Of a stretch of DNA of 64,000 nucleotides, positions 1 to 64,000 are shown piece after piece; position 1 is the stretch's first letter, and each line of letters opens with the position of its first letter. The notes under the pieces are model-generated. The model was given only the letters and a program-made list of their open reading frames with translations, did not search any database and was not told the DNA's origin. Position numbers and translations under genes: made by a program. Origin of the DNA: Diplonema papillatum (lineage: Eukaryota; Euglenozoa; Diplonemea; Diplonemida; Diplonemidae); NCBI GenBank assembly GCA_030068145.1, contig JAPJBO010000292.1, forward strand, positions 142,501 to 206,500. The letters are read 5' to 3'.

Positions 1-45
1 TGAACTTCCCAAGTACTTCCCGAGTAAAACCCTAAAATACCTCAG

Positions 46-1444
46 GTCTCGAGAAACTGACGAAGGCGGAGAAGGTGCACCTGTACACGGTCTGCGGCCA
101 GGAAGACGCGTTCCACTGCTCCGAGACCGGGGACGTGATCCCTTTCTCGATGACGTCCGGCATCCCGAAGATCGTGATCGAGACCGGCGAGTCGCTGGTG
201 TGCGACCCCGCCAGCCACCCCGCCTACGACGCCTCGTTCACCGCGCGGGCCGGGCTTGAGAATGCCCGGAACCTGATGTGCACCCCGATCATGTTCAAAG
301 GCAAGGTCTTCGGCGCGGTGCAGGCGATGAACAAGCCGAAGGGCGACTTCACAGACCTCGACATCGCCCTCGCTGAGAGCCTGTGCACGTACATTGCTGT
401 GTCGCTCGAACACTCCGAAACCATCGAGTTGCTCGACGCTTCGAGCATGCGCTCCACGTTGATGGTCAGCGTCTGCAAGGAGCTGGCCGCTAGCACGCTC
501 GACGTGGAGGCCCTGCATAAAAACATCATGGAGCACGCGCGGCTGCTGGCGAACGCCGATCGGGCCTCGCTGTTCATCGCGAACTGGAAGAAAAAGCAGC
601 TCGAGACGAAGTTCGACGGGAAAGAGTTCCGAATGGACATCCGGCAAGGCATCGCGGGGACCGTCGCGATGACGGCCGAGGCGCTGAACATCCGCGATGC
701 GTACGCGGACAGCCGGTTCAACAAGGAGATCGACTCGCAGAGCGGGTACTTCACGCAGAACATCCTCGCGATGCCGGTCAAGTTCCAGAATGAGGTCCTT
801 GCGGTGGCGCAGCTGGTGAACAAGAAGGACGCGAACGGCGTCGTCGTGCCATTCGAGCGGGAGGACGAGTTCGTTCTCGAAACGTTCACGAGCTTCGCAG
901 GGATCTCCCTGGGGATCTCGGCGCAGTATAAGAAGATCGAGGTCGAGCGGTCGAAGTTCAAGTCGATGCTGCAGGCGGTCACCGGCGTCGCGGACATGGA
1001 CATCCGCAACGGGATGGCGCCCATCTGCTGCAACATCATGCACCAGGCGAAGACCATGCTCGAGGCCGACCGGTGCTCGCTGTTCATGATCGACAAGGAG
1101 AACTCGCAGCTGTACTCCTGTATGACCGACCAGCGCGGGGGGCAGATCCGGTTTCCCATCAATAAGGGCATCGCTGGCGAGGTGGCCCGCCTGGGCGCGA
1201 CGCTCAACATCCCCGACGCGTACAAGGACAACCGGTTCTCAACGGAGCAGGACCGGCTGCACGGGTACGTGACCCGGTCCATCCTCACGGTGCCCGTCAA
1301 GGGCGACAGCGACGCTGAGGCGCTCGCCGTGATGCAGCTGATCAACAAGAAGGGCGGCGTTCCCTTCGACGACGAAGACGAGGCGACGCTGCACCACTTC
1401 TCGACCGTCGCCGGCATCGCCATCAAGAACATCCAGCTCTACGA
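46..1444 (+). CDS. Cyclic-nucleotide phosphodiesterase, exon with GAF domains (5' end outside window)
   Basis: First visible exon of a class I cyclic-nucleotide phosphodiesterase, which hydrolyses cAMP and/or cGMP; the GAF domains of such enzymes bind cyclic nucleotide or mediate dimerisation. It starts after a CAG acceptor (41-45) in phase 2 and is open upstream, so the true N-terminus lies outside the window. About 465 residues are encoded: a partial GAF domain (residues 10-125), then two full GAF domains (about 135-280 and 300-455). The last two end in NKKD..PF..EDE and NKKG..PFDDEDE, matching the N-K-x-D-F-x3-D-E motif of PDE GAF domains. The exon ends in phase 2 at a GTATGC donor (1445). 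Joined to 5750-6554, 7970-8142 and 10329-10476 it gives 840 residues plus a stop with no frame break. Substrate preference cannot be read from the sequence. Confidence 0.88.
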
Positions 1445-1589
1445 GTATGCCTTCGGTTCCTTCCCCCCCCTAAACATTAAACTAAGTTTTTCCCCCCGTC
1501 GCTTTTCCATTCTTGCATTTCAGGCCTGCATGCCCCATCGAAAGCAATCGAAAAGAAAACAAAGGAGCGTTTTACCACCTTGACGGGAT

Positions 1590-2000
1590 GTTTGGCAGCC
1601 GCTGCTGAACAGTGCATGCTATTCCATGTGGTTCATGTACTTAAAAGAACTCAATGCTGAACACTCCTGCCCGCCCTCGTACTCGCCGACTCAGTCTTTG
1701 GAATCGCAAGAAAGCCAAATCCCGCTAGCGCCACAAATGCTCGACCTTGACGACGCAATGGCAGGTGACGACGTCATCCGATAACCTGACTTTCAAGGCA
1801 GTGCATGTTAATCCGTGTGGTTCATGTACTTACAAAAGAACTCAATGCTGAACAAACATAACGTGCGCGGCGCGGAAGCTTTACCAGCTTCGGCTGACAA
1901 CATTTGCGCACTTAACCATGGTTAAGAAGACGACTGAAAGCACAGACACAAAGATAGCTCAAAGCATCTGCAAAATAACACGAAAAGCCTCTAGGCAAAA
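1590..2000 (+). repeat. Dispersed repeat pieces (TGGCAGCCGCTGCT and CTCAATGCTGAACA families)
   Basis: Two motifs recur through the window. One contains TTTGGCAGCCGCTGCT followed by TTCATGTACTT and AGAACTCAATGCT; copies or pieces lie near 1590-1660, 1800-1850, 9890-9960, 12930-13115, 50365-50415 and 52140-52195, and on the minus strand near 26690-26850. The second starts CACTTAACCATGGTTAAG (1911) and is repeated almost identically at 50061-50145. No coding capacity is seen. Confidence 0.7.
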
Positions 2001-2054
2001 CAATTCTTCCCCTCTGCTTCCCCGTCATTATGTTTCTGTCCTCTTACAACACAG

Positions 2055-2336
2055 GTACCAGGGAAAGCCTGCTACACGGGAGCCAAGCTTCACGTGTTCG
2101 GCGGTACTGCAGAGCCACGGGCCTACGGGTCAAGTGGCTACCGATTTCCCAAACTAAAGCATCAAGGCGTGGCGCACCTTGGGGCTTGACGCTTGCGCTG
2201 AACACAAGCTCGTCGAGACGGTCAGCCACAGGGCAGAGCGGACGGGGTTGTGGCACTGTGCTGCCTCCGACTCAAGCTTTGCAAGCTGTGGTTGACCGTC
2301 ACGTTCCTGGACCAGGAGCGGCCTTTTTCTTTTCTT
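2055..2336 (+). repeat. SINE-like dispersed repeat, 280 bp, copy 1
   Basis: A compact unit beginning ACCAGGGAAAGCCTGCTAC and ending GGAGCGGCCTTTTTC. Near-identical copies lie at 45707-45980 (+), 11640-11872 (-) and 29990-30262 (-), with a fragment at 25905-25975 (-). The sharp ends, uniform length and terminal run of T suggest a Pol III-type short interspersed element, but I do not find clear A and B boxes. Short ORFs here simply recur with the repeat and are not counted as genes. Confidence 0.7.
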
Positions 2337-2662
2337 TCTTCTTCTACCTATTTGTGGACAACCCAATTCCTGCTTCCCCGGAGACAGTATTCGTTGTCAG
2401 CTTAAAGGAACGGTGGCAGCGGTTTAAACAGGACACATGTAGAGCGACCCGCCCGTCGAACGGGGAGCCGGGCAAGGACTTCCCCCGTTTATCCGCACGG
2501 AACCCCATCTGAAATTCACGAAAGGGTCCAGTGCCAAACCGGCAATCTTCCAACGAGCCGCGGATTTCGTAAAACGGTAGCGAATTCTAGCCGAGCCACC
2601 CCAGGAATTGGCTGGGCTTGGCTGGCAAGTTTCTCTCGAGGCGGGAAAGCAGCACATCTGCG

Positions 2663-3065
2663 ACTACCTCGCGTGATGAGATCGCCGAAGTGTGCACGCT
2701 ACCGCGTACGATATCAGGAGACTAGCGGCAAGGCAGCAGAGTGAGCAACCTGCTGAAGCATGAGCTGAGAGTAAACATTCCCTCCAATCCCCGCAATCCA
2801 CGCAAAACCCTGTTTTCACAATTCTTCCCCTCTGCTTCCCCGTCGACCCGCCCGTCGAACGGGGAGCCGGGCAAGGACTTCCCCCGTTTATCCGCACGGA
2901 ATCCCACCTGAAATTCACGAAAGGGACTAGCGGCAAGGCAGCAGAGTGAGCAACCTGCTGAAGCATGAGCTGAAGTCTAGCCCGATGCAGTAAACATTCC
3001 CTCCAATCCCCCCCCACTGGCACACACCCGAACTTCACAAACAAGCAAAAACTGCCAGACAGCCG
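2663..3065 (+). repeat. Tandem partial copies of a GGCAAGGCAGCAGAGTGAGC repeat
   Basis: Two copies (about 2720-2815 and 2926-3065) share GCAAGGCAGCAGAGTGAGC and CCTGCTGAAGCATGAGCTGA. An interposed duplicated block, with GACCCGCCCGTCGAACGGGG at 2448 and 2845, shows local tandem duplication. Related pieces occur at 5455-5600, 7495-7570 and 13800-13870. At 5455 this family directly abuts the truncated exon copy. Confidence 0.6.
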
Positions 3066-3120
3066 TTTAAAACCGTTCTTAGGGTACAGCATTGCGCGTT
3101 TCAAGAGCGGCAAACCGCGC

Positions 3121-4764
3121 ATGGAAGAGCCAGAATACGCCGGAAGACACCAACCCCTTAACTTCAAACCAGCCGAACTGCCTGTAACACCGGACGATCG
3201 CGACTCAATTACAGACAGCCACTCCTCAACAACCCAAGAACACGAGGAAAGACCAACAACCCTCCTTTCACAACCACAACCACAGTTCATCTTGAAACAC
3301 CGAGTAGCCAACCTAGCAGCAACCATCACTTTAGCGGCAGCAATCGCAGCCGCCGGAGCGAGGACCATGTCCAAACTCACGAGATACACCACCACAAACT
3401 CCTGTTTTCTGCAAGCGGCCCTCAACTTGATCGCCGCCACAGACATGGCACAACAAGTAGTCACATACCACGACTGCCCAACACACACGAAAGGCGAATG
3501 CACGGCAGCTGTCCACGCTTGGGTGACAGGAAAACGGACGCAAGCAACACTGCTGCACGTTTTCGCCAACATCGACGGACCGTTCGGCAACGGGCAGCAA
3601 TGCGACCTCGGGGAAGTGCTAAGGGCCATCACCACAGCACTTCTTGACGAAAACCTCGCACACCAAGCTTGCCAGCAACATCGCCCTGATGCTTTCAACG
3701 GTCTACGACATACAACGACGACGACAACTACTTGTAAAAACTGCAACCACAACAAAACCAACCCCCCCGAAGACCACGACATAACCTTTCTACCTCCAAT
3801 CGACAACTCGATCCAACGGTGCTTGAACAACCACATCAAACCTGGCCCCGCCGCCGACTACAGATGCGAAGTCTGCAAAATCACCGATACCACCCTCACA
3901 ACAACAACATTTCACCGCATTAATTCAATGCTGTTGATTCAGCTTCAAAGAGCCCGTAGACACGAAGCGACGAACCGTACCGCTATACGCGCCGACCACT
4001 CTATCACGCTGCCAGGACAAAACACACCACTCGTTCTCAAAGCCATAGCAGTACACTCCGGCCACAACAACGCAGGGCACTACGTCATCCACGCCCTCAA
4101 CGATATCGACGCTAACCAACGATGGACGCGCTTCGACGGACTACAGACGCACTCCACTTCGACACAAAACTACGCCGACAACGAAGTTTACCTCTGCGTC
4201 TACCAGCTCAAAGACTACCCACAGACGGATGTCCCGCCACCCATAGACCACAACCACTATGAACCCCCAAAGCCTGCCACGTCCAGAACCACAACACAAG
4301 AGCCGGACTCGACGCAAAGTATACTTAGAGCCATGCGCGGAGACGAGACATCTACCGACACACCCACACAACGACACGACAGCACACCCCCCACACAAAC
4401 ACCCACAACACCAGGCACGTCACAGACCTCCAGTACCACCGCGGAAACAGAGACCAGCAGTGAAGACGACTTACGATGTCCCCACTGCCACACACGCACA
4501 ACAACAACCGGCCTCAAACTGAAGGGAAAACAAGGATTACGGACGCACCTACGTTACTGCAAGAAGAAACCAACCAGAACTAAGTCACAAGCAGAAACAA
4601 CGCTGCGAAGCACCACCCAGAAACGAGAGAGATGTCCCTACTGCCACAGCGACGGACGAACCGTGGGGAAACCACTCTTCAAAAGTCTACGACACCATAA
4701 GCCCTGGTGCAAAAAGAAGCACTGTAAACAACGCACAGCAACGACGACTCCATCAGACGAATAA
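3121..4764 (+). CDS. Ubiquitin-specific-protease-like (C19) protein with two C-terminal C2HC zinc fingers
   Basis: A 547-residue intronless ORF. After a disordered N-terminus of about 95 residues comes a USP-type fold: Cys box TTNSCFLQAALNLI (about residues 97-110), a zinc ribbon made of CKNC and CEVC (about 204-250), and a His box GHNNAGHYVIHALND (about 310-325) followed by W-x-R-F-D-G. The usual Asn three residues after the catalytic Cys pair is Gln here. The last 110 residues hold two C-x2-C...H-x3-C type fingers (CPHC...THLRYC and CPYC...HHKPWC). The family removes ubiquitin or ubiquitin-like tags; the fingers suggest nucleic-acid binding. It lies on the sense strand inside PDE intron 1 and is rich in ACA/ACC/AAC codons, unlike the GC-ending host exons, so it probably arrived with a mobile element. 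It could be a transposon accessory protein or a captured cellular gene. Confidence 0.75.
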   Translation: MEEPEYAGRHQPLNFKPAELPVTPDDRDSITDSHSSTTQEHEERPTTLLSQPQPQFILKHRVANLAATITLAAAIAAAGARTMSKLTRYTTTNSCFLQAALNLIAATDMAQQVVTYHDCPTHTKGECTAAVHAWVTGKRTQATLLHVFANIDGPFGNGQQCDLGEVLRAITTALLDENLAHQACQQHRPDAFNGLRHTTTTTTTCKNCNHNKTNPPEDHDITFLPPIDNSIQRCLNNHIKPGPAADYRCEVCKITDTTLTTTTFHRINSMLLIQLQRARRHEATNRTAIRADHSITLPGQNTPLVLKAIAVHSGHNNAGHYVIHALNDIDANQRWTRFDGLQTHSTSTQNYADNEVYLCVYQLKDYPQTDVPPPIDHNHYEPPKPATSRTTTQEPDSTQSILRAMRGDETSTDTPTQRHDSTPPTQTPTTPGTSQTSSTTAETETSSEDDLRCPHCHTRTTTTGLKLKGKQGLRTHLRYCKKKPTRTKSQAETTLRSTTQKRERCPYCHSDGRTVGKPLFKSLRHHKPWCKKKHCKQRTATTTPSDE

Positions 4765-4957
4765 CCTCACTAACCACGGGTACCCAGTGTGCCCAGAGTG
4801 CCTTAACTGTGGCGAGCAACGAACAGTTTTACCCTGCAATCTACCCAAAAAAAACCTTATCTTAGGACGGAAGCAACCCGCACCACATGAAGCACCGCAA
4901 GTGCCGCGAAATCCAAGCACCACACTGCGAGAAAATACATATAAACGCGGACAACAG

Positions 4958-5218
4958 ACCGGTACGGGCTACAAGGCAACCCCTGCTCAACTTGTAGAAC
5001 GTGGGGGGCCCAAGACTACACTCCACGAAGGAAAGTACTTGGTGTCGGTCACAAACAGTCCCGGACATGGCTAGCCATAACCCATAACGAAAGCGTGCAC
5101 TAAATATACAACCCGTAACCACATAGCCCTTTCTTGCTCTAAGAGAACCCATTCATGAACGGTCACACGGAGACCCTAAAACCCCGGAATTTCAAGCGAA
5201 CTTTAACTCTAAAAAGTC
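4958..5218 (+). repeat. Dispersed repeat with promoter-like 3' module, copy 1
   Basis: Unit with ACTTGGTGTCGGTCACAAA in the middle and ending in GGTCACACGGAGACCCTAAA plus CCCCGGAATTTCAAGCGAAC. Other full or long copies: 24785-24973, 47428-47703, 52198-52443 (+) and 26505-26690 (-). The 3' module also occurs alone or joined to other sequences at 12747, 15598, 22680, 23036, 26251 and 54965. The TAAAA box follows GGAGACT at a fixed distance. Confidence 0.7.
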
Positions 5219-5265
5219 GAGAAACACCATTCTGTACAAACACGAACACAAAACAACGCAACTAG

Positions 5266-5454
5266 GTTCACGCGGCAAGAGCGTGTTGTCGATTCTGAAC
5301 AACAGCGCGTCGAACCTGTCGGGCGGCTCCGACGTGGCCTCGAACCCGCGGGAGGCGCTGCTGCGCATGAAGATGATGTCGCTGCGCGGGAAGATCGGCC
5401 GCCGAGTCCCTCGAGGCGGCGAAGCAGCACTCGTTCAACATCTACGACTACCTC
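5266..5454 (+). pseudogene. Truncated, broken copy of PDE exon 2
   Basis: Near-identical to the start of the real exon at 5750-5955, including its AG acceptor context. It lacks about 17 nt after GGCAAG, has an extra C at the AAGATCGGC position (a frame break), and stops matching after GACTACCTCGCC, where a dispersed repeat begins. Even the upstream intron sequence (GTCGAGAAACACCA) is duplicated. This is a duplication within the intron that later decayed, not an alternative exon. Confidence 0.85.
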
Positions 5455-5631
5455 GCCGAAGGGTGTACACTAACGGGTACGGCATCAGGAGCAAGCAACC
5501 ATGACTGAAACACGGGCTAAAGGCCAGCCCGATGCGGTAAACCGTTACCTCCAAGCCCCTCCCACTGTCACACACCATACACGATTTACAAACAAAAAAA
5601 GCAAGAAGTCGAGAAACACCAATCTGTACAA

Positions 5632-5747
5632 ACACAAACACAAACGCAAACACAAACACAACCACAAACACAAACACAAACACAAACACAAACACAAACA
5701 CAAACACAAACACAAACACAAACACAAACACAAACACAAACACAAAC
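5632..5747 (+). repeat. CAAACA hexanucleotide microsatellite at a splice acceptor
   Basis: About 19 near-perfect repeats of CACAAA ending directly in the CAG acceptor of PDE exon 2. The array is purine-rich on the transcribed strand, so this acceptor has no ordinary polypyrimidine tract. Long ORFs on both strands here come from the repeat. Confidence 0.9.
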
Positions 5748-5749
5748 AG

Positions 5750-6554
5750 GTTCACGCGGCAAGCGCGAGAGGAGCTGTCGAGCGTGTTGTCGATTCTGAA
5801 CAACAGCGCGTCGAACCTGTCGGGCGGCTCCGACGTGGCCTCGAACCCGCGGGAGGCGCTGCTGCGCACGAAGGTGATGTCACTGCGCGGGAAGATCGGC
5901 GCCGAGTCCCTCGAGGCGGCGAAGCAGCACTCGTTCAACATCTACGACTACCTAGCGAGCGAAGAGATCGACGGCGTCGCGCGCTGCTTGGCCCTCGTTG
6001 TCCTCTTCTTCGAAGACCGGGGGCTCACGGAGCAGTTCCACATCGACAAGGACGCCCTGGTCAACTTCCTCTGCGCCATCGCGGCGCTTTACCGCAACGT
6101 GCCGTACCACAATGTTCTGCACGCGATCGACGTGACGCAGACGCTGTTCCAAATGATAGGCCGGCTGCCGTCCGGCACGCTCACGCAACTCGAAGAGCTT
6201 GTGTTGCTGCTCTGCGGCATGTGCCACGACGTCGACCATATGGGCCTGAACAACTCCTTCCACTACAAGGCGGAGACTCCTCTGGGCATCCTCAGCAACG
6301 CGACGGGCGGAACCTCGCCGCTGGAGGTCCACCACTGCGACCTGACCGTCAACACCCTGCAGCGCGAGTCGTGTGACATCTTCCAGCACGTGCGCAACGC
6401 GGCCGAGCGGACGACCGCCTACAAACTGCTCGTCAAGTGCATCCTCGGCACCGACATGGCCCTCCACGACAAGTTCTGCAAAGGCTTCGCCGCTGTGGAG
6501 CCCGACGACATCCAAAACGCGGACAAAGAGCTGGTGATGATTATGCTGCTGAAG
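5750..6554 (+). CDS. Phosphodiesterase, exon 2: linker and N-terminal half of the catalytic domain
   Basis: Continues the GAF exon in frame. After a linker beginning FTRQAREELSS comes the PDEase_I metal-binding region: YHNVLHAIDVTQ (H-N-x-x-H), CHDVDHMGLNN (HD...H), and LEVHHCDLTVNTLQRES with the helical segment that follows. These give most of the two-metal HD-type site. The exon ends at LLK (6552-6554) before a GTGTGT donor. Reading through gives an unrelated tail and a stop at 6650, so the splice is needed to restore the conserved KAADISN segment in the next exon. Confidence 0.9.
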
Positions 6555-7969
6555 GTGTGTCTCCTTCATCGCAAAGCGCTCCGCGCTGAAATCGAAATAT
6601 TTTTTTCGAGACATTGCAATGTGTTCCAAAAATGTAAGCCTGAGCAATGAGCGAACCAACACCAAACTGAAGATCATGTCACTGTCACAGTTTACATGTC
6701 CGTGCTTCACATGGAGATCCCTAACTCAAGACATACCAGGTGAAAAAGAAGAAGAACAACCTGAAGAGAGGCCTGGAACTCGTGTGGATGCGTCAACGCA
6801 ACAGTTTTGAAAGGAAAGCGAAAGAGCGAAGGCATATTTGTTTGCCCGTCTGCATGTTTAAGATCACGCTCTGTGTTGCGCCCGGGTTTCGTTCGGTTCC
6901 GTGTTGTAGAAGAAGGCGCGAAAAAAGGGAACAGAACAATCGGGGGATGGACCGGAAACGACGACGGAGGGGGCGAGGGCGGGGTAGGAACCGATGAATG
7001 AGGCGGAAAAAAGGAGGCAGCACAAAATGGCATAACGGAGGCCCTTTTTTGGGGGCGTGGCCGGACGTGCGACGTTTCACCTTTCTTGTATAAGCACCTG
7101 CTTGTAGGAAATACTTGAGGAGGCTGCCAGCTGCAAAAGATCAAAGGAGGTAAATGTGCTGTAGCCCACACGAAACACAGGTGAATCTGGGCTCAGTGGC
7201 GGGCGTAAGCGTTCAACAAAAGTTGTGCGCCCTCCACTGAACCCAGTGGGGGGGCTACAACACATTTACCTCCTTTGATCTTGGAATATTGCTGCGATAG
7301 TGGGGAGTCATCGGCATGCCGATGAGATACCACACTTTGATCTTTCGCAACTGGCAGTCTGCTCAAGCATTTCCTACAAAGCAGGTGCTTATACGAAAAG
7401 AAAAGGGAGCGAGAATCTACGGGAGGCGCAACGTGGCGTACTGGCAAATTATGGACGTCTTCGCAGCGCGCCACGCCACCGTTGTGAAGAGTGTATGCGA
7501 GCGGGTCTGCTACCAAGAGCCCAGCGGAAAGGCAGCAGAGTGGGCATCCTGGCTCAAGCATAAGGTGGGTCCTACTCTCACAGAGTATAGTTTTCGTTGG
7601 GTTTGTCCCCCCCTACCACGCACAGGTCTTGATGCGAGGGGTTGATCCCAGCCTTCTGAAAACCAGCAGTACGCTGATGCCCAGCAAACTGGGCCACCTT
7701 GCAACCTGAGCTCTGGATCCAACTACGAGCTTTTTAACAGCAGCAGCAACAATATACGCTGTTGGTGCTGGAATTACCGCGGGTGCTGGCACCCGACTTG
7801 TCCACCAATTGTGTTCATTGACAGATATCATCCATTGCTTCTAACGTACTAAGTACGCGTCGAGGCTATTTCTCTTCGCAGCCGTTTGTTCCAGAAATAC
7901 TTCTTGCAACCGTGAGTAAAAAGTCTGTCGAATCGACGATCGTTCACCCGCACAAAATCCATCGCACAG
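6555..7969 (+). other. Intron 2 of the phosphodiesterase gene, 1.4 kb, repeat-filled
   Basis: Phase 0 (AAG|GTGTGT ... GCACAG|GCT). It contains two inverted copies of the AAGCACCTGCTTGTAGGAAA repeat family (7084-7220 and 7210-7400) and a piece of the GGCAGCAGAGTG repeat (7495-7570). No independent gene is seen. Confidence 0.8.
7084..7400. repeat. Two head-to-head copies of the GCACCTGCTTTGTAGGAAAT repeat family
   Basis: Family consensus runs from TATAAGCACCTGCTTTGTAG through AAAGGAGGTAAATGTGCTGT and CACACGAAACACAGGTGAAT to GCACAAGGCAGTCCCTCGAG. Plus-strand copies: 7084-7220, 12245-12440, 15020-15140, 30945-31115, 46503-46682 and 53978-54250. Minus-strand: 7210-7400, 26022-26185 and 30745-30795. 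A 3' stub lies at 58556-58594. The pair here forms a large inverted repeat inside PDE intron 2. Confidence 0.75.
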
Positions 7970-8142
7970 GCTGCCGATATATCGAATTGCACGAAGCCGT
8001 TCGAAGTGTGCAGGCAGTGGGCGCTTCGGGTTCTTGACGAGTTCTACTTTCAAGGCGATAAAGAGGTGCAGAAGATTGGTCAGGTGTCCAGCGAGCTGTT
8101 TGACCGGAACAGCGGTAAAGAGATGGCGGACAGCCAGATAGG
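7970..8142 (+). CDS. Phosphodiesterase, exon 3: catalytic-domain core
   Basis: Encodes AADISNCTKPFEVCRQWALR, then EFYFQGDKE, a DRNS segment and MADSQIG. These match the conserved class I PDE blocks that supply the second metal-ligand Asp (DISN), the EF..QGD.E helix, and the nucleotide-contacting glutamine (SQIG). It starts after a CACAG acceptor in phase 0 and ends in phase 2 at GG|GTATGC. The next in-phase exon is at 10329. Reading past this donor gives an unrelated tail. Confidence 0.9.
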
Positions 8143-8227
8143 GTATGCTCTATCCAAGCTTCGAGCAGGGGTGTCCTCACAAATCACTACAGATCTTTTC
8201 CAAACTGTCGTAATTGCCTTCATGTTG

Positions 8228-8437
8228 AACCGGGTAAAACCTAGGACACCCCCCCCACTTTGGGAGTCGTACACTCCCCTCTTTACTACTTTCTATTTTC
8301 TATTTTGCATCCGACATCTTCCTCGAAGAAGGCTTGATGCTAGCATCAACCATGCATGAGAGGCAGTGCTCTGCCTAAACATTAAACTAAGATTTTCCCC
8401 CCAAAATGGTCCTGGGTGTCCCAAGTTTTACCCGGTT
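8228..8437. mobile_element. Short TIR element in PDE intron 3, with the intron-associated palindromic repeat inside
   Basis: The ends form an imperfect inverted repeat (AACCGGGTAAAAC... and ...GTTTTACCCGGTT, about 21 of 23 pairing). Inside is CTTCGAAG, the perfect 16-bp palindrome TTGATGCTAGCATCAA and CATGCATGAG, then CTAAACATTAAACTAAG. The internal part recurs at 38289-38369 and 40263-40347. No target-site duplication is obvious. Confidence 0.6.
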
Positions 8438-8805
8438 TAGCATTTATTTTCAGGGTTTGCGTAGTCTGCAGAATATCGCAACCCTGAGCAGGGTGCTTGC
8501 CCGCGCCTTGGTGCTCAATACTCAGCTCGACCCTAGATGCCGCTGTCATAGGATAGGCTGCAGGACCACTACTGGTGCTTTCTTCCTTCTTTGTTCAGCA
8601 ATGCTTCTGGTGTCCCCTCTTTGACTGGATTACATGGTTTGAACATCTAGTGCGGAAATACTCGACGTAGCGCCGGCATCACCTGCCAACCGGATACTCG
8701 GCCGCAGCCGACCATTGTCCGGACGAAAATGGAAAGCGGACGGAACTCGGAGCCCCGTCGCATGCTTCACCCACTCCACCGCGGCCTCCCTGCTCCACTT
8801 CATCC

Positions 8806-9003
8806 CCTCTTGTTCTTCGCTTACACCACCGTGTGTTGTGACTTTTGACCTGTTGTGTTTGTGTGATTTGTCGTGTAGGGGTAGACCCGCATGACCTCAC
8901 GTCCGTTCAACACGTGGTTCGGTTGTTCCAGCATTTGGGATCCTTCTGTTCTTTGTCAGGCAGCATCGTCGAGCATTTCCTTTCAAGCTGGCCCTTATGT
9001 AAC
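8806..9003 (+). repeat. Dispersed repeat containing GTAGACCCGCATGACCTCAC, copy 1
   Basis: Same family at 39757-40060 (+), and in reverse at 20985-21200 and 58105-58215. The unit runs from ACTCGACGTAGC through TTCTTCGCTTACACCACCGT and GTTGTGTTTGTGTGATTTGT to CATCGTCGAGCATTTCCTT. At 39757-40060 it sits in the intron of another gene. Confidence 0.7.
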
Positions 9004-9543
9004 GTGAGGGAACGCCGGCGTTGGATGTGGAACACCTCCACTGGAGAAACGGGGAGAAGGCAGTATGCTGCTTCGCAGCCGGGAACTTCCCCCAGCTGGA
9101 GGGACCAGCCGAGTACGTGCGGCGAGTGTGGCAGTACGGACGAGCGAAGACCGCGACGAGGGCGATTCGGCAGATGGCGACGGGGAAGACGACGAGAGGA
9201 AGCACCCTCAGGGCGCTGGAGACGGTCCCAGGGGCGGTGGACCTCCTGCTCGCGATCGTGAGAAGGTCGATACTGCCGAAGGGAACCCGCGTGCAGTGTA
9301 GACGGTGTTGCGAGTTGGCGACCGCAGAACACGTGCTGCTTGCCGACGACGACACTCACAACGAAGTGTCGGACATCCGAAGCGCCACAACGCGTCGCCC
9401 GCCGGTGGTAAAAGAGCTCCTTGCAGACTTTGCGCTGAAGCACGGGCCGGCGGTACTACACGTCGCGAGACGCGTGAAAGCCCTGTGCGATGACCCGCTC
9501 GCCGCCCGATGGTCGACGCTGATCACGACGTATTCGGTCTAAG
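9003..9543 (+). CDS. Coding-like ORF of unknown function, possible retroelement C-terminal fragment
   Basis: About 175 codons with strongly GC-ending third positions, running from just after a dispersed repeat to TAA. It includes RRVWQYGRAKTATRAIRQMA and a VQCRRCCELATAEHVLL segment. The Cys-x2-Cys then His spacing faintly recalls the zf-RVT knuckle at the end of some non-LTR reverse transcriptases, but that is weak. It lies in PDE intron 3 with no clear start codon and no partner exon found, so it is most likely a piece of an inserted element. Confidence 0.4.
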
Positions 9544-10328
9544 AAGCCCGGCACCGAAATAGCCGATATGAGAAATGTGGACACTATCGAGAGCTTTGGT
9601 TTTATCTTTGCGAGCGGGACACCTAGAGGGCGAACGAGGCGGGACTACGAATTCTTCTGTGGTATAGCGACAACAAGGTCCGGAAACCCATTCGCAAACT
9701 GGTTCGGTGTAAGCATACACGAGAGAACTTGCGACGGAAACCCAAGAGGACTTCACAGTCCGAGCCCAGACAGGAACTAGCCCAGCACTTACCTGGCGCG
9801 CCTGACCCAGCGAGCTACGAGGGTCCCAACAAAATATCAACTTCCCAATTACTTCCAACTTTCTCCTTTACCTTGCATCAAATAGGTGTCACGGCAAGTT
9901 TTGGCAGCCGCTGCTTAACAAAATTTGACGTGGGCGGCTTTAGATCTTCATCTGAATGACACCTCAACCACAATATGTTGTCGACAACAAACAAGTAAAA
10001 GAATAAAACAAAACTACGCACTTCTTTTCTTTTAGAGACGGCGCGAGACAAAAAAAAAAAAAAGAAGACGTTAACCCAAACAACTTCCGCCGGTAGAGAA
10101 ATCTTGCCTAAAGGAATCAACTGCCTTCGAGTAGGCTAGTCTGACACTAGTTGTCGTCGGGAAAAAAAGAAAATGGTGCAGGTACTCCTACGACTAGGGA
10201 CACCCCCTTGCATGAGGCAGTGCCCTGCCGAAACATGAAACTAAGATTATCCCCCCACACCTTTGCCCGCTACTACTGCTCTACCTATATAGGTGGCACC
10301 AGTTTCTGAAATCCCACCATTCCCGCAG

Positions 10329-10476
10329 GTTCATCAACTTCGTTGCGAAGCCGTTCTTCGAGAAGGTTGTGCGCGCGCTGCCGTCTTTGGGGTATCTCGA
10401 AGAGCAGCTGAACGAAAACCTTCGGACGTGGTCGGATGTACTGAAGGCCCGGCGAATGAGCGAGAAACCGCAGTAG
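10329..10476 (+). CDS. Phosphodiesterase, last exon
   Basis: Starts G|TTC after CCCGCAG, completing SQIG-FINFVAKPFFEKVV. It continues through a LEEQLNENLRTW segment to ARRMSEKPQ and TAG. The FI.FV..P(F/L)(F/Y) helix and the L..N...W segment are the normal end of class I PDE catalytic domains, which confirms the splice from 8142 and closes the gene. Confidence 0.9.
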
Positions 10477-10850
10477 GTCGTACGTGCCACTCCTCCCGCG
10501 AACGTGATCTGAGCAAGAACGTGCGAAGGCCTCTCGCAAAAAAACGCCATCAGGGCAAGGCAACCCGAGTAGGCTATGCGCGTTCATTCGCATTGACATG
10601 CAGCAGGCTATGCGCGTCCATTTGCAAGGACATGCACAAGGCTATCCATGTTCTCGTCGAAGGTAGTTCGGTGTGCTGAAACCCGGCGCATGAGCGAGAA
10701 TGTGCGAAGGCCTCCTCTCGCAAACACGATCAGAGCAAGGCAACCAGTGTAGTGGGCTATGCGCGTCCATTTGCAAGGACATGCACCGGGCTATCCATGT
10801 TCTCGTCGACGGCAGTTCGATTTGCTGAAACCCTGCGCACCATGAGCGAG
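10440..10850 (+). repeat. Degenerate tandem repeat overlapping the PDE stop codon
   Basis: Blocks of about 180 bp containing GGCTATGCGCGTCCATTTGC, GGCTATCCATGTTCTCGTCG and CGCATGAGCGAGAA repeat two to three times. The GCGAATGAGCGAGAA at the end of the coding sequence is itself a member, so the PDE C-terminus appears to be part of the repeated unit. Confidence 0.6.
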
Positions 10851-11004
10851 AATATGCAGCAGGTTATCCGTGTTCAATTCGAGAACTTCATTTGCACAAA
10901 CACGCAAGTGGGGCGTACCACGAAAACTGATCCGCGGCCCGAGCAAGACCTTCTGATGATGATCGATTGCCACCCGCAGCCGCAACAATCATCCAGGACT
11001 TTTT

Positions 11005-11620
11005 CGCGTTAACAATGCATTTGCTGGTACTGACAATTAGGTAGCTGGCGGCGTACTACATGAAGGAAACTGACCGAAACAGGCGAGTTCCGCCAGTGCG
11101 CACGAACAAAATCACGCGCACCTGCTGCGTCCATCGCTCTCGTCCACCACGTGCTGTGTATGACGACCCGTAGCCCCAGCAGAAAGGCGCTCATGAGTAG
11201 CATGTCAGCGGATTCTGCTGATGCCTGCGCACTGCGGACACCCCGGTGCCATGTCTGGTTGCCGCGCATCGTCCGATTGGAGAAATGGCAAAGCCAGGTA
11301 GCTGCCGACCGTACAGTGGTGTCAATACGCCAGAAAGACAGGGAATTAGCTTCTATATCCACATTTGTCAGTCCAAATTTGGAATAGCCGGCGCGGGAAA
11401 AAGAAGAAAAGAAATGGCACCACCCCACCACTCAGGCCCTGGCCGGTGTGCAATCCGAGGCCTCTCACGGCCCAGCATTGTCACGAAGACCCGTCGCATC
11501 GCGCTGTGTTGAGCCCATTCCTGAGTGAAGATGTAAAAAGCCGCTGGCGGTCCAAATTTGGAAAATGGGCCCGAGACCAAGCTAATGCCTTGAGAAAGAG
11601 AAGAAGAAAAAAAGAAAGAA
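11005..11620. other. Repeat-derived sequence without a supported gene
   Basis: 11011-11115 belongs to a family with GGTAGCTGGCGGCGTACTAC and GTGCGCACGAACAAAA (also 46190-46290, 53877-53975, 58480-58555 and, reversed, 14770-14815). The remainder to 11620 has short ORFs on both strands with no codon bias, domains or splice context. Confidence 0.5.
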
Positions 11621-11639
11621 AAATAAGAAGGCCGCACCG

Positions 11640-11872
11640 GGTCCAGGAACGTGACGGTCAACTGCAGCTCGCAAAGCTTGAGTCGGGCAGCACCGTGCCA
11701 CAACGCCGTCCGCTTTGCCCTGTGGAGGAGCTTGTGTTCAGCGCAAGCGCCAAGCCACGCCTTGATGCTTTATTTTGGGAAATCGGTAGCCACTCGACCC
11801 GTAGGCCCGTGGCTCTGCAGTACCGCCGAAGACGTGAAGCTTGGCTCCCGTGTAGCAGGCTTTCCCTGGTAC
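11640..11872 (-). repeat. SINE-like repeat, minus-strand copy
   Basis: Reverse complement of the 2055-2336 unit with a few deletions, for instance next to the GTCGAGACGG block. The neighbouring 330-codon ORF is open because it runs across this repeat, so I do not call it a gene. Confidence 0.7.
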
Positions 11873-12244
11873 CTGTCGTGAACCTCAGAAAACAAACAAA
11901 AGGTCGAAAGACACCAATCTGTACGTCCCACGGGATCGTCGGAAACACAAAACAAAAAAGAAACGCCAATCCAAACATATCCGCCGGTGGAAAAGAGCCA
12001 AAAGGAATCAACTGCCTTCGGGTGGGCCAGTCTAACACTTGCTGTCGTCGGGGGGGGGGACCTCTCTTGTTTTCAGTTCTTTTCTTCTCCCGTACTCTCA
12101 CGATGTACGGGTTCGAAAGGAACCGTCGAACTCAGACAAACAAATCAGCTGAAGCGCAAACCCCGTGCAACAGCGGCACTGTTCCCAGTCTCGTTGCTGC
12201 CGTGTATGCGCTGCTTCTCATTACACGCCACGGGTTGTACAAAC

Positions 12245-12440
12245 CTTTTTTGTATAAGCACCTGCTTTGTAGGAAATACTTGGAGACTGCCAGTTGCGAA
12301 ATCCCAAAGGAGGCGTGCTGTAGCCCACACGAAACACAGGTTTCGTGGCGGGCGTAAGCGTTCAACAGGAAAAACCCACTTTGTAGTTGTATTGTTTTCT
12401 CCGTCGAATTGAGCACAAGGCAGTCCCTCGAGTTTTCATC
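12245..12440 (+). repeat. GCACCTGCTTTGTAGGAAAT repeat, plus-strand copy
   Basis: Runs from TATAAGCACCTGCTTTGTAG to GCACAAGGCAGTCCCTCGAG and has lost the middle of the unit (no GGTAAATGTG). Confidence 0.7.
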
Positions 12441-12595
12441 GCTGCAGTTCTTTTGTCGCTGGAGAGGATGTTGAAGACAAGTTTCGAAGGACAACACACA
12501 CAGAGCAGTTCGAACAGAGTTGGGCGCATACTATGCGAAGCGCGTTCTTGGACTCTTCCAGGCCCCCCCCAGTATAACAAACCTGCGCTGTGGAG

Positions 12596-12683
12596 TTCAG
12601 CCTCAGAAGCTGGAGTTCAAAAAAAAAAAAAAAAAACGCGGGCGTTACAGTACACCCTGTTCAACTCCAGCTTCTGAGGCTGG
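12596..12683. repeat. Inverted repeat with A-rich loop
   Basis: CAGCCTCAGAAGCTGGAGTT at the left pairs with AACTCCAGCTTCTGAGGCTG at the right, around a loop with a run of about 18 A. Single arms recur at 30685, 30902 and 31282, so this is a dispersed family. Confidence 0.7.
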
Positions 12684-12927
12684 ATTCTTCCACGCAGTGA
12701 TCACCGCCACCGCTTTTACCTGCCCTTCAATACCCTCCCCCGCCTCAACCGTCACCCGGAGACCCAAAAATACCGGCTTCCTAGAGCTCGAAGCAGTCTA
12801 CAAAACTGTGCACGCCCCTCTCGACGCTGGCATCAAATTTACCGGAGAGGCAGATTGCTGCTCAAAAGCACGAACCTACGGCTTTCTTTTTTAGAAACCA
12901 TCTCCTTTCCTCTTTACTTTGATCATA

Positions 12928-13118
12928 GGTGTAACGGCAAGTTTTTGGCAGCCGCTGCTTAACAGTGCTCGCCTGCCTTCATGGCACTTGCACTTTACAG
13001 CACTCAATGCTTAACATAGTGCATGCTAATCCATGTGGTTCATGTACTTCAAAGAACTCAATGCTTAGCAAAATTTGACGTGGGCGGCTTTAGATTTACA
13101 TCTGAATGACACCTCAAT
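12928..13118 (+). repeat. GGCAGCCGCTGCTTAAC / AAATTTGACGTGGGCGGC repeat
   Basis: Begins ATAGGTGTAACGGCAAG and ends ATCTGAATGACACCTCAA. The copy at 9888-9966 lacks the middle insert. Short inverted ends AGGTGT and ACACCT suggest a small TIR element. Confidence 0.55.
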
Positions 13119-13208
13119 ACAAAAAAAGTTGTCGACAACTACCAAGTAAAAGACTGAAACAAACTGCGCCCTTCTTCGGCTTTTTCAACGAGACGCGGAT
13201 GGGGGACG

Positions 13209-13507
13209 CCTACACGGTACTAGTCATTGGGGAAACTTTACTAGTACTGATTTGTCATCACAAGCGAGCTCTTACCAGTCAAGACTAGTCAAAACCACTG
13301 GCAAATCCGGTATACTCCTTGTAAAACGACCAATAAATGACTAGCGAGTAGTGCCTTGTGTGAAGAAGTGCCTTTAAAAGGGCTCTTCTCATTTGCCAGA
13401 AAATGGTCCCGTTCACTAGTAAGAATGACTATCGGCGCCAGTCATATTACCAGTAAGATTTCTTACTAGTAAGATCAGTAGTGAATGGCATTACTGGTGC
13501 ACCGTGT
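13209..13507. mobile_element. Non-autonomous TIR element rich in ACTAGT/CCAGT motifs
   Basis: The ends are inverted (TACACGGTACTAGTCAT on the left; ATTACTGGTGCACCGTGTA on the right, imperfect). Between them the motifs ACTAGTCA, ACTAGTAAG, CCAGTCA and CCAGTAAG recur about a dozen times in both directions. There is no ORF. Confidence 0.55.
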
Positions 13508-13519
13508 ACGCACGACGAA

Positions 13520-15010
13520 GAGTTATGAAATAGTGTTTAGGCTGCTGTATGCAAAACTGAAGGAAAATAAACGCTTTGTCGCCGCCGCAAGCAATGTGCT
13601 GGGTACCTAAGCCAAACAAGCGACTCGAGGGCGCAGGAGCAGTACCCCCAGTGGGCAGGGGGCCGCCCACACCCCCCTCCCTCTTGCTGAATCGTTGTCA
13701 AATCGCCGATGACTCGGCGCCTTCGATCGGGCAGGAGGGGGGGACGAGGTGATTGCACGACGGTCCATCTCCTCAGAAGTCGGAGCTGAATCTAGGAGGG
13801 GAACCGAGGAAAGGCATCCTGGCTCAAGCCTGAGCTAAAAGTCTAGTAAAGCTTTCTATCCCAGCCCCCGCCCACCCACCACATAACGAGCACTGGAATA
13901 TTTTTGAGCACGTGAGCCACATGGATTCGCATGCCCTACAGCGATCAGTGCGAAATTATAATGCAGGTACCACAGGGCGTGGGCTCGCATTCGCGTTACT
14001 TGATAACTTCGCTCGCGAAGATGAGGTCGGGCTAGTGATATCCAGCTCGGTCCTCGGAATGCAGCGCTTTCACGCCGCGTGCTTTCTATATTGGGTTGGG
14101 TCTCCGCCGGCAGTTCTGCCGAGGCAGTAGTTCGCGAGCGCTGCTAGCAGCCGAACCTCGCAAGCACACAGAAGATCGAAAGACACCAAATCTGCGGGAC
14201 AGTTAGGGTTTTCCGGACGAACGGAGCCTGGGAAACGGCTTAAGCATGGCAGCAGGTACGCAAACGGCCGAAAAGCAACACTACCAGAGCAGTGAAGGGG
14301 AATAGCCTCGACACGTGCTTGCACGTTAGAAGCGATGGATGGTATTTAAACCTCTTCATGACCAAGGATTCCCGATCAAGAAACTACCAGGACGCCTGGC
14401 TCGGGGCTTCGTGCTTGATTTACTTGGGTCACGAAGCGGGTGAGACGCGGAAGCCCGCAGCGCAGAGCGGCAGGTTTTGTGACATCACGCTGACACTGTG
14501 CCAATTCCAACTCAAGCTTTGCAATGCGATCGACAGCGCGGCGCGCTATATCTCTCACCCTTCTCTCTCTTTCTCTCTCTTTCATCGCTAACCCACACCC
14601 ACACACGCAGTTCATTCCTGTACTCCACTCTCTCTGCCGAAAAGCTCCATTCCGTTCACCTGCGAAAACTCCGAGCACGGTCACGACTTTTGCGTCAACC
14701 GCGGCTCCCTATGCCGCTCGACAGTATTGCGATTCATCAGGAGTTCCACCAGGCATAGCACACCTGCTTTGGTAAGGTCCATGTAGTACGCTGCCGACTA
14801 CCAATTTTAGCACCAACAAAGCATAGTTACCCCCTTACAGACGGGGGGAGGGAGGTCGTCCAGCGCGTAGAAAGCATTCTGGGGTATTTGTGGGTCAAAT
14901 TCGAGGGGTTTACGACTCCAAAATGGGAAACCTGGCGCTCCTTGGAAAGGTTTTCGTAACACATCTCTTCACAGCAGCAAAAATTGATCCTTGTTGACGA
15001 ACTCCAGATC
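13520..15010. other. No supported gene
   Basis: Contains a piece of the GGCATCCTGGCTCAAGC repeat (13800-13870) and, reversed, the GGCAGCGTACTAC family (14770-14815). The ORFs at 14292-14775 are short, overlap on several frames and lack codon bias. Confidence 0.4.
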
Positions 15011-15349
15011 GGTTCTGGCTTTTTTGTATAAGCACCCGCTTTGTAGGAAATGCTTGAGGAGACTGCCAGTTGCGATCGATCAAAGGAGGTAAATGTGCTG
15101 TAGCCCAGACGAAACACAGGTAAGCGTAGGCGTTCAACCACTGTCCCCCGCCTGTAAAGGGTTGACACAAAGAAGCCCCACTTAGAAGAAAAGCCAGGGA
15201 CCGGGAACTTCCTGACGAGCACGCAACCCGGTGAACATAGCCAAAGAGTCGGAGTTTAGCGTCGAAACACCCGGGCTTTTCACGCCGAAGCAGAACGACT
15301 ACACCCCACCCAATCCCAAGCACTCCCTTAACGTTTGAGGACCACACAA

Positions 15350-15516
15350 TGAGCCGGTCCATCCCCTCTTGATAGACCGTGATAGACCGAAGAATACAGC
15401 ACCGGGCAATTCGATGTTGCTCTAGGGACTAGGGATGGTCGTTGACCGTGATTCACTGTGATAAACAGCGGCAGGCTCTTCGATGCAGTTTCAAGAGATA
15501 GGGACGGACCGGCTCA
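15350..15516 (+). mobile_element. MITE of the TGAGCCGGTCC family, copy 1
   Basis: A 167-bp element with 16-bp inverted ends TGAGCCGGTCCRTCCC. The flank CACAA is repeated on both sides. Full relatives lie at 34384-34554 and 36292-36471 (reverse), and a rearranged partial copy at 31940-32070. It contains GATAGACCG-type repeats and no ORF. Confidence 0.85.
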
Positions 15517-15627
15517 CACAAGGTTTCACAACGAAGGGACGCATCACCCCGCACCTTCTCCCTGATTTCAACTCCTTCAACCCTCGAGCCTCTACGGTTA
15601 ACCGGAGGCTTTAAATACCGACCTTCT

Positions 15628-15985
15628 ATGCCACGAATACCGCCAGAATCTAGGCTCCCCCCTCACACACACCCCCGCTTTGTTGCCGCTCAAACGGAGA
15701 CCGTAGCGCCGCCGCCCAGTGCAGTCCACCCGCAAGATCGGGCCCACTGTGTGTGGCGGGATGATCCTCATGGCGGCGAACGCCTTCGTGTCGCGTTTCT
15801 GATCGTCGTCACAGCAATCTCCAGCAACAACAGCTGGTGGGTGGCGTGCGACTAGGTCCCGTACGACTCGCCGGCGGCGCCGGCGGAGTCGGCCCGCAAC
15901 GACGACACCTGCACCGCGAAGGGCGACGACGTCGAGACGTTGACCTCCCTTCTCCCGGCCCCTGCCTGATGACCCCTGCCGGGAC
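15628..15985 (+). pseudogene. Truncated pseudogene copy of the cysteine-rich membrane protein exon at 17616
   Basis: Closely matches 17560-17915, including the 5' flank. The ATG has become ACG, an extra base breaks the frame at GTGTCG, TAG replaces a sense codon in GCGACTAGG, and a 3' deletion removes part of the CCTGCCTGA region. The match ends at GGAAGATTGC, where the GATCGGTTCTGG repeat resumes. Confidence 0.85.
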
Positions 15986-16009
15986 GTGCAGCCGGAAGAT
16001 TGCGCCTCC

Positions 16010-16064
16010 AGATCGGTTCTGGCTTTTTCGACTTAAATACGTGTCCCCCGCCCGTAAAGGGTTA
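16010..16064 (+). repeat. Duplicated upstream flank of the 17.6-kb gene
   Basis: Contains GATCGGTTCTGGCTTTTTCG, ACTTAAATACGTGTCCCCC and GCCCGTAAAGGGTTAAC. The same block stands before the intact gene at 17473-17531, and halves of it at 15003-15020 and 15143-15170. TTAAATA or TTAAAATA is a possible TATA element. Confidence 0.6.
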
Positions 16065-16065
16065 A

Positions 16066-17430
16066 CTAGGGATATAAGGGAAAATAGCTAGGGATATAAG
16101 AGAAAACAACTAGGGATGTACGAGAACCTATTAGGGATATAAGAGAAAACATTAGGGATATAAGAGAACACATTAGGGATATAAGAGAAAACATTGGGGA
16201 TAAGAGAATGTTTTGTCTCACTGTTCTGCCCACGTGTTCTTCGTGTTTTTTTTGCCCATTTTTTTGAACTGCAGAAGGCGGCTGCGAATGGGAAGAAGCC
16301 ATACCGCACCCCTGGCATCGTCAAGTAGCCGGAGTTTCGGCTATGAAGGAATGACATGGCGGCAATGGGTTTCAAGGAGGATCAGACCTACCCACGGAAC
16401 CACGCATAAGCACATTATAGGAAGAATACAAACGAAGAAAACATGTCTGCACTGGCTATACTAGTTGCAATCAGCCACCTGATGTCCTAGTTGATTCTGA
16501 TAATGCCCTGAACCTTGTTGGCGCATGCGGCAGTGACAGGTGTGTCCAACGTCGTTTCTGCACTACAGGAAGTACCAGGAGTGCTACTGGCGACACTGTG
16601 CAACATATTTGCATCCACTGCCTGCCGAAAGAAGCAAGTCCGCCGAATTTGTTGGGTTAGAATGCAAAGAATCTGTGGCGATAGTCTGCATCGCCGACGG
16701 CGCTGTTATCTCTTCGCACGTCTCTCCGCAGGCAAATGCTCCAGCCCCAGCCCCAAAGCCTGTTCCAGGCACGACACCCACACGTTTGACACGGCGGATG
16801 ACACGCCAGATGCGTGTTCCTGAAGACACGCGTGAGACGGAGTGCGGCAGGATGCAAACTGAGGTTGTGTCTCGCCAGATTCGATCCCATGTGGCGGCAA
16901 ACCCACAGACCACAACGAAGGCTCTGGTCCCCCTTCTTCGCACCCAGTGCAATGAGAGTCACAAAGAAGATTGCTTGGCAGGGTCTTCGACGAGTTAGGT
17001 CCTGACGCAGGAACGGCTCTCGAAGCTCCGCTCATCATACAGCCCATGTGCTAGAGCATGACGAAGGCAGTGTTGTTGGTGTGAAGGAAACTGATGGCGT
17101 ATTCGAGTTGCTCGTGTCATTCGCAGCTCTGGTGCATGCTGCAAAAAAGTCCCTCTCGTGTCTGTTGATGGACCACACCTAACATATGGGGCATCTTGTT
17201 CACTGCAATGACAGTGGACGCAGAACAGCAGAGTATCCCTGTGGTGTAGAGCTTTTGACCCAAATTTCCGACCCAAATTCAGCCCAATTGTACTCAATTT
17301 TACTCAGGACTTCTTTTCTCTTATATCCCTAGAGAGTTTCTCTTATATCCCTAATGCCATTCCCTTACATCCCTAATTAGGGATATAAGGGAAAACTTTT
17401 TCAACCCTAGGGATATAAGGTAATTACACC
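16066..17430. mobile_element. Element bounded by inverted clusters of TAGGGATATAAGAGAAAAC
   Basis: The left end (16066-16207) has about seven direct repeats of TAGGGATATAAGRGAAAAC. The right end (17318-17430) has inverted copies (TTCTCTTATATCCCTA) plus two direct ones. Between them is about 1.1 kb of degenerate sequence with cysteine-containing ORF pieces and a region (16640-16730) that is the reverse complement of the DNA around 20690-20750 and 44440-44490. The arrangement resembles a DNA transposon with repeated subterminal binding sites; no intact transposase is seen. Confidence 0.5.
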
Positions 17431-17615
17431 TTTTTTGACGTGCCTTTGCTCCGGAGGCCCAGTGTCCGAACTCCAGATTGGTTCTGACTTTTTCGGCTTA
17501 AAATATGTGTCCCCGCCCGTAAAGGGTCAACGTTAACACAAGAAACCCCGCGCAGAATCTAGGCACCCCCCCCCCCCCCGGACCCCCCCCCCCCCCCCGC
17601 TTTGTTGCCGCTCAG

Positions 17616-18293
17616 ATGGAGACCGTCACGCCGCCGTCTTTGCAGTACAGCCGCCAGATCGGGCCCACTTTGTGTGGCGGGATGGTCCTCATGGCGGCGA
17701 ACGCCTTCGTGTCGTTTCTGATCGTCGTCACAGCGCTCTCCAGCAACGACAGCTGGTGGGTGGCGTGCGACTCGGTCCCGTGCGACTCGCCGGCGGCACC
17801 GGCGAAGTCGGCCAACGACGACACCTGCACCGCGAAGGGCGACGACGTCGAGACGTTGAACTCCCTTCTCCCGGTTCCCCCGGTAGACCCCTGCCTAAAC
17901 GTGCAGCCGGAAGACTGCCCCCACGCAACCTGCAAGTACTATTTGGACGTGCTTCAAGACCAGGATTCCGATGCGGAGGCGGAGGTGCTGCTGGACTACG
18001 CGTGCCTGGCGCAGTTTCGGCTGCGGACGAACTCTTACGTGTCGTTCGGCGCGCTGTGCTGCAGCGTCTGCGGGAACGGCGGCAAGGGCGACCTCGAAAC
18101 CGTCTTCCGCGACTGGTCCTCCGATAAGCAGACGTGCGGCTTGTTCCACTGCCGCCTCGAGCACTCGCCGCAGGACGACTTCTGCCCGTCCCGGGCCTCG
18201 CACGCGAAAGCCGCCCAAGCCTTCACTGTGCTTACCTGCATCTTCCTCGGGTTTTTATGGGTGTTCCACGCGACCGAGCTAGCCGACGTTCTG
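17616..18293 (+). CDS. Cysteine-rich membrane protein of unknown function (exon 1; possibly continues)
   Basis: ATG at 17616 opens a reading frame with strong GC-ending codons. A first membrane segment spans about residues 18-42 (MVLMAANAFVSFLIVVTAL). A 150-residue Cys-rich loop follows (pairs near DDTC, DPC, EDCP, ATCK, LCCSVCG, TCGLFHC and DDFC), then a second membrane segment near 200-225 (FTVLTCIFLGFLWVF). The ORF runs to TGA at 18338, but a GTGTGC donor after ELADVL (18294), like those used elsewhere in this window, suggests the exon ends there. A broken copy lies 1.6 kb upstream and confirms the exon start region. I do not recognise the family. Confidence 0.65.
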
Positions 18294-18339
18294 GTGTGCC
18301 TTTTCTCAGCAGCTTGTCGACAGGTGTCCGTTCACTGAA

Positions 18340-19130
18340 CCTTATAGATACAGCAGGCGCTATAGCCTTCCCAACACGGTGAGAATGCTACTAACTTTGG
18401 TGTACGGTGACACACATTTTTACCGCCCAGTGGTGCTTCCATTGGCACATGGTCGTTAACCTAAACGCTTGTCACGAGCACCGATGATCAGGTGGCGTCT
18501 TATGAGGAAACGAAGGACGAACATTCCGGTGCAAACAACGACAAGAAAATGCGGGTTGCCTGACTTTGACCGCCAAGCTGAGGAATGCCACCTTACGGAA
18601 CCCGGTAAACTGAAGCATGGACACTTGGTGCGCCGCTTTCTCACAGGTGCCGGCGTCACAAAGGAACTACACTACTGCGCTTGAAATTGGGGCACTTTGG
18701 GCGCAAATAGGGACAAAAAGGGGTACCTCGAATTACATGGGGTGGTGGCTTGTAGATTTACCAGTGACTATCTATCTACGTATGCGTAGATACTACATCT
18801 TGAGGCGCTCTGGTGGCGATCGCTAGAGCGGAGTGCTGCTCCGATTCAGAATGTGATTGACTCACTCTAGTGATTAGCGTTCTTGCCTTATGAAAACCAG
18901 TCTCTTTCATTTGCCACTCTTTGATTTTCATTTCATGCGTGGTTAGTCAACCCAACCTCCGATCCGAGCTAAGGATGGTCCTGATATCACTCCGTATGTA
19001 GCACACACTACGAGGTGATATGTACACCTACGGGGTACCGATATGCGATCTGCAACAGAGTCACGTCGCTGCAGCAAACAAGTCAGTGTGTCACGCGCTA
19101 CAGTCACAGCGATAGTGTCATCCGTGTCAA
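18340..19130. other. No feature seen
   Basis: Only short unbiased ORFs and no recognised dispersed repeat. Any further exon of the 17.6-kb gene was not identified. Confidence 0.35.
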
Positions 19131-19133
19131 TAT

Positions 19134-19592
19134 AAAATAGCCACCACAGCCACACCACAGCCACACCGCAGCCACCACAGCCACCACAGCCACACCACAG
19201 CCACACCGCAGCCACCACAGCCACCACAGCTACACCACAGCCACACCACAGCCACACAGCCACCACAGCCACCACAGCCACCACAGCCACACACAGCCAC
19301 ACCACAGCCACCACAGCCACACCACAGCCACACCGCAGCCACCACAGCCACCACAGCCACCACAGCTACACCACAGCCACACCACAGCCACACCACAGCC
19401 ACACCGCAGCCACCACAGCCACCACAGCCACCACAGCTACACCACAGCCACACCACAGCCACACCGCAGCCACCACAGCCACCACAGCCACACCACAGCC
19501 ACACCACAGTCACACCGCAGCCACACCACAGCCACCACAGCCACACCACAGCCACACCACAGCCACACCACAGCCACACCACAGCCAGAACG
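19134..19592 (+). repeat. CCACAGCCACA minisatellite
   Basis: About 455 bp made of 9-bp and 11-bp variants (CCACAGCCA and CCACAGCCACA, sometimes CCGCAG or GCTACA). Higher-order blocks of about 60-80 bp repeat. The minus-strand ORF of Val/Cys/Gly/Trp repeats is a by-product. Confidence 0.95.
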
Positions 19593-20052
19593 ACCGTGGT
19601 AGTGTTTTGCTGAAAAGGTACCAACGTGCTCGTATTGTCTGCAGAGACATCGATCCAGCCGAACGGGCGCAACAGTGATGACGCTGCTGTCATGGCACAC
19701 CGCACGTGACGCACTGTTGTGTTAGCGGCAGCAATGCGGCGCATCATCTTGAGTGCGCCGTGCCGTTGTATCTCCAAATCTTGAACCCTGTGAAGTGTCC
19801 CATCTCCACCTCTCCACCTCAAGCACCGAACTACTACAACCTTCACAGAAGAAAAACCGCTCGAGGCGAATGCCGCTTCCGCGAGACGTCGAGTTGACAC
19901 GCCAATTCGTATGCACCTTTCTCTGCTGAGGAAACGAGAAGAGGCTGCGGCGGCCTGCAACTCCGGCAGTCCCTGTTGTACATTTGTTGCATTCGTGTGA
20001 TTGTCAGGCCTTCGACTACCCTGAGCAACGCACTACCCTGTACCGCAACCGA

Positions 20053-20127
20053 TGCACCTGGACGAGCAATCGAAGGGGAAGCGCGGCACCAAACGCGCGC
20101 CTGAGCGCGACGATTAAGACGAGCTTA
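20053..20127 (+). repeat. Left part of a duplicated host segment shared with 44.3 kb
   Basis: ATGCACCTGGACGAGCAATC to GACGATTAAGACGAGCTTA matches 44328-44400. The match continues right of the TIR element at 20656-20760 against 44401-44495. A reading frame starting MNLDEQSKEKRSTKRAPERD is open at 44 kb; its function is unknown. Confidence 0.7.
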
Positions 20128-20655
20128 CAGGGGGGGGCTAAATACAATTGTCTTGGAATACAATTGTGTCCTTTGAATACAATTGTCTTTTTTTTTGGCC
20201 GGTTTCAGAGTCCGTCCAGCTGAATAGAATTGTGTTGGAACACTGTTGGTTTTGGTGCAGTTGCCATGGAATACAATTGTGCACACGGTTTCTAATCGTG
20301 GACCCTCCACAACAGGTCTGGACTCCGGTAGACTGGAGACCGGTGGTCACGTTTGTCAAGTTGTGTGTGACTGTTGTGAAACCTTTGTAGGCTATTACGA
20401 GTCACTGCGCAAGCGTACTAAGTAGCGTGATGACCCGGCAGGGACTTGGTTTGTCGTAAGTGGTCGGCGGTGGCGAAGCCTTTGTAGGTGGCGCTTTGGT
20501 CTGTCTCCGTCTTGACCGCGTGACAAGGCGACTTCTGTAGAAACAATTGTATTCCAAGACAATTCTATTCAACAACTGTCAAGTTCTGCCGGGGCAGGGA
20601 TTGGCGTGCGTGCTTTGGAATACAATTGTGCACAATTGTATTTAGCCCCCCCCTG
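20128..20655. mobile_element. 528-bp TIR element inserted at TA, with an empty paralogous site at 44.4 kb
   Basis: Perfect 24-bp inverted ends start CAGGGGGGGGCTAAATACAA, flanked by TA on both sides (20126-20127 and 20656-20657). GAATACAATTGT or its complement repeats six or more times near both ends. The paralogous segment at 44328-44495 is uninterrupted at the same point (GACGAGCTGAAGAGGCG), proving a discrete insertion. There is no transposase, so it is non-autonomous. TA duplication fits Tc1/mariner-like or similar TA-targeting transposases. Confidence 0.88.
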
Positions 20656-20984
20656 TAAGAGGCGAAAGCATGACACATCACGTGCGAAGAGATAGCCGCG
20701 CCGTCGGCAATGCAGATTATCGCCACAGATTCTTTGCATTCTAACCCAAACTATCCCTGTTGATCCCGCACAACGAGGCCTAACTCTGTTGTCGGCCAAA
20801 GTGTGCTGCACTTTGACTCTCGAGATTGGGCAGTCGGGATTCCCGGAGCGTCCCCCAATCTGCGAGAGTAGCAAATAAAAAAGCAAAGCAAGACCTGCCC
20901 CCCTTCGCCTGCCGTCTCCGATGCTTCGGCAGTTCGACGAATACTGCACGCGGACTCCCCCTCTGGATTGCGGGAGTGGTTTTG

Positions 20985-21200
20985 CGGTCGGCCTCACTCC
21001 CTCAATGCGCTGCCAGACAAAGAACCGAAGGAATTCCAAGTGCTGCAACTACCGAACCACGTGTTGAACGGGCGTGAGGTCATGCGGGTCTACCTATCCA
21101 CGACAAAACACAACAGGGAAAAAGGTCCTGAGTGAAAAAGCAACACGGTGGTGTAAGCGAAGAACACATCAGATTGTGTTTGTATTGTTTTGTTTACTTT
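20985..21200 (-). repeat. GTAGACCCGCATGACCTCAC repeat, minus-strand copy
   Basis: Reverse-oriented member of the 8806-9003 family, ending towards TTACTTTTGTATCAG. The adjacent 21200-21440 has ORFs without clear coding bias. Confidence 0.65.
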
Positions 21201-21436
21201 TGTATCAGTCGGAGTCAGAGCTGTGCTTGTGTCTCACCGTTTCGGATTCTGGCACAGCAAGGGCGGAGCTTGGTTCACCTTGACCCGATTTTGGCTCGAA
21301 CCCAGAATCCAATGCTCCAGCCCTGGCCCACCGACTTCATTAGAGAGTCTCTCGAGTCGGTCGGGCCCTGCTTCAACAAGTACGTGCGCTCGGCTAAGGC
21401 CGGCGCGGGGCGAGACTGGTGGCAGCAGTTGGAGTT

Positions 21437-21532
21437 CGGGGGACAGTAGAGTTCGGGCGAAGCTAAGTTCGGGCAATGCTAAGTTCGAGTGATGCTAAGT
21501 TCGGGCGTTGCTAAGTTCTGGTGCTAAGCGCT
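21437..21532 (+). repeat. Short tandem repeat of GCTAAGTTCGGGC type
   Basis: Five to six degenerate units of about 17 bp. GC-rich hairpin-forming sequence (GCTCGTGCCCGGG repeated) follows at 21628-21715. Confidence 0.8.
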
Positions 21533-21881
21533 CAGGCCCGGAGGAGTCAGGGCCGAGTCAGGCTGCGCTGGTACTACGGGCACGAAGCGAAGTTCGGCCA
21601 GGGTGGTAAAGTCCGGATGAAGCCAAGGTCGGTGCTCGTGCCCGGGGGGGGACACCCCCCGACCCACCGAGCACGGGTAAAGTTTGGCGCTCGTGCCCGG
21701 GTGGGGCGCCCCCCGGAGCCTGGGGCAGCCTTTTCCCGCCCGTCCCCCCCCCGCCGGCCTCGGGGCGACGGGGTGACCCAAAATACCGCGAGATACTGAG
21801 AAACATCGCAAAAAACGCAAGTTTCGGGCACATTAGACCCCGGAACGCAAGAAATCTCGAAAACAACAGTCGGCCGGAAAA

Positions 21882-21950
21882 GTGCGGTGAGCGGGGTTCG
21901 AACCCGGGCCTACTGGCCTGAAGGCCGTCACCCGCTCACTCTGCCACGCC
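21882..21950 (-). tRNA. Degenerate tRNA-like sequence
   Basis: On the minus strand there is an A-box-like TGGCAGAGTGAGCGG, a B box GGTTCGAACCC and a downstream TTTT stop. The acceptor and anticodon stems do not fold properly, so this is a tRNA-derived element or pseudo-tRNA rather than a working tRNA. Confidence 0.4.
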
Positions 21951-21954
21951 CCTG

Positions 21955-22935
21955 CCTACTGGCAGGCGGGAGAAAAGTTATATCCGCAATATTATCCAGT
22001 CCAAAAACAATACAGTTTCATAATTGTTGCAAGAAAAGCCGGGTTGGCTCGAATAGAGGCTATTCACATTGCATGTTCATAGGACCTCCAGTCTCGAAAA
22101 ATAAACGAGAACACCAATCACCACCCGCAGATTCGTCGGCACGCACACGTAGTCCACTACATTTGCGGTCTGTTCGCTTTCCTAGCTGGTGTTCTACTCG
22201 TGACCACGATTTCCATGAGGCTGTGCGAAGAAAAACTTTCACGGTATCCTTTTTATGGTAACAGGCTTGCTGGTCTATATCAAAAAGTGTCGGATGGCAG
22301 CGCGCTGTGTTAAATCACTCAAAACAGGGTTTACACACGTACGCACAAAAGCATTCCATTCTGCAGCCAGCCGCCCTGTTGTCGTTGACCCGGTCGCCAC
22401 ACCAAAAGGTCGGCGTCGGAGGCGTTGGAGTACAGCATGAAAAGCCTAAGAATTACGGGCTTGTGTCTGAAGTACGGCAGTGGCTCTGCAGTTGTGAAGC
22501 TCCCGTGCGCTCACCTTACAACATTGATGTGCATACAAATTGCGAGGTAAACCCTGGTGGTGTCGGTAACTACAATCCCACATGCTAGCCAAAAAATGTA
22601 AAGTTTAGTAAACGACAGAAAATCACGGTGATCACTGCAACCACTTTTACTCGCCCTACGATACACCACCCGGCCTCAACGGTCAACCGGAGACTCAAAA
22701 GTCCAGGGTTTTAATACATGAACTAGTCTAGCAAAGGAGGGCCGCGTTTTTTATAGAGCCTAATCCACATCAGGTTCGTTGTCAGCGGGTACGGAATCAG
22801 GACCATGTGGTGCGTGATGGCCTTGCAGGTATGCGTCTCTTTCGGGTTCTTCGCAATTCTATACGCGTGCCGAAGCACACCTTTTCAGAAAAAAAGGTGC
22901 TGATGGAAAATGCAAAAAAAAACTTTAACTCTCTA
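21955..22935. other. No supported gene; promoter-like module at 22680
   Basis: Short unbiased ORFs only. 22620-22715 carries a form of the GGTCACCCGGAGACT module (here GGTCAACCGGAGACTCAAAA) preceded by GATCACTGCAACCACTTTTA, an arrangement shared with 12695-12770. Confidence 0.4.
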
Positions 22936-22937
22936 AA

Positions 22938-23095
22938 AATTGCCGAAACCACCAATGACCAACAACGAAGGTACCCACCGATTCTCTTACCTCGTGTAAC
23001 CACCACTCACTCATTTCTTCCCAAATTGACGAAGGTCGCCTGGGGACTTTACAACCCCGGAGTTTCAAGCGGGCTTTCACTCCAAAAACAACGAA
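22938..23095 (+). repeat. Repeat with promoter-like module, second type of upstream part
   Basis: GAAACCACCAATGACCAACR, GGTACCCACCGATTCTCTTA and CCTCGTGTAACCACCACTC lead into the module (GGAGTTTCAAGCGRRATTTC). The copy at 54862-55027 is nearly identical. Here the module is joined to a different 5' part from that at 4958-5218. Confidence 0.7.
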
Positions 23096-23394
23096 AACGT
23101 GCTAATACATGGCTGCGCGAGCCCCCCCGGAGAAGCCTTGCGTTTGCAATTCATGGGGGGACATTCTTTTCAAACCTGCCAGGGTTCCCGGGTTTGGGTG
23201 CCCAAGGGACGGCCTTCATGGATTTCTTGGGTCTTCAGCAAGCTCGTCGCAGGAAGCGCCATGGGCAGCATGAGCGAGTTGCACTGCCATCCTGACTCAG
23301 CTGCGACCCAGGTACCGCAGCAGCAATCTTACCTTTCGCCAAAAACTTGTAGAACGTGGGGGGCCCAATACTACTCCACGAAGGAATTTACTTG

Positions 23395-24031
23395 GTGCGC
23401 GAAGAAGAAGTGTCCGTTGTGCGCTTCGAGCTCACAGCGCATGCCGGGACCACCACGAGCCCGGTGACGGTGCCCTCACGCAGTGCTGCGGAGCACACCA
23501 CCTGACGCGTTGCGGCGGCTGCGCCAATGCCTCCGTGTGCTGCCGGAGTGGCCACCACCGGGCGGGAGACCGGCCAGACGACGCCGACGACGAGAACGAG
23601 GCACCTGCACCTCCGGCGGGACCGCAACCGGCACCGGCAGCGCCCCCGACGCGGGCTCCGACGCAAACGCGGGGAGACGAGCGAGGAATCCTCCGGCTCC
23701 GGCCTGGGAGACTCACCAACGATCGATCGCGCGGCGCTGCTGCGGCGGCGCGCTGCGGAGGACTCTTCCGTCCCACGCACCCCCCCAGCGCGGCGGCGCC
23801 GACGCACTCAACTGCCAGTGCCGCAACTCCGGGCCAACACCCCCGCCCGGCGAACGCCGCCCAATGCAACGCAGCCCCCGGCTGCGTCCATCCGACGCGC
23901 GAACCGACGCAAACGCGAAGACACGAGCGAAGGGTCATCCAACGATGGCTCCGGCCGGGAGGCCACAACGACACCCACTCGTAGGCCGCCTCCGCGGCGG
24001 CGCAACAGACGCGTTCCATCTGCTGTGACGT
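23395..24031 (+). pseudogene. Decayed cysteine-rich and Arg/Ser-rich ORF, relative of the LINE-like ORF at 50.4 kb
   Basis: Frame-shifted pieces read KKKCPLCASS, then HHLTRCGGCANASVCCRSGH, which parallels RHRMSRCAVCNTPKTCCAAG and GHH in the ORF at 50425-52126. It then continues into Arg-rich text with repeated RKRGETSEESSG and RKREDTSEGSSN. At least two frame changes are needed, so it is a broken copy. Confidence 0.5.
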
Positions 24032-24079
24032 AGACACGGAGTGTGCATAGTGCGTTGCTCAGGGTAGTCGAAGGCCTGA

Positions 24080-24660
24080 CAATCACACTAATGCAACAAA
24101 TTCGGCCGCAGATCAACAGATGCGGGCGTTCGAAGTCGCCGCCGTACGGCACATGCCCAAAAAGATGGCGAACAAAGGACGGGGCGACCAGAGCGGCCAC
24201 TGGGAGAAGGCGGGTGTCCTGACCGGCAGCTTCCGACCCCAGGCCCACTACCCACGGGGGTGGCAACACAGCGGCGAGAAGTGGAAGGCACGGGCAAGAC
24301 ACGACCGGGCGACGCACCGCCGCGCACGCTGCGGCGGCAGCCGCCACCTTTGGGACGTCCTAGCGAACGCCGAGAAGAAGAAAGCCGACGCGCAACGGGC
24401 GGGGTGCAGACCGGGATCGTCAACCAACCGCCCGACAGCGGCAGCAGCGGCAGCAACAGCGGCAGCGACATCGACGGCGACGTCGCGCGAACGCACGGAA
24501 GGACCCGCGGCACAGCACCAGTCCATTCCCCACGCGGGGGGGATGGCCGTGGAACCCTCCCCCGGGATGACGAAGGCCGGGGAGAGCCGGGGGCAGTGAA
24601 GTAACGAAGCCCGCGAACGGTGGGTGGTGACCCCTCCGAACAGCCTCCCTGGCCCTGGCC
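24080..24660 (+). other. GC-rich low-complexity ORFs, possibly part of the same relic
   Basis: An ORF of about 160 codons starts MRAFEVAAVRHMPKKMANKG and ends in Ala/Ser/Gly-rich text. All three frames are open because of high GC. No domain was recognised. Confidence 0.3.
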
Positions 24661-24784
24661 CACTCCTGATGCCGCAACCCCTTAACCCGGGCGGCGGCGC
24701 TTTGGCATGAGCCAGGAACCTCCAGGGGAGCAGCGCGAGAGGCATCATCCACGCTTCAAAGGCCCACACACTAATGCAACAAAT

Positions 24785-24973
24785 TTACACACTTGGTGTT
24801 GGTCACAAACAGTCCCGGACATGGCTAACCATAACCCATAACGAAAGCGTGCACCAACTATACAACCCGTGACCAGATAGCCCTTTCTTGCTCTAAAAGA
24901 ACCCATTCATCAACGGTCACACGGAGACTCTAAAACCCCGGAATTTCAAGCGAACTTTAACTCTAAAAACATA
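24785..24973 (+). repeat. Dispersed repeat with promoter-like module, copy 2
   Basis: Begins ACACTTGGTGTTGGTCACAA and ends GGAATTTCAAGCGAACTTTA; 5' truncated compared with 4958-5218 but nearly identical where aligned. Confidence 0.75.
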
Positions 24974-25900
24974 CTTCGCAGTCGATCTGGCTCAGACCGA
25001 CTCGGACCGGGGTTTTTCGTACTTTTTCCCGAGTCAGAAAAAGTCAGACGGCTGTCTGACTCGGACCGAGTCGGAAAAAGGTACGAAGAAAGTACGAACA
25101 AAGTCAGACGAGCCGTCTGTTGATTTTTGTGGGTTATTTCCGGTTGTTTTTCGTGCGAGTGCACATCCATTGCGCTGTTATCATCCGGAGTCCACATCCG
25201 GGCCTAGGCCCAGTGGGTGGCCACAAAACTAAACTCTTGGCACGGGATGGACTGAAACCTCGAGAAAGTGGACAGGAAAACCCCGGGCAATGTGACTGGA
25301 ACAGACTAGAACTCGAGAAATGTACTGGGGGTCTCGAGCCCGCTTCCACAACTTTTCCCGCCACATTTCCCGTCGCCGGTGTCGGGAGCACAGCCAAAGT
25401 GGGAGCGTAGCACCTCCAAAAGAGAAGGAACCGGCAAAAAGAAGCAGAGATTGCAGGCACCAACGCGCACTTATCGGAAAAGGTTTTCCGAACCGGTCAC
25501 AGAAGGCTGCGTGCCTATTCTCCGATACTCGGAATTTTCGTGTGGTACTCGTGGTTGGTAGGTACAGGCGCGTATCATACACAGGACAGCAGCACGCACA
25601 GCACGTCGTAGCACGGGGCACCTGGAGGTCATCCTGCATAGGTGGGCCTGTAATAGAGTAGGGGAGTCTGTTATTCGGCTCATGGGCTGCAAGGGATCGA
25701 GCCCTCGTAAGCTTGTTTCGCAGTGGTTCAGGCGACCTCCGCCACCGGTGTGCGGTTCCCTGGGAAGGCGCCAACCTATTTTTGAGCAGAGTTCGCGTAA
25801 AGCACCACCCACCGATGGCGCTCTGACTGAGTAAATTTGTGATGCGAGCTGCTACAGCGGGCTTAAAAGCGCAGTGCGCCGCTTATGTCACGCCACAACT
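24970..25900. other. No supported gene; cluster of GTCAGAC/GACTCGG inverted motifs at 24980-25115
   Basis: 24985-25115 holds short inverted and direct repeats of GACTCGGACCG, GTCAGACGGC and GTACTTTTTC. The rest has short ORFs only. Confidence 0.4.
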
Positions 25901-26021
25901 TCGACCCGTGGCTCTGCAGTACCGCCGAACACGTGAAGCTTGGCTCCCGAGTAGCAGGCTTTCCCTGGTACCTAGTAGAGCTTTGAAAAAAATCCTAACG
26001 TAAACCCTGGATCGTCGGAAA

Positions 26022-26290
26022 GAAATGCTTGAGGGACTGCCTTGTGCTTATTTCGACGGAGGCTAGAGGGAGAGAAACCAGTACAACTACAAAGTGGGTC
26101 TCTTTTGTTGAACGCTTGCGCTCGCTAAACCCAGATGCACCTGAGTTTCACCTCAAGTATTTCCTACGAAGCAGGTGCTTATACAACACAAGAACAGCAG
26201 ACGCGATACGCGCACTAACATACGATACCCTACCGGAACCCTTACGACAATGGTCACCCGGAGACTATAAAACCCCGGATCCCTAAGTGG
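26022..26290 (-). repeat. Minus-strand GCACCTGCTTTGTAGGAAAT repeat next to a plus-strand promoter-like module
   Basis: 26022-26185 is a reversed copy of the repeat family. 26195-26288 carries ACATACGATACC and GGTCACCCGGAGACTATAAA with CCCCGGATCCCTAAG, as at 52365-52440. Confidence 0.65.
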
Positions 26291-26504
26291 TCGCACGTGT
26301 GCCACTGTTGTTGATCGTTGGTCGTTTCGGTCGTTATCCACATGGTGTAGCATACCCGCTTTACGGGTGTGACTCGGGCACACTCTTTCACACCAGCTTC
26401 TGAGGATGGTCCTCACCGTGTTCATACGGTGGTGATCCCGAGGTGAACGTATATCTGCACCACTGCCCCCCATCTTTTAGAGTTATAGGTCGCTTGAGAA
26501 TCCG

Positions 26505-26850
26505 GGATTTTAGAGACCTTCGTCGAATGGGTTCTGTTAAAGCTAATCCGTACTATTGGCTTCTTTCGTGTACACTTGCTCGCTTTGGCAAGTCAGGTTC
26601 GAAAACAATTTGTGACCGACGCCAAGTTCTCGCCAGGATAAGTGAGTGTTCTTGGGCTCCCCACGTCTTACAAGTTGAGCATTGAGTTCTTTTAAGTACA
26701 TGAACCACACGGATCAACATGCACTGCCTTGAAAGTCAGGTTATCGGATGACGTCGTCACCTGCCATTGCGTCGTCAAGGTCGAGCATTTGTGTGCAGTT
26801 GAGCATTGAGTTCTTTAAAGTGCGAGTGCCATCAAGGCAGGCGAGCACTG
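26505..26850 (-). repeat. Reversed dispersed repeats
   Basis: 26505-26690 is the reverse of the GTCGGTCACAAA family (compare 47428-47620). 26690-26850 is the reverse of the GGTTCATGTACTT / GAACTCAATGCT family, including the TTGACGACGCAATGGCAGG segment seen at 1748-1770. Confidence 0.7.
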
Positions 26851-27059
26851 AGCAGGAGTTGTTTTTAGAGTGAGACCCTTCAGAACACGCAGTGTGCGTC
26901 CCAGTTGCCGATAGTCACTCCTGGTGAACTTGCATTCTAGGAAACAAGAACACACAACGCAGTCGGTTTGTGGGTCGTATTACTATTTCACGGTGCGTGG
27001 GCTGTGTGGTCTGTCCAAGAAATTCAAGCCTGATCCGACTGGAGCGCCGGTCGGCTCAC

Positions 27060-27228
27060 CTCAAGACCTCGGCCAGCAACAGCAACAGCAGGCCGCAGCA
27101 GCAGCCACCAGGAGCCCCAACCCGATCCAAGACATCATTCTCGACGGCGCTGAAGCAGGCGGTGCTGACGACGTCGCATCTGGCGGAGACAGCGTATGCC
27201 TCTTATTTCCTTCGAGCGAACGCGCCGG
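27060..27228 (+). CDS. Probable internal exon, unknown protein
   Basis: A reading frame with strong GC-ending codons encodes SNSNSRPQQQPPGAPTRSKT, then FSTALKQAVLTTSHLAETAY and ASYFLRANAPE, ending at a GTATAC donor in phase 0. The start is uncertain (a CAAG acceptor candidate near 27065). The next in-phase exon candidate is 28144-28369. No family is recognised; the Gln/Pro-rich start followed by a helical segment suggests a linker and helix. Confidence 0.45.
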
Positions 27229-27776
27229 AAGTATACTCACCCTCTTGTGTGAAGAGGGAACCCCTTATCAGACATGCATAGTGCCACGTGCTAGATGCCC
27301 AGCAGCATTCACAAGGTGGGCGTACTTCGGGTGCCCCCTTCCAGCAGCAGCATACTCATACTGGGTGCCCAGCAGCTTCCCATACTAGGTACATACATAG
27401 GTGCTAGCAGCAGCATCCCATACGTGGTGCAAACATGATGTGGGGGTTGCAAGCTATGGTGCTACATGCCCTGAGGCATAGCAGCGTGTGGGATACGTGT
27501 ATTTCTGTATTGTAGGCGCGCTGCGTCGCGTTGGAATCAAGCTCGGTCCGTGGAGACAAAGGTTCGTTTGTGCACGGCTTTTGTCACGACGTTTTGAAGG
27601 GGGAGACTCTGTTTCGTGTCCTCTCGTTCTTGTATGTTCTGTCATAGTACGTTGCCGCGTTTTGGCTGGCTTCCGCATAGCACGTGCCGGAAGGCCTGCT
27701 TGTGCGGGCGCATGGCGTCGCAATTCACGTACTCCATAATAGGGTAGACCCGAGCCAACGAAGCAAGAGGCTTTAC

Positions 27777-27974
<198 letters not shown>

Positions 27975-28085
27975 GGGAAAGGTCAACGCGGTAGCGGTGA
28001 CCACGAGAACACATACAGGTGGGTGGGGAGAGGCCCTGGGACTGCTAAGGCGTGACTAACCACACCCTTTGACTTGTTTTGATGT

Positions 28086-28122
<37 letters not shown>

Positions 28123-28143
28123 GTTTTTTTTCTCTCTCCCTTA

Positions 28144-28369
28144 GTCAACCACTTGGAGCAATGTCCGACACACTGCCCTGCAGGACCCGCCATTGCAGCT
28201 CCACGCCGTGCGAATGTCACCGCGGGAAAACGCGCTGGCTGACTCAGGAGACGAGGAACTCGCGGAAGTGGACATCGGCAGAGACTCGGCCACACCAACG
28301 CCTGCCCAGCCCCCGCAGCCCCCGCAGCCCGAGCAGGAAGCGCAGCACCCGCCACCGTCTCTTTCGTAG
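28144..28369 (+). CDS. Probable last exon, unknown acidic/proline-rich protein
   Basis: Follows CTCTCTCCCTTAG, a very strong acceptor supplied by the CT tract. In phase 0 it reads STTWSNVRHTALQDPPLQLH, then NALADSGDEELAEVDIGRDS and a Pro/Gln-rich tail ending PPPSLS and TAG. Phase fits the donor at 27229. It may be the end of the gene whose exon lies at 27060-27228. Confidence 0.45.
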
Positions 28370-28370
28370 T

Positions 28371-29115
28371 CGGCAGGACTCTCGCTTCCGTTCAGCGCCG
28401 GCCGGAGGCTCAACTGAAGTCGCGAAAAGATTGTTCGTCGTTTCTATTCCGACATCAGCCCCACAGCTGGCCGAACCAGTTTCTTGACTGAAGCAGGAAA
28501 TCCGGGCATTTGCGCTATGTAGTCGTGCCCACCGTCTCTCTCCTTGGCAACAGAACGCTCGTCTTCGTACAACACCGGCCGGTGGCAACTGAAGTCGCGA
28601 AGTTGACAAGGCATCTGTTCCGACATCAGCCTACACAGCTCGCTGAACGAGTTTCATGTTTGAAACAGGATTCATGGAGTTTGCGCTATGTTCTAGAGCC
28701 CACCGTCTCTCTGTAGGCAGCAGGACGCTCGCTTCCGTACCACACCGGCCGGTGCATCAACTGAAGTCGCGAAGTTGACAAGGCGCTCGCATCAACTCCG
28801 AAATCAGCATACACAGCTCGCTGAACGAGTTTCATGATTGAAACAAGAATTCATGGCGTACTAGAGCCCACCGTCTGTCTCTTTATAGGCAACAGGACGC
28901 TCGCTTCCGTGCAACACCGGCCGGTGGATCAAGTGCAGTCGCGAAGGTTACATGGCGCTCGCTTCTATTCCGACGACAACCTGCAACTCGCTGAACGAGT
29001 CAAATTGCCAAAACAGGAAACCCACACAATTGCCTTATTAACTAGTGTCACTGTCTCTCATAGCCGACAGGACGCTCGCTTCCGTTCAGCACCGGCGGGT
29101 CGAAATGCTGATTCG
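28371..29115 (+). repeat. Divergent tandem repeat, unit about 175 bp, 4.3 copies
   Basis: Units start near 28371, 28549, 28723, 28889 and 29064 with AGGACGCTCGCTTCCGT. Each includes CACCGGCCGG, AACTGAAGTCGCGAA, CTCGCTGAACGAGTTTCAT and GAGCCCACCGTCT. Copies differ by 10-25 percent. It starts immediately after the stop codon of the probable exon. Confidence 0.85.
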
Positions 29116-29119
29116 TTTG

Positions 29120-29985
29120 GATGCAAAGCACAGATCAGAATCGAGCTGAGTGGAACCCGCTGTCATAGTTTGGCTTCTACCTCCTTTATTATGTGCAGGT
29201 GACGCGAGGATGGATCTAGGCCCCAGCACCGTTGCCACTGTGCAATTTCGCGTACCAGCCGCATTAGATGTGGTAACCTCTTTCCCAAGATTCCTCTCCG
29301 GAATCGGACCCTGATACCATCACGGTTGTCCAAACTGACAGAGCAGAGGCCCTCGCAGGCGCTTGCGCCGACTAAAGTCGTGTGCTATCAGTCGATTGGC
29401 CTCTTTCTTCCACGCACAGCTCCTACCCCAGGCTCCGTGGAGGGATATTTCATGCAGCAGTGCCAGTACGAATCGACCCCCCTATTACCTTCTTTCACTG
29501 CGAACCTCCGACTGTGTTTGCGTAAGAATGCAAATACTGCGAAAGTGTAGCCGGCTCAGACCTCTTGATTTCTGCTGCATTCACGAAATGCGGGTGGGAA
29601 ACGAACGAAAATTCAAACACATGCCCGAACTCCTATTAGACCCCGTAAGAGGCTCACATCGCTGTCCTGAGAGAGGGCGCTCAGGTCCGCGCTTATGACA
29701 AGCACATTGCTGATAGTCCCGTCCAAACACATTCTTAGACCCCGCCTCCGCCAGACTCACACATCGCGCGGAATGCGCGATGTGATATGCTCCAACTTCG
29801 GCACTCGGAGCACCATCTCCGCCTGTGTGAACGGCAAGGCTTCCATTCCCCGCATCTGCCGCCGCGCGTTTCCTCCGCTCTCGACTGCAACGCGCGCGGA
29901 AGCTGGGTTTCGGGCTGTGTTTTCTACTTGCAGCGCCGATGTCTTTCCCCAGTGTTTTCCCGCGAATGGAAGAAGAAGAAGAAAA
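29120..29985. other. No supported gene
   Basis: 29640-29755 resembles part of the ACTCAGGTTCCGCGCTGATG family (full copies at 33550-33890 and 37330-37650). The remainder has short unbiased ORFs. Confidence 0.35.
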
Positions 29986-29989
29986 AAGA

Positions 29990-30262
29990 AAAAGGCCGCT
30001 CCTGGTCCAGGAACGTGACGGTCAACCACAGCTTGCAAGGCTTGAGTCGGAGGCAGCACGGTGCCACAACCCCGTCCGCTCTGCCCTGCGGCTGACCGTC
30101 TCGACGAGCTTGTTCAGCGCGAGCGCCAAGCCCCAAGGTGCGCCACGCCTTGATGTCTTAGTTTGGGAAATCGGTAGCCACTTGACCCGTAGACCCGCGG
30201 CTCTGCAGTACCGCCGAACACGTGGAGCTTGGCTCCCGTGTAGCAGGCTTTCCCCGGTACCC
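29990..30262 (-). repeat. SINE-like repeat, minus-strand copy
   Basis: Full reversed copy of the 2055-2336 unit. A 350-codon ORF crosses it and the following GGGTACC-containing repeats. That ORF is not considered a gene because the repeat supplies most of it. Confidence 0.75.
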
Positions 30263-30684
30263 ACCCGCGAATGGAATGAAAGAAAACTGGTTCGGCAATG
30301 TGGTTCCTCGGGCGAACCGGGCCCGCCTGCAGTGACCAATCCACGTGACGCAAGGTTGGGGAGTTCCCCAGTATGGCACACCACTCCAGCCCGAAGGCGC
30401 AACCATCCCAACCAGGGTACCCAATGCAAGTCGGACACGCGCCAGTGGCCAATCGTAGGAACTCTTGAGATGATGTCATCCAACTCCAACCATCACAACC
30501 AGGGTACCCGGACAAGCGGCAGTGACCACACAGCTCTAGCCAGCTACTGCTGTACCGCCGCTGCTTGCCATGTTATGTCCGTCTACGGTCACTCAGGATC
30601 CGCGTGCGTCTTTGTGTCCGTGTTGAAAGGCCGGTACTTTGTGCAGATAAGACCCGGTGCGTTGTTGAGCACGAAAACGCTGGG

Positions 30685-31300
30685 TGCGCAGCCTCAGAAG
30701 TTTAAAAAAAAGCGGGATACATCCGCTGTAGCACAACCGCTTGCAGCTGGCAGCCTTCTCAAGTATTTCCTACAAAGCAGGTGCTTATACAAGAAAAAAA
30801 GGGAAGGACGACGAAGAACGGACCTGACGTATCCTCTATCCCTTTCTCTACACCCTTCCACCCATGATGATTGCAGTGCCCGACCGATTGACGTTTCCCA
30901 GAAGCTGGAGTTGAATAGGGTGTGCCCGCGACACACCCGAAAAACGATCAAAGGAGGTAAATGCGCTGTAGCCCACACGAAACACAGGTGAATCTGGGTT
31001 TAGTGGCGGGCGTAAGCGTTCAACAAAAAAAGACCCATTTTGTAGTTGTATTGTTTTCTCCCCCTCTAGCCTCTCTTCGAAGTAAGCACAAGGCAGCCCC
31101 TCGAGTATTTTTAGTAACAATCTCGCGGGTTGCCCTTCAATGTATTGTGCAGGCTAAAAAAGACGTAGGCAGCGTGTTTTTCAGAATTCTTCACCTGAAT
31201 ATACACAGGGTAAATACAAGTGGGAAAAATGATCAACCGGCACGCGGTCTCCTCCCTGTAAGGACCCGTTTCCACGGTGAGGTCCAGCCTCAGAAGTTGT
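30685..31300. repeat. Cluster of dispersed repeats
   Basis: CAGCCTCAGAAG arm (30685), reversed GCACCTGCTTTGTAGG copy (30745-30795), AGAAGCTGGAGTTGAATAGG arm (30900), plus-strand copy (30945-31115), then TCTCGCGGGTTGCCCTTCAA and GTATTGTGCAGGCTAAAAA (31115-31165), also present at 40110-40160. Confidence 0.6.
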
Positions 31301-31939
31301 GGTTGAAGAGGTGAGCCCGGCCACACCCCGAAAAAGCGGGTGTGTTACAACCAAACAGCGCGTAAATCCACACCCGCTTCCCCCCCTCCAGCTTGCTTCA
31401 CAAAGCTGGGTTCCACCGCTTCCACGTCTTCTTCCATCTCCCTTTCCCTCATGCTTGGAGTGCTGGTCGCTCGAGTCCGACAGGCTTCCCGAAAGCAGAA
31501 CCCCGACACACTGGCCGCAGTACATAGGCACACCCGTCTACTACACTACAAAGAGAACCCTTTCGACGGTGGTCACGTGGAAGCTTTAAAAGAGGCCCCC
31601 CCCCGGTGCAACCATGCATGCGAAGCAGTCGAACAACCCGGGCGTATCCCAGAAATTCTTGTCCTTCTCCGCGCCTTCCCGTGCGCCCCCTGCTTTGCCC
31701 GTTGTGGTGTGGGTGTGGCACACCAAAATGAACATTTCCGAATTGGAGCTTGTCAACTGATCAAAATGATGATGTTGAAAATGATAAGGCAACGTAGTCA
31801 CGTTCTTCACGTGTCCAGGGGGAATTCCTCTATGAAGGGCGGCGGTGTCTTATGGAACGGAACGCGTTTGTCAATAGTATAAAAAAAGTGACGGATGGCA
31901 GCATATAGTGATGTTTGTAATTAGCTTCAACAGGGATTA

Positions 31940-32070
31940 TTAGCCGGTCCATCCTCCCCTCTTAGACCGTGACGTATGCGATATGACGCAGGCCTGTCCC
32001 TTGAAACTGCAACGCATTTGCTGCCGCTGTCTATCGCGGTACCTAGTGACTACTGCAGGCCATAGCTGCA
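31940..32070 (+). mobile_element. Rearranged partial copy of the TGAGCCGGTCC MITE
   Basis: Has TAGCCGGTCCATCCTCCCC and TCCCTTGAAACTGCAACGCA with CTGCCGCTGTCTATC, which are parts of the MITE brought together with the middle missing. Confidence 0.5.
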
Positions 32071-32728
32071 GATACTCTGCATTTTAACTTCAGACTGCCA
32101 CGGGATATCGCATTGCACCACAGTCTCCAATCAGGTCCAATCCTATCTCCTGGTGCTGCATAGAATTGCCAGGTGCTGTGTTTCAGAATAGACTAGTACA
32201 ATCCTCACTCCTATGCTTGTGTCTGTCGCTGATGTCCACCGCTTGCCGCGTCGTATGGTTGGAGTAAAGATGAAGCCCGCAAGCTGCTAATCTTGTTGCT
32301 GACCACATGATGTGATGCACATAAATATATCACTCATTCCACGAAAAAGTGTCACAGATTTCGGCTTTTTTCGGATTTCTGCCGAAAATTTCCATCTGCA
32401 GGTCCGAAAATGGTCGGTTTCGAGATTTTTAGGACACGTTTGAATCAGTTGAGGACAGGGCTTTCCGAATATCTGGTCGGATAAAAATTTTGACCGACCC
32501 CCCCCCCCATAAATTGAGGCCGGGTCTCCAAAAAATGGGGTCTGAAAATCGACTTTTTTTTTTCTCGGCATGCAGGAACAAGTCAGATTTGACTCGCCAC
32601 AGAATTCTACGGGGGTGCCGATACGGTCCCGTGACAGAACTACGCGATTCCTCAAAAATTTGGCGGAAAATCCCAAAATTGTGCCTCCTCCTGCCGGATA
32701 CGACGAAATTCTTTTCGAGAAAAAAAAA

Positions 32729-32803
32729 ACACCCAAAGCGGGACTCGAACCGGCGACCAAAAGAGTCATTGGTGAGTGCACTGACGGCTATGCTACTTGT
32801 GCC
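32729..32803 (-). tRNA. tRNA-like unit inside the TIR element
   Basis: Minus strand: A-box-like TAGCATAGCCGTCAGTGC, B box GGTTCGAGTCC with a T stem pairing four of five, then a run of nine T. The acceptor stem pairs poorly and the anticodon loop is 7 or 8 nt with ACT possible, so function as a tRNA is doubtful while Pol III transcription is plausible. Confidence 0.45.
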
Positions 32804-33018
32804 AAAAATCCGAGAATATTTTTCTCTTCTTCCGTCGCAAACCACCAAAATGGTCGCTGGTTCGATTCCTCGGGGCGTCGAGCGTTTTGGAGCTCGTAGT
32901 GCGTGTTCTGCTTACAGTGGTGGTGTAGCGGGGGTCAAACCGCAGACTTCCTGACGGGGCACGCGAACCACCGGAAGGATGGTTCAAATACCGAAAATGA
33001 AATCGCCCGCGTTTTTTT

Positions 33019-33098
33019 AGCCCGTGGTCTAACGGGTAGCACGCCCACTTGTGGTTCTGGGGGTACTTGGTTCGATTCCTGCGAGGAGTGTTTTTTTT
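33019..33098 (+). tRNA. tRNA-like unit inside the TIR element, His-like anticodon region
   Basis: A box TGGTCTAACGGGTAGC, loop text CCCACTTGTGGTT (GTG would be a His anticodon), B box GGTTCGATTCC and a terminator of eight T at 33091. The acceptor stem is not maintained, so it is a tRNA relative rather than a working tRNA. Confidence 0.45.
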
Positions 33099-33549
33099 GA
33101 GGACCGAAAATCGGCCCAAAAACGTCTAAAGTGCCATCTGGGGGTCAAATTCTTGGCTATATCGAGTTCCAAAAAGGTGCCGATACTTGCCGTGGATAGC
33201 TCTTTCCATCCCAAAAAAAATTTCCGGATTTTGCTCAAAATTTGACCTGAACATGTCGGATATGAGGAAGCAAAATCTGTGACACGTTTTCGTGGAATGA
33301 GTGATATGCTGCCGGCAATGCCTCGCATGAGGACATATGAACCAGTGCGGTGTTGAGCACATATCCATTCCAAACATGTTGTTGCAATCCCCCCATTCCA
33401 GTAGGGTACTTCGCGTAACGCGAATTGCGGCCCTCAGCTCGCAGGATTTCTTTTCGCACTCATTTCCTTCTGGCACTTCAACTATTGGTGCTGCACACGA
33501 CACCCCTTGTTCACGTCCACTGTGCTCTGCGGAGTTTACTTCGCAGATT

Positions 33550-33895
33550 GCCAAGGTGTCCAAGACAAGTCAGTGCTGCCTAGCGAGTCGCAGTCACAAT
33601 CAGGGCGGAGGCCCTGAGTTTTATAACTGATTGCTCGGAACGTTTGTAGGGGCCTTCTCCCCGTGACGGATTCGCCTGTGCTCTGATACGGGTGGTCCTG
33701 GCTGAGACGAGCCACGAACAGCCGCCTGACAAACCAGACTCACACCGCTGTCCTGTCTGCAGACACTCAGGTTCCGCGCTGATGACGGCCCGCCTTATGT
33801 GTCCGTGGCTTAAAAGACCGAAACACGGCGCAGACGGGACCAGTGCGGTGTTGAGCACATTTTCATTCCAAACACGTCCTTGCAACACCCCCCCC
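33550..33895 (+). repeat. Dispersed repeat with ACCAGTGCGGTGTTGAGCAC, full copy
   Basis: Shares CGCAGTCA, CTGATTGCT, GATTTGCCTGTGCTYTGRTA-like text, CAAACCAGACTCACACCGCTG and the GTGCGGTGTTGAGCAC end with 37330-37650. The 3' end alone is at 33340-33390. It ends in a C-run (33889-33907). Confidence 0.65.
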
Positions 33896-34383
33896 CCCCC
33901 CCCCCCACTTTATAAACAACAGAAGAAAAAAGAGGAAAAAAAGCCCCGCGTTCTTCTAACTGCAATTCTGTTTCTATTTCTTTTCGAGCAACGCCGCAGC
34001 GCCGCGACCAGTCCCCCCTCTACGCAGTTTTTCTCCCGCTCTTCGGGCATTGCATTCATGCGTTCGGAGAATGGTCAGTGAGCGAACCAACACCGCACCG
34101 AAGATCATGACACCGGTTCAGTGCACATGTCCGTGCTTCACATGGAGATCCTTGACACAATACATCAAACAGCATGGCTGGTTCTAAAGCAGCGCGGTGG
34201 AGTCCAGCCCGAAACAAAGCATCAATCGACCGCACAAACTCTGTTTGCAAGCTCCGTTAGCAAACTCTGTCGTTAATAAGCTCTGTTTCTAGCACAGCGG
34301 ATAAGCCCCGTGGCAGCGGCATTTCCGCGGAAGCAAGCGAAGCGCGCCAACGCGGTGCTGGATTCTCGGAAAGCAGCTCAAGG

Positions 34384-34554
34384 TGAGCCGGTCCATCCCA
34401 CCGTGATAGACCGAAGAATACCGCACCGGGCAATTCGATGCACCTCTAGGGGATTAGGGATGGACCTGATAGACCGTGGTGGACCGTGATTCACTGTGAT
34501 AAACAGCGGCAGGCACTTCGATGCAGTTTCAAGAGATAGGGACGGACCGGCTCA
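34384..34554 (+). mobile_element. MITE of the TGAGCCGGTCC family, copy 2
   Basis: A 171-bp element with inverted ends TGAGCCGGTCCRTCCC. GCTCAAGG is present on both sides, an apparent 8-bp target duplication. Confidence 0.88.
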
Positions 34555-34559
34555 GCTCA

Positions 34560-34708
34560 AGGCGAAGTGGAAGGCACACCCAACAGGGTCTTCGTTTCCC
34601 GCTGATAGTTTCAAGTCCGTTCCCTTGACTGCTGTTTCGCCATAATATATTATAGTAGGTAGACAGAAGGAATCTCATTGGTCCATTCATGCGCGTCTTT
34701 AATTAGAA

Positions 34709-34768
<60 letters not shown>

Positions 34769-35385
34769 ACCTGATCTCTCAGCGTTGACATTCCGGGCAG
34801 AAGTGCGAAACCCGGTCTCGGGAGCGAAGCGGTGATCGGCCTCGGCAGTTCCATAGAAGAGCGCGGCAACGAAAACGCACACCCACAGCGGGGGTTACAA
34901 CTACAACCGTGGGGTTGGGCGGCCATACGATCCTGTTCAAAGACAAGCAAGTTCGCTGTGGGAGAGCTAGGCTACCGTACCGAGTGATCAGCATGCACAC
35001 AGACGCAAGAACTACGCAGCGCCTGCTATGCGTACAGCCGTGAGCGTAGCCAGTGAGGAAACTGCCGAGCAGCCTGTTTGAAAGCGACGGAGGACACGAG
35101 TAGCGGGGAACGTGGGGGAGGATCCAAAATGACTTCCCTCGATCTTGAGACGGCATTCGTTTACAGCAGCGGACTACGACGGTATCGGATCATCTTGGAT
35201 CCCCACGCTCTCGTTCTTGATTAATGAAGGCATTCTTGTCGAATGCTTTCGCAGAAGTTCGTCTTCCTACGATCTAAGAATTGCGCCTCTGACGTAGGAG
35301 AACAGCACGACCCTGGCAGTCCCTATTGATCCCGCGCAACGAGGCCTTAGACGAAACTCCAAACAGAACCGCTGACCGGGTAACA
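34560..35385. other. No supported gene
   Basis: AT- and GC-mixed sequence with short overlapping ORFs on the minus strand (34756-35156) and no recognised repeats. Confidence 0.3.
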
Positions 35386-35389
35386 TACC

Positions 35390-35998
35390 GTGGCACAGCC
35401 GCCTTCACGCTTCTGTCGTACACAGGTGGGAGGAATGGGGGGGGGGCGATGCTCCGTGCAGGGAAGGACGCGACAATACGCGCTCGTCTGCATAGCGACC
35501 GTGCTCGGGCTGCTGTTCGCGGCCCTTTTCTGCGTTTTCGTGGAGTTTCACACGGGAGCCGGCAGCGGCGCGAGCGTCGGCCACATGCTGCAAGCCAACC
35601 CTGTTGTAGGCAATGGGGGGACTGGGCATAAGACAGGCGTCGTGGTGGAAGCGTTCAGATGGCTTGCGAAGCGACCCGAAAGGGCACACTGCGCCACCCC
35701 GATCCCTCCACCCTGGCTGCCCGCGTTGTTCGCATACTCTGGAATATCCGACCTGACCGTTGTCCAGCTCACTTCATTCAACACCCCGGGCTCGGTGGCG
35801 CTAAACGTGAGCCAAAGCAGCGGCGGAGACGAGCTTGAAATCCATCGGCAGCAGCTGTACCTGCACAAGCGCCCTGGTTCCTACGGTGTGTTCCAGCAGC
35901 TTTGCCGATCGCACGCCCTGCAAGCCAGTCGACTGCACTGCTGGCCCCGGGCGGTACACGAAGCAGCGAAGCGCTACGTCGTCCTGTCCTGCGTCTGA
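35390..35998 (+). CDS. Possible single-pass membrane protein ORF
   Basis: 202 codons. Near residue 28 is a clear hydrophobic helix (YALVCIATVLGLLFAALFCV), followed by FVEFHTGAGSGASVGHMLQA. GC-ending bias is good up to about 35600 and weak afterwards, so a splice may occur near there. CACAG precedes the biased part (35420-35426), suggesting an exon. No family is recognised. Confidence 0.35.
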   Translation: MAQPPSRFCRTQVGGMGGGRCSVQGRTRQYALVCIATVLGLLFAALFCVFVEFHTGAGSGASVGHMLQANPVVGNGGTGHKTGVVVEAFRWLAKRPERAHCATPIPPPWLPALFAYSGISDLTVVQLTSFNTPGSVALNVSQSSGGDELEIHRQQLYLHKRPGSYGVFQQLCRSHALQASRLHCWPRAVHEAAKRYVVLSCV

Positions 35999-36291
35999 TT
36001 GGGGATTCCAAATCCCGGGGCAACCATCTCAGCGCCCTGCTGTACCTACGTGTGTGTGACTGTGATCCACACACACGTAGTGTGTGATCCAGCACCTTTG
36101 TGGATCACGCACCCCAGAACCCAGTGCACTGTTGAACTATGGTGAACGAAACAGCGAAGCGCTACGTCGTCCTGTCCTGCTTCTAATCGGGGATTCCTGC
36201 TGTGGGAAAAACAGATACGCTGGAAATGAAGTGAACGAAGCAACGTCTAGTTGGAAATCCTGCGAACCAGGTGCAGCTGGAAATCCCTAGA

Positions 36292-36471
36292 TGAGCCGGT
36301 CCGTCCCTATCTCTTGAAACTGCATCGAAGTGCCTGCCGCTGTTTATCACAGTGAATCACGGTCCACCACGGTCTATCAGGTCCATCCCTAGTCCCTAGA
36401 GCTGCATCGAATTGCCCGGTGCTGTATTCTTCGGTCTATCACGGTCTATCAAGAGGGGATGGACCGGCTCA
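36292..36471 (-). mobile_element. MITE of the TGAGCCGGTCC family, copy 3
   Basis: A 180-bp copy in reverse orientation, very close to copies 1 and 2 and retaining both GATAGACCG repeats. Flanks CTAGA and CTAAA match at four of five positions. Confidence 0.88.
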
Positions 36472-36849
36472 CTAAACAGACTGTACCCGCACAAGCGCCC
36501 TGTTACCTACCGGGTTGCACACTCTGGAACCCAGTCGACTGCACGCGTAGGCTGCGGTGAAAATGAAAACAGCGCTTCGTTGAGATTTCTGCTACCGCAC
36601 CCTTGGTGCCTGTGCTGGCAGCAAACACCATGCTGTAATACCCTACGTATCATGTACCTGCCGTACTTCCTACCGGTGCTGCTCGTGGATGGTGGTGCAC
36701 ATCCCACATATGCCGAGTACCGGCGGAGCGCGGACGCGAAATTTCAGTGCGGCATGCAAATGCTTGCCTGAGCCAAGCCCATTCAGTTTTGCTGTAGTCC
36801 GATCAATTTGTGCCGTAGCTATACGAAGAGAAGTACGGAAGCCGACGTC

Positions 36850-37060
36850 AGGACGGGGTGGCAACGGGCACGCCTTCGGACGAGTCGGCCGCAGCTGCGG
36901 CAGGCAGCCCACCATTGTTTTCGAGATACCAATCAACAGTCTTACCCCCCCTCGTTGAGTGGCCTTTTGCTTCAGCTCCCCCTGATGCAAACTTCTTGCC
37001 CGAGTTCTCTTCGTGTTCCTGCAGCACCTCGCCAACCTTCCTGAGTCCGTCTACAGCACA
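36850..37060 (-). CDS. Possible minus-strand last exon or relic
   Basis: After a CTTGTGCTGTAG acceptor-like site the minus strand reads DGLRKVGEVLQEHEENSGKK, then FASGGAEAKGHSTRGGKTVD and WYLENNGGLP to a stop, with moderate GC bias. An upstream minus frame (FRVFPNVSGRVLVESCRQPR, about 37100-37260) is out of phase. Function unknown; it may be a decayed mobile-element protein. Confidence 0.3.
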
Positions 37061-37329
37061 AGCACAAGTGAATTGCCACTGTGTGCTTATTGACTGCTTC
37101 TCCACCAAGAGAAGTGAGTTTCCACCGCGGTTGTCGGCAGCTCTCGACTAGCACCCGCCCAGAAACATTCGGGAACACCCGAAAATCTTGCCCCACATCG
37201 GTGGAGGTTGAAAAAACGTCCGCAAATGGTGTCGCCAAACCGGCGGGGACCATCAAGGACACATACAGACCCCACAAACGGACCAGATAGACCCGAATTC
37301 TGCCGAAGACAGGGGTGTCTCTCTGAAGG

Positions 37330-37650
37330 AGAAGTGCCCTGCAACGGCCTCGTACCGAAGCCGCAAAAAAAAAGAAGACAAGTCGGCGCGTTCTCGCGAG
37401 CCGCAGTCAAAAGCAGGGCAAGTCTTTTAGCTGTTTGCTTGCGACACGATCGTTGGGAAACCTTCTGGATTTGCCTGTGCCTTCGTGGCACGGGTGGTCC
37501 CGGTTGTAGCCGGCTGTAGCCGTGAATCTCCGCCAGGCAAACCAGATTCACGCCGCTGTCTGTTCCGTGCTGATGACGGTCTGTCCACGGCGAAAAGGAC
37601 CGAACCATGGTGCAGATAGAACCAGTGCGGTGTTAGAACCATTCCAAGTA
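37330..37650 (+). repeat. Dispersed repeat with ACCAGTGCGGTGTT end, second copy
   Basis: Aligns over its length with 33550-33895. The starting motif CAACGGCCTCGTACCGAAG is repeated again at 37725. Confidence 0.6.
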
Positions 37651-37947
37651 CCCTAGGCTCTCACACGACCCACATGTTACATCATATGCGTCCTAACAGA
37701 AGAACAACAAACCCCTTTTTGAAACGGCCTCGTACCGCAGTTTCAGCTGATTGCTCACGATAATCGTAGGAGATTGTAGTTTCGATAACAAGTCCTCCAT
37801 GCATGATGCGACCTCAAGAGATGCAGCACGCAGCGTGTTTTGGAGAAGATTAGCCTACCGATCATATTCACTTAAACATCGCGTCTATTCTTTTTTGTAG
37901 TTTCGATAGCTAGTCCTCCATGCATGACGATGATGTGACCTCTAGAG

Positions 37948-38155
37948 ATGCTACATGCAACGACCAGGGCACAAAAGAAGAAAAGCCCACCCCCCTCCCT
38001 TCCCCTTCCAGTCCAGAACGAACACGTTACCGTCCCCGACCGGGGGCGGGGGGTCTCGATTGAGGTGGCGCCGCCGGCCGCGTCCGGACGCCGACGATGG
38101 GTGACGCGGGCGGCTCTTGACGGCCGACGAGCTGGTGCGCCTGCAGCAGCAGCGG
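37948..38155 (+). pseudogene. Truncated copy of the 5' end of the 38.7-kb gene
   Basis: Matches 38530-38752, including the 5' leader and ATG context (GCCGACGATGGGYGACGCG). It lacks a short block after GACGCGGGCGG (frame break) and stops at GCAGCGGCTGCTCG. There it joins GAGAACAC and GGTGGGTGGAGAGAGGCCCT, a sequence also at 28000-28060. Confidence 0.85.
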
Positions 38156-38275
38156 CTGCTCGGGTAGCGACGACAACGAGAACACAATGTATGGTGGGTG
38201 GAGAGAGGCCCTGGGACTGCTAAGGCGTGACTACCCCCACCCCCCCCCCTTTTCCTTTTTCCTTTTTCCCTTTTC

Positions 38276-38369
38276 TATTTTACACTCTCTTCGAAGAAGA
38301 CTTGATGCTAGCATCAAACATGCATGAGAGGCAGTGTCCTGCCTAAACATTAAACTAAGTTTTCCCCCC
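38276..38369 (+). repeat. Intron-associated palindromic repeat, copy upstream of the 38.7-kb gene
   Basis: TTCTATTTTACACTCTCTTC, then CGAAGAAGACTTGATGCTAG, CATCAAACATGCATGAGAGG and the CCTAAACATTAAACTAAG tail. Full relatives are at 8322-8404 and 40250-40347. Confidence 0.75.
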
Positions 38370-38677
38370 CTGTCCCTCCATGGAGCCACCCTGCATCTAG
38401 CCTGGCCCTCCTGTGACGGTGGGGCCGCACCCTTTGACTTTATGTGCGCACACACGCGCACTCTCTCTCTGTTACACGTTATCAACATGTCATGTGAAAT
38501 CTGTCGTATTTTTTGGTAGTTTCGATAAGATGCAACACGCAACGACCAGGGCAAACCAGAAGAAAAGCCCACCCCCCTCCCTTCCCCTTCCAGTCCACAA
38601 CGAACACGTTCCCGTCCCCGACCGGGGGCGGGGGTCTCGATTGAGGTGGCGCCGCCGGCCGCGTCCGCGCGCCGACG

Positions 38678-39733
38678 ATGGGCGACGCGGGGGGCCCGCC
38701 GAAGTTCTTGACGGCCGACGAGCTGGTGCGCCTGCAGCAGCAGCGGCTGCTCGAAGAGCAGCGCAAGCACGGCAAGAAGAGGGTCCGCGCCCCGCCGCCG
38801 CTGCCGGGACCTTGGGGCGCCGCCTGGAAGAGCCAGTGGCAAGATTCATCGACCAAGCGCCTCGCCCAGGCGGATTCGCAGTCACCCCCCGCGAGTCTCC
38901 AGCAGGCCAACCCCCCGGCTACCTCGGGGGCTGCCTGGAAGGGCCAGCAGCAAGACTCGTCGAACAGGCGCCTCCCCCAGGCGGATTCGCAGTCACCCCC
39001 CGCGAGTCTTCAGCAGGCCAACCCCCCAGCTACCTCGGGGGCTGCCTGGAAGAGCCAGTGGCAAGATTTGTCGACCAAGCGCCTCCCCCAGGCGGATTCG
39101 CAGTCACCCCCTGCGAGTCTCCAGCAGGCCAACCCCCAGACTACTTCGGGGATTCAACTACAAGGACAGCCGACACCGACGCCGTCGCAACTCCAAAGCG
39201 CAGACAGGGGTCGCAGACGGGTGCAGCCGCCCCAGCATCCATCCCAGCAGGAGGTGCCCCGCCCCGTTGTGCTTGGATCTCAGAAGCAAGTCTTTCCGAA
39301 TCCGAGCGCCAGCGGAAGTGCGAAGTCGGAGCACCAGGACCCGCGGCAGCCGGCCGCAGGCTTCGCGAAGCAGCACGCCCCCCCACACCATGGCGCTGGC
39401 AGACAGCCGTCGGCCTTCCCCGCGAAGCTTCCCGCCCCCGGCGTGGGGCCCCCCGCAGCCGCCGCCGCTGCCGCCGCCGCCGCGCCGCAGCCGGTGCGGG
39501 GCGACAGGGGCCGCGGCCGGCCGGCGGTCGTCGCGCCAGGCAACCAGCCGCACGCTCCGGCCCCCTTCCCAGCCAACACCCCGTCGCCGACTCCGGCTCG
39601 TTTGCCGCAGGCGTCTCAGCAACCGGCCGTGCAACACAACCGCATCCCGCAGGCGGCCCAACAACACAACACCCACGCGCCCCAGCCGTCTACCGACGTG
39701 CATGGCCTGACCCTCGGAGGCTCCGACGACGAG
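38678..39733 (+). CDS. Low-complexity repeat protein, exon 1
   Basis: Starts ATG at 38678 (the same start context is preserved in the truncated upstream copy). The N-terminus is a short charged helix (LTADELVRLQQQRLLEEQRK). Three 42-residue repeats follow, with AAWKSQWQDSSTKRLPQADS and QSPPASLQQANPPATS. The rest is Pro/Gln/Ala-rich and probably disordered. The exon ends after GGSDDE (GAG) at a GTAATC donor in phase 0. The next exon begins DDDEDFFDVDSTPSDAF, so the splice builds a continuous acidic run. No enzymatic domain is seen; possibly a scaffold or RNA-associated protein. Confidence 0.7.
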
Positions 39734-40370
39734 GTAATCTCACATTTCTTGTGTGTGTTAAGATACTCGACGTAGCTGCTTTGACTCCGAATGGAAGGGA
39801 GGCACTATAGAGGTAGAGGGGAAAATACAATACTAACACAAATCTGATTTGTTCTTCGCTTGCACCACCGTGTGTTGTCTTCTCACTCAGGACTTTGACC
39901 TGTTGTGTTTGTGTGATTTGTCGTATTGGGGTAGACCCGCATGACCTCACGTCCGTTCAACACGTAATTTGGTAGTTATAGCACCCAGGATCCCTATGGT
40001 TCTTTGTCTGGCAGCATCGTCGAGCATTTCCTTCCAAGCTGGCGCGTATGTAAAAGTAGCTGTTTCTTTGCTGCCAATACTAGAGAAAAAGAAACTCGAG
40101 TTTTTAGTTCTAACAATCTTGCGGGTTGCCCTTCAGTGTATTGTGCAGGCTAAAAAGACATGGGCAGCGTGTTTTAGTGGTTGATCAGAATTAAAATAGT
40201 TTCATACCCCACCTGCGGAGTCCCACACTCCCTGCGACCCTTTTCCCTTTCTATTTTGCACTTTCTTCTAAGAAGACTTGATGCTAGCAGCAAACGTGCA
40301 TGAGAGGCCGTGCCTGCTCAAGCGTTGAACTAAGATATTCCCCCCCATGCTATGTGACTAACTACCGCAG
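39734..40370 (+). other. Intron of the low-complexity protein gene
   Basis: GTAATC donor and ACCGCAG acceptor, phase 0, 637 bp. Almost entirely repeat: the GTAGACCCGCATGACCTCAC family (39757-40060), the TTGCGGGTTGCCCTTC piece, and the palindromic intron-associated repeat (40250-40347) ending 23 nt before the acceptor. Confidence 0.75.
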
Positions 40371-40745
40371 GACGACGACGAAGACTTTTTTGACGTCGAC
40401 TCGACGCCGTCGGATGCGTTCGTCCAGGCTGACCCAGGCAGGGCGGCAGCAGCCGGGACCAAGGACGGCTCTGATTCATGGATTCAGGATGCGTCCAGCC
40501 GCGCCGGGAGCCCCCCGCTGCGCCACCCGCCGCCCCAGCGGCAGCCGGACGCCGCCAGCCGGCCCGGGTCGCCGTCGCGCCTGCGCCCGCCCACCAGACC
40601 TGCCAGCTTGTCGCCCCGGATCGTTTCTCTGTCGCCTCGCCAACTTCGCGGTATGCTTGCACCTTGTCTCCGTCGCCCTGCGAACGCCCCGCCAACGAAT
40701 GCGCCACCTACACAAGCGCTCCGCCGACGGGGGCACCACCTATAA
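40371..40745 (+). CDS. Low-complexity repeat protein, exon 2
   Basis: Reads DDDEDFFDVDSTPSDAFVQA, then Pro/Arg-rich disordered sequence. Read straight through, it stops at TAA in the first satellite unit (40743-40745). A GTATGC donor at 40651, of the type used by the PDE gene, suggests the exon may instead end at 40650 with the satellite inside the following intron. No downstream exon was found to settle this. Confidence 0.6.
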   Translation, partial: DDDEDFFDVDSTPSDAFVQADPGRAAAAGTKDGSDSWIQDASSRAGSPPLRHPPPQRQPDAASRPGSPSRLRPPTRPASLSPRIVSLSPRQLRGMLAPCLRRPANAPPTNAPPTQALRRRGHHL

Positions 40746-43700
40746 ACACTCTGCCGACGAATGCACCACCTATAAACACTCTGCCGACGAATGCACCACC
40801 TATAAACACTCTGCCGACGAATGCACCACCTATAAACACTATGCCGACGAATGCACCACCTATAAACACTCTGCCGACGAATGCACCACCTATAAACACT
40901 CTGCCGACGAATGCACCACCTATAAACACTCTGCCGACGAATGCACCACCTATAAACACTCTGCCGACGAATGCACCACCTATAAACACTATGCCGACGA
41001 ATGCACCACCTATAAACACTATGCCGACGAATGCATCACCTATAAACACTCTGCCGACGAATGCACCACCTATAAACACTCTGCCGACGAATGCACCACC
41101 TATAAACACTCTGCCGACGAATGCACCACCTATAAACACTCTGCCGACGAATGCACCACCTATAAACACTCTGCCGACGAATGCACCACCTATAAACACT
41201 CTGCCGACGAATGCACCACCTATAAACACTATGCCGACGAATGCACCACCTATAAACACTATGCCGACGAATGCACCACCTATAAACACTCTGCCGACGA
41301 ATGCACCACCTATAAACACTCTGCCGACGAATGCACCACCTATAAACACTCTGCCGACGAATGCACCACCTATAAACACTCTGCCGACGAATGCACCACC
41401 TATAAACACTATGCCGACGAATGCACCACCTATAAACACTATGCCGACGAATGCATCACCTATAAACACTATGCCGACGAATGCACCACCTATAAACACT
41501 ATGCCGACGAATGCACCACCTATAAACACTATGCCGACGAATGCACCACCTATAAACACTATGCCGACGAATGCATCACCTATAAACACTATGCCGACGA
41601 ATGCATCACCTATAAACACTATGCCGACGAATGCATCACCTATAAACACTATGCCGACGAATGCATCACCTATAAACACTATGCCGACGAATGCATCACC
41701 TATAAACACTATGCCGACGAATGCATCACCTATAAACACTATGCCGACGAATGCATCACCTATAAACACTATGCCGACGAATGCACCACCTATAAACACT
41801 ATGCCGACGAATGCATCACCTATAAACACTATGCCGACGAATGCACCACCTATAAACACTATGCCGACGAATGCATCACCTATAAACACTCTGCCGACGA
41901 ATGCACCACCTATAAACACTATGCCGACGAATGCATCACCTATAAACACTATGCCGACGAATGCACCACCTATAAACACTCTGCCGACGAATGCACCACC
42001 TATAAACACTCTGCCGTGCCGACGAATGCACCACCTATAAACACTATGCCGACGAATGCATCACCTATAAACACTATGCCGACGAATGCACCACCTATAA
42101 ACACTCTGCCGACGAATGCACCACCTATAAACACTCTGCCGACGAATGCACCACCTATAAACACTCTGCCGACGAATGCACCACCTATAAACACTATGCC
42201 GACGAATGCACCACCTATAAACACTCTGCCGACGAATGCACCACCTATAAACACTCTGCCGACGAATGCACCACCTATAAACACTCTGCCGACGAATGCA
42301 CCACCTATAAACACTATGCCGACGAATGCACCACCTATAAACACTCTGCCGACGAATGCACCACCTATAAACACTCTGCCGACGAATGCACCACCTATAA
42401 ACACTCTGCCGACGAATGCACCACCTATAAACACTCTGCCGACGAATGCACCACCTATAAACACTATGCCGACGAATGCACCACCTATAAACACTATGCC
42501 GACGAATGCATCACCTATAAACACTCTGCCGACGAATGCACCACCTATAAACACTCTGCCGACGAATGCACCACCTATAAACACTCTGCCGACGAATGCA
42601 CCACCTATAAACACTCTGCCGACGAATGCACCACCTATAAACACTCTGCCGACGAATGCACCACCTATAAACACTATGCCGACGAATGCATCACCTATAA
42701 ACACTCTGCCGACGAATGCACCACCTATAAACACTCTGCCGACGAATGCACCACCTATAAACACTCTGCCGACGAATGCACCACCTATAAACACTATGCC
42801 GACGAATGCATCACCTATAAACACTATGCCGACGAATGCACCACCTATAAACACTATGCCGACGAATGCATCACCTATAAACACTATGCCGACGAATGCA
42901 TCACCTATAAACACTATGCCGACGAATGCATCACCTATAAACACTATGCCGACGAATGCATCACCTATAAACACTATGCCGACGAATGCATCACCTATAA
43001 ACACTATGCCGACGAATGCATCACCTATAAACACTATGCCGACGAATGCATCACCTATAAACACTATGCCGACGAATGCACCACCTATAAACACTATGCC
43101 GACGAATGCATCACCTATAAACACTATGCCGACGAATGCACCACCTATAAACACTATGCCGACGAATGCATCACCTATAAACACTATGCCGACGAATGCA
43201 TCACCTATAAACACTATGCCGACGAATGCACCACCTATAAACACTCTGCCGACGAATGCACCACCTATAAACACTATGCCGACGAATGCATCACCTATAA
43301 ACACTATGCCGACGAATGCACCACCTATAAACACTCTGCCGACGAATGCACCACCTATAAACACTCTGCCGTGCCGACGAATGCACCACCTATAAACACT
43401 ATGCCGACGAATGCATCACCTATAAACACTATGCCGACGAATGCACCACCTATAAACACTATGCCGACGAATGCATCACCTATAAACACTATGCCGACGA
43501 ATGCATCACCTATAAACACTATGCCGACGAATGCATCACCTATAAACACTCTGCCGACGAATGCACCACCTATAAACACTCTGCCGACGAATGCACCACC
43601 TATAAACACTCTGCCGACGAATGCACCACCTATAAACACTATGCCGACGAATGCATCACCTATAAACACTATGCCGACGAATGCACCACCTATAAACACT

Positions 43701-43930
43701 ATGCCGACGAATGCATCACCTATAAACACTATGCCGACGAATGCACCACCTATAAACACTATGCCGACGAATGCATCACCTATAAACACTCTGCCGACGA
43801 ATGCACCACCTATAAACACTCTGCCGACGAATGCACCACCTATAAACACTCTGCCGACGAATGCACCACCTATTCACACTCTGCAGTCGAATGCGCCACC
43901 TAAAAACACTCTGCCGACGAATGCGCTTCG
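40727..43930 (+). repeat. 30-bp minisatellite, about 106 units
   Basis: Unit contains TATAAACACTCTGCCGACGA followed by ATGCACCACC, varying at two sites (C/A before TGCC, and C/T in GCAYCACC). Two 35-bp variants with an extra GTGCC begin at 42001 and 43356, 1355 bp apart, and the variant order before each is similar, pointing to block duplication. The last units (from 43870) are degenerate. Long ORFs in two forward frames and on the minus strand follow from the 30-bp period and are not genes. Confidence 0.97.
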
Positions 43931-44327
43931 GCGATGGCCGTGCTCTCTTCTGTGATGCTGCCGAGGTTGATCGTCGCTTCTTCGTCTTCGCTCTCGAGAC
44001 CGGGTTTCGCACTTCGTCTTCATACAGCTCTCGGAAGTACCAGCACCACGTTGGCGTGCTTCGTTTGCTTCGGCGGAGACGCTGCTGCATTGAATAATAG
44101 ACGCCAAGCTACTCTCTTTTTTGCTCCTCGGAACAATTGGCACCAGTTCCCCTCGAGCACTCTCCACGGTTCGTGATCTCCTCGCTTTCCTAAGCCTCCG
44201 TGTCCAGGCAATTCTGTGCAGCTCCAGGGGTACGCCGTGGAACAGCAGACAGTTCGATGATATCGCAGGAGACGGTGATGAACCGGCTGGAAAGGATAGG
44301 GAAGCACAACTATCGACGCGCAGCCGA

Positions 44328-44495
44328 TGAACCTGGACGAGCAGTCGAAGGAGAAGCGAAGCACCAAACGCGCGCCTGAACGCGACGATCAAGACGAGCT
44401 GAAGAGGCGAAAACATGCCATATCACGTACGAAGAGATAACCGCGACGCCGGCGATGCCGATTATCGCCAGAGATTCTTTGCATTCTAATCCAAA
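44328..44495 (+). repeat. Unoccupied paralog of the 20.1-kb TIR insertion site
   Basis: Matches 20053-20127 and 20656-20760 without the 528-bp element. A short frame MNLDEQSKEKRSTKRAPERD to ISRTKR and TAA is open across it. A reversed partial relative is at 16640-16730. Confidence 0.8.
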
Positions 44496-44790
44496 CTACT
44501 CAATGCAAACCGCACACCCACCGCAAGATGAAAACGAAAAAGAAGTCTTGAGCCAAGTGCGGATGGAGAAGCTGACGGTCTCCAATGCTCTATCCGCCCC
44601 CCGAAGAATCCCGCCCCACCCACCTTTCGAAGAGGAGTCACTGAACCGATTGCAGCACAGCAGCTGAAAGCGACAAGTGGCTACACTTCGATTCAGCCGT
44701 TATCCACTCAAAGCCATGGACTTTACCACACGCACCCACACACACCACACACACACACAGCTCAACAAAAGGCTGTCGTCGACTTGTCAC

Positions 44791-45173
44791 AGTTCCGCCC
44801 GAATCTTTCGAGAGCACGGTCGCTGGGCAAGAAAAGAGGCGGGAAAGGCACGTCCACATTTGCCTCTCGCGTCCCACGCTCCTGCAGCCAGGCGGGCACC
44901 GGCGCGGGGCGAGACAGCCTGAACAGGTCTTCCGGTCGACTGACGACGGAGGAGAAGTTCTGCGAGCCGCCCACACTCACGGTCAAGGACCCCGACAGGC
45001 AGCACTCCTCCTTCGCGTCGAAGGTGCCTCGGCAGTGCTTCGTCAAGAAAGAGCTGTCGTACATCGTCGTCCGGTCGAAGGTGACCAGAGAAGATCAGAT
45101 CCGCAGCGACGCCTGCGTGAACAGGCTGTACCGAACCCGGGCAACCCCTGCGGCAGCAGTCGCCGACGACGGG
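44791..45173 (+). CDS. Probable exon of an unknown basic protein
   Basis: Begins after a TTGTCACAG acceptor and reads FRPNLSRARSLGKKRGGKGT, with STFASRVPRS, later a second SSFASKVPRQ, then ELSYIVVRSKVTREDQIRSD. Ser-Phe-Ala-Ser-Lys-x-Pro-Arg segments faintly recall sperm-tail/cilia PG-rich repeats, but Pro-Gly-Pro is absent, so this is only a hint. The last 220 nt are tandemly duplicated at 45174-45400. A stop follows in the spacer (GACGGGTGA). Confidence 0.45.
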
Positions 45174-45405
45174 TGAGAACGAGTTCTGCCAAGCCGCCCA
45201 CACTCGGTCAAGGACCCCGACAGGCAGCACTCCTCCTTCGCGTCGAAGGGGCCTCGGCGGTGCTTCGTCAAGAAAGAGCTGTCTTACGTCGTCGTCCGGT
45301 CGCAGGTGACCAGAGAAGATCAGATCCGCAGCGACGCCTGCGTGAACAGGCTGTACCGAACCCGGGCAACCCCTGCGGTAGCAGTCGCCGACGACGGGTG
45401 GCAGC
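45174..45405 (+). pseudogene. Tandem broken copy of the preceding exon's second half
   Basis: About 225 bp nearly identical to 44950-45172. It has a 2-nt loss at CACACTCGGTC that breaks the frame and a few substitutions. Here the broken copy is downstream, unlike the other duplicated exons. Confidence 0.85.
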
Positions 45406-45706
45406 GCGCTACATTGACTTGTTCACGAGCTTTCCAGCCACCTATCATACGGAGAAGGTTGGGAGTCTGTTGAACTTGCGTCGTTGACGTTTGCAGTAAT
45501 TTTTTTTGAATGAGGAAGCGTAGAGTAGGAACACGTCAGCGGCTTCCTACTGCTTTCCGCCCGCCATTTTTATACACACCGTCCGTCGTTGCGCACCGGA
45601 GCTGCCGCCCCTACACTTTAGCAGGAACTTACCAGTCATCGCGACTCTGTCCGAACAGTTTTCAGCGATTTCATTTTTATTTGTTTCCTTCGGTGTATTA
45701 TACCGT

Positions 45707-45980
45707 AGATACCAGGGAAAGCCTGCTACACGGGAGCCAAGCTCCACGTGTTCGGCGGTGCTGCAGAGCCACGGGCCTACGGGTCAAGTGGCTACCGATT
45801 TCCCAAACTAAAGCATCAAGGCGTGGCGCACCTTGGGGCTTGGCGCTTGCGCTGAACACAAGCTCGTCGAGACGGTCAGCCACAGGGCAGAGCGGACGGG
45901 GCTGTGGCACTGTGCTGCCTCCGACTCAAGCTTTGCAAGCTGTGATTGACAGTCACGTTCCTGGACCAGGAGCGGCCTTT
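45707..45980 (+). repeat. SINE-like repeat, plus-strand copy
   Basis: Closest relative of the 2055-2336 unit; same start and same GCGGCCTTTTTC end. The flanks share TTCGGTGTATTATA on both sides (45690-45703 and 46006-46019), which looks like a 14-bp target-site duplication. Confidence 0.8.
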
Positions 45981-46189
45981 TTCTTTTTCTTCTTTCTTTC
46001 TTCCTTCGGTGTATTATATCTGTCTTTTTCCCCCCGTGTGAACAATTGTTGGTAGCCAGCACTCCTACAATCAATGCCCAATGGCCGCGCGTCTCCTTAC
46101 AACGCAAGTTCACGTAGGAAGTATGGAGCAGCCCTTACGACGGATTGGCAATTCTTTGTGTTAAAATGACAAATTCTTTGTGTTCAAAT

Positions 46190-46690
46190 GCATTGTTGGT
46201 ACTAAGAATTGGTAGTTGGCAGCGTCCTACATGAACCTTGCCAACGCAGGTGAGTTCCGCTATGCGCACAAGCAAAATAATTCGCCATACTATTTCTCTT
46301 CTTTGAGAATATGCACCTGACCTCAGAATATTAGTCCTATCCGACTAATAGCGAACTGCAAACAGGGCTTCTCTCCTTCAAAACACTACCTTGTTCTGGC
46401 TCTTGCTTACTTCACATTGAACAGTGTGCGGCCCTGTCCAGGAACCCCGTTTATCTAGCTTTGGTTGCGTTGTTGTCGTTCGGCTGTCCGTTTCCCGAAT
46501 TCTTTCTGTATAAGCACCTGCTTTGTAGGAAATGCTTGACGAGACACGAAACACAGGTAAATCTGGGTTTAGTGGTGGGCGTAAGCGTTCAACGAAAAAG
46601 ACCCACTTACGTAGTTGTATTGTTTTCTCCCCCTCTAGCCTCCTTCGAAATGAGCACAAGGCAGTCCCTCGAGTATTTTTGATTATTCCT
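46190..46690 (+). repeat. Two dispersed repeats
   Basis: 46190-46290 is the GTAGTTGGCAGCGT family. 46503-46682 is the GCACCTGCTTTGTAGGAAAT family with most of its left half deleted. 46690-47420 shows no supported gene. Confidence 0.65.
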
Positions 46691-47427
46691 GTACTTGGCG
46701 AAGCCGGTCTATCCGCGGACTACGCTGTGCCCATCGGAATCTGGGGTCAGAAAGCAAGATCGGCGGCACAGGAAATGCAAGCTTCTACTAAAGACTTTCT
46801 GCAAAGGTCGCAACTTCGGGAGGCAAGCCTTTTCATTTCGAAGTGGGGAAACCGGTCGTTGATCGCGTTTTCGGGCGTTGCTGGAGCAAATTGGGTTTTA
46901 GACAACCAGACGTGTGTCAAATAACTGCTATTATTCGACCTCCCCCTTTAGGGAGGCATGCCAGTAAACAATAATATGTTCCACACCGAGCCGCCGTGCT
47001 ATTTAGAGTGAAGGTTTGGGCTGCTGGCACGCGCGTTTCGGCATCGACAGTGCACCGCAAGATGTTGCACCGTGGTCAAATCATGAGTGTGCACCAAGCC
47101 TTCGTTGCAGCCGCCACAAACCCCTTCGACGGTAAAGAACGAACGCCCACCGGCGTCTGCACTGCGGCGCGGAGGCGAAGAAGCAAGTGTCAGTGCAAAG
47201 CGCTGGAAAACGCGGCTCCGGTGGGCACGGTAGCCACCCTGAGATGCTAATGCAGACCTGGAGCTGCGACCTCCCCGGGAATAAGGGAAGGGCACTACCA
47301 CTACACCTGATCTTGCTACTGTTCGGCTACCCGGAACTTTTTTTAGTATTCGAAAAGCGCAACGTTCGTTTCTACCCGCAAACCTCACTGGGCTATTCTA
47401 CACTCTTCTCTACTTAGAGCCATGGTG

Positions 47428-47703
47428 CGAACAATGGACCGGTACGGTTACAGGGCAACTCCTGCTCAACTTGTAAGACATGGGGAGCCCAAGAGCACTG
47501 ACCGAACCTGGCGAGAACTTGGTGTCGGTCACAAATTGTTTCGAACCTGACTCGCCTAAGCGGGCAAAGAGTACACGAAAGAAGCCATGCATGCCCTCCC
47601 AAACCCACCCAGTACGTATTAGCTTTAAAAGAACCCATTCGACGAAGGTCACCCGGAGACTCTAAAATCCCGGATTCTCAAGCGAACTATAAATCTAAAA
47701 ATC
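47428..47703 (+). repeat. Dispersed repeat with promoter-like module, longest copy
   Basis: Starts ACAATGGACCGGTACGGTTA, contains ACTTGGTGTCGGTCACAAAT and ends GGTCACCCGGAGACTCTAAA with CGGATTCTCAAGCGAAC. Confidence 0.8.
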
Positions 47704-47744
47704 GAATAATACCACAGGTGTTATTATTCGACCCCCCCCTTTAC

Positions 47745-47900
47745 GATTTCGTGGAGGACCCCCTCTGTCACCACGAGTTCCAGGATGCGCCTCAGCAGTG
47801 CGAAGTCGTTGGCGTAAACCTCGATGGAGCGTGCGCCGATGTCAAGAGACACCCCCCAGGAGGATCAACGGAGGCAACCTGTCTATTCACTCATGCACCA
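47745..47900 (-). pseudogene. Minus-strand coding relic
   Basis: The minus strand reads SLDIGARSIEVYANDFALLR and RILELVVTEGVLHEIVKGG with GC-ending codons, but stop codons bound it closely on both sides. Upstream (47900-47990) another frame has a CGYC...DCRECARQIESS cysteine pattern interrupted by a stop. Family not recognised. Confidence 0.3.
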
Positions 47901-48149
47901 CGGGACAATCCATCGAGAAGAGCTCTCAATCTGACGGGCACACTCCCTGCAGTCTTCCTTGTTCTAGCCACAATAGCCACAATGTATTGAAATGCTTTGG
48001 CTATCTGGGTGCACGGTACTACGCAGAATGGCGACTAGATTCGTAGAATTTCGTGGGTCAATGTCGCGGAAATTTTACGAAATGTTGTGGACTGATTTTT
48101 CTGCAAAACTTGCACCGGATGCACAGAATCTGAAGAAATCTGATTTTTC

Positions 48150-48842
48150 TAATTTTTCCGATGGAGCTTTTGCCGACAAGAAAGAAATCAGTAGGTTGGC
48201 TTCGGCGGCTCGGTGCGTCAGGACGGTGGACGGAGGGTCTGGAGAGGCGCTGTATCCTGGGCAGAGATACCGCGCCTGCAAGCGCTGCGAGGGCTCGAGG
48301 TGTCGGCAGGAGGGTACACAAAGGCAGAACACGGAAAGGTACAAGCAGAGCGCAGAGAAGACGGGGAGAGACTAGGAAAATTTGATTTCAAAAAAGTGGT
48401 GCCCATCGGACGAGGAAAGGGGGCGACGGGCCCAGAAGTGGTTCACCTTAGTGGAACAGGAGAGTCGGGCGGGACGAGGAGGGAGGAGCTCGAAGAGGAA
48501 CAACACCCAGAGCAAGGAAGTGTCACGAGGCGCGCCGGAGGCAGAGGGCGCGAGCCAGGATACGAAGGCGGAGCAGCGCACACGAGGACGACCGGCTCTG
48601 AAGAGGCCCGGAGTGCCAAGCAACGTAAGAAGGAAGACGAGGAGATTCAGATAGCACACAGCAGGACGCCCGAGCCGAGGCGGCCGACGGACCACGGAGG
48701 CGAAAGGCAGAGCAGGAAAAGCAGGCGCGGTCGGTACGAGAAGCGACAATCGCGGATACGGCAGCAGTCGGCGCGCAGACGAGCAGCAAAGCGGCCCGCG
48801 TCGCAGGTGGCACAAACCGAAGAAGCCCGTGAGGCAGAGTGA
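48150..48842 (+). CDS. Charged Arg/Glu/Gly-rich ORF, doubtful gene
   Basis: About 210 codons of RRE, RSAKQRKKEDEE and RRGRYEKRQSRIRQQ type sequence ending at TGA. All three plus frames and the minus strand are open because the region is purine-biased. It may be a disordered nuclear-type protein or simply biased DNA. Confidence 0.25.
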
Positions 48843-48959
48843 AGACGAGGTGATTACGAAGGGGAAGCGCGAAGCGACCAGACCCGGGCTAAGTAGCCTG
48901 GAACTAGTGTGATGGACCTTTCTGCGGAGAGGCTCACGCACTCAAAGATCGACTTATAT

Positions 48960-49075
48960 GCACCGGATGCACAGAATCTGAAGAAATCTGATTTTTCTGA
49001 TTTTTCTGATTTTTCTGATTTTTCTGAAAAATCAGAAAAATCAGATCAGAAAAATCAGCATCAGATCTGATCAGA
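48960..49075 (+). repeat. GATTTTTCT short tandem repeat with inverted half
   Basis: TCTGATTTTTCTGATTTTTC followed by GAAAAATCAGAAAAATCAGA forms a long hairpin. The same left part (ATGCACAGAATCTGAAGAAA) stands at 48119-48160. Confidence 0.85.
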
Positions 49076-49391
49076 TTCCCCATCTGTCAATCGTTGCGAG
49101 GCATGTTCTGCCTGAGCATTGAACTAAACTGCCCCATCGAGCCAGGCCCAGCCGGGACCTGTATGGTCCAGTATGCCTTGCGCCATCCTTCTTCGTTTGC
49201 TGATCGCGGACACTGGTTTTGCACCGGGAGACTCAAAGTGCTTACACGTTAGAACGATACGCCAAAAGACAGACAGTAAACCAAGTTTTCCCCCCACCGA
49301 GCCAGGCCCAGAAAACAAACTCTCTGAGAAAGAAAAGCCGTGCGGCGTTGATTAGTACGTTTGCAAGCGGACTGACCGGGACCTGTGCAGT

Positions 49392-49629
49392 ATGCCTAGC
49401 GGGGTGCTGACATTCCAGTTCGGCGTGTATGACGGCGAGCTGAATGAGGCCGGCCTGCGACACGGCTTCGGGAAGCTGAAGTACAACAACGGCAACGAAG
49501 TGGAAGGACAGTGGGTCGACGGTGGCTTGACCGGCGTCGGCAAGAAGACATTCGCCAACGGCGATGTTTACGAAGGAAGCTTTGAAACCGGCAAGAAGCA
49601 TGGGCACGGCACGTACACATTCAAAGCAG
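49392..49629 (+). CDS. MORN-repeat protein, exon 1
   Basis: MPSGVLTFQFGVYDGELNEA and RHGFGKLKYNNGNEVEGQWV, then GVGKKTFANGDVYEGSFETG and KKHGHGTYTFKA: three to four MORN units of Y-x-G-x-(W/F)-x5-H/G-x-G type. MORN repeats bind membranes or act as protein scaffolds. ATG 49392 lies one base after a CAG acceptor-like site, so this may be the first coding exon or an internal one. It ends in phase 1 at GCAG|GTTTGG; the split Gly is completed at 52674. Confidence 0.8.
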
Positions 49630-49659
49630 GTTTGGAGAACCTTTTCCTTCTTCTTTTTG

Positions 49660-49880
49660 AATGAATTCACGAACGCAGTCGCGTCGATGCCCTTGTCGTC
49701 CACCGACGTCGGCCAACTCCCGCCAACCGCGAAGTTGAGCAGCATGTGGAATTTTTCGTTGAACGGCGAATCGCCGTAGACGAGCTTCCCGTCGACCTCG
49801 TGGTACCACCCGCGGAGCTTCAGGCTCACCGGGTTCCCCGCCGAATCGTAGTTCGCGGTGGACCGCCAGGTGGCAGGGGT
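49660..49880 (-). pseudogene. Antisense glycosyl hydrolase family 16 C-terminal fragment
   Basis: Minus strand reads RSTANYDSAGNPVSLKLRGW, then YHEVDGKLVYGDSPFNEKFH and MLLNFAVGGSWPTSVDDK. The PF..FH(L)LLN.AVGG.WP block is characteristic of GH16 beta-glucanases, downstream of their catalytic ExDxxE motif, which is absent here. It lies in the first intron of the MORN gene, opposite strand, so it is an isolated exon copy. Confidence 0.6.
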
Positions 49881-50060
49881 TCCTAGGAGAAGTGGGGTCT
49901 CAGGGCGTAACGGCCTTACCGACCTCACCTCCGGTCCTCCTGTTCACCCTTGCCGAGGTCCCCGTACGTTCACATATGCCTTCCCCTGTATTCTCGTATT
50001 CTCCGGCGCCGTGTCATCACGACGCTTCGTCCCATTACCGGACGCTCCGACGCCTTTTGC

Positions 50061-50145
50061 GCACTTAACCATGGTTAAGAAGACGAATGAAAGCATGGAC
50101 ACAAAGATATCTCAAAGCATCTGCAGAATAACACGAAAAGCCTCC
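50061..50145 (+). repeat. CACTTAACCATGGTTAAG repeat, second copy
   Basis: Nearly identical to 1911-1995. Confidence 0.85.
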
Positions 50146-50424
50146 GGGCAAAACCCCCGTTTTCACACTTCTTCTTACGATTCCGTGAAGGCAAACGATA
50201 CGCGGGGCAAGAAGCGACCGAAGCATGCCCGACGCGTGCAAAAACACACAACTACGTAGTAGAAGACACAGATAACAATCAGATGGCCGCCAAGGCAACA
50301 ACTACCAGGACACTAGACCGATACGGGCTACATGGCAACCCCTGCTAAACATGAAACTGCCAAAAGTGCTCGCCTGCCTTGATGGCACTTGCACCTTAAA
50401 GAACTCAATGCTAAACATTCCTCT

Positions 50425-52126
50425 TGTCGACCACCGCGCCCAGAAAAGAGGGACTGGCCCAGGTGCCTCCTCGAGCACGGAATTGCTACGACGCGCACGA
50501 GAGATCTGGTCGGGCCGGTTCAATCCCTCATGGCGGAGATCCTGGCAGAACGTGCGAGGCACGTCAACCAAGAATGGAAGGAGCAAAGCGAGAACTCCGT
50601 GGGAGCTTTGCGGGCAGAATCCGGTGCGAAGGTACGATTTCCCGTATCAGCGGATCGCCCCGGCTTGGGCGTGGTTACGGTACTGGGACGACCGGACCTT
50701 CCTCGCCCTCGTGGACTGGCTCGCGGGACTTGAGTGGTCATCGACCGGCGACGTAGCATCGGTTGAGCTCGCTGTCGACTTCGAGTTGTATTCCGGCTTG
50801 GACGTACGGCTGCCCAAGAAGGAGGCGAAAACGCTTCGCGAGAAAGCGAACGGCATGCGATGCATGATCAGTGCCGTCATGAAGCTGGCGGCCCAGCAAG
50901 AGCTCGGCGGCTGCCTGCCCGGATCGATAAAGGCGGTGACCACGGCACTGTCCTTTATTGGACTGCCCAGCCTGCCGGGCCTGGAACCCAGACCCCGACA
51001 CCGGATGCCCGCTACAGGAGGAATCGTCCAGGAACAGTTGAAGGGGAACGGAGCCTACGACAATGGGCCCGTGTACAACGACGAACGACGCGCGAGGGCA
51101 GGCCGGTGGCCCGCCCCCCAGAGACCTGCCGCAAACCCGGACCCCGTCCATTTTCTGGGCGCGGTGGTCGACAAGAGGAACGCGACGAAGTGCGTCGCGC
51201 ACTACAAGGGGAAGTGTGAGGTCTGCCGCCGCCTCGGAGACAAACAGGGGCCCACCGTGCAGGCGTGCTGTCGGCACCACCACGCCGCCGACGACGGGCT
51301 ACCCATCGCGATCTGCGACCGACACCGAATGTCCAGGTGCGCGGTCTGCAACACGCCGAAGACGTGCTGTGCCGCAGGGCACCACGGGTGCCGCGAACAC
51401 AACCGCGGCCCGTGCGAAGGGTGCCGCCAGCTGCCGACGCTCGCAGAGCGACGACCCGCCGCGTGCTGCGGCAAAGGGCACCACAGTGCCGACGAACCGA
51501 AGGCTACGAAGCCCGCCGCACCACCCAACACGAACACGCCGGCGCCCGCGGCCACGCCGCGCTCGCCTGCGGCTGAGCAACTGTCCGAGTCGCCCAGGAA
51601 GGGGCGGAAGCGTATCCTGCAGGAGACCCCGCGACCGACCACCCACCGGGGGCCGAAGCGCCCGGCCAAGAAAGCAGCGACGCGGCAACGCACGCGAACG
51701 GCGCGGTGCCTCACCAGCTCACCAACCTCCCCGCCTTCATCACCGTCATCATCACCGTCGCCCAAGACGTCATCAACGGGGAACATCATCCCCATACAAA
51801 CAACCCTTCCGCGCACGCCAACCGGCGAGCCCAAAGACGCGCCTCCCAGAAGGAGGCGGAAGCGACCCCTGCAGGAGTCCTCGAAGCTCGCATCCCCGAC
51901 AGGGAAGCCACGAAGATCGAAGCGATCGCGGCAGGCCGTGAACAACTCTACGCTCGATCACGAAATGGAATGCCTAACTTCTTCCCCATCGTCGACCCGG
52001 AAACAGCCAAACCGGCCCGGAAAGTCCGCACCGCGAAAGCGAGCGGGAATTGAACTTGACTTGGAAATGGCTAGTTTGACCACATCCTCATCATCGTTGA
52101 CTCTCCCGACGGACGACGTCATAAAG
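50425..52126 (+). CDS. C-terminal part of a non-LTR retrotransposon-like protein with cysteine-rich tail
   Basis: Open from 50351 to TAA at 52126-52128, but the first 70 nt come from a dispersed repeat, so the element proper starts near 50420. WAWLRYWDDRTFLALVDWLA and SVELAVDFELYSGLDVRLPK resemble the region after the reverse transcriptase domain in some protist LINE proteins (family knowledge, moderate certainty). The RT itself is missing, so this is a 5'-truncated copy. Residues 275-385 hold repeated C-x2-C and CC...HH knuckles (CEVCRRLGDK, CAVCNTPKTCCAAGHH, CEGCRQ). The tail is Pro/Ser/Arg-rich. A perfect 30-bp inverted repeat joins 50418-50447 with 51151-51180. It lies in MORN intron 1; a decayed relative is at 23.4 kb. 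Confidence 0.5.
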
Positions 52127-52139
52127 TAACGCTAGCCCG

Positions 52140-52443
52140 TGAACAGTGCTCGCCTGCCTTGATGGCACTTGCACCTTAAAGAACTCAATGCTAAACATGT
52201 GTGCACGTGGGGGGCCCGAGATCGCTTTCCTTGCGAACGTGAACTCGGTGTCGGTCACAAGAGCCATGGATTTGGCAAAGCACATAGGAAAAAAGAGTGC
52301 GCGCTAAAGTAAGTCGAATAGTCGGCAATAGGAAGCAAAGAAATACACACAAACATACAATACCTCAAAGGAACCGTTATGACTACGGTCACCCGGAGAC
52401 TATAAAACCCCGGATCCCTAAGCGAACTTGCTCTCTAAAAAGG
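52140..52443 (+). repeat. Repeat pair downstream of the LINE fragment
   Basis: 52140-52195 repeats the text at 50365-50418 (GCTCGCCTGCCTTGATGGCA, AAGAACTCAATGCTAAACAT), so the same sequence flanks both ends of the LINE fragment. 52198-52443 is a copy of the promoter-like module repeat ending GGTCACCCGGAGACTATAAA. Confidence 0.75.
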
Positions 52444-52673
52444 TAGTCGGTCGCGACAGTCCATCGTGACAGATTGTTGTAGTGTGCACAGGCTGCATAA
52501 TGTTGTTGTTGTTATTCTCAAGTCCAAAACACCAATACTACTGAATGCGCACCTGCTTTGTAATATAGAGTCTCGAGGAGGCGAGAGTCGAGGAGGCGAT
52601 AGTAGGACCCTCTGATTAGGACCAATCAGTCACCGTGGTGCGGATAACAAAGTGAACCTTGCACTCGAAACAG

Positions 52674-52963
52674 GCGGCTGCTACACGGGAGGATACGAGT
52701 ATGACCTGCAGCATGGCTTCGGCAAATGGGAGGCTGGCCGAGAACAGTTCGAAGGCACTTATGTGAAGGGCAAGCGTGAGGGGATGGGCACGGAAACGAC
52801 TGCCAAGAGCAACGGGGAAGCCCAAGTATACGAAGGAGAATGGCACAACAGCCAGCGGCATGGGCAGGGCACTGTCGTTTTTGCCGACGGCCAGTCTTGG
52901 GTCGGCCGCTGGGAAGATGGCAAGCCGGTGGAGGGCAACACGTACGACAGTCAAGGCAATCAG
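52674..52963 (+). CDS. MORN-repeat protein, exon 2
   Basis: After ACTCGAAACAG the exon completes the Gly split by the 49629 donor and reads GCYTGGYEYDLQHGFGKWEA, then FEGTYVKGKREGMGTETT, YEGEWHNSQRHGQGTVVFAD and SWVGRWEDGKPVEGNTY: four more MORN units continuing the spacing of exon 1. It ends CAG|GTGTGC in phase 0. The join across 3.0 kb of repeat-filled intron is supported by phase and by unbroken MORN periodicity. Confidence 0.85.
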
Positions 52964-53381
52964 GTGTGCTACTTCCACCCAGCAACCGCTGCTGTCTTTT
53001 GTTTGATCCTTGGACCCCTCACAACGTCAACACTTTCCGCCACTGGAGGCAAAGTGTATGGAGTACTGCAAGCGGCGCTCCTTGCTCTTTGCTTCGCACG
53101 GTGTCACAATCGAAATGTGACGACAAGAACCACTTCTGCAAAGACGTGGAGACTGAAGGAGACGGCAAATCCAGATCCCGTGCGAGCGTTCTGAATATAT
53201 AACAACAAGGTTATCTCACCAGAGAGAGGTGAGTTCTCTGGAGGAAACAGTTTGCCTTACGATTTTCATCATCACCTCATGATCCCGGTTGGTGTCAGGG
53301 GTCCCCGGGGAGTCCGGGCGCCGTAGGGTTTTGGGACCGCTTTTTTCAGTCGCTTCGCTTGTCGCATTCGCCCCCCGGCAG

Positions 53382-53852
53382 GTAACGGAAGCGACCGCCG
53401 AGGCGCCCAGTCGCAGCAAGACGCTCGCTGCCGTGCCGGCTGAGCCTCCGGTAGCTGCGAGCTCCCTGTTCGACGCGCTCGGGACCGGCGACGGCAGCCC
53501 CGAGGCCGCCGCAGTGCAAGCTCGGCTGATGCAAGCGTTCCAAGGCGTCGACAACTTCGGCCGGAGCATCACGGACAGCCTGTCCAAAGCGACCGAAGGG
53601 CTGGATTCCCTCGAGGCTCAGCTCGCGGGCCTGACGGACGCGTTGGGGTTCGATGACGCCGACTTCGACACTGGCTTTGCTGGCGACGCAGACCCGGAGG
53701 CCATGGCGCAGGCTTTAAAGGAGCTTGAGAACCTCGGCCTGGATGGCCTCGGCTCAGAGCTCGACCCTGCGCAAGGCACGACCGACAGCAGCCCCGAGGG
53801 CGCTGAAGTCATCTCCAAATGCACGGACATCAACTCTGCGCTGCTGAGCGAG
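53382..53852 (+). CDS. MORN-repeat protein, exon 3
   Basis: Starts after CCCCCGGCAG in phase 0 and reads VTEATAEAPSRSKTLAAVPA, then an acidic helical region (DNFGRSITDSLSKATEGLDS, EAQLAGLTDALGFDDADFD and following). GC-ending bias is strong to a GTTTGC donor after ALLSE; the next bases already belong to a dispersed repeat. The protein therefore continues, but its next exon was not identified before the minus-strand gene at 55.2 kb. This C-terminal part has no recognised domain. Confidence 0.7.
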
Positions 53853-53876
53853 GTTTGCAGCGACTTTTCTTTTCGT

Positions 53877-54260
53877 GATAACAATGCGTTTGTTGGTACT
53901 AAAAATTAGTAGTTGGCAGCGTACTACGTGAAACCTACCAAACACAAGTGTTCTGCTTGTGCGCACAAACAAAAAAGGGCACCTGCTTGGTAGGAAATAC
54001 TTGAGGAGATTGCCAGTCGCAAAATCTCGAAGATAGTGTGGCACTCATCAGCATGCCTATGACTTCACACTATCGCAGCAACATTTCGAAGGAGGTAAAT
54101 ATGCTGTAGCCCACACGAAGATATTGTAGGTACTCATCGGCATGCCGATGACTCCCCACTATTGCAACAACACATCTCAAAGGAGGTAAATGTGCTGTAG
54201 CACACACGAAACACATGTTGAATCCGGGGTTAGTGGCGGGCGTCCAACAAAAATATAACT
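53877..54260 (+). repeat. GTAGTTGGCAGCGTACTAC and GCACCTGCTTGGTAGGAAAT repeats
   Basis: 53877-53975 is one family. 53978-54250 is a longer variant of the other, with the CATCGGCATGCCGATGA palindrome duplicated. Confidence 0.7.
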
Positions 54261-54860
54261 CTAAAAAAGACGGTGTTACCACTAGCACAACTTCTATCAA
54301 ACTTCTACATTCAGGGGGGGGGAGAGCTACTTTTTATTCTGATATCTACCTCACGTGTTTTGGAACAAACCAGCCGAAGACTTACCCATACCGTGTGGTA
54401 TTTGGCCACCCCCAGCTGGGATGCTGGCCAGGGGTGGTCAATACAGCCCTACACCAACTAATCCAGGACAGGCTCGACAGACATCCTGTCCTGAGCTGCC
54501 GAGGGCCACCGTGTGTATTCCACGCGGCAGAATTGGAGCTGGCGTCTTGTGGCCTCTCGCACTGGCTTGGCTACATGGCTTGTGCTGGCCCCTTTCTAGA
54601 GTCGGCTCGTGCATCTCCATCTCAAAACAAAGGGTGAAACCAAAGCGGATACGTACGTCATGCGGGGGATGGAGGGTGGGAAAAATAATCGGGAAGGATG
54701 TGACTGACATTCTTTGATCCTGTTGGTTCTGGCAAGTTCAAGAGTGCTACCTTTTACCAGGATATTACTAGCAATAACCAACTTCTGCTTCCCTGGAGAC
54801 AGTATTTGCTACAGCTAAAAAGAAGGAGGGCCTACCGTAAGTTAGGTATGTGGACAATGG
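54260..54860. other. No supported gene
   Basis: ORFs at 54215-54717 overlap in several frames without codon bias. Confidence 0.3.
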
Positions 54861-54861
54861 C

Positions 54862-55027
54862 CGAAACCACCAATGACCAACGACCAAGGTACCCACCGAT
54901 CCTCTTACCTCGTGTAACCACCACTCTTACGACACTCAGAGCACAAAGAATATCTTCCCTTAGCGACGAAGGTCACCCGGAGACTTTAAAACCCCGGAGT
55001 TTCAAGCGAAATTTCACTCTAAAAAGA
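54862..55027 (+). repeat. Repeat with promoter-like module, second type
   Basis: Near-identical to 22938-23095; ends GGTCACCCGGAGACTTTAAA with CCCCGGAGTTTCAAGCGAAA. Confidence 0.75.
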
Positions 55028-55244
55028 ACGTTGGCAGCGGTTTAACCAGGTTAAATCGCACAAACAAATAGCTCGTGCTCCGGTGCCTATTCTTTTATTG
55101 TCATCAAGGTGGATGGGTGACTCAATCAAGGTGTGGGTGACCGCGCTGTCTTCACCAAGCGGTCTCTGCACATCGTGTGCACTCATAATCGTCCGCAGAA
55201 GTTAGCTTGGCGAGTGACTCCCCAATCCAGGAGCACCTTGTCTT

Positions 55245-55386
55245 TCAGAGCTTGGTTTCGAATTTTCCCTCCCGAGAGGCCAGCCAGAGCAGCGTCCTCT
55301 TCGCCTGTTCCCACCAGTAGTTCCAGGTGTTGTCGGTCCTGATTGCTGCGTCGGGGTCGAGAATGGACGGGTCGGCAAACACACCC
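55245..55386 (-). CDS. Minus-strand gene, last exon
   Basis: On the minus strand, after GATCAGAACAG, it reads GVFADPSILDPDAAIRTDNT, then WNYWWEQAKRTLLWLASREG and KFETKL with TGA. Third positions are strongly GC. Phase 2 matches the donor at 55488, giving continuous LQANG-GVFADPS. The family is not recognised. It was missed by simple ORF listing because it has no ATG of its own. Confidence 0.55.
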
Positions 55387-55488
55387 CTGTTCTGATCTCA
55401 GAATCAAATCCATCGCTATTGTCCTCTGGAAGCTCGACTTCCCCAATCTTGCTGCAAGCAGCGCACTTGTCGCCATTTCTGCGCAAAC

Positions 55489-55688
55489 CCGTTTGCCTGC
55501 AAACCCGCAAACCACGGGTTCGCGTGTTCTTCGACGAACGAGGGGATGTCCATCGCCATCCCCTTGTCCGCCTCGGCCTGCACCGCCCTCGCGTGCTCCT
55601 CGTCCGCCTCGGCCTGCTCGGCCAGCGCCTGCTGCTCGTTTGCGGCTTGTTCTGTGTGTATTTGCTTGAAAGTTTGGATCCTGTTGGC
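55489..55688 (-). CDS. Minus-strand gene, penultimate exon (coiled-coil)
   Basis: On the minus strand, after CCGTGTTCAG, it reads ANRIQTFKQIHTEQAANEQQ, then ALAEQAEADEEHARAVQAEA, KGMAMDIPSFVEEHANPWFA and GLQAN, ending phase 2 at a GTTTGC donor. The Ala/Glu/Gln heptad-like part should form a coiled coil. The intron is 102 bp (55387-55488). Earlier exons would lie to the right on the plus-strand map but were not identified. Confidence 0.55.
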
Positions 55689-56222
55689 CTGAACACGGTA
55701 GTCGACATGTTTTTCCCCCGCGAGACGAGCTCACCCGCCGGCCAGAGCGCCCGCTGCAGCACCAACTCCGGTGCCGCCACTCACTGTAGCAGAGCCGCAA
55801 CCTGCAGCGCGCCTCCGGAGCGACTTACGCCCGCCGTAGCAGTGCGAAGAGAAGTGAGAAGACTGGAAACTCCCCGGAGAGATGGTCCCTGCACTCTAAC
55901 TCGTCCCCCTCTCGCTCTCTCTCTCTCTCTCTGTTTTTTTTTTACCGGGGGTGCAAGTTAACCTTTTGGCTGGAGATGTTTTTCTAACAGCATCAGGAAG
56001 ATCGGGGTCAACCATATCTCCCTGCTCCTCTCCGGTTCCTGGCAGAAACTCGTCGTGTCGCTAACCTTGCAGGTCTTTCAACTCAAATGGGAAAACAGGA
56101 AGGGATCCGCAGACGACTTGCGAAAAGAAGAGAGTGAAATACATGTTGGGGAGTGGGGGAATGGAAAAAAAAATCTAACAAGGGGGGAAGTCCGGAGGAG
56201 GAGATATGCATATTTGCTCGGG

Positions 56223-58047
56223 TCAGGGGATAAAATTAATATATACTGCCAGATTCGCCTTCTGCAACATCACGGCATACCCGTCGCTCCGAAACGCTTG
56301 GCAAACGTCAGGCCATCGTTTCTGTACCACCGTGTTGTCGTCGTAAAGGACCCAAACCTCCTTCCTTCGTGTAGGTCACGTAGTGTCCACCCCCTGGCTC
56401 TCCGAGGTGCACGATCACTCCGAGAACGTTGTATCGATATGTGTCGAGAACTACCGTCTCAGTGATTGAAACCGGCGAGGTGACCTTTACAGCCCTGTTG
56501 TTCACCCAACGTGTTCGCTTCAACAATACGAAAACATCTGCACCCACTAGGATTTCAACAACCTTCGACGCTTCTCCCACAAAGGTGCACGGATGCACTT
56601 CACATCTCCAGTCAAAAACCGTGTCAACTGTGTTAAGTGAAGAGTTCAACATTTGAACAGAAGCTCTGGGTAACGTGGGAAACTTCGACACTGTTATGGC
56701 CTGAGTCCGCACCGCTGCAGTCGCGCCTTCTAGCCCCTGACTCCGAATCCACGTCATGGCTTCGTGGGCATCCTGATGAGAGCAATCCCGACGACCAGCT
56801 GCAGGAAAGATCCTTTGCTTCAGCCGAAGAATGTCATCCCTCAAACCCGTCTGTGCATTTGCATACTTCGTGAAGACGGCGTGGATTGCCCGCGAATCGT
56901 CCCCGTGCTCTCCTGCGTAAGAATCTTCGGTTGCCCGAAGTGTGACCGCATCATTCCTGCGGAGCAGCTGCACAACGACTATCAGCCAACACGTGTTTTG
57001 TGCATTGTCAATGCCCCGGCCTTGCGGGACCCACCTCCTCTCAACGGGCAGTTGCGGAATGTTGTTGCCTGAAGACGATGCGGGTTTTCGGGAACGCGGA
57101 GATTTCTCTGGAGGAGGGCGTTTGCTGCCGGTTTGCGGAGCTGTCGGAGCTGTTTGCGCTGTCGGGGCTGTTCGCTGCTTGTTGCGAGGTGCAGCGGACG
57201 TTTTGGGGTGCGCGGCCTTCTCACGATCTACTCTGGCCCGCTCCTGGCTATCTGCTCTGTGCTGCTCATAGTCTTCCTCCGGAATCTCGAGGCGATCCAC
57301 CATCTCCGGTGGGAGAACTTGAACACCACGAAGTTCTTCTTTTCTTTCGAGGACAGTAGCTAGGAGGGTGTCAACGTCCACCGGGGCGAACCGCATGTAG
57401 TGGCCGTTTTCCCTGATGATGAACATTGTTGGAGGCGGCTCAACAGGGAGTTGGCTCACTGTCCGGCCGCCGTCGATTTCCCAATTCTCTTGACAGAGCA
57501 GGATCAGCAAGATCGTCGCGGCTTTGTTGGCATCTTCGGATGCAGTAGCCAGAAGCACGTTCACCTTCAGCCTTGCGCAAACCAGACGAAGGCACAAGTC
57601 GCCTCCGCTGGCAGCCCCTGCCGCTTTGTACTCGAATTTGGTGTGGAACAGTGCACCCAAACGTTTTAGAGGAGGGGGCGGCTTATCACCTTCCCAGCCC
57701 AGCTCATTCACGAGTTTCCCGTGCAGGGTTTTCAACGCATTCTTTTTGTATCCTTCAAAATGCGAACCCGGATGGTCTTGAAGGTACTCGCCTATTGCCA
57801 GCGGGAATTCCGCGATCAATTCCCGCATCGACTGCAAGGAAACTTGTGCGGTGTTTCCCGACGCAGCCGAGATCGGTGCGAATTCGCCGGCGAGAGCATA
57901 GAACATGTTGTGCTCGTCTGGCGGCATGTCTGTGACTGATTTAATGAAGCTGAATGCCTTCTCCAGACGAGCAACTCGATGAGCAGACTCGGTCAACACC
58001 TTCGATGCCGCTGGGCGTTTGAGGGTCCATTCCACGTTGCAAAGCAC
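56223..58047 (-). CDS. OTU-like/USP (C19) fusion protein, intronless, one frameshift near the C-terminus
   Basis: The main frame runs 58047-56308 (579 residues). Residues 35-235 look like an OTU domain: PPDEHNMFYALAGEFAP sits where OTU enzymes have D-G-N-C-(L/M)-F, followed by SMRELIAEFPLAIGEYLQDH and, at the end, RENGHYMRF. The catalytic Cys is replaced, so this half is probably inactive. After a Lys/Pro linker (270-335) comes a USP domain: Cys box GIDNAQNTCWLIVVVQLL, QDAHEAMTW, and His box GEPGGGHYVTYTKE. A +1 shift after TKEG restores EVWVLYDDN and DGYAVMLQ, the usual USP ending, in the next frame to a stop at 56223. Either this is a young pseudogene or the shift is tolerated or programmed. 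It faces away from the retrotransposon 680 bp to its right. Confidence 0.7.
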
Positions 58048-58104
58048 TTGGCGCTAATCTGATCTTCAAGGCTTTTTTCTCGAACGGCATCCTACTACTT
58101 TCAA

Positions 58105-58594
58105 AGACCTGTGCATTATGAGGTAAGCGAAGAACAAATCAGATTGTGTATTGTATTTGCCCCTACCTCTATATTTCCTCCCTTCCATTCGGAGTCAAAG
58201 CAGCTACGTCGAGTATTTTCTGTCGCTATTATCCTCGCCCAGCCAGCTGACCAGCCAGTAACCCAGACAGCTAGGTGGGCACAAGGTACTAGAAGTGTTG
58301 GCAAGGTCGCTGTACAGGACAAGCCCGCTGATGGCACAATCGCACGCAACAGGTGAGCACAAGGTACTAGAAGTGTTGGCAAGGTCGGTGTCTTTACCGG
58401 GTCCGCTGTAGCGCAGGTGCAGATAGAGGAAGTTCGGTTCAAGACACATCGGCGTTTGTGCACCATCACAAGAATAAAAAGCGACACCCACTACGGCAGC
58501 GTACTAAAAGCAACTCACCAAATCAGGTGAAAAGCCGCTAGTGCGCACAAACAGTCTAGTCTCCTTCGAAATGAGCACAGTCCCTCGAGTATTT
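58105..58594. repeat. Dispersed repeats left of the retrotransposon
   Basis: 58105-58215 is a reversed GACGTAGC...TTCTTCGC repeat. 58260-58400 has a 45-bp direct repeat (GCACAAGGTACTAGAAGTGT twice). 58480-58555 is the GGCAGCGTACTA family. 58556-58594 is the 3' stub of the GCACCTGCTTTGTAGG family, broken exactly where the retrotransposon begins. Confidence 0.65.
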
Positions 58595-58595
58595 T

Positions 58596-58712
58596 ATTTT
58601 TACCAAACATGCAATGTTGGAGGAAATAAGAACGCGTCACAGGCCTTCCACGGCGTTTCCTTGCGCCCTGTACCAAGAAACAAACGTCCAGGGCAAAGCG
58701 TTCAACGAAAAA
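58596..58712 (+). repeat. A1 left terminal repeat of the YR retrotransposon
   Basis: Pairs in direct orientation with A2 at 62946-63069. Identity is lower in the middle (GGCGTTTCCTTGCGCCCTG against GGCGTTTTCACTTGCGTCC), so the copies have diverged or the insertion is not very recent. Confidence 0.8.
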
Positions 58713-58728
58713 TACTAGAACGAAAAAT

Positions 58729-59967
58729 ATGTCAAGTTGGAAACCTCACAGCAGGAAGGTGAAGTTCACCTACCCACCCCCGCTGCAAGAAGCCTTCGAG
58801 CGGGTGACGGGACAGCGCCCCCTGAAGGGGGTAAAACTGCTGACCGAGGCAGCCGCCGGCTTCGTCGGCGAGCGTTTCTCCTCGGACGAGGCCACCGCGG
58901 TGCAACAGCTTCGCACCGTCGTCGCTCGGGTGTTGGCAGCACCGGATAACGCCGTGGAGGCGCTCGAGGGAGCCCAGCTGCTGCTGGCTTTCTGGCAGTT
59001 GCAGCAGAAGGCCCCGGTCCCCGTGGAGGGAGAGATGGTACGGCTCGGGCTGGTACCCGAGGAGGAGACCGACCTTGACTCTGAGTCGGACAGTGACGAA
59101 GAGGACACGCCGGTGGCAGGCGGAGGGGTTGACGACAATCGTCGGCAGCCGTCGGGGGGTCGTGGAACAGAGCTCCCACCTCCTAACATGCCCCGTTCTG
59201 CCCGGAGCCCAACAACCACCTCCACCTCCGTCTCGCCCGCGGTTACACCAGTCCCGGCTCAGCCCCCCCGTCCAACCAACGACCTGCTCGCTGTGCTAGA
59301 GAGCATGCGGGAGGAGCAGAAGGCAGAAAGGGCCCAGCAAAGAGCCGAGCTTTCCGAGCTCAGATCGGAGATGGCCAAGTTGAAGAACGGAGGCCCCCGC
59401 TCCAACCCGGCGATCTCGGAAAACGGGAACGCTCCTTCCTCGTGCCGCGGAGAAGGGAGCGATGCAGGGAGCGCGGCCTCTACTACCGCGCCGCGCGAAG
59501 CGGTGCTACTCGATCCGGCAATGTGGGTCGACATGGACCGCACAGAAAGAGCGGTGTTGCGCGTGGAGCTCGAGAGGCACTTCGCGACCCCCCTCACAAA
59601 GGCGCCGCACGAAACGGCGTTTCTCTTCGAGCAGCTCGAAGATCTCATGCATGGCATGGGCACGGGCGAAGTGGAGGACGGCTTCGCCGTCCGTCTCGCC
59701 AGGAAGGTGGTCGTCCGCCTCATCGTACTCCAGACGGGGTACGAAATGTCGTGGGAGGCGGCCCAAGCAGTTTCCGACGACTACTTCGGGGGTCCGAGAA
59801 AACCGGAGTACCTGAAGCAAGCCCTGGCACAGCGAGACAAGCACCGGACGAAAAGCCGTCCACAAAAGCAGAAGTCGGAGAAGGGGGAAAGGGGGTACAC
59901 CACACAGGAAAAGGGAGAAAAGGGTGCCTTTCGCGCCAAGAAGGCCTCGGGCGGCGGGAAGGCCTAG
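58729..59967 (+). CDS. Gag-like protein of the YR retrotransposon
   Basis: 412 residues from ATG 58729 to TAG. It starts MSSWKPHSRKVKFTYPPPLQ, has an acidic stretch (DLDSESDSDEEDTPVAG), a coiled-coil region (about 195-235, EEQKAERAQQRAELSELRSE), a folded helical domain (about 260-370, WVDMDRTERAVLRVELERHF) and a basic C-terminal tail (RTKSRPQKQKSEKGERGYTT). No zinc knuckle is seen. Position and composition fit the structural ORF that opens YR retrotransposons. The following frame overlaps its end, so translation may be coupled or frameshifted. Confidence 0.7.
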   Translation: MSSWKPHSRKVKFTYPPPLQEAFERVTGQRPLKGVKLLTEAAAGFVGERFSSDEATAVQQLRTVVARVLAAPDNAVEALEGAQLLLAFWQLQQKAPVPVEGEMVRLGLVPEEETDLDSESDSDEEDTPVAGGGVDDNRRQPSGGRGTELPPPNMPRSARSPTTTSTSVSPAVTPVPAQPPRPTNDLLAVLESMREEQKAERAQQRAELSELRSEMAKLKNGGPRSNPAISENGNAPSSCRGEGSDAGSAASTTAPREAVLLDPAMWVDMDRTERAVLRVELERHFATPLTKAPHETAFLFEQLEDLMHGMGTGEVEDGFAVRLARKVVVRLIVLQTGYEMSWEAAQAVSDDYFGGPRKPEYLKQALAQRDKHRTKSRPQKQKSEKGERGYTTQEKGEKGAFRAKKASGGGKA

Positions 59968-60179
59968 TCGGCTCGTCCACAGAACAAGACCCGGCCGGGT
60001 TTCCCCTCCCACCCCCCCACCCAGCGCGCTCACCTACGACGTCGCCCACCCACCCCCCGCCAACCGGACCCAGCCTCCCTGTCACCGATTTCCTCAGGAG
60101 CGCCGGAAAAGCTGTGAAACCGGAGAAAAAGAAGCCCGGGCGTCCGCCCCTGGTCGAGGTGCCGCCGACGGTGCAGGAG

Positions 60180-61068
60180 ATGAAGCGGGTCACCGCGGCG
60201 GCAAATTGTCACCTGTCGCAGGCACTGGCGGACTCAACGTGGAGGTCGCTGGAGTCGGTGCACCGCCGCATGCTTCAGTTCAAGTGGAACTGGGAGGCCC
60301 AGTCAGGGCAGGAGATCGATGTTCCGACGGCGGTGGTGCTGTGGCTCTCGCGGAAGATGCTGGGCGAACCCGGGCGCAAGCCCATAATTTGCTCTTCCGC
60401 CCTGCAGTACATGCAGGACCTGAAGTCAGCCCAGCGGCGCTTCGGGACACCAATCGGAGACTCACAGATTTCGCGATTTCGAGCGGTCGTTGAGAAGGCA
60501 GGGTGCCATGCGCCCGAAGCGTCAGGCAGTCCCGGCGACGCTGCGCGACATTCGAAAGGCGTTGGGGCCGCAGGCATCGACGGACGTAGGGCTTGCGATT
60601 GCGCTTGCGTGGGCCGGGGCGGCCCGGGTCTCGGACGTGATTCGCCTGAGCGTCGGGGACATCACCTGGGAGGACGGGTATGTGGCGGTGAACTGGTCGC
60701 AGACGAAGTCCGACCCCTTTCGTCTGGGTGTCACCACAGGTTTGGTCCTCTCGCAGGAGTGGTCAGAAGTGTTGAGGAGACGGACCAACGGCAGGGCTGC
60801 ATCCGAGCCCCTCCTCTCGGCCACCTACCCGAGGATCAAGGCAGCTCTGAAGCGTGTGCGGCCGGAGTTGTCGTGTCACTCCATCCGCCGGGGCGCTCTT
60901 TTCCGCCTCCTGCAGAAAGGGCTCCATTTGGAGGCGATACGCCAGGTGTCGCGGCACAGCTGCCTGGATGCTCTGGTCCGCTACCTACCGGCCGGGAAAT
61001 TAGCGATAGCCCGCGAGACGGCGGTGACCGCGGGCCACCTTATCATCAACAGCGGCAGCGATCTTTGA
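60180..61068 (+). CDS. Tyrosine recombinase of the retrotransposon (split by a +1 frame change)
   Basis: The core-binding half (60180 to about 60500) reads MKRVTAAANCHLSQALADST and RRFGTPIGDSQISRFRAVVE. Then one base must be skipped (60485-60510) to enter the catalytic half, AVPATLRDIRKALG onward. Catalytic residues are visible: Arg in AWAGAARVSDVIRLSV, H-x-x-R in CHSIRRGALF, then His and Tyr in SRHSCLDALVRYL. This enzyme joins the circular DNA intermediate into the genome. The 5' part is open further upstream (TDFLRSAGKAVKPEKKKPGR), so the true start is uncertain. Confidence 0.8.
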
Positions 61069-61257
61069 GCGGAGCCCCCGTGCTTCCGTTTTCCCCTGCG
61101 TTCCCCAAATTCCGCCGCCCTCCGAAGTACGCGCCAAACGCTGCGTACGACCCGTCCCATCTAGATGACGGCCCAGACTTTTCTCTCCCCTACAGCCAAG
61201 CGCTCTGCGTTGAGGCGGCGGGCGGAAAGATTTCGCCCCCGGCGGTAAAGGCGAGAG

Positions 61258-62796
61258 GTGAGCTGGCGCAAATTTCGGCGGCTCGACTCCGAAGGCGTTC
61301 TTGCGGGTGTTCTCGACGTGTTACGCTCGGCGGATTCATTCCGTGAGGCCATGCGCGACGGGGCGCTCCGCGAGCTGGAAAACCCGCGTTACGCTAGGGG
61401 TTTGTCTCGGTTCATGCTGCGACACTTGCCGAAGCTAGAGACCTACGGGGTCGTGCGAGCGAGCACCGACGCTCGTGTTGTTCTGCCAGCCTTTGCGGTA
61501 GAGAAGAAGTCCGGCGGGCTCCGCCTTGTGGCCGATGGCCGCAAGCTGAATTCGTTGATGCGGAAACCACCCGCGATGATGCTCCCGGGCATCGATACCG
61601 TGGTGGACAGGTTCCTGGCATCGAGGTTCGTGGCACAGGCGGACGCCGTGAGCTGGTTTTACCAGTTCCCCCTGGACGATTCTGTCTCTCCGTACTTCGG
61701 TATGAACCTCGCAGGCCCCAGGGGTCGCTTTACAAAGGTGCAACTGTCGGTGATGTGCATGGGATGGAGCTGGGCCCCGTGTATAGCCCAGAGGTCTGCT
61801 CGGGTGCTTCTCCCGGAGTCGGAGGGGCTGTGTTGGGTAGACAACTTTTTTGTGGTCGGTGCAACACACGACGAGGTCGAGGAGCGCTACCGGAGCTTCC
61901 TTGACCGTTGCCGCCTCGTGGGCGCGGACATCAACACCCGGGACGCCATGTACGGCCGCCCCCTCAGCCGTTTTGAAGCTCTCGGTCTGGAGTTCGACCT
62001 CGAGGCCGCGACCCCGCGCTACCGGTCGGCTCCGTCGTGGGTGCGGAAGTTTTTAGAGAGCAGTGCCCTCGGCCTGGTCCTTGCCGGGAGAGCGACACCT
62101 CGGCAGGTCTTTACTGTTTTTGGAGGGGTCGTCTGGTTCATTTTTTCCACCAGGCGGCGCTTGTGCTTCCTGAGGTCAGCGATGGCTTTCTTGCGGAGAG
62201 CTGCGTCGCTTCTTGGCGAGGGCGTAGTTTCGTGGGACGACGAGGTCGACATTCCCCCCTCCGCTCTGCACGACCTGCGGTCGGTGCTCACCGACCTGGC
62301 GTCGAATCATTGGGTCAGTCGGGTCGAAATGGATCGGCAGGCATTGCTCGCGTGGTCCGACGCATCCGACGGCGAGTGGGCGGTCGTTCTGGAGACGTGT
62401 CCGGAGTTGGCGTTTCAGGGGATGTTTACGGACTCATCGGTCCACATCTATCTGAAGGAACTGCTGGCCGCTGCACAGGCAGTCTGGTTCGCGTCGTTGG
62501 AGGTGCCCCGTTGTCTCCTGTCCGCGAAGGTGGACAACCAGGCCGCCGTTTTCGCCCTGCAAAAGGGCCATAGCAAGAACTTCTGGGCGAATGAAATCTT
62601 GTGCTTGGTCTACGGGATCGCGGACCAGGCGGGAATCATCCTTGACCCCTCCTGGGTGCCGACAGACGAGCAGCGTGCGGATGAGTACACGCGCGGGTCG
62701 CGCGCCCTGGCGACCTCGCACCCCGCCTTGAGGGATCATCTCGAGGCCTTCAGCCTCTCGCCTGCGTTTGAGTCCTGGCTCCGCAGGACACTCTAG
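61258..62796 (+). CDS. Reverse transcriptase and RNase H of the retrotransposon
   Basis: 512 codons, same frame as the recombinase catalytic half. RT blocks: GGLRLVADGRKLNS, VAQADAVSWFYQFPL (first catalytic Asp), SVMCMGWSWAPCIAQRSA, and CWVDNFFVVG, where the usual D-D is D-N. RNase H follows with all four acidic residues: LLAWSDASDGEWAV, YLKELLAAAQ, AKVDNQAAVFALQKGHS and EQRADEYTRGSRA. The domain ends at TAG 62796. The preceding 190 nt read sensibly only in another frame (PSHLDDGPDFSLPYSQALCV), needing a second +1 shift near 61258. Confidence 0.88.
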   Translation: MSWRKFRRLDSEGVLAGVLDVLRSADSFREAMRDGALRELENPRYARGLSRFMLRHLPKLETYGVVRASTDARVVLPAFAVEKKSGGLRLVADGRKLNSLMRKPPAMMLPGIDTVVDRFLASRFVAQADAVSWFYQFPLDDSVSPYFGMNLAGPRGRFTKVQLSVMCMGWSWAPCIAQRSARVLLPESEGLCWVDNFFVVGATHDEVEERYRSFLDRCRLVGADINTRDAMYGRPLSRFEALGLEFDLEAATPRYRSAPSWVRKFLESSALGLVLAGRATPRQVFTVFGGVVWFIFSTRRRLCFLRSAMAFLRRAASLLGEGVVSWDDEVDIPPSALHDLRSVLTDLASNHWVSRVEMDRQALLAWSDASDGEWAVVLETCPELAFQGMFTDSSVHIYLKELLAAAQAVWFASLEVPRCLLSAKVDNQAAVFALQKGHSKNFWANEILCLVYGIADQAGIILDPSWVPTDEQRADEYTRGSRALATSHPALRDHLEAFSLSPAFESWLRRTL

Positions 62797-62886
62797 CCTA
62801 CGAAAGAAGAGCACCGTTGAGGCGGTGTACGTACCCCATGGTTTGTGCCGCTTTGCGGACCTATCGGGCTGTGCGTTCAACGAAAA

Positions 62887-63144
62887 ACAATTCCCTCCCC
62901 TCATCATTTTCCGGTTTCAACCGTGGTTAGCCAGTGACGCGTCTTATTTTTACCAAACATGAAATGTTGGAGGAAATGAGAAGCTCGTCGCCGCAAACCG
63001 TGGCGTTTTCACTTGCGTCCTGAATCCAGCTTTACGTAAAAAACGATCAGGCACTGCGTTCAACGAAAACAACTCTCTCTTCCCGTCATCATCATCATTA
63101 GTTTTGTATCAGCCGTGGTTGTGCGAGTGACGAGCTCTTATTTT
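62887..63144 (+). repeat. B1-A2-B2 right terminal repeats
   Basis: B1 62887-62945, A2 62946-63069, B2 63070-63144. GCGTTCAACGAAAA stands before both B1 and B2. B1 and B2 are about 70 percent alike with small indels. Confidence 0.8.
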
Positions 63145-63150
63145 GTCTGT

Positions 63151-63180
63151 TTGAGACACATGTGTAACGCACACGTGTCT
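63151..63180. other. Hairpin just outside the retrotransposon
   Basis: GAGACACATGTG, TAACG, CACACGTGTCTC: a 12-bp stem with one mismatch, followed by a T-rich run. It may belong to the target locus or to element 3' processing. Confidence 0.5.
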
Positions 63181-63298
63181 CCTGCTGTATTTTTTGACGG
63201 CCGGTTTTGCAACGGACGAAAATATAATTATAGATTCTGGCTAAGACGACCTTTACTAATAAACAGCTTTATAAATACATACTTTCTGGCGGACGGTC

Positions 63299-63530
63299 TC
63301 ATTTCTTCTTAGCCACTGCTGTGCGGCCGAAGCTCGAGAGACCCGAAGCAGCGACTTTTCTCACTTTACCTGCCTTTGTCTGAGACAGTCTGCGGTGCAA
63401 CTGCGCTGCAGACTGTACACAACTGAACGCACACGCCACGGGATCTCTCAGGAGGGCGAACGCAGCGCACAGAACTCTGGGGCTCTTCGTCGAGAACTGC
63501 CGCGTGTTGCGGACAAGAGCCTCCAAGCTG
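63299..63530 (-). CDS. Possible minus-strand last exon, basic C-terminus
   Basis: Minus strand reads SLEALVRNTRQFSTKSPRVL, CAAFALLRDPVACAFSCVQS, then a basic tail GKVRKVAASGLSSFGRTAVA ending KKK and TGA, with GC-leaning codons. A second frame is also open. No start or partner exon was identified. Confidence 0.3.
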
Positions 63531-63599
63531 GCGAAGTTCAGTGGCCTTGGCTTTTCGAGCCATGCATTTAGCCACCCCCCCCCCCTTACAAATATCAAC

Positions 63600-64000
63600 A
63601 CACCTCACAGCTCAGTAGCGCCGAGGCTGAATTGGAACGGCTGCGGTCTAAGTAGTGTTCGCCTTCGCTGTGTGTGCAACATTCGATTCACCACGATCAC
63701 GCGGCGGGAGACGCATGAGCCGGTGTCTAGAAGAAGCAAAATGTTCCCGAAACAGGGGAACGACGACGCTTTTGGCCGCATGTCTCTGCCGCAGAAGAGG
63801 CTGTAGGTGGATACAGTTAAGGGGGCATGTTGGCGAGTCCCCGGCCTGCCTGGTTATGGTTTCAGCGTGTTCGCTTTGGGTGCACTTGTCACACTTTCTG
63901 GACCAGCGACAACCCCCCCCCCCAGCGTGACCAATGCCTGCCTATCCGATATCGAAGGCCGACTACGCGAAGGTTGTCAAAATCCCCTGGGAAAGTTCTC
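63600..64000. other. No supported feature
   Basis: Short overlapping ORFs and two C-runs. The window ends inside sequence that may be intergenic or intronic. Confidence 0.3.

Follow-up and report, generated by a model that had tools for sequence, protein, structure and literature searches.

The open reading frame examined here lies on the reverse strand of a 64,000-nucleotide stretch of Diplonema papillatum DNA (hereafter the window; assembly GCA_030068145.1, contig JAPJBO010000292.1, positions 142,501 to 206,500) and belongs to a small family of repeats, of which it is a decayed copy truncated at the 5′ side. There is good support for reading this family as the C-terminal portion of a transposase of Helitron type, like that on contig C166. 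Our overall reading is therefore that the window frame is probably the decayed tail of a Helitron transposase, in which a USP and a Cys-less OTU-like region would have worked in the service of the element.

The window frame, its USP and its surroundings

The initial annotation described 56223..58047 as a single intronless ORF. One uninterrupted run of 581 codons does exist, running from stop to stop (Table 1), but position 56223 lies beyond its stop codon. The frame is longer than every frame in 300 order-1 Markov simulations that keep the dinucleotide make-up of the surrounding 6 kb, where the longest frames have a mean of 192 aa and a maximum of 430. Its first in-frame ATG is residue 43, and because the C28 and C117 copies stop matching its DNA at 58037, no genuine gene start is present in the window copy. 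At the other end, the shared stretch reaches 56080 against C28 and 55946 against C82. The lack of introns fits a transposon origin. GC3 is 0.57, compared with 0.48–0.64 in six other transposon-type frames, 0.75–0.76 in both frames of a DIRS-like neighbour and 0.86–0.91 in two exons taken by eye as belonging to host genes (presumably GAF/PDE). Relatives of the frame were absent from viral contigs and prokaryote genome contigs (tblastn, E 1e-3).

Table 1. Features of the window (− reverse strand, + forward strand; sites marked ~ are approximate)
Feature	Position	Strand	Basis
Stop-to-stop frame, 581 aa, OTU-like region plus USP; relic	56308..58053	−	Frame list, Pfam, simulation
Stretch common to family copies (C28, C117, C82, others)	55946..58037	−	blastn and alignments
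OTU-like region, Asn at Cys position	57286..57996	−	Collinear with 8 canonical OTUs
Low-complexity linker between OTU-like region and USP (approximate limits)	57016..57285	−	Sequence
USP (UCH) match, residues 347-563	56365..57015	−	Pfam PF00443
~Site where 57 bases present in C28 are missing (first zinc knuckle)	56680..56700	−	
~Site where reading frame leaves that of C28 (Asp box lost)	56355..56370	−	
Second USP frame, tail of high-copy Penelope-like element; different family	2974..4764	+	Pfam, genome search

The C-terminal half was said to carry the Cys and His boxes of a USP, and it does: we find a Cys box (NTCW), a QDAHE box and a His box (GGHYVTY), of which NTCW and GGHY occur in both the window copy and C28. 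Pfam UCH matches with E 3.6e-7 in the whole frame and 3e-8 for this half alone, scoring 30.5–34 bits (cut-off 23.9), against 55.9 for C28. The C28 USP retains Cys, His and Asp boxes plus zinc knuckles. Compared with it, the window USP is short of a net 19 residues around the first zinc knuckle, and its frame shifts after the His box; the Asp box is thereby lost, and the zinc knuckles are no longer paired. Catalysis by this copy is very unlikely on these grounds, and the description "active USP" was wrong for it.

The frame had also been regarded as a host gene beside a retrotransposon. An element does adjoin it, separate and on the other strand (58594-63074, +), with a tyrosine recombinase frame (Phage_integrase E 3e-9), split direct repeats and an RT frame whose match (E 5e-5) is below the cut-off; the name DIRS, which goes beyond these Pfam matches, is our assumption. 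The RT had no relatives in viral contigs. We rejected the possibility that our frame is part of this element, since it is on the opposite strand and outside its limits, and the frame itself is probably the tail of a Helitron-type protein.

Several other features of the window are recorded here in their own right. Short pieces scoring as eukaryotic LSU/SSU rRNA (34681-34811, 35122-35364 and 7640-7944, −) are distant from any rDNA unit. An array at 40691-43924 holds about 107 copies of a 30-base unit, with several frames open on both strands. A 617-aa frame (50276-52129, +) has cysteine-rich motifs and no Pfam match, and its "VELAVDFE" stretch recurs in the C-terminal parts of LINE frames at loci L012 and L056.

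The OTU-like half

The N-terminal half was claimed to be an OTU lacking its catalytic Cys. The landmarks on which this claim relied are present, in that DEHNMFYAL, GGDLCL and NGHY follow one another as they do in OTUs, with N standing where the Cys should be; the OTU assignment, however, is without significant sequence support. Asn replaces the catalytic Cys in all three copies (window, C28 and C117), and dN/dS for this half is 0.30 for the window against C28 (Fisher p 3e-4) and 0.32 against C117 (p 6e-4). Taken together, the shared Asn and a dN/dS of about 0.3 indicate that the region was constrained. OTU ancestry is only suggested, and an OTU fold is plausible but unproven.

The best-surviving alternative, which we rate as somewhat unlikely, is that this half is an unrelated transposase domain or linker with chance OTU-like motifs, leaving the USP as the sole deubiquitinase. 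Profile searches favour it: Pfam OTU gives no match up to E 10 in the window or C117 copy, and an OTU HMM built from the same genome is equalled by 140, 159 and 234 of 2000 shuffles for the three copies. A first hhalign run gave no OTU alignment, and the run after trimming was marginal (P 0.049, with 7 of 200 shuffles as high). The OTU set used here was fetched as 10 sequences from 150 matches, with 9 in the profile and 8 in the alignment; L045 was left out of the alignment (cut by a contig end) and L053 was left out as a near-copy of L048.

Also in favour of an unrelated domain, a pattern fixed on canonical OTUs misses the query; it fits once two positions are relaxed post hoc. The conserved OTU blocks and the His motif do stand in the expected order. 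Our first pattern was matched by none of 300,000 shuffles and, among 232 frames, by just the 4 that belong to this family. The query was in sight when that pattern was composed, however, and 7 of the 8 canonical OTUs do not fit it.

Structure prediction, proposed in the initial annotation as the check on this half, gave a divided answer. An alignment-free model (pLDDT 36.5, of no use) had no OTU among the 50 of 99 matches listed (best E 1.2), which also leans towards an unrelated domain. A second model, given our three copies plus the 8 canonical OTUs as input, does resemble OTUs, but at low confidence and with partial circularity; among the entries in the fold lists, we take 3von, 4ksl and VCPIP1 to be OTU-family proteins.

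Weak matches to this half elsewhere (E 0.17–5.9, 29 of 32 rows) were taken as noise after two loci were read; 28 of the 29 align one query stretch, many with identical scores. A Cas10 match (E 1.6), a PHROG match (E 0.21) and PDB sequence matches (E 0.06–0.97) were likewise set aside.

Family copies and the link to Helitrons

A search of the whole genome with the window frame (271 Mb, 2910 contigs; 75 of 487 candidates scored) listed 77 rows. Ten of these belong to the family and fall on six contigs (the window's own, C28, C117, C82, C235 and C67), some being decayed pieces with stops. The remaining 67 match the USP half only, at 26–30% identity. In 14 of them the alignment covers residues 299-572 of the query and the frames measure 1570–2694 aa; most of the other 53 cover approximately residues 287-439, and the frames of 14 or more of these measure 1509–1516 aa.

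The longest uninterrupted frame of the family, on C28, is 1103 aa and comprises part of a PIF1 helicase (Pfam E 3e-12), a linker, the OTU-like region, a second linker and the USP (UCH E 6e-15). A frame overlapping it upstream holds the N-terminal part of PIF1 (E 5e-15), and because the helicase is split over these two frames, C28 is not an intact transposase either. The fusion of OTU-like region and USP noted at the outset is a recurrent one, being found in both C28 and C117, and the accompanying question of whether it travels with transposons is answered by the C28 frame, which starts inside the helicase. In the window copy, the helicase is absent by truncation.

Two other pieces deserve mention. 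The C117 piece (L012, 4236-6117) is 98% identical to C28 and extends as far as base 5759 of the C28 locus, while a C235 piece (L019, 4455-4853) at 99% identity starts at base 5756. They are thus complementary with a 4-base overlap but lie on different contigs, as if one copy had been cut by insertion or exchange. On either side of the C117 piece are frames of LINE type, an RT among them.

Searching the genome with the helicase region of C28 gave 88 matches; the one relative whose frame was read, C166, stands further off than others such as C907 and C585. C166 is a distant relative of the C28 helicase (27% and 53% over two pieces) whose single frame contains Helitron_like_N (5e-38), PIF1 (5e-42) and UCH (2e-14); judging by these domains, Rep-helicase-USP Helitrons do exist in this genome. 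Its USP occurs in at least five copies at 95–100%, counting that of C166, and in weaker pieces besides (98 rows; 125 of 421 candidates scored), and no OTU match was found in the 2287 of its 2986 residues seen. Given a helicase in frame with OTU-like region and USP in C28, and Rep, helicase and USP together in C166, the window frame is most likely a Helitron transposase tail, and C28 looks like a Helitron branch with an OTU-like insert.

Some observations weigh against the Helitron reading. No Rep domain was seen by eye in the frame list upstream of C28, and the 3′ ends of the copies differ, with no clear terminal hairpin or CTRR and no element end established. The split C28 helicase, the distance of C166 from C28 in both helicase and USP, and the lack of an OTU in the part of C166 seen count on the same side. 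Neither C28 frame, both being incomplete, has a Pfam match to AP endonuclease (the Helentron mark) up to E 1. USP kinship does not track element class. In phmmer comparisons, the USPs of C72 (5e-32) and C516 (1e-28) stand closer to the C28 USP than that of C166 does (5e-12); the USP tree is long-branched, with only one of five inner forks well supported.

These results also bear on whether the OTU-like region and USP moved alone as a unit, by retroposition or as captured cargo, and landed beside helicase, RT and DIRS sequences. Truncation points that differ among copies and the LINE-type frames flanking the C117 piece would fit such a unit, but the helicase motifs of C28 share one open frame with it and C166, another Helitron, also ends in a USP, so we judge this account quite unlikely. 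The idea of a working deubiquitinase gene of the host, in which a pseudo-OTU would serve as ubiquitin-binding module beside an active USP, would suit the long open frame and the purifying constraint on the OTU-like half, but is very improbable given a homologous stretch without a start and a USP stripped of its Asp box and zinc knuckle, and we ruled it out on the sibling frame fused to a helicase, the decayed pieces on other contigs and a GC3 differing from that of presumed host exons.

If the family is indeed a Helitron transposase tail, then in a working element the USP may, as a tentative proposal, have acted during transposition by stripping ubiquitin off the transposase, or off repair or chromatin factors of the host. 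A shade more tentatively, the Cys-less OTU-like region could have been retained without catalysis, as a module for binding ubiquitin or for positioning the substrate. Both steps would agree with proposals made for Helentron VTDs (PMC9741609) and for Ginger (PMC2836005).

Deubiquitinase domains in other elements

The second USP frame of the window (UCH E 1e-11) is intronless, has C-terminal zinc fingers and lies between exons that we read as one GAF/PDE gene. Its element gave at least 75 rows (73 of 2920 candidates scored), with many copies at 94–99%. A longer copy, on C187, has upstream of the USP an RT that we recognised by eye and take to be Penelope-like; Pfam gives only UCH. The 1513-aa frame on C516 carries GIY-YIG (E 8e-6), a C-terminal UCH (E 1e-15) and a weak RT match below the cut-off (E 0.043). 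The C72 family, whose frames reach 2694 aa, matches no Pfam domain besides the USP and is left unclassified. One of its members (L013, 3-7403, −) appears by eye to have the USP followed by Cys-protease-like motifs and a hAT-resembling C-terminus, but we dropped the label hAT-like because it rests on a C-terminal motif and Pfam finds only UCH.

Pfam OTU has at least 150 matches in the genome (150 of 656 candidates scored; all those listed are over the cut-off) and none in 14 control genomes. Frames of 1500–2100 aa that recur at identical scores hold many of them, and one of these long repeated frames is a LINE: C170, the sole one traced fully among the ten OTU loci fetched, has OTU, AP endonuclease, RT and RNase H. 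OTU-bearing 1972-aa frames stand in tandem on C957, C1760 and C2450 with a spacing of 7548–7550 bases. In the viral collection, contig L001 (1053-6215, +) has a 1721-aa frame whose N-terminus is weakly OTU-like (E 0.0045, below the cut-off) and which continues into what by eye are helicase- and methyltransferase-like parts.

Published precedents are of several kinds. Helentrons, which like our family are rolling-circle transposons whose protein has added ubiquitin-protease domains, are known with VTD and OTU deubiquitinase domains, and in 121 of the elements with VTD an OTU domain occurs as well, a precedent for a transposon protein with two deubiquitinase folds (PMC9741609, PMC6431247). They differ in having VTD and/or OTU with AP endonuclease, whereas here a USP (C19) accompanies a Cys-less OTU-like region. 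Ginger1 transposons carry OTU or Ulp1 but not both, and a T. vaginalis protein joins transposase_11 to peptidase C19; the authors propose a role for the ubiquitin pathway in transposition (PMC2836005). Both are DNA-transposon proteins joined to a deubiquitinase, the latter being a C19/USP precedent, but with DDE or other transposases rather than Rep-helicase. NeSL and Utopia non-LTR elements have a protease for ubiquitin-like modifiers in a retroelement polyprotein, but theirs is an N-terminal Ulp1-like domain (PMC4640811), whereas here an OTU occurs in a LINE and a C-terminal USP in Penelope-like frames. Finally, Drosophila Otu and CG3251 are OTU-type proteins retained after loss of the catalytic Cys, although they are host genes with clear OTU sequence and Ser, not Asn, in its place (PMC4654579).

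Helitrons carrying OTU or VTD deubiquitinases are thus already known; searches of one open-access library turned up neither a Helitron nor a Penelope-like element with a USP. A broader possibility, which we put forward with some reserve, is that within one eukaryotic genome transposons of several unrelated classes (Helitron, Penelope-like, LINE and the unclassified ~2500-aa family) acquired or exchanged ubiquitin-removing domains, with one Helitron lineage pairing a USP with a long-inactive OTU kept by selection. Deubiquitinases in Helentrons, Ginger and other elements have so far been noted piecemeal. With several element classes carrying USP or OTU in many uninterrupted, near-identical frames, the idea that ubiquitin removal aids transposition becomes directly testable, and a USP with a retained Cys-less OTU-like region next to it would make a natural pair of enzyme and pseudo-enzyme. 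If true, the broader reading would point to a ubiquitin-based host defence that different kinds of transposon have countered alike.
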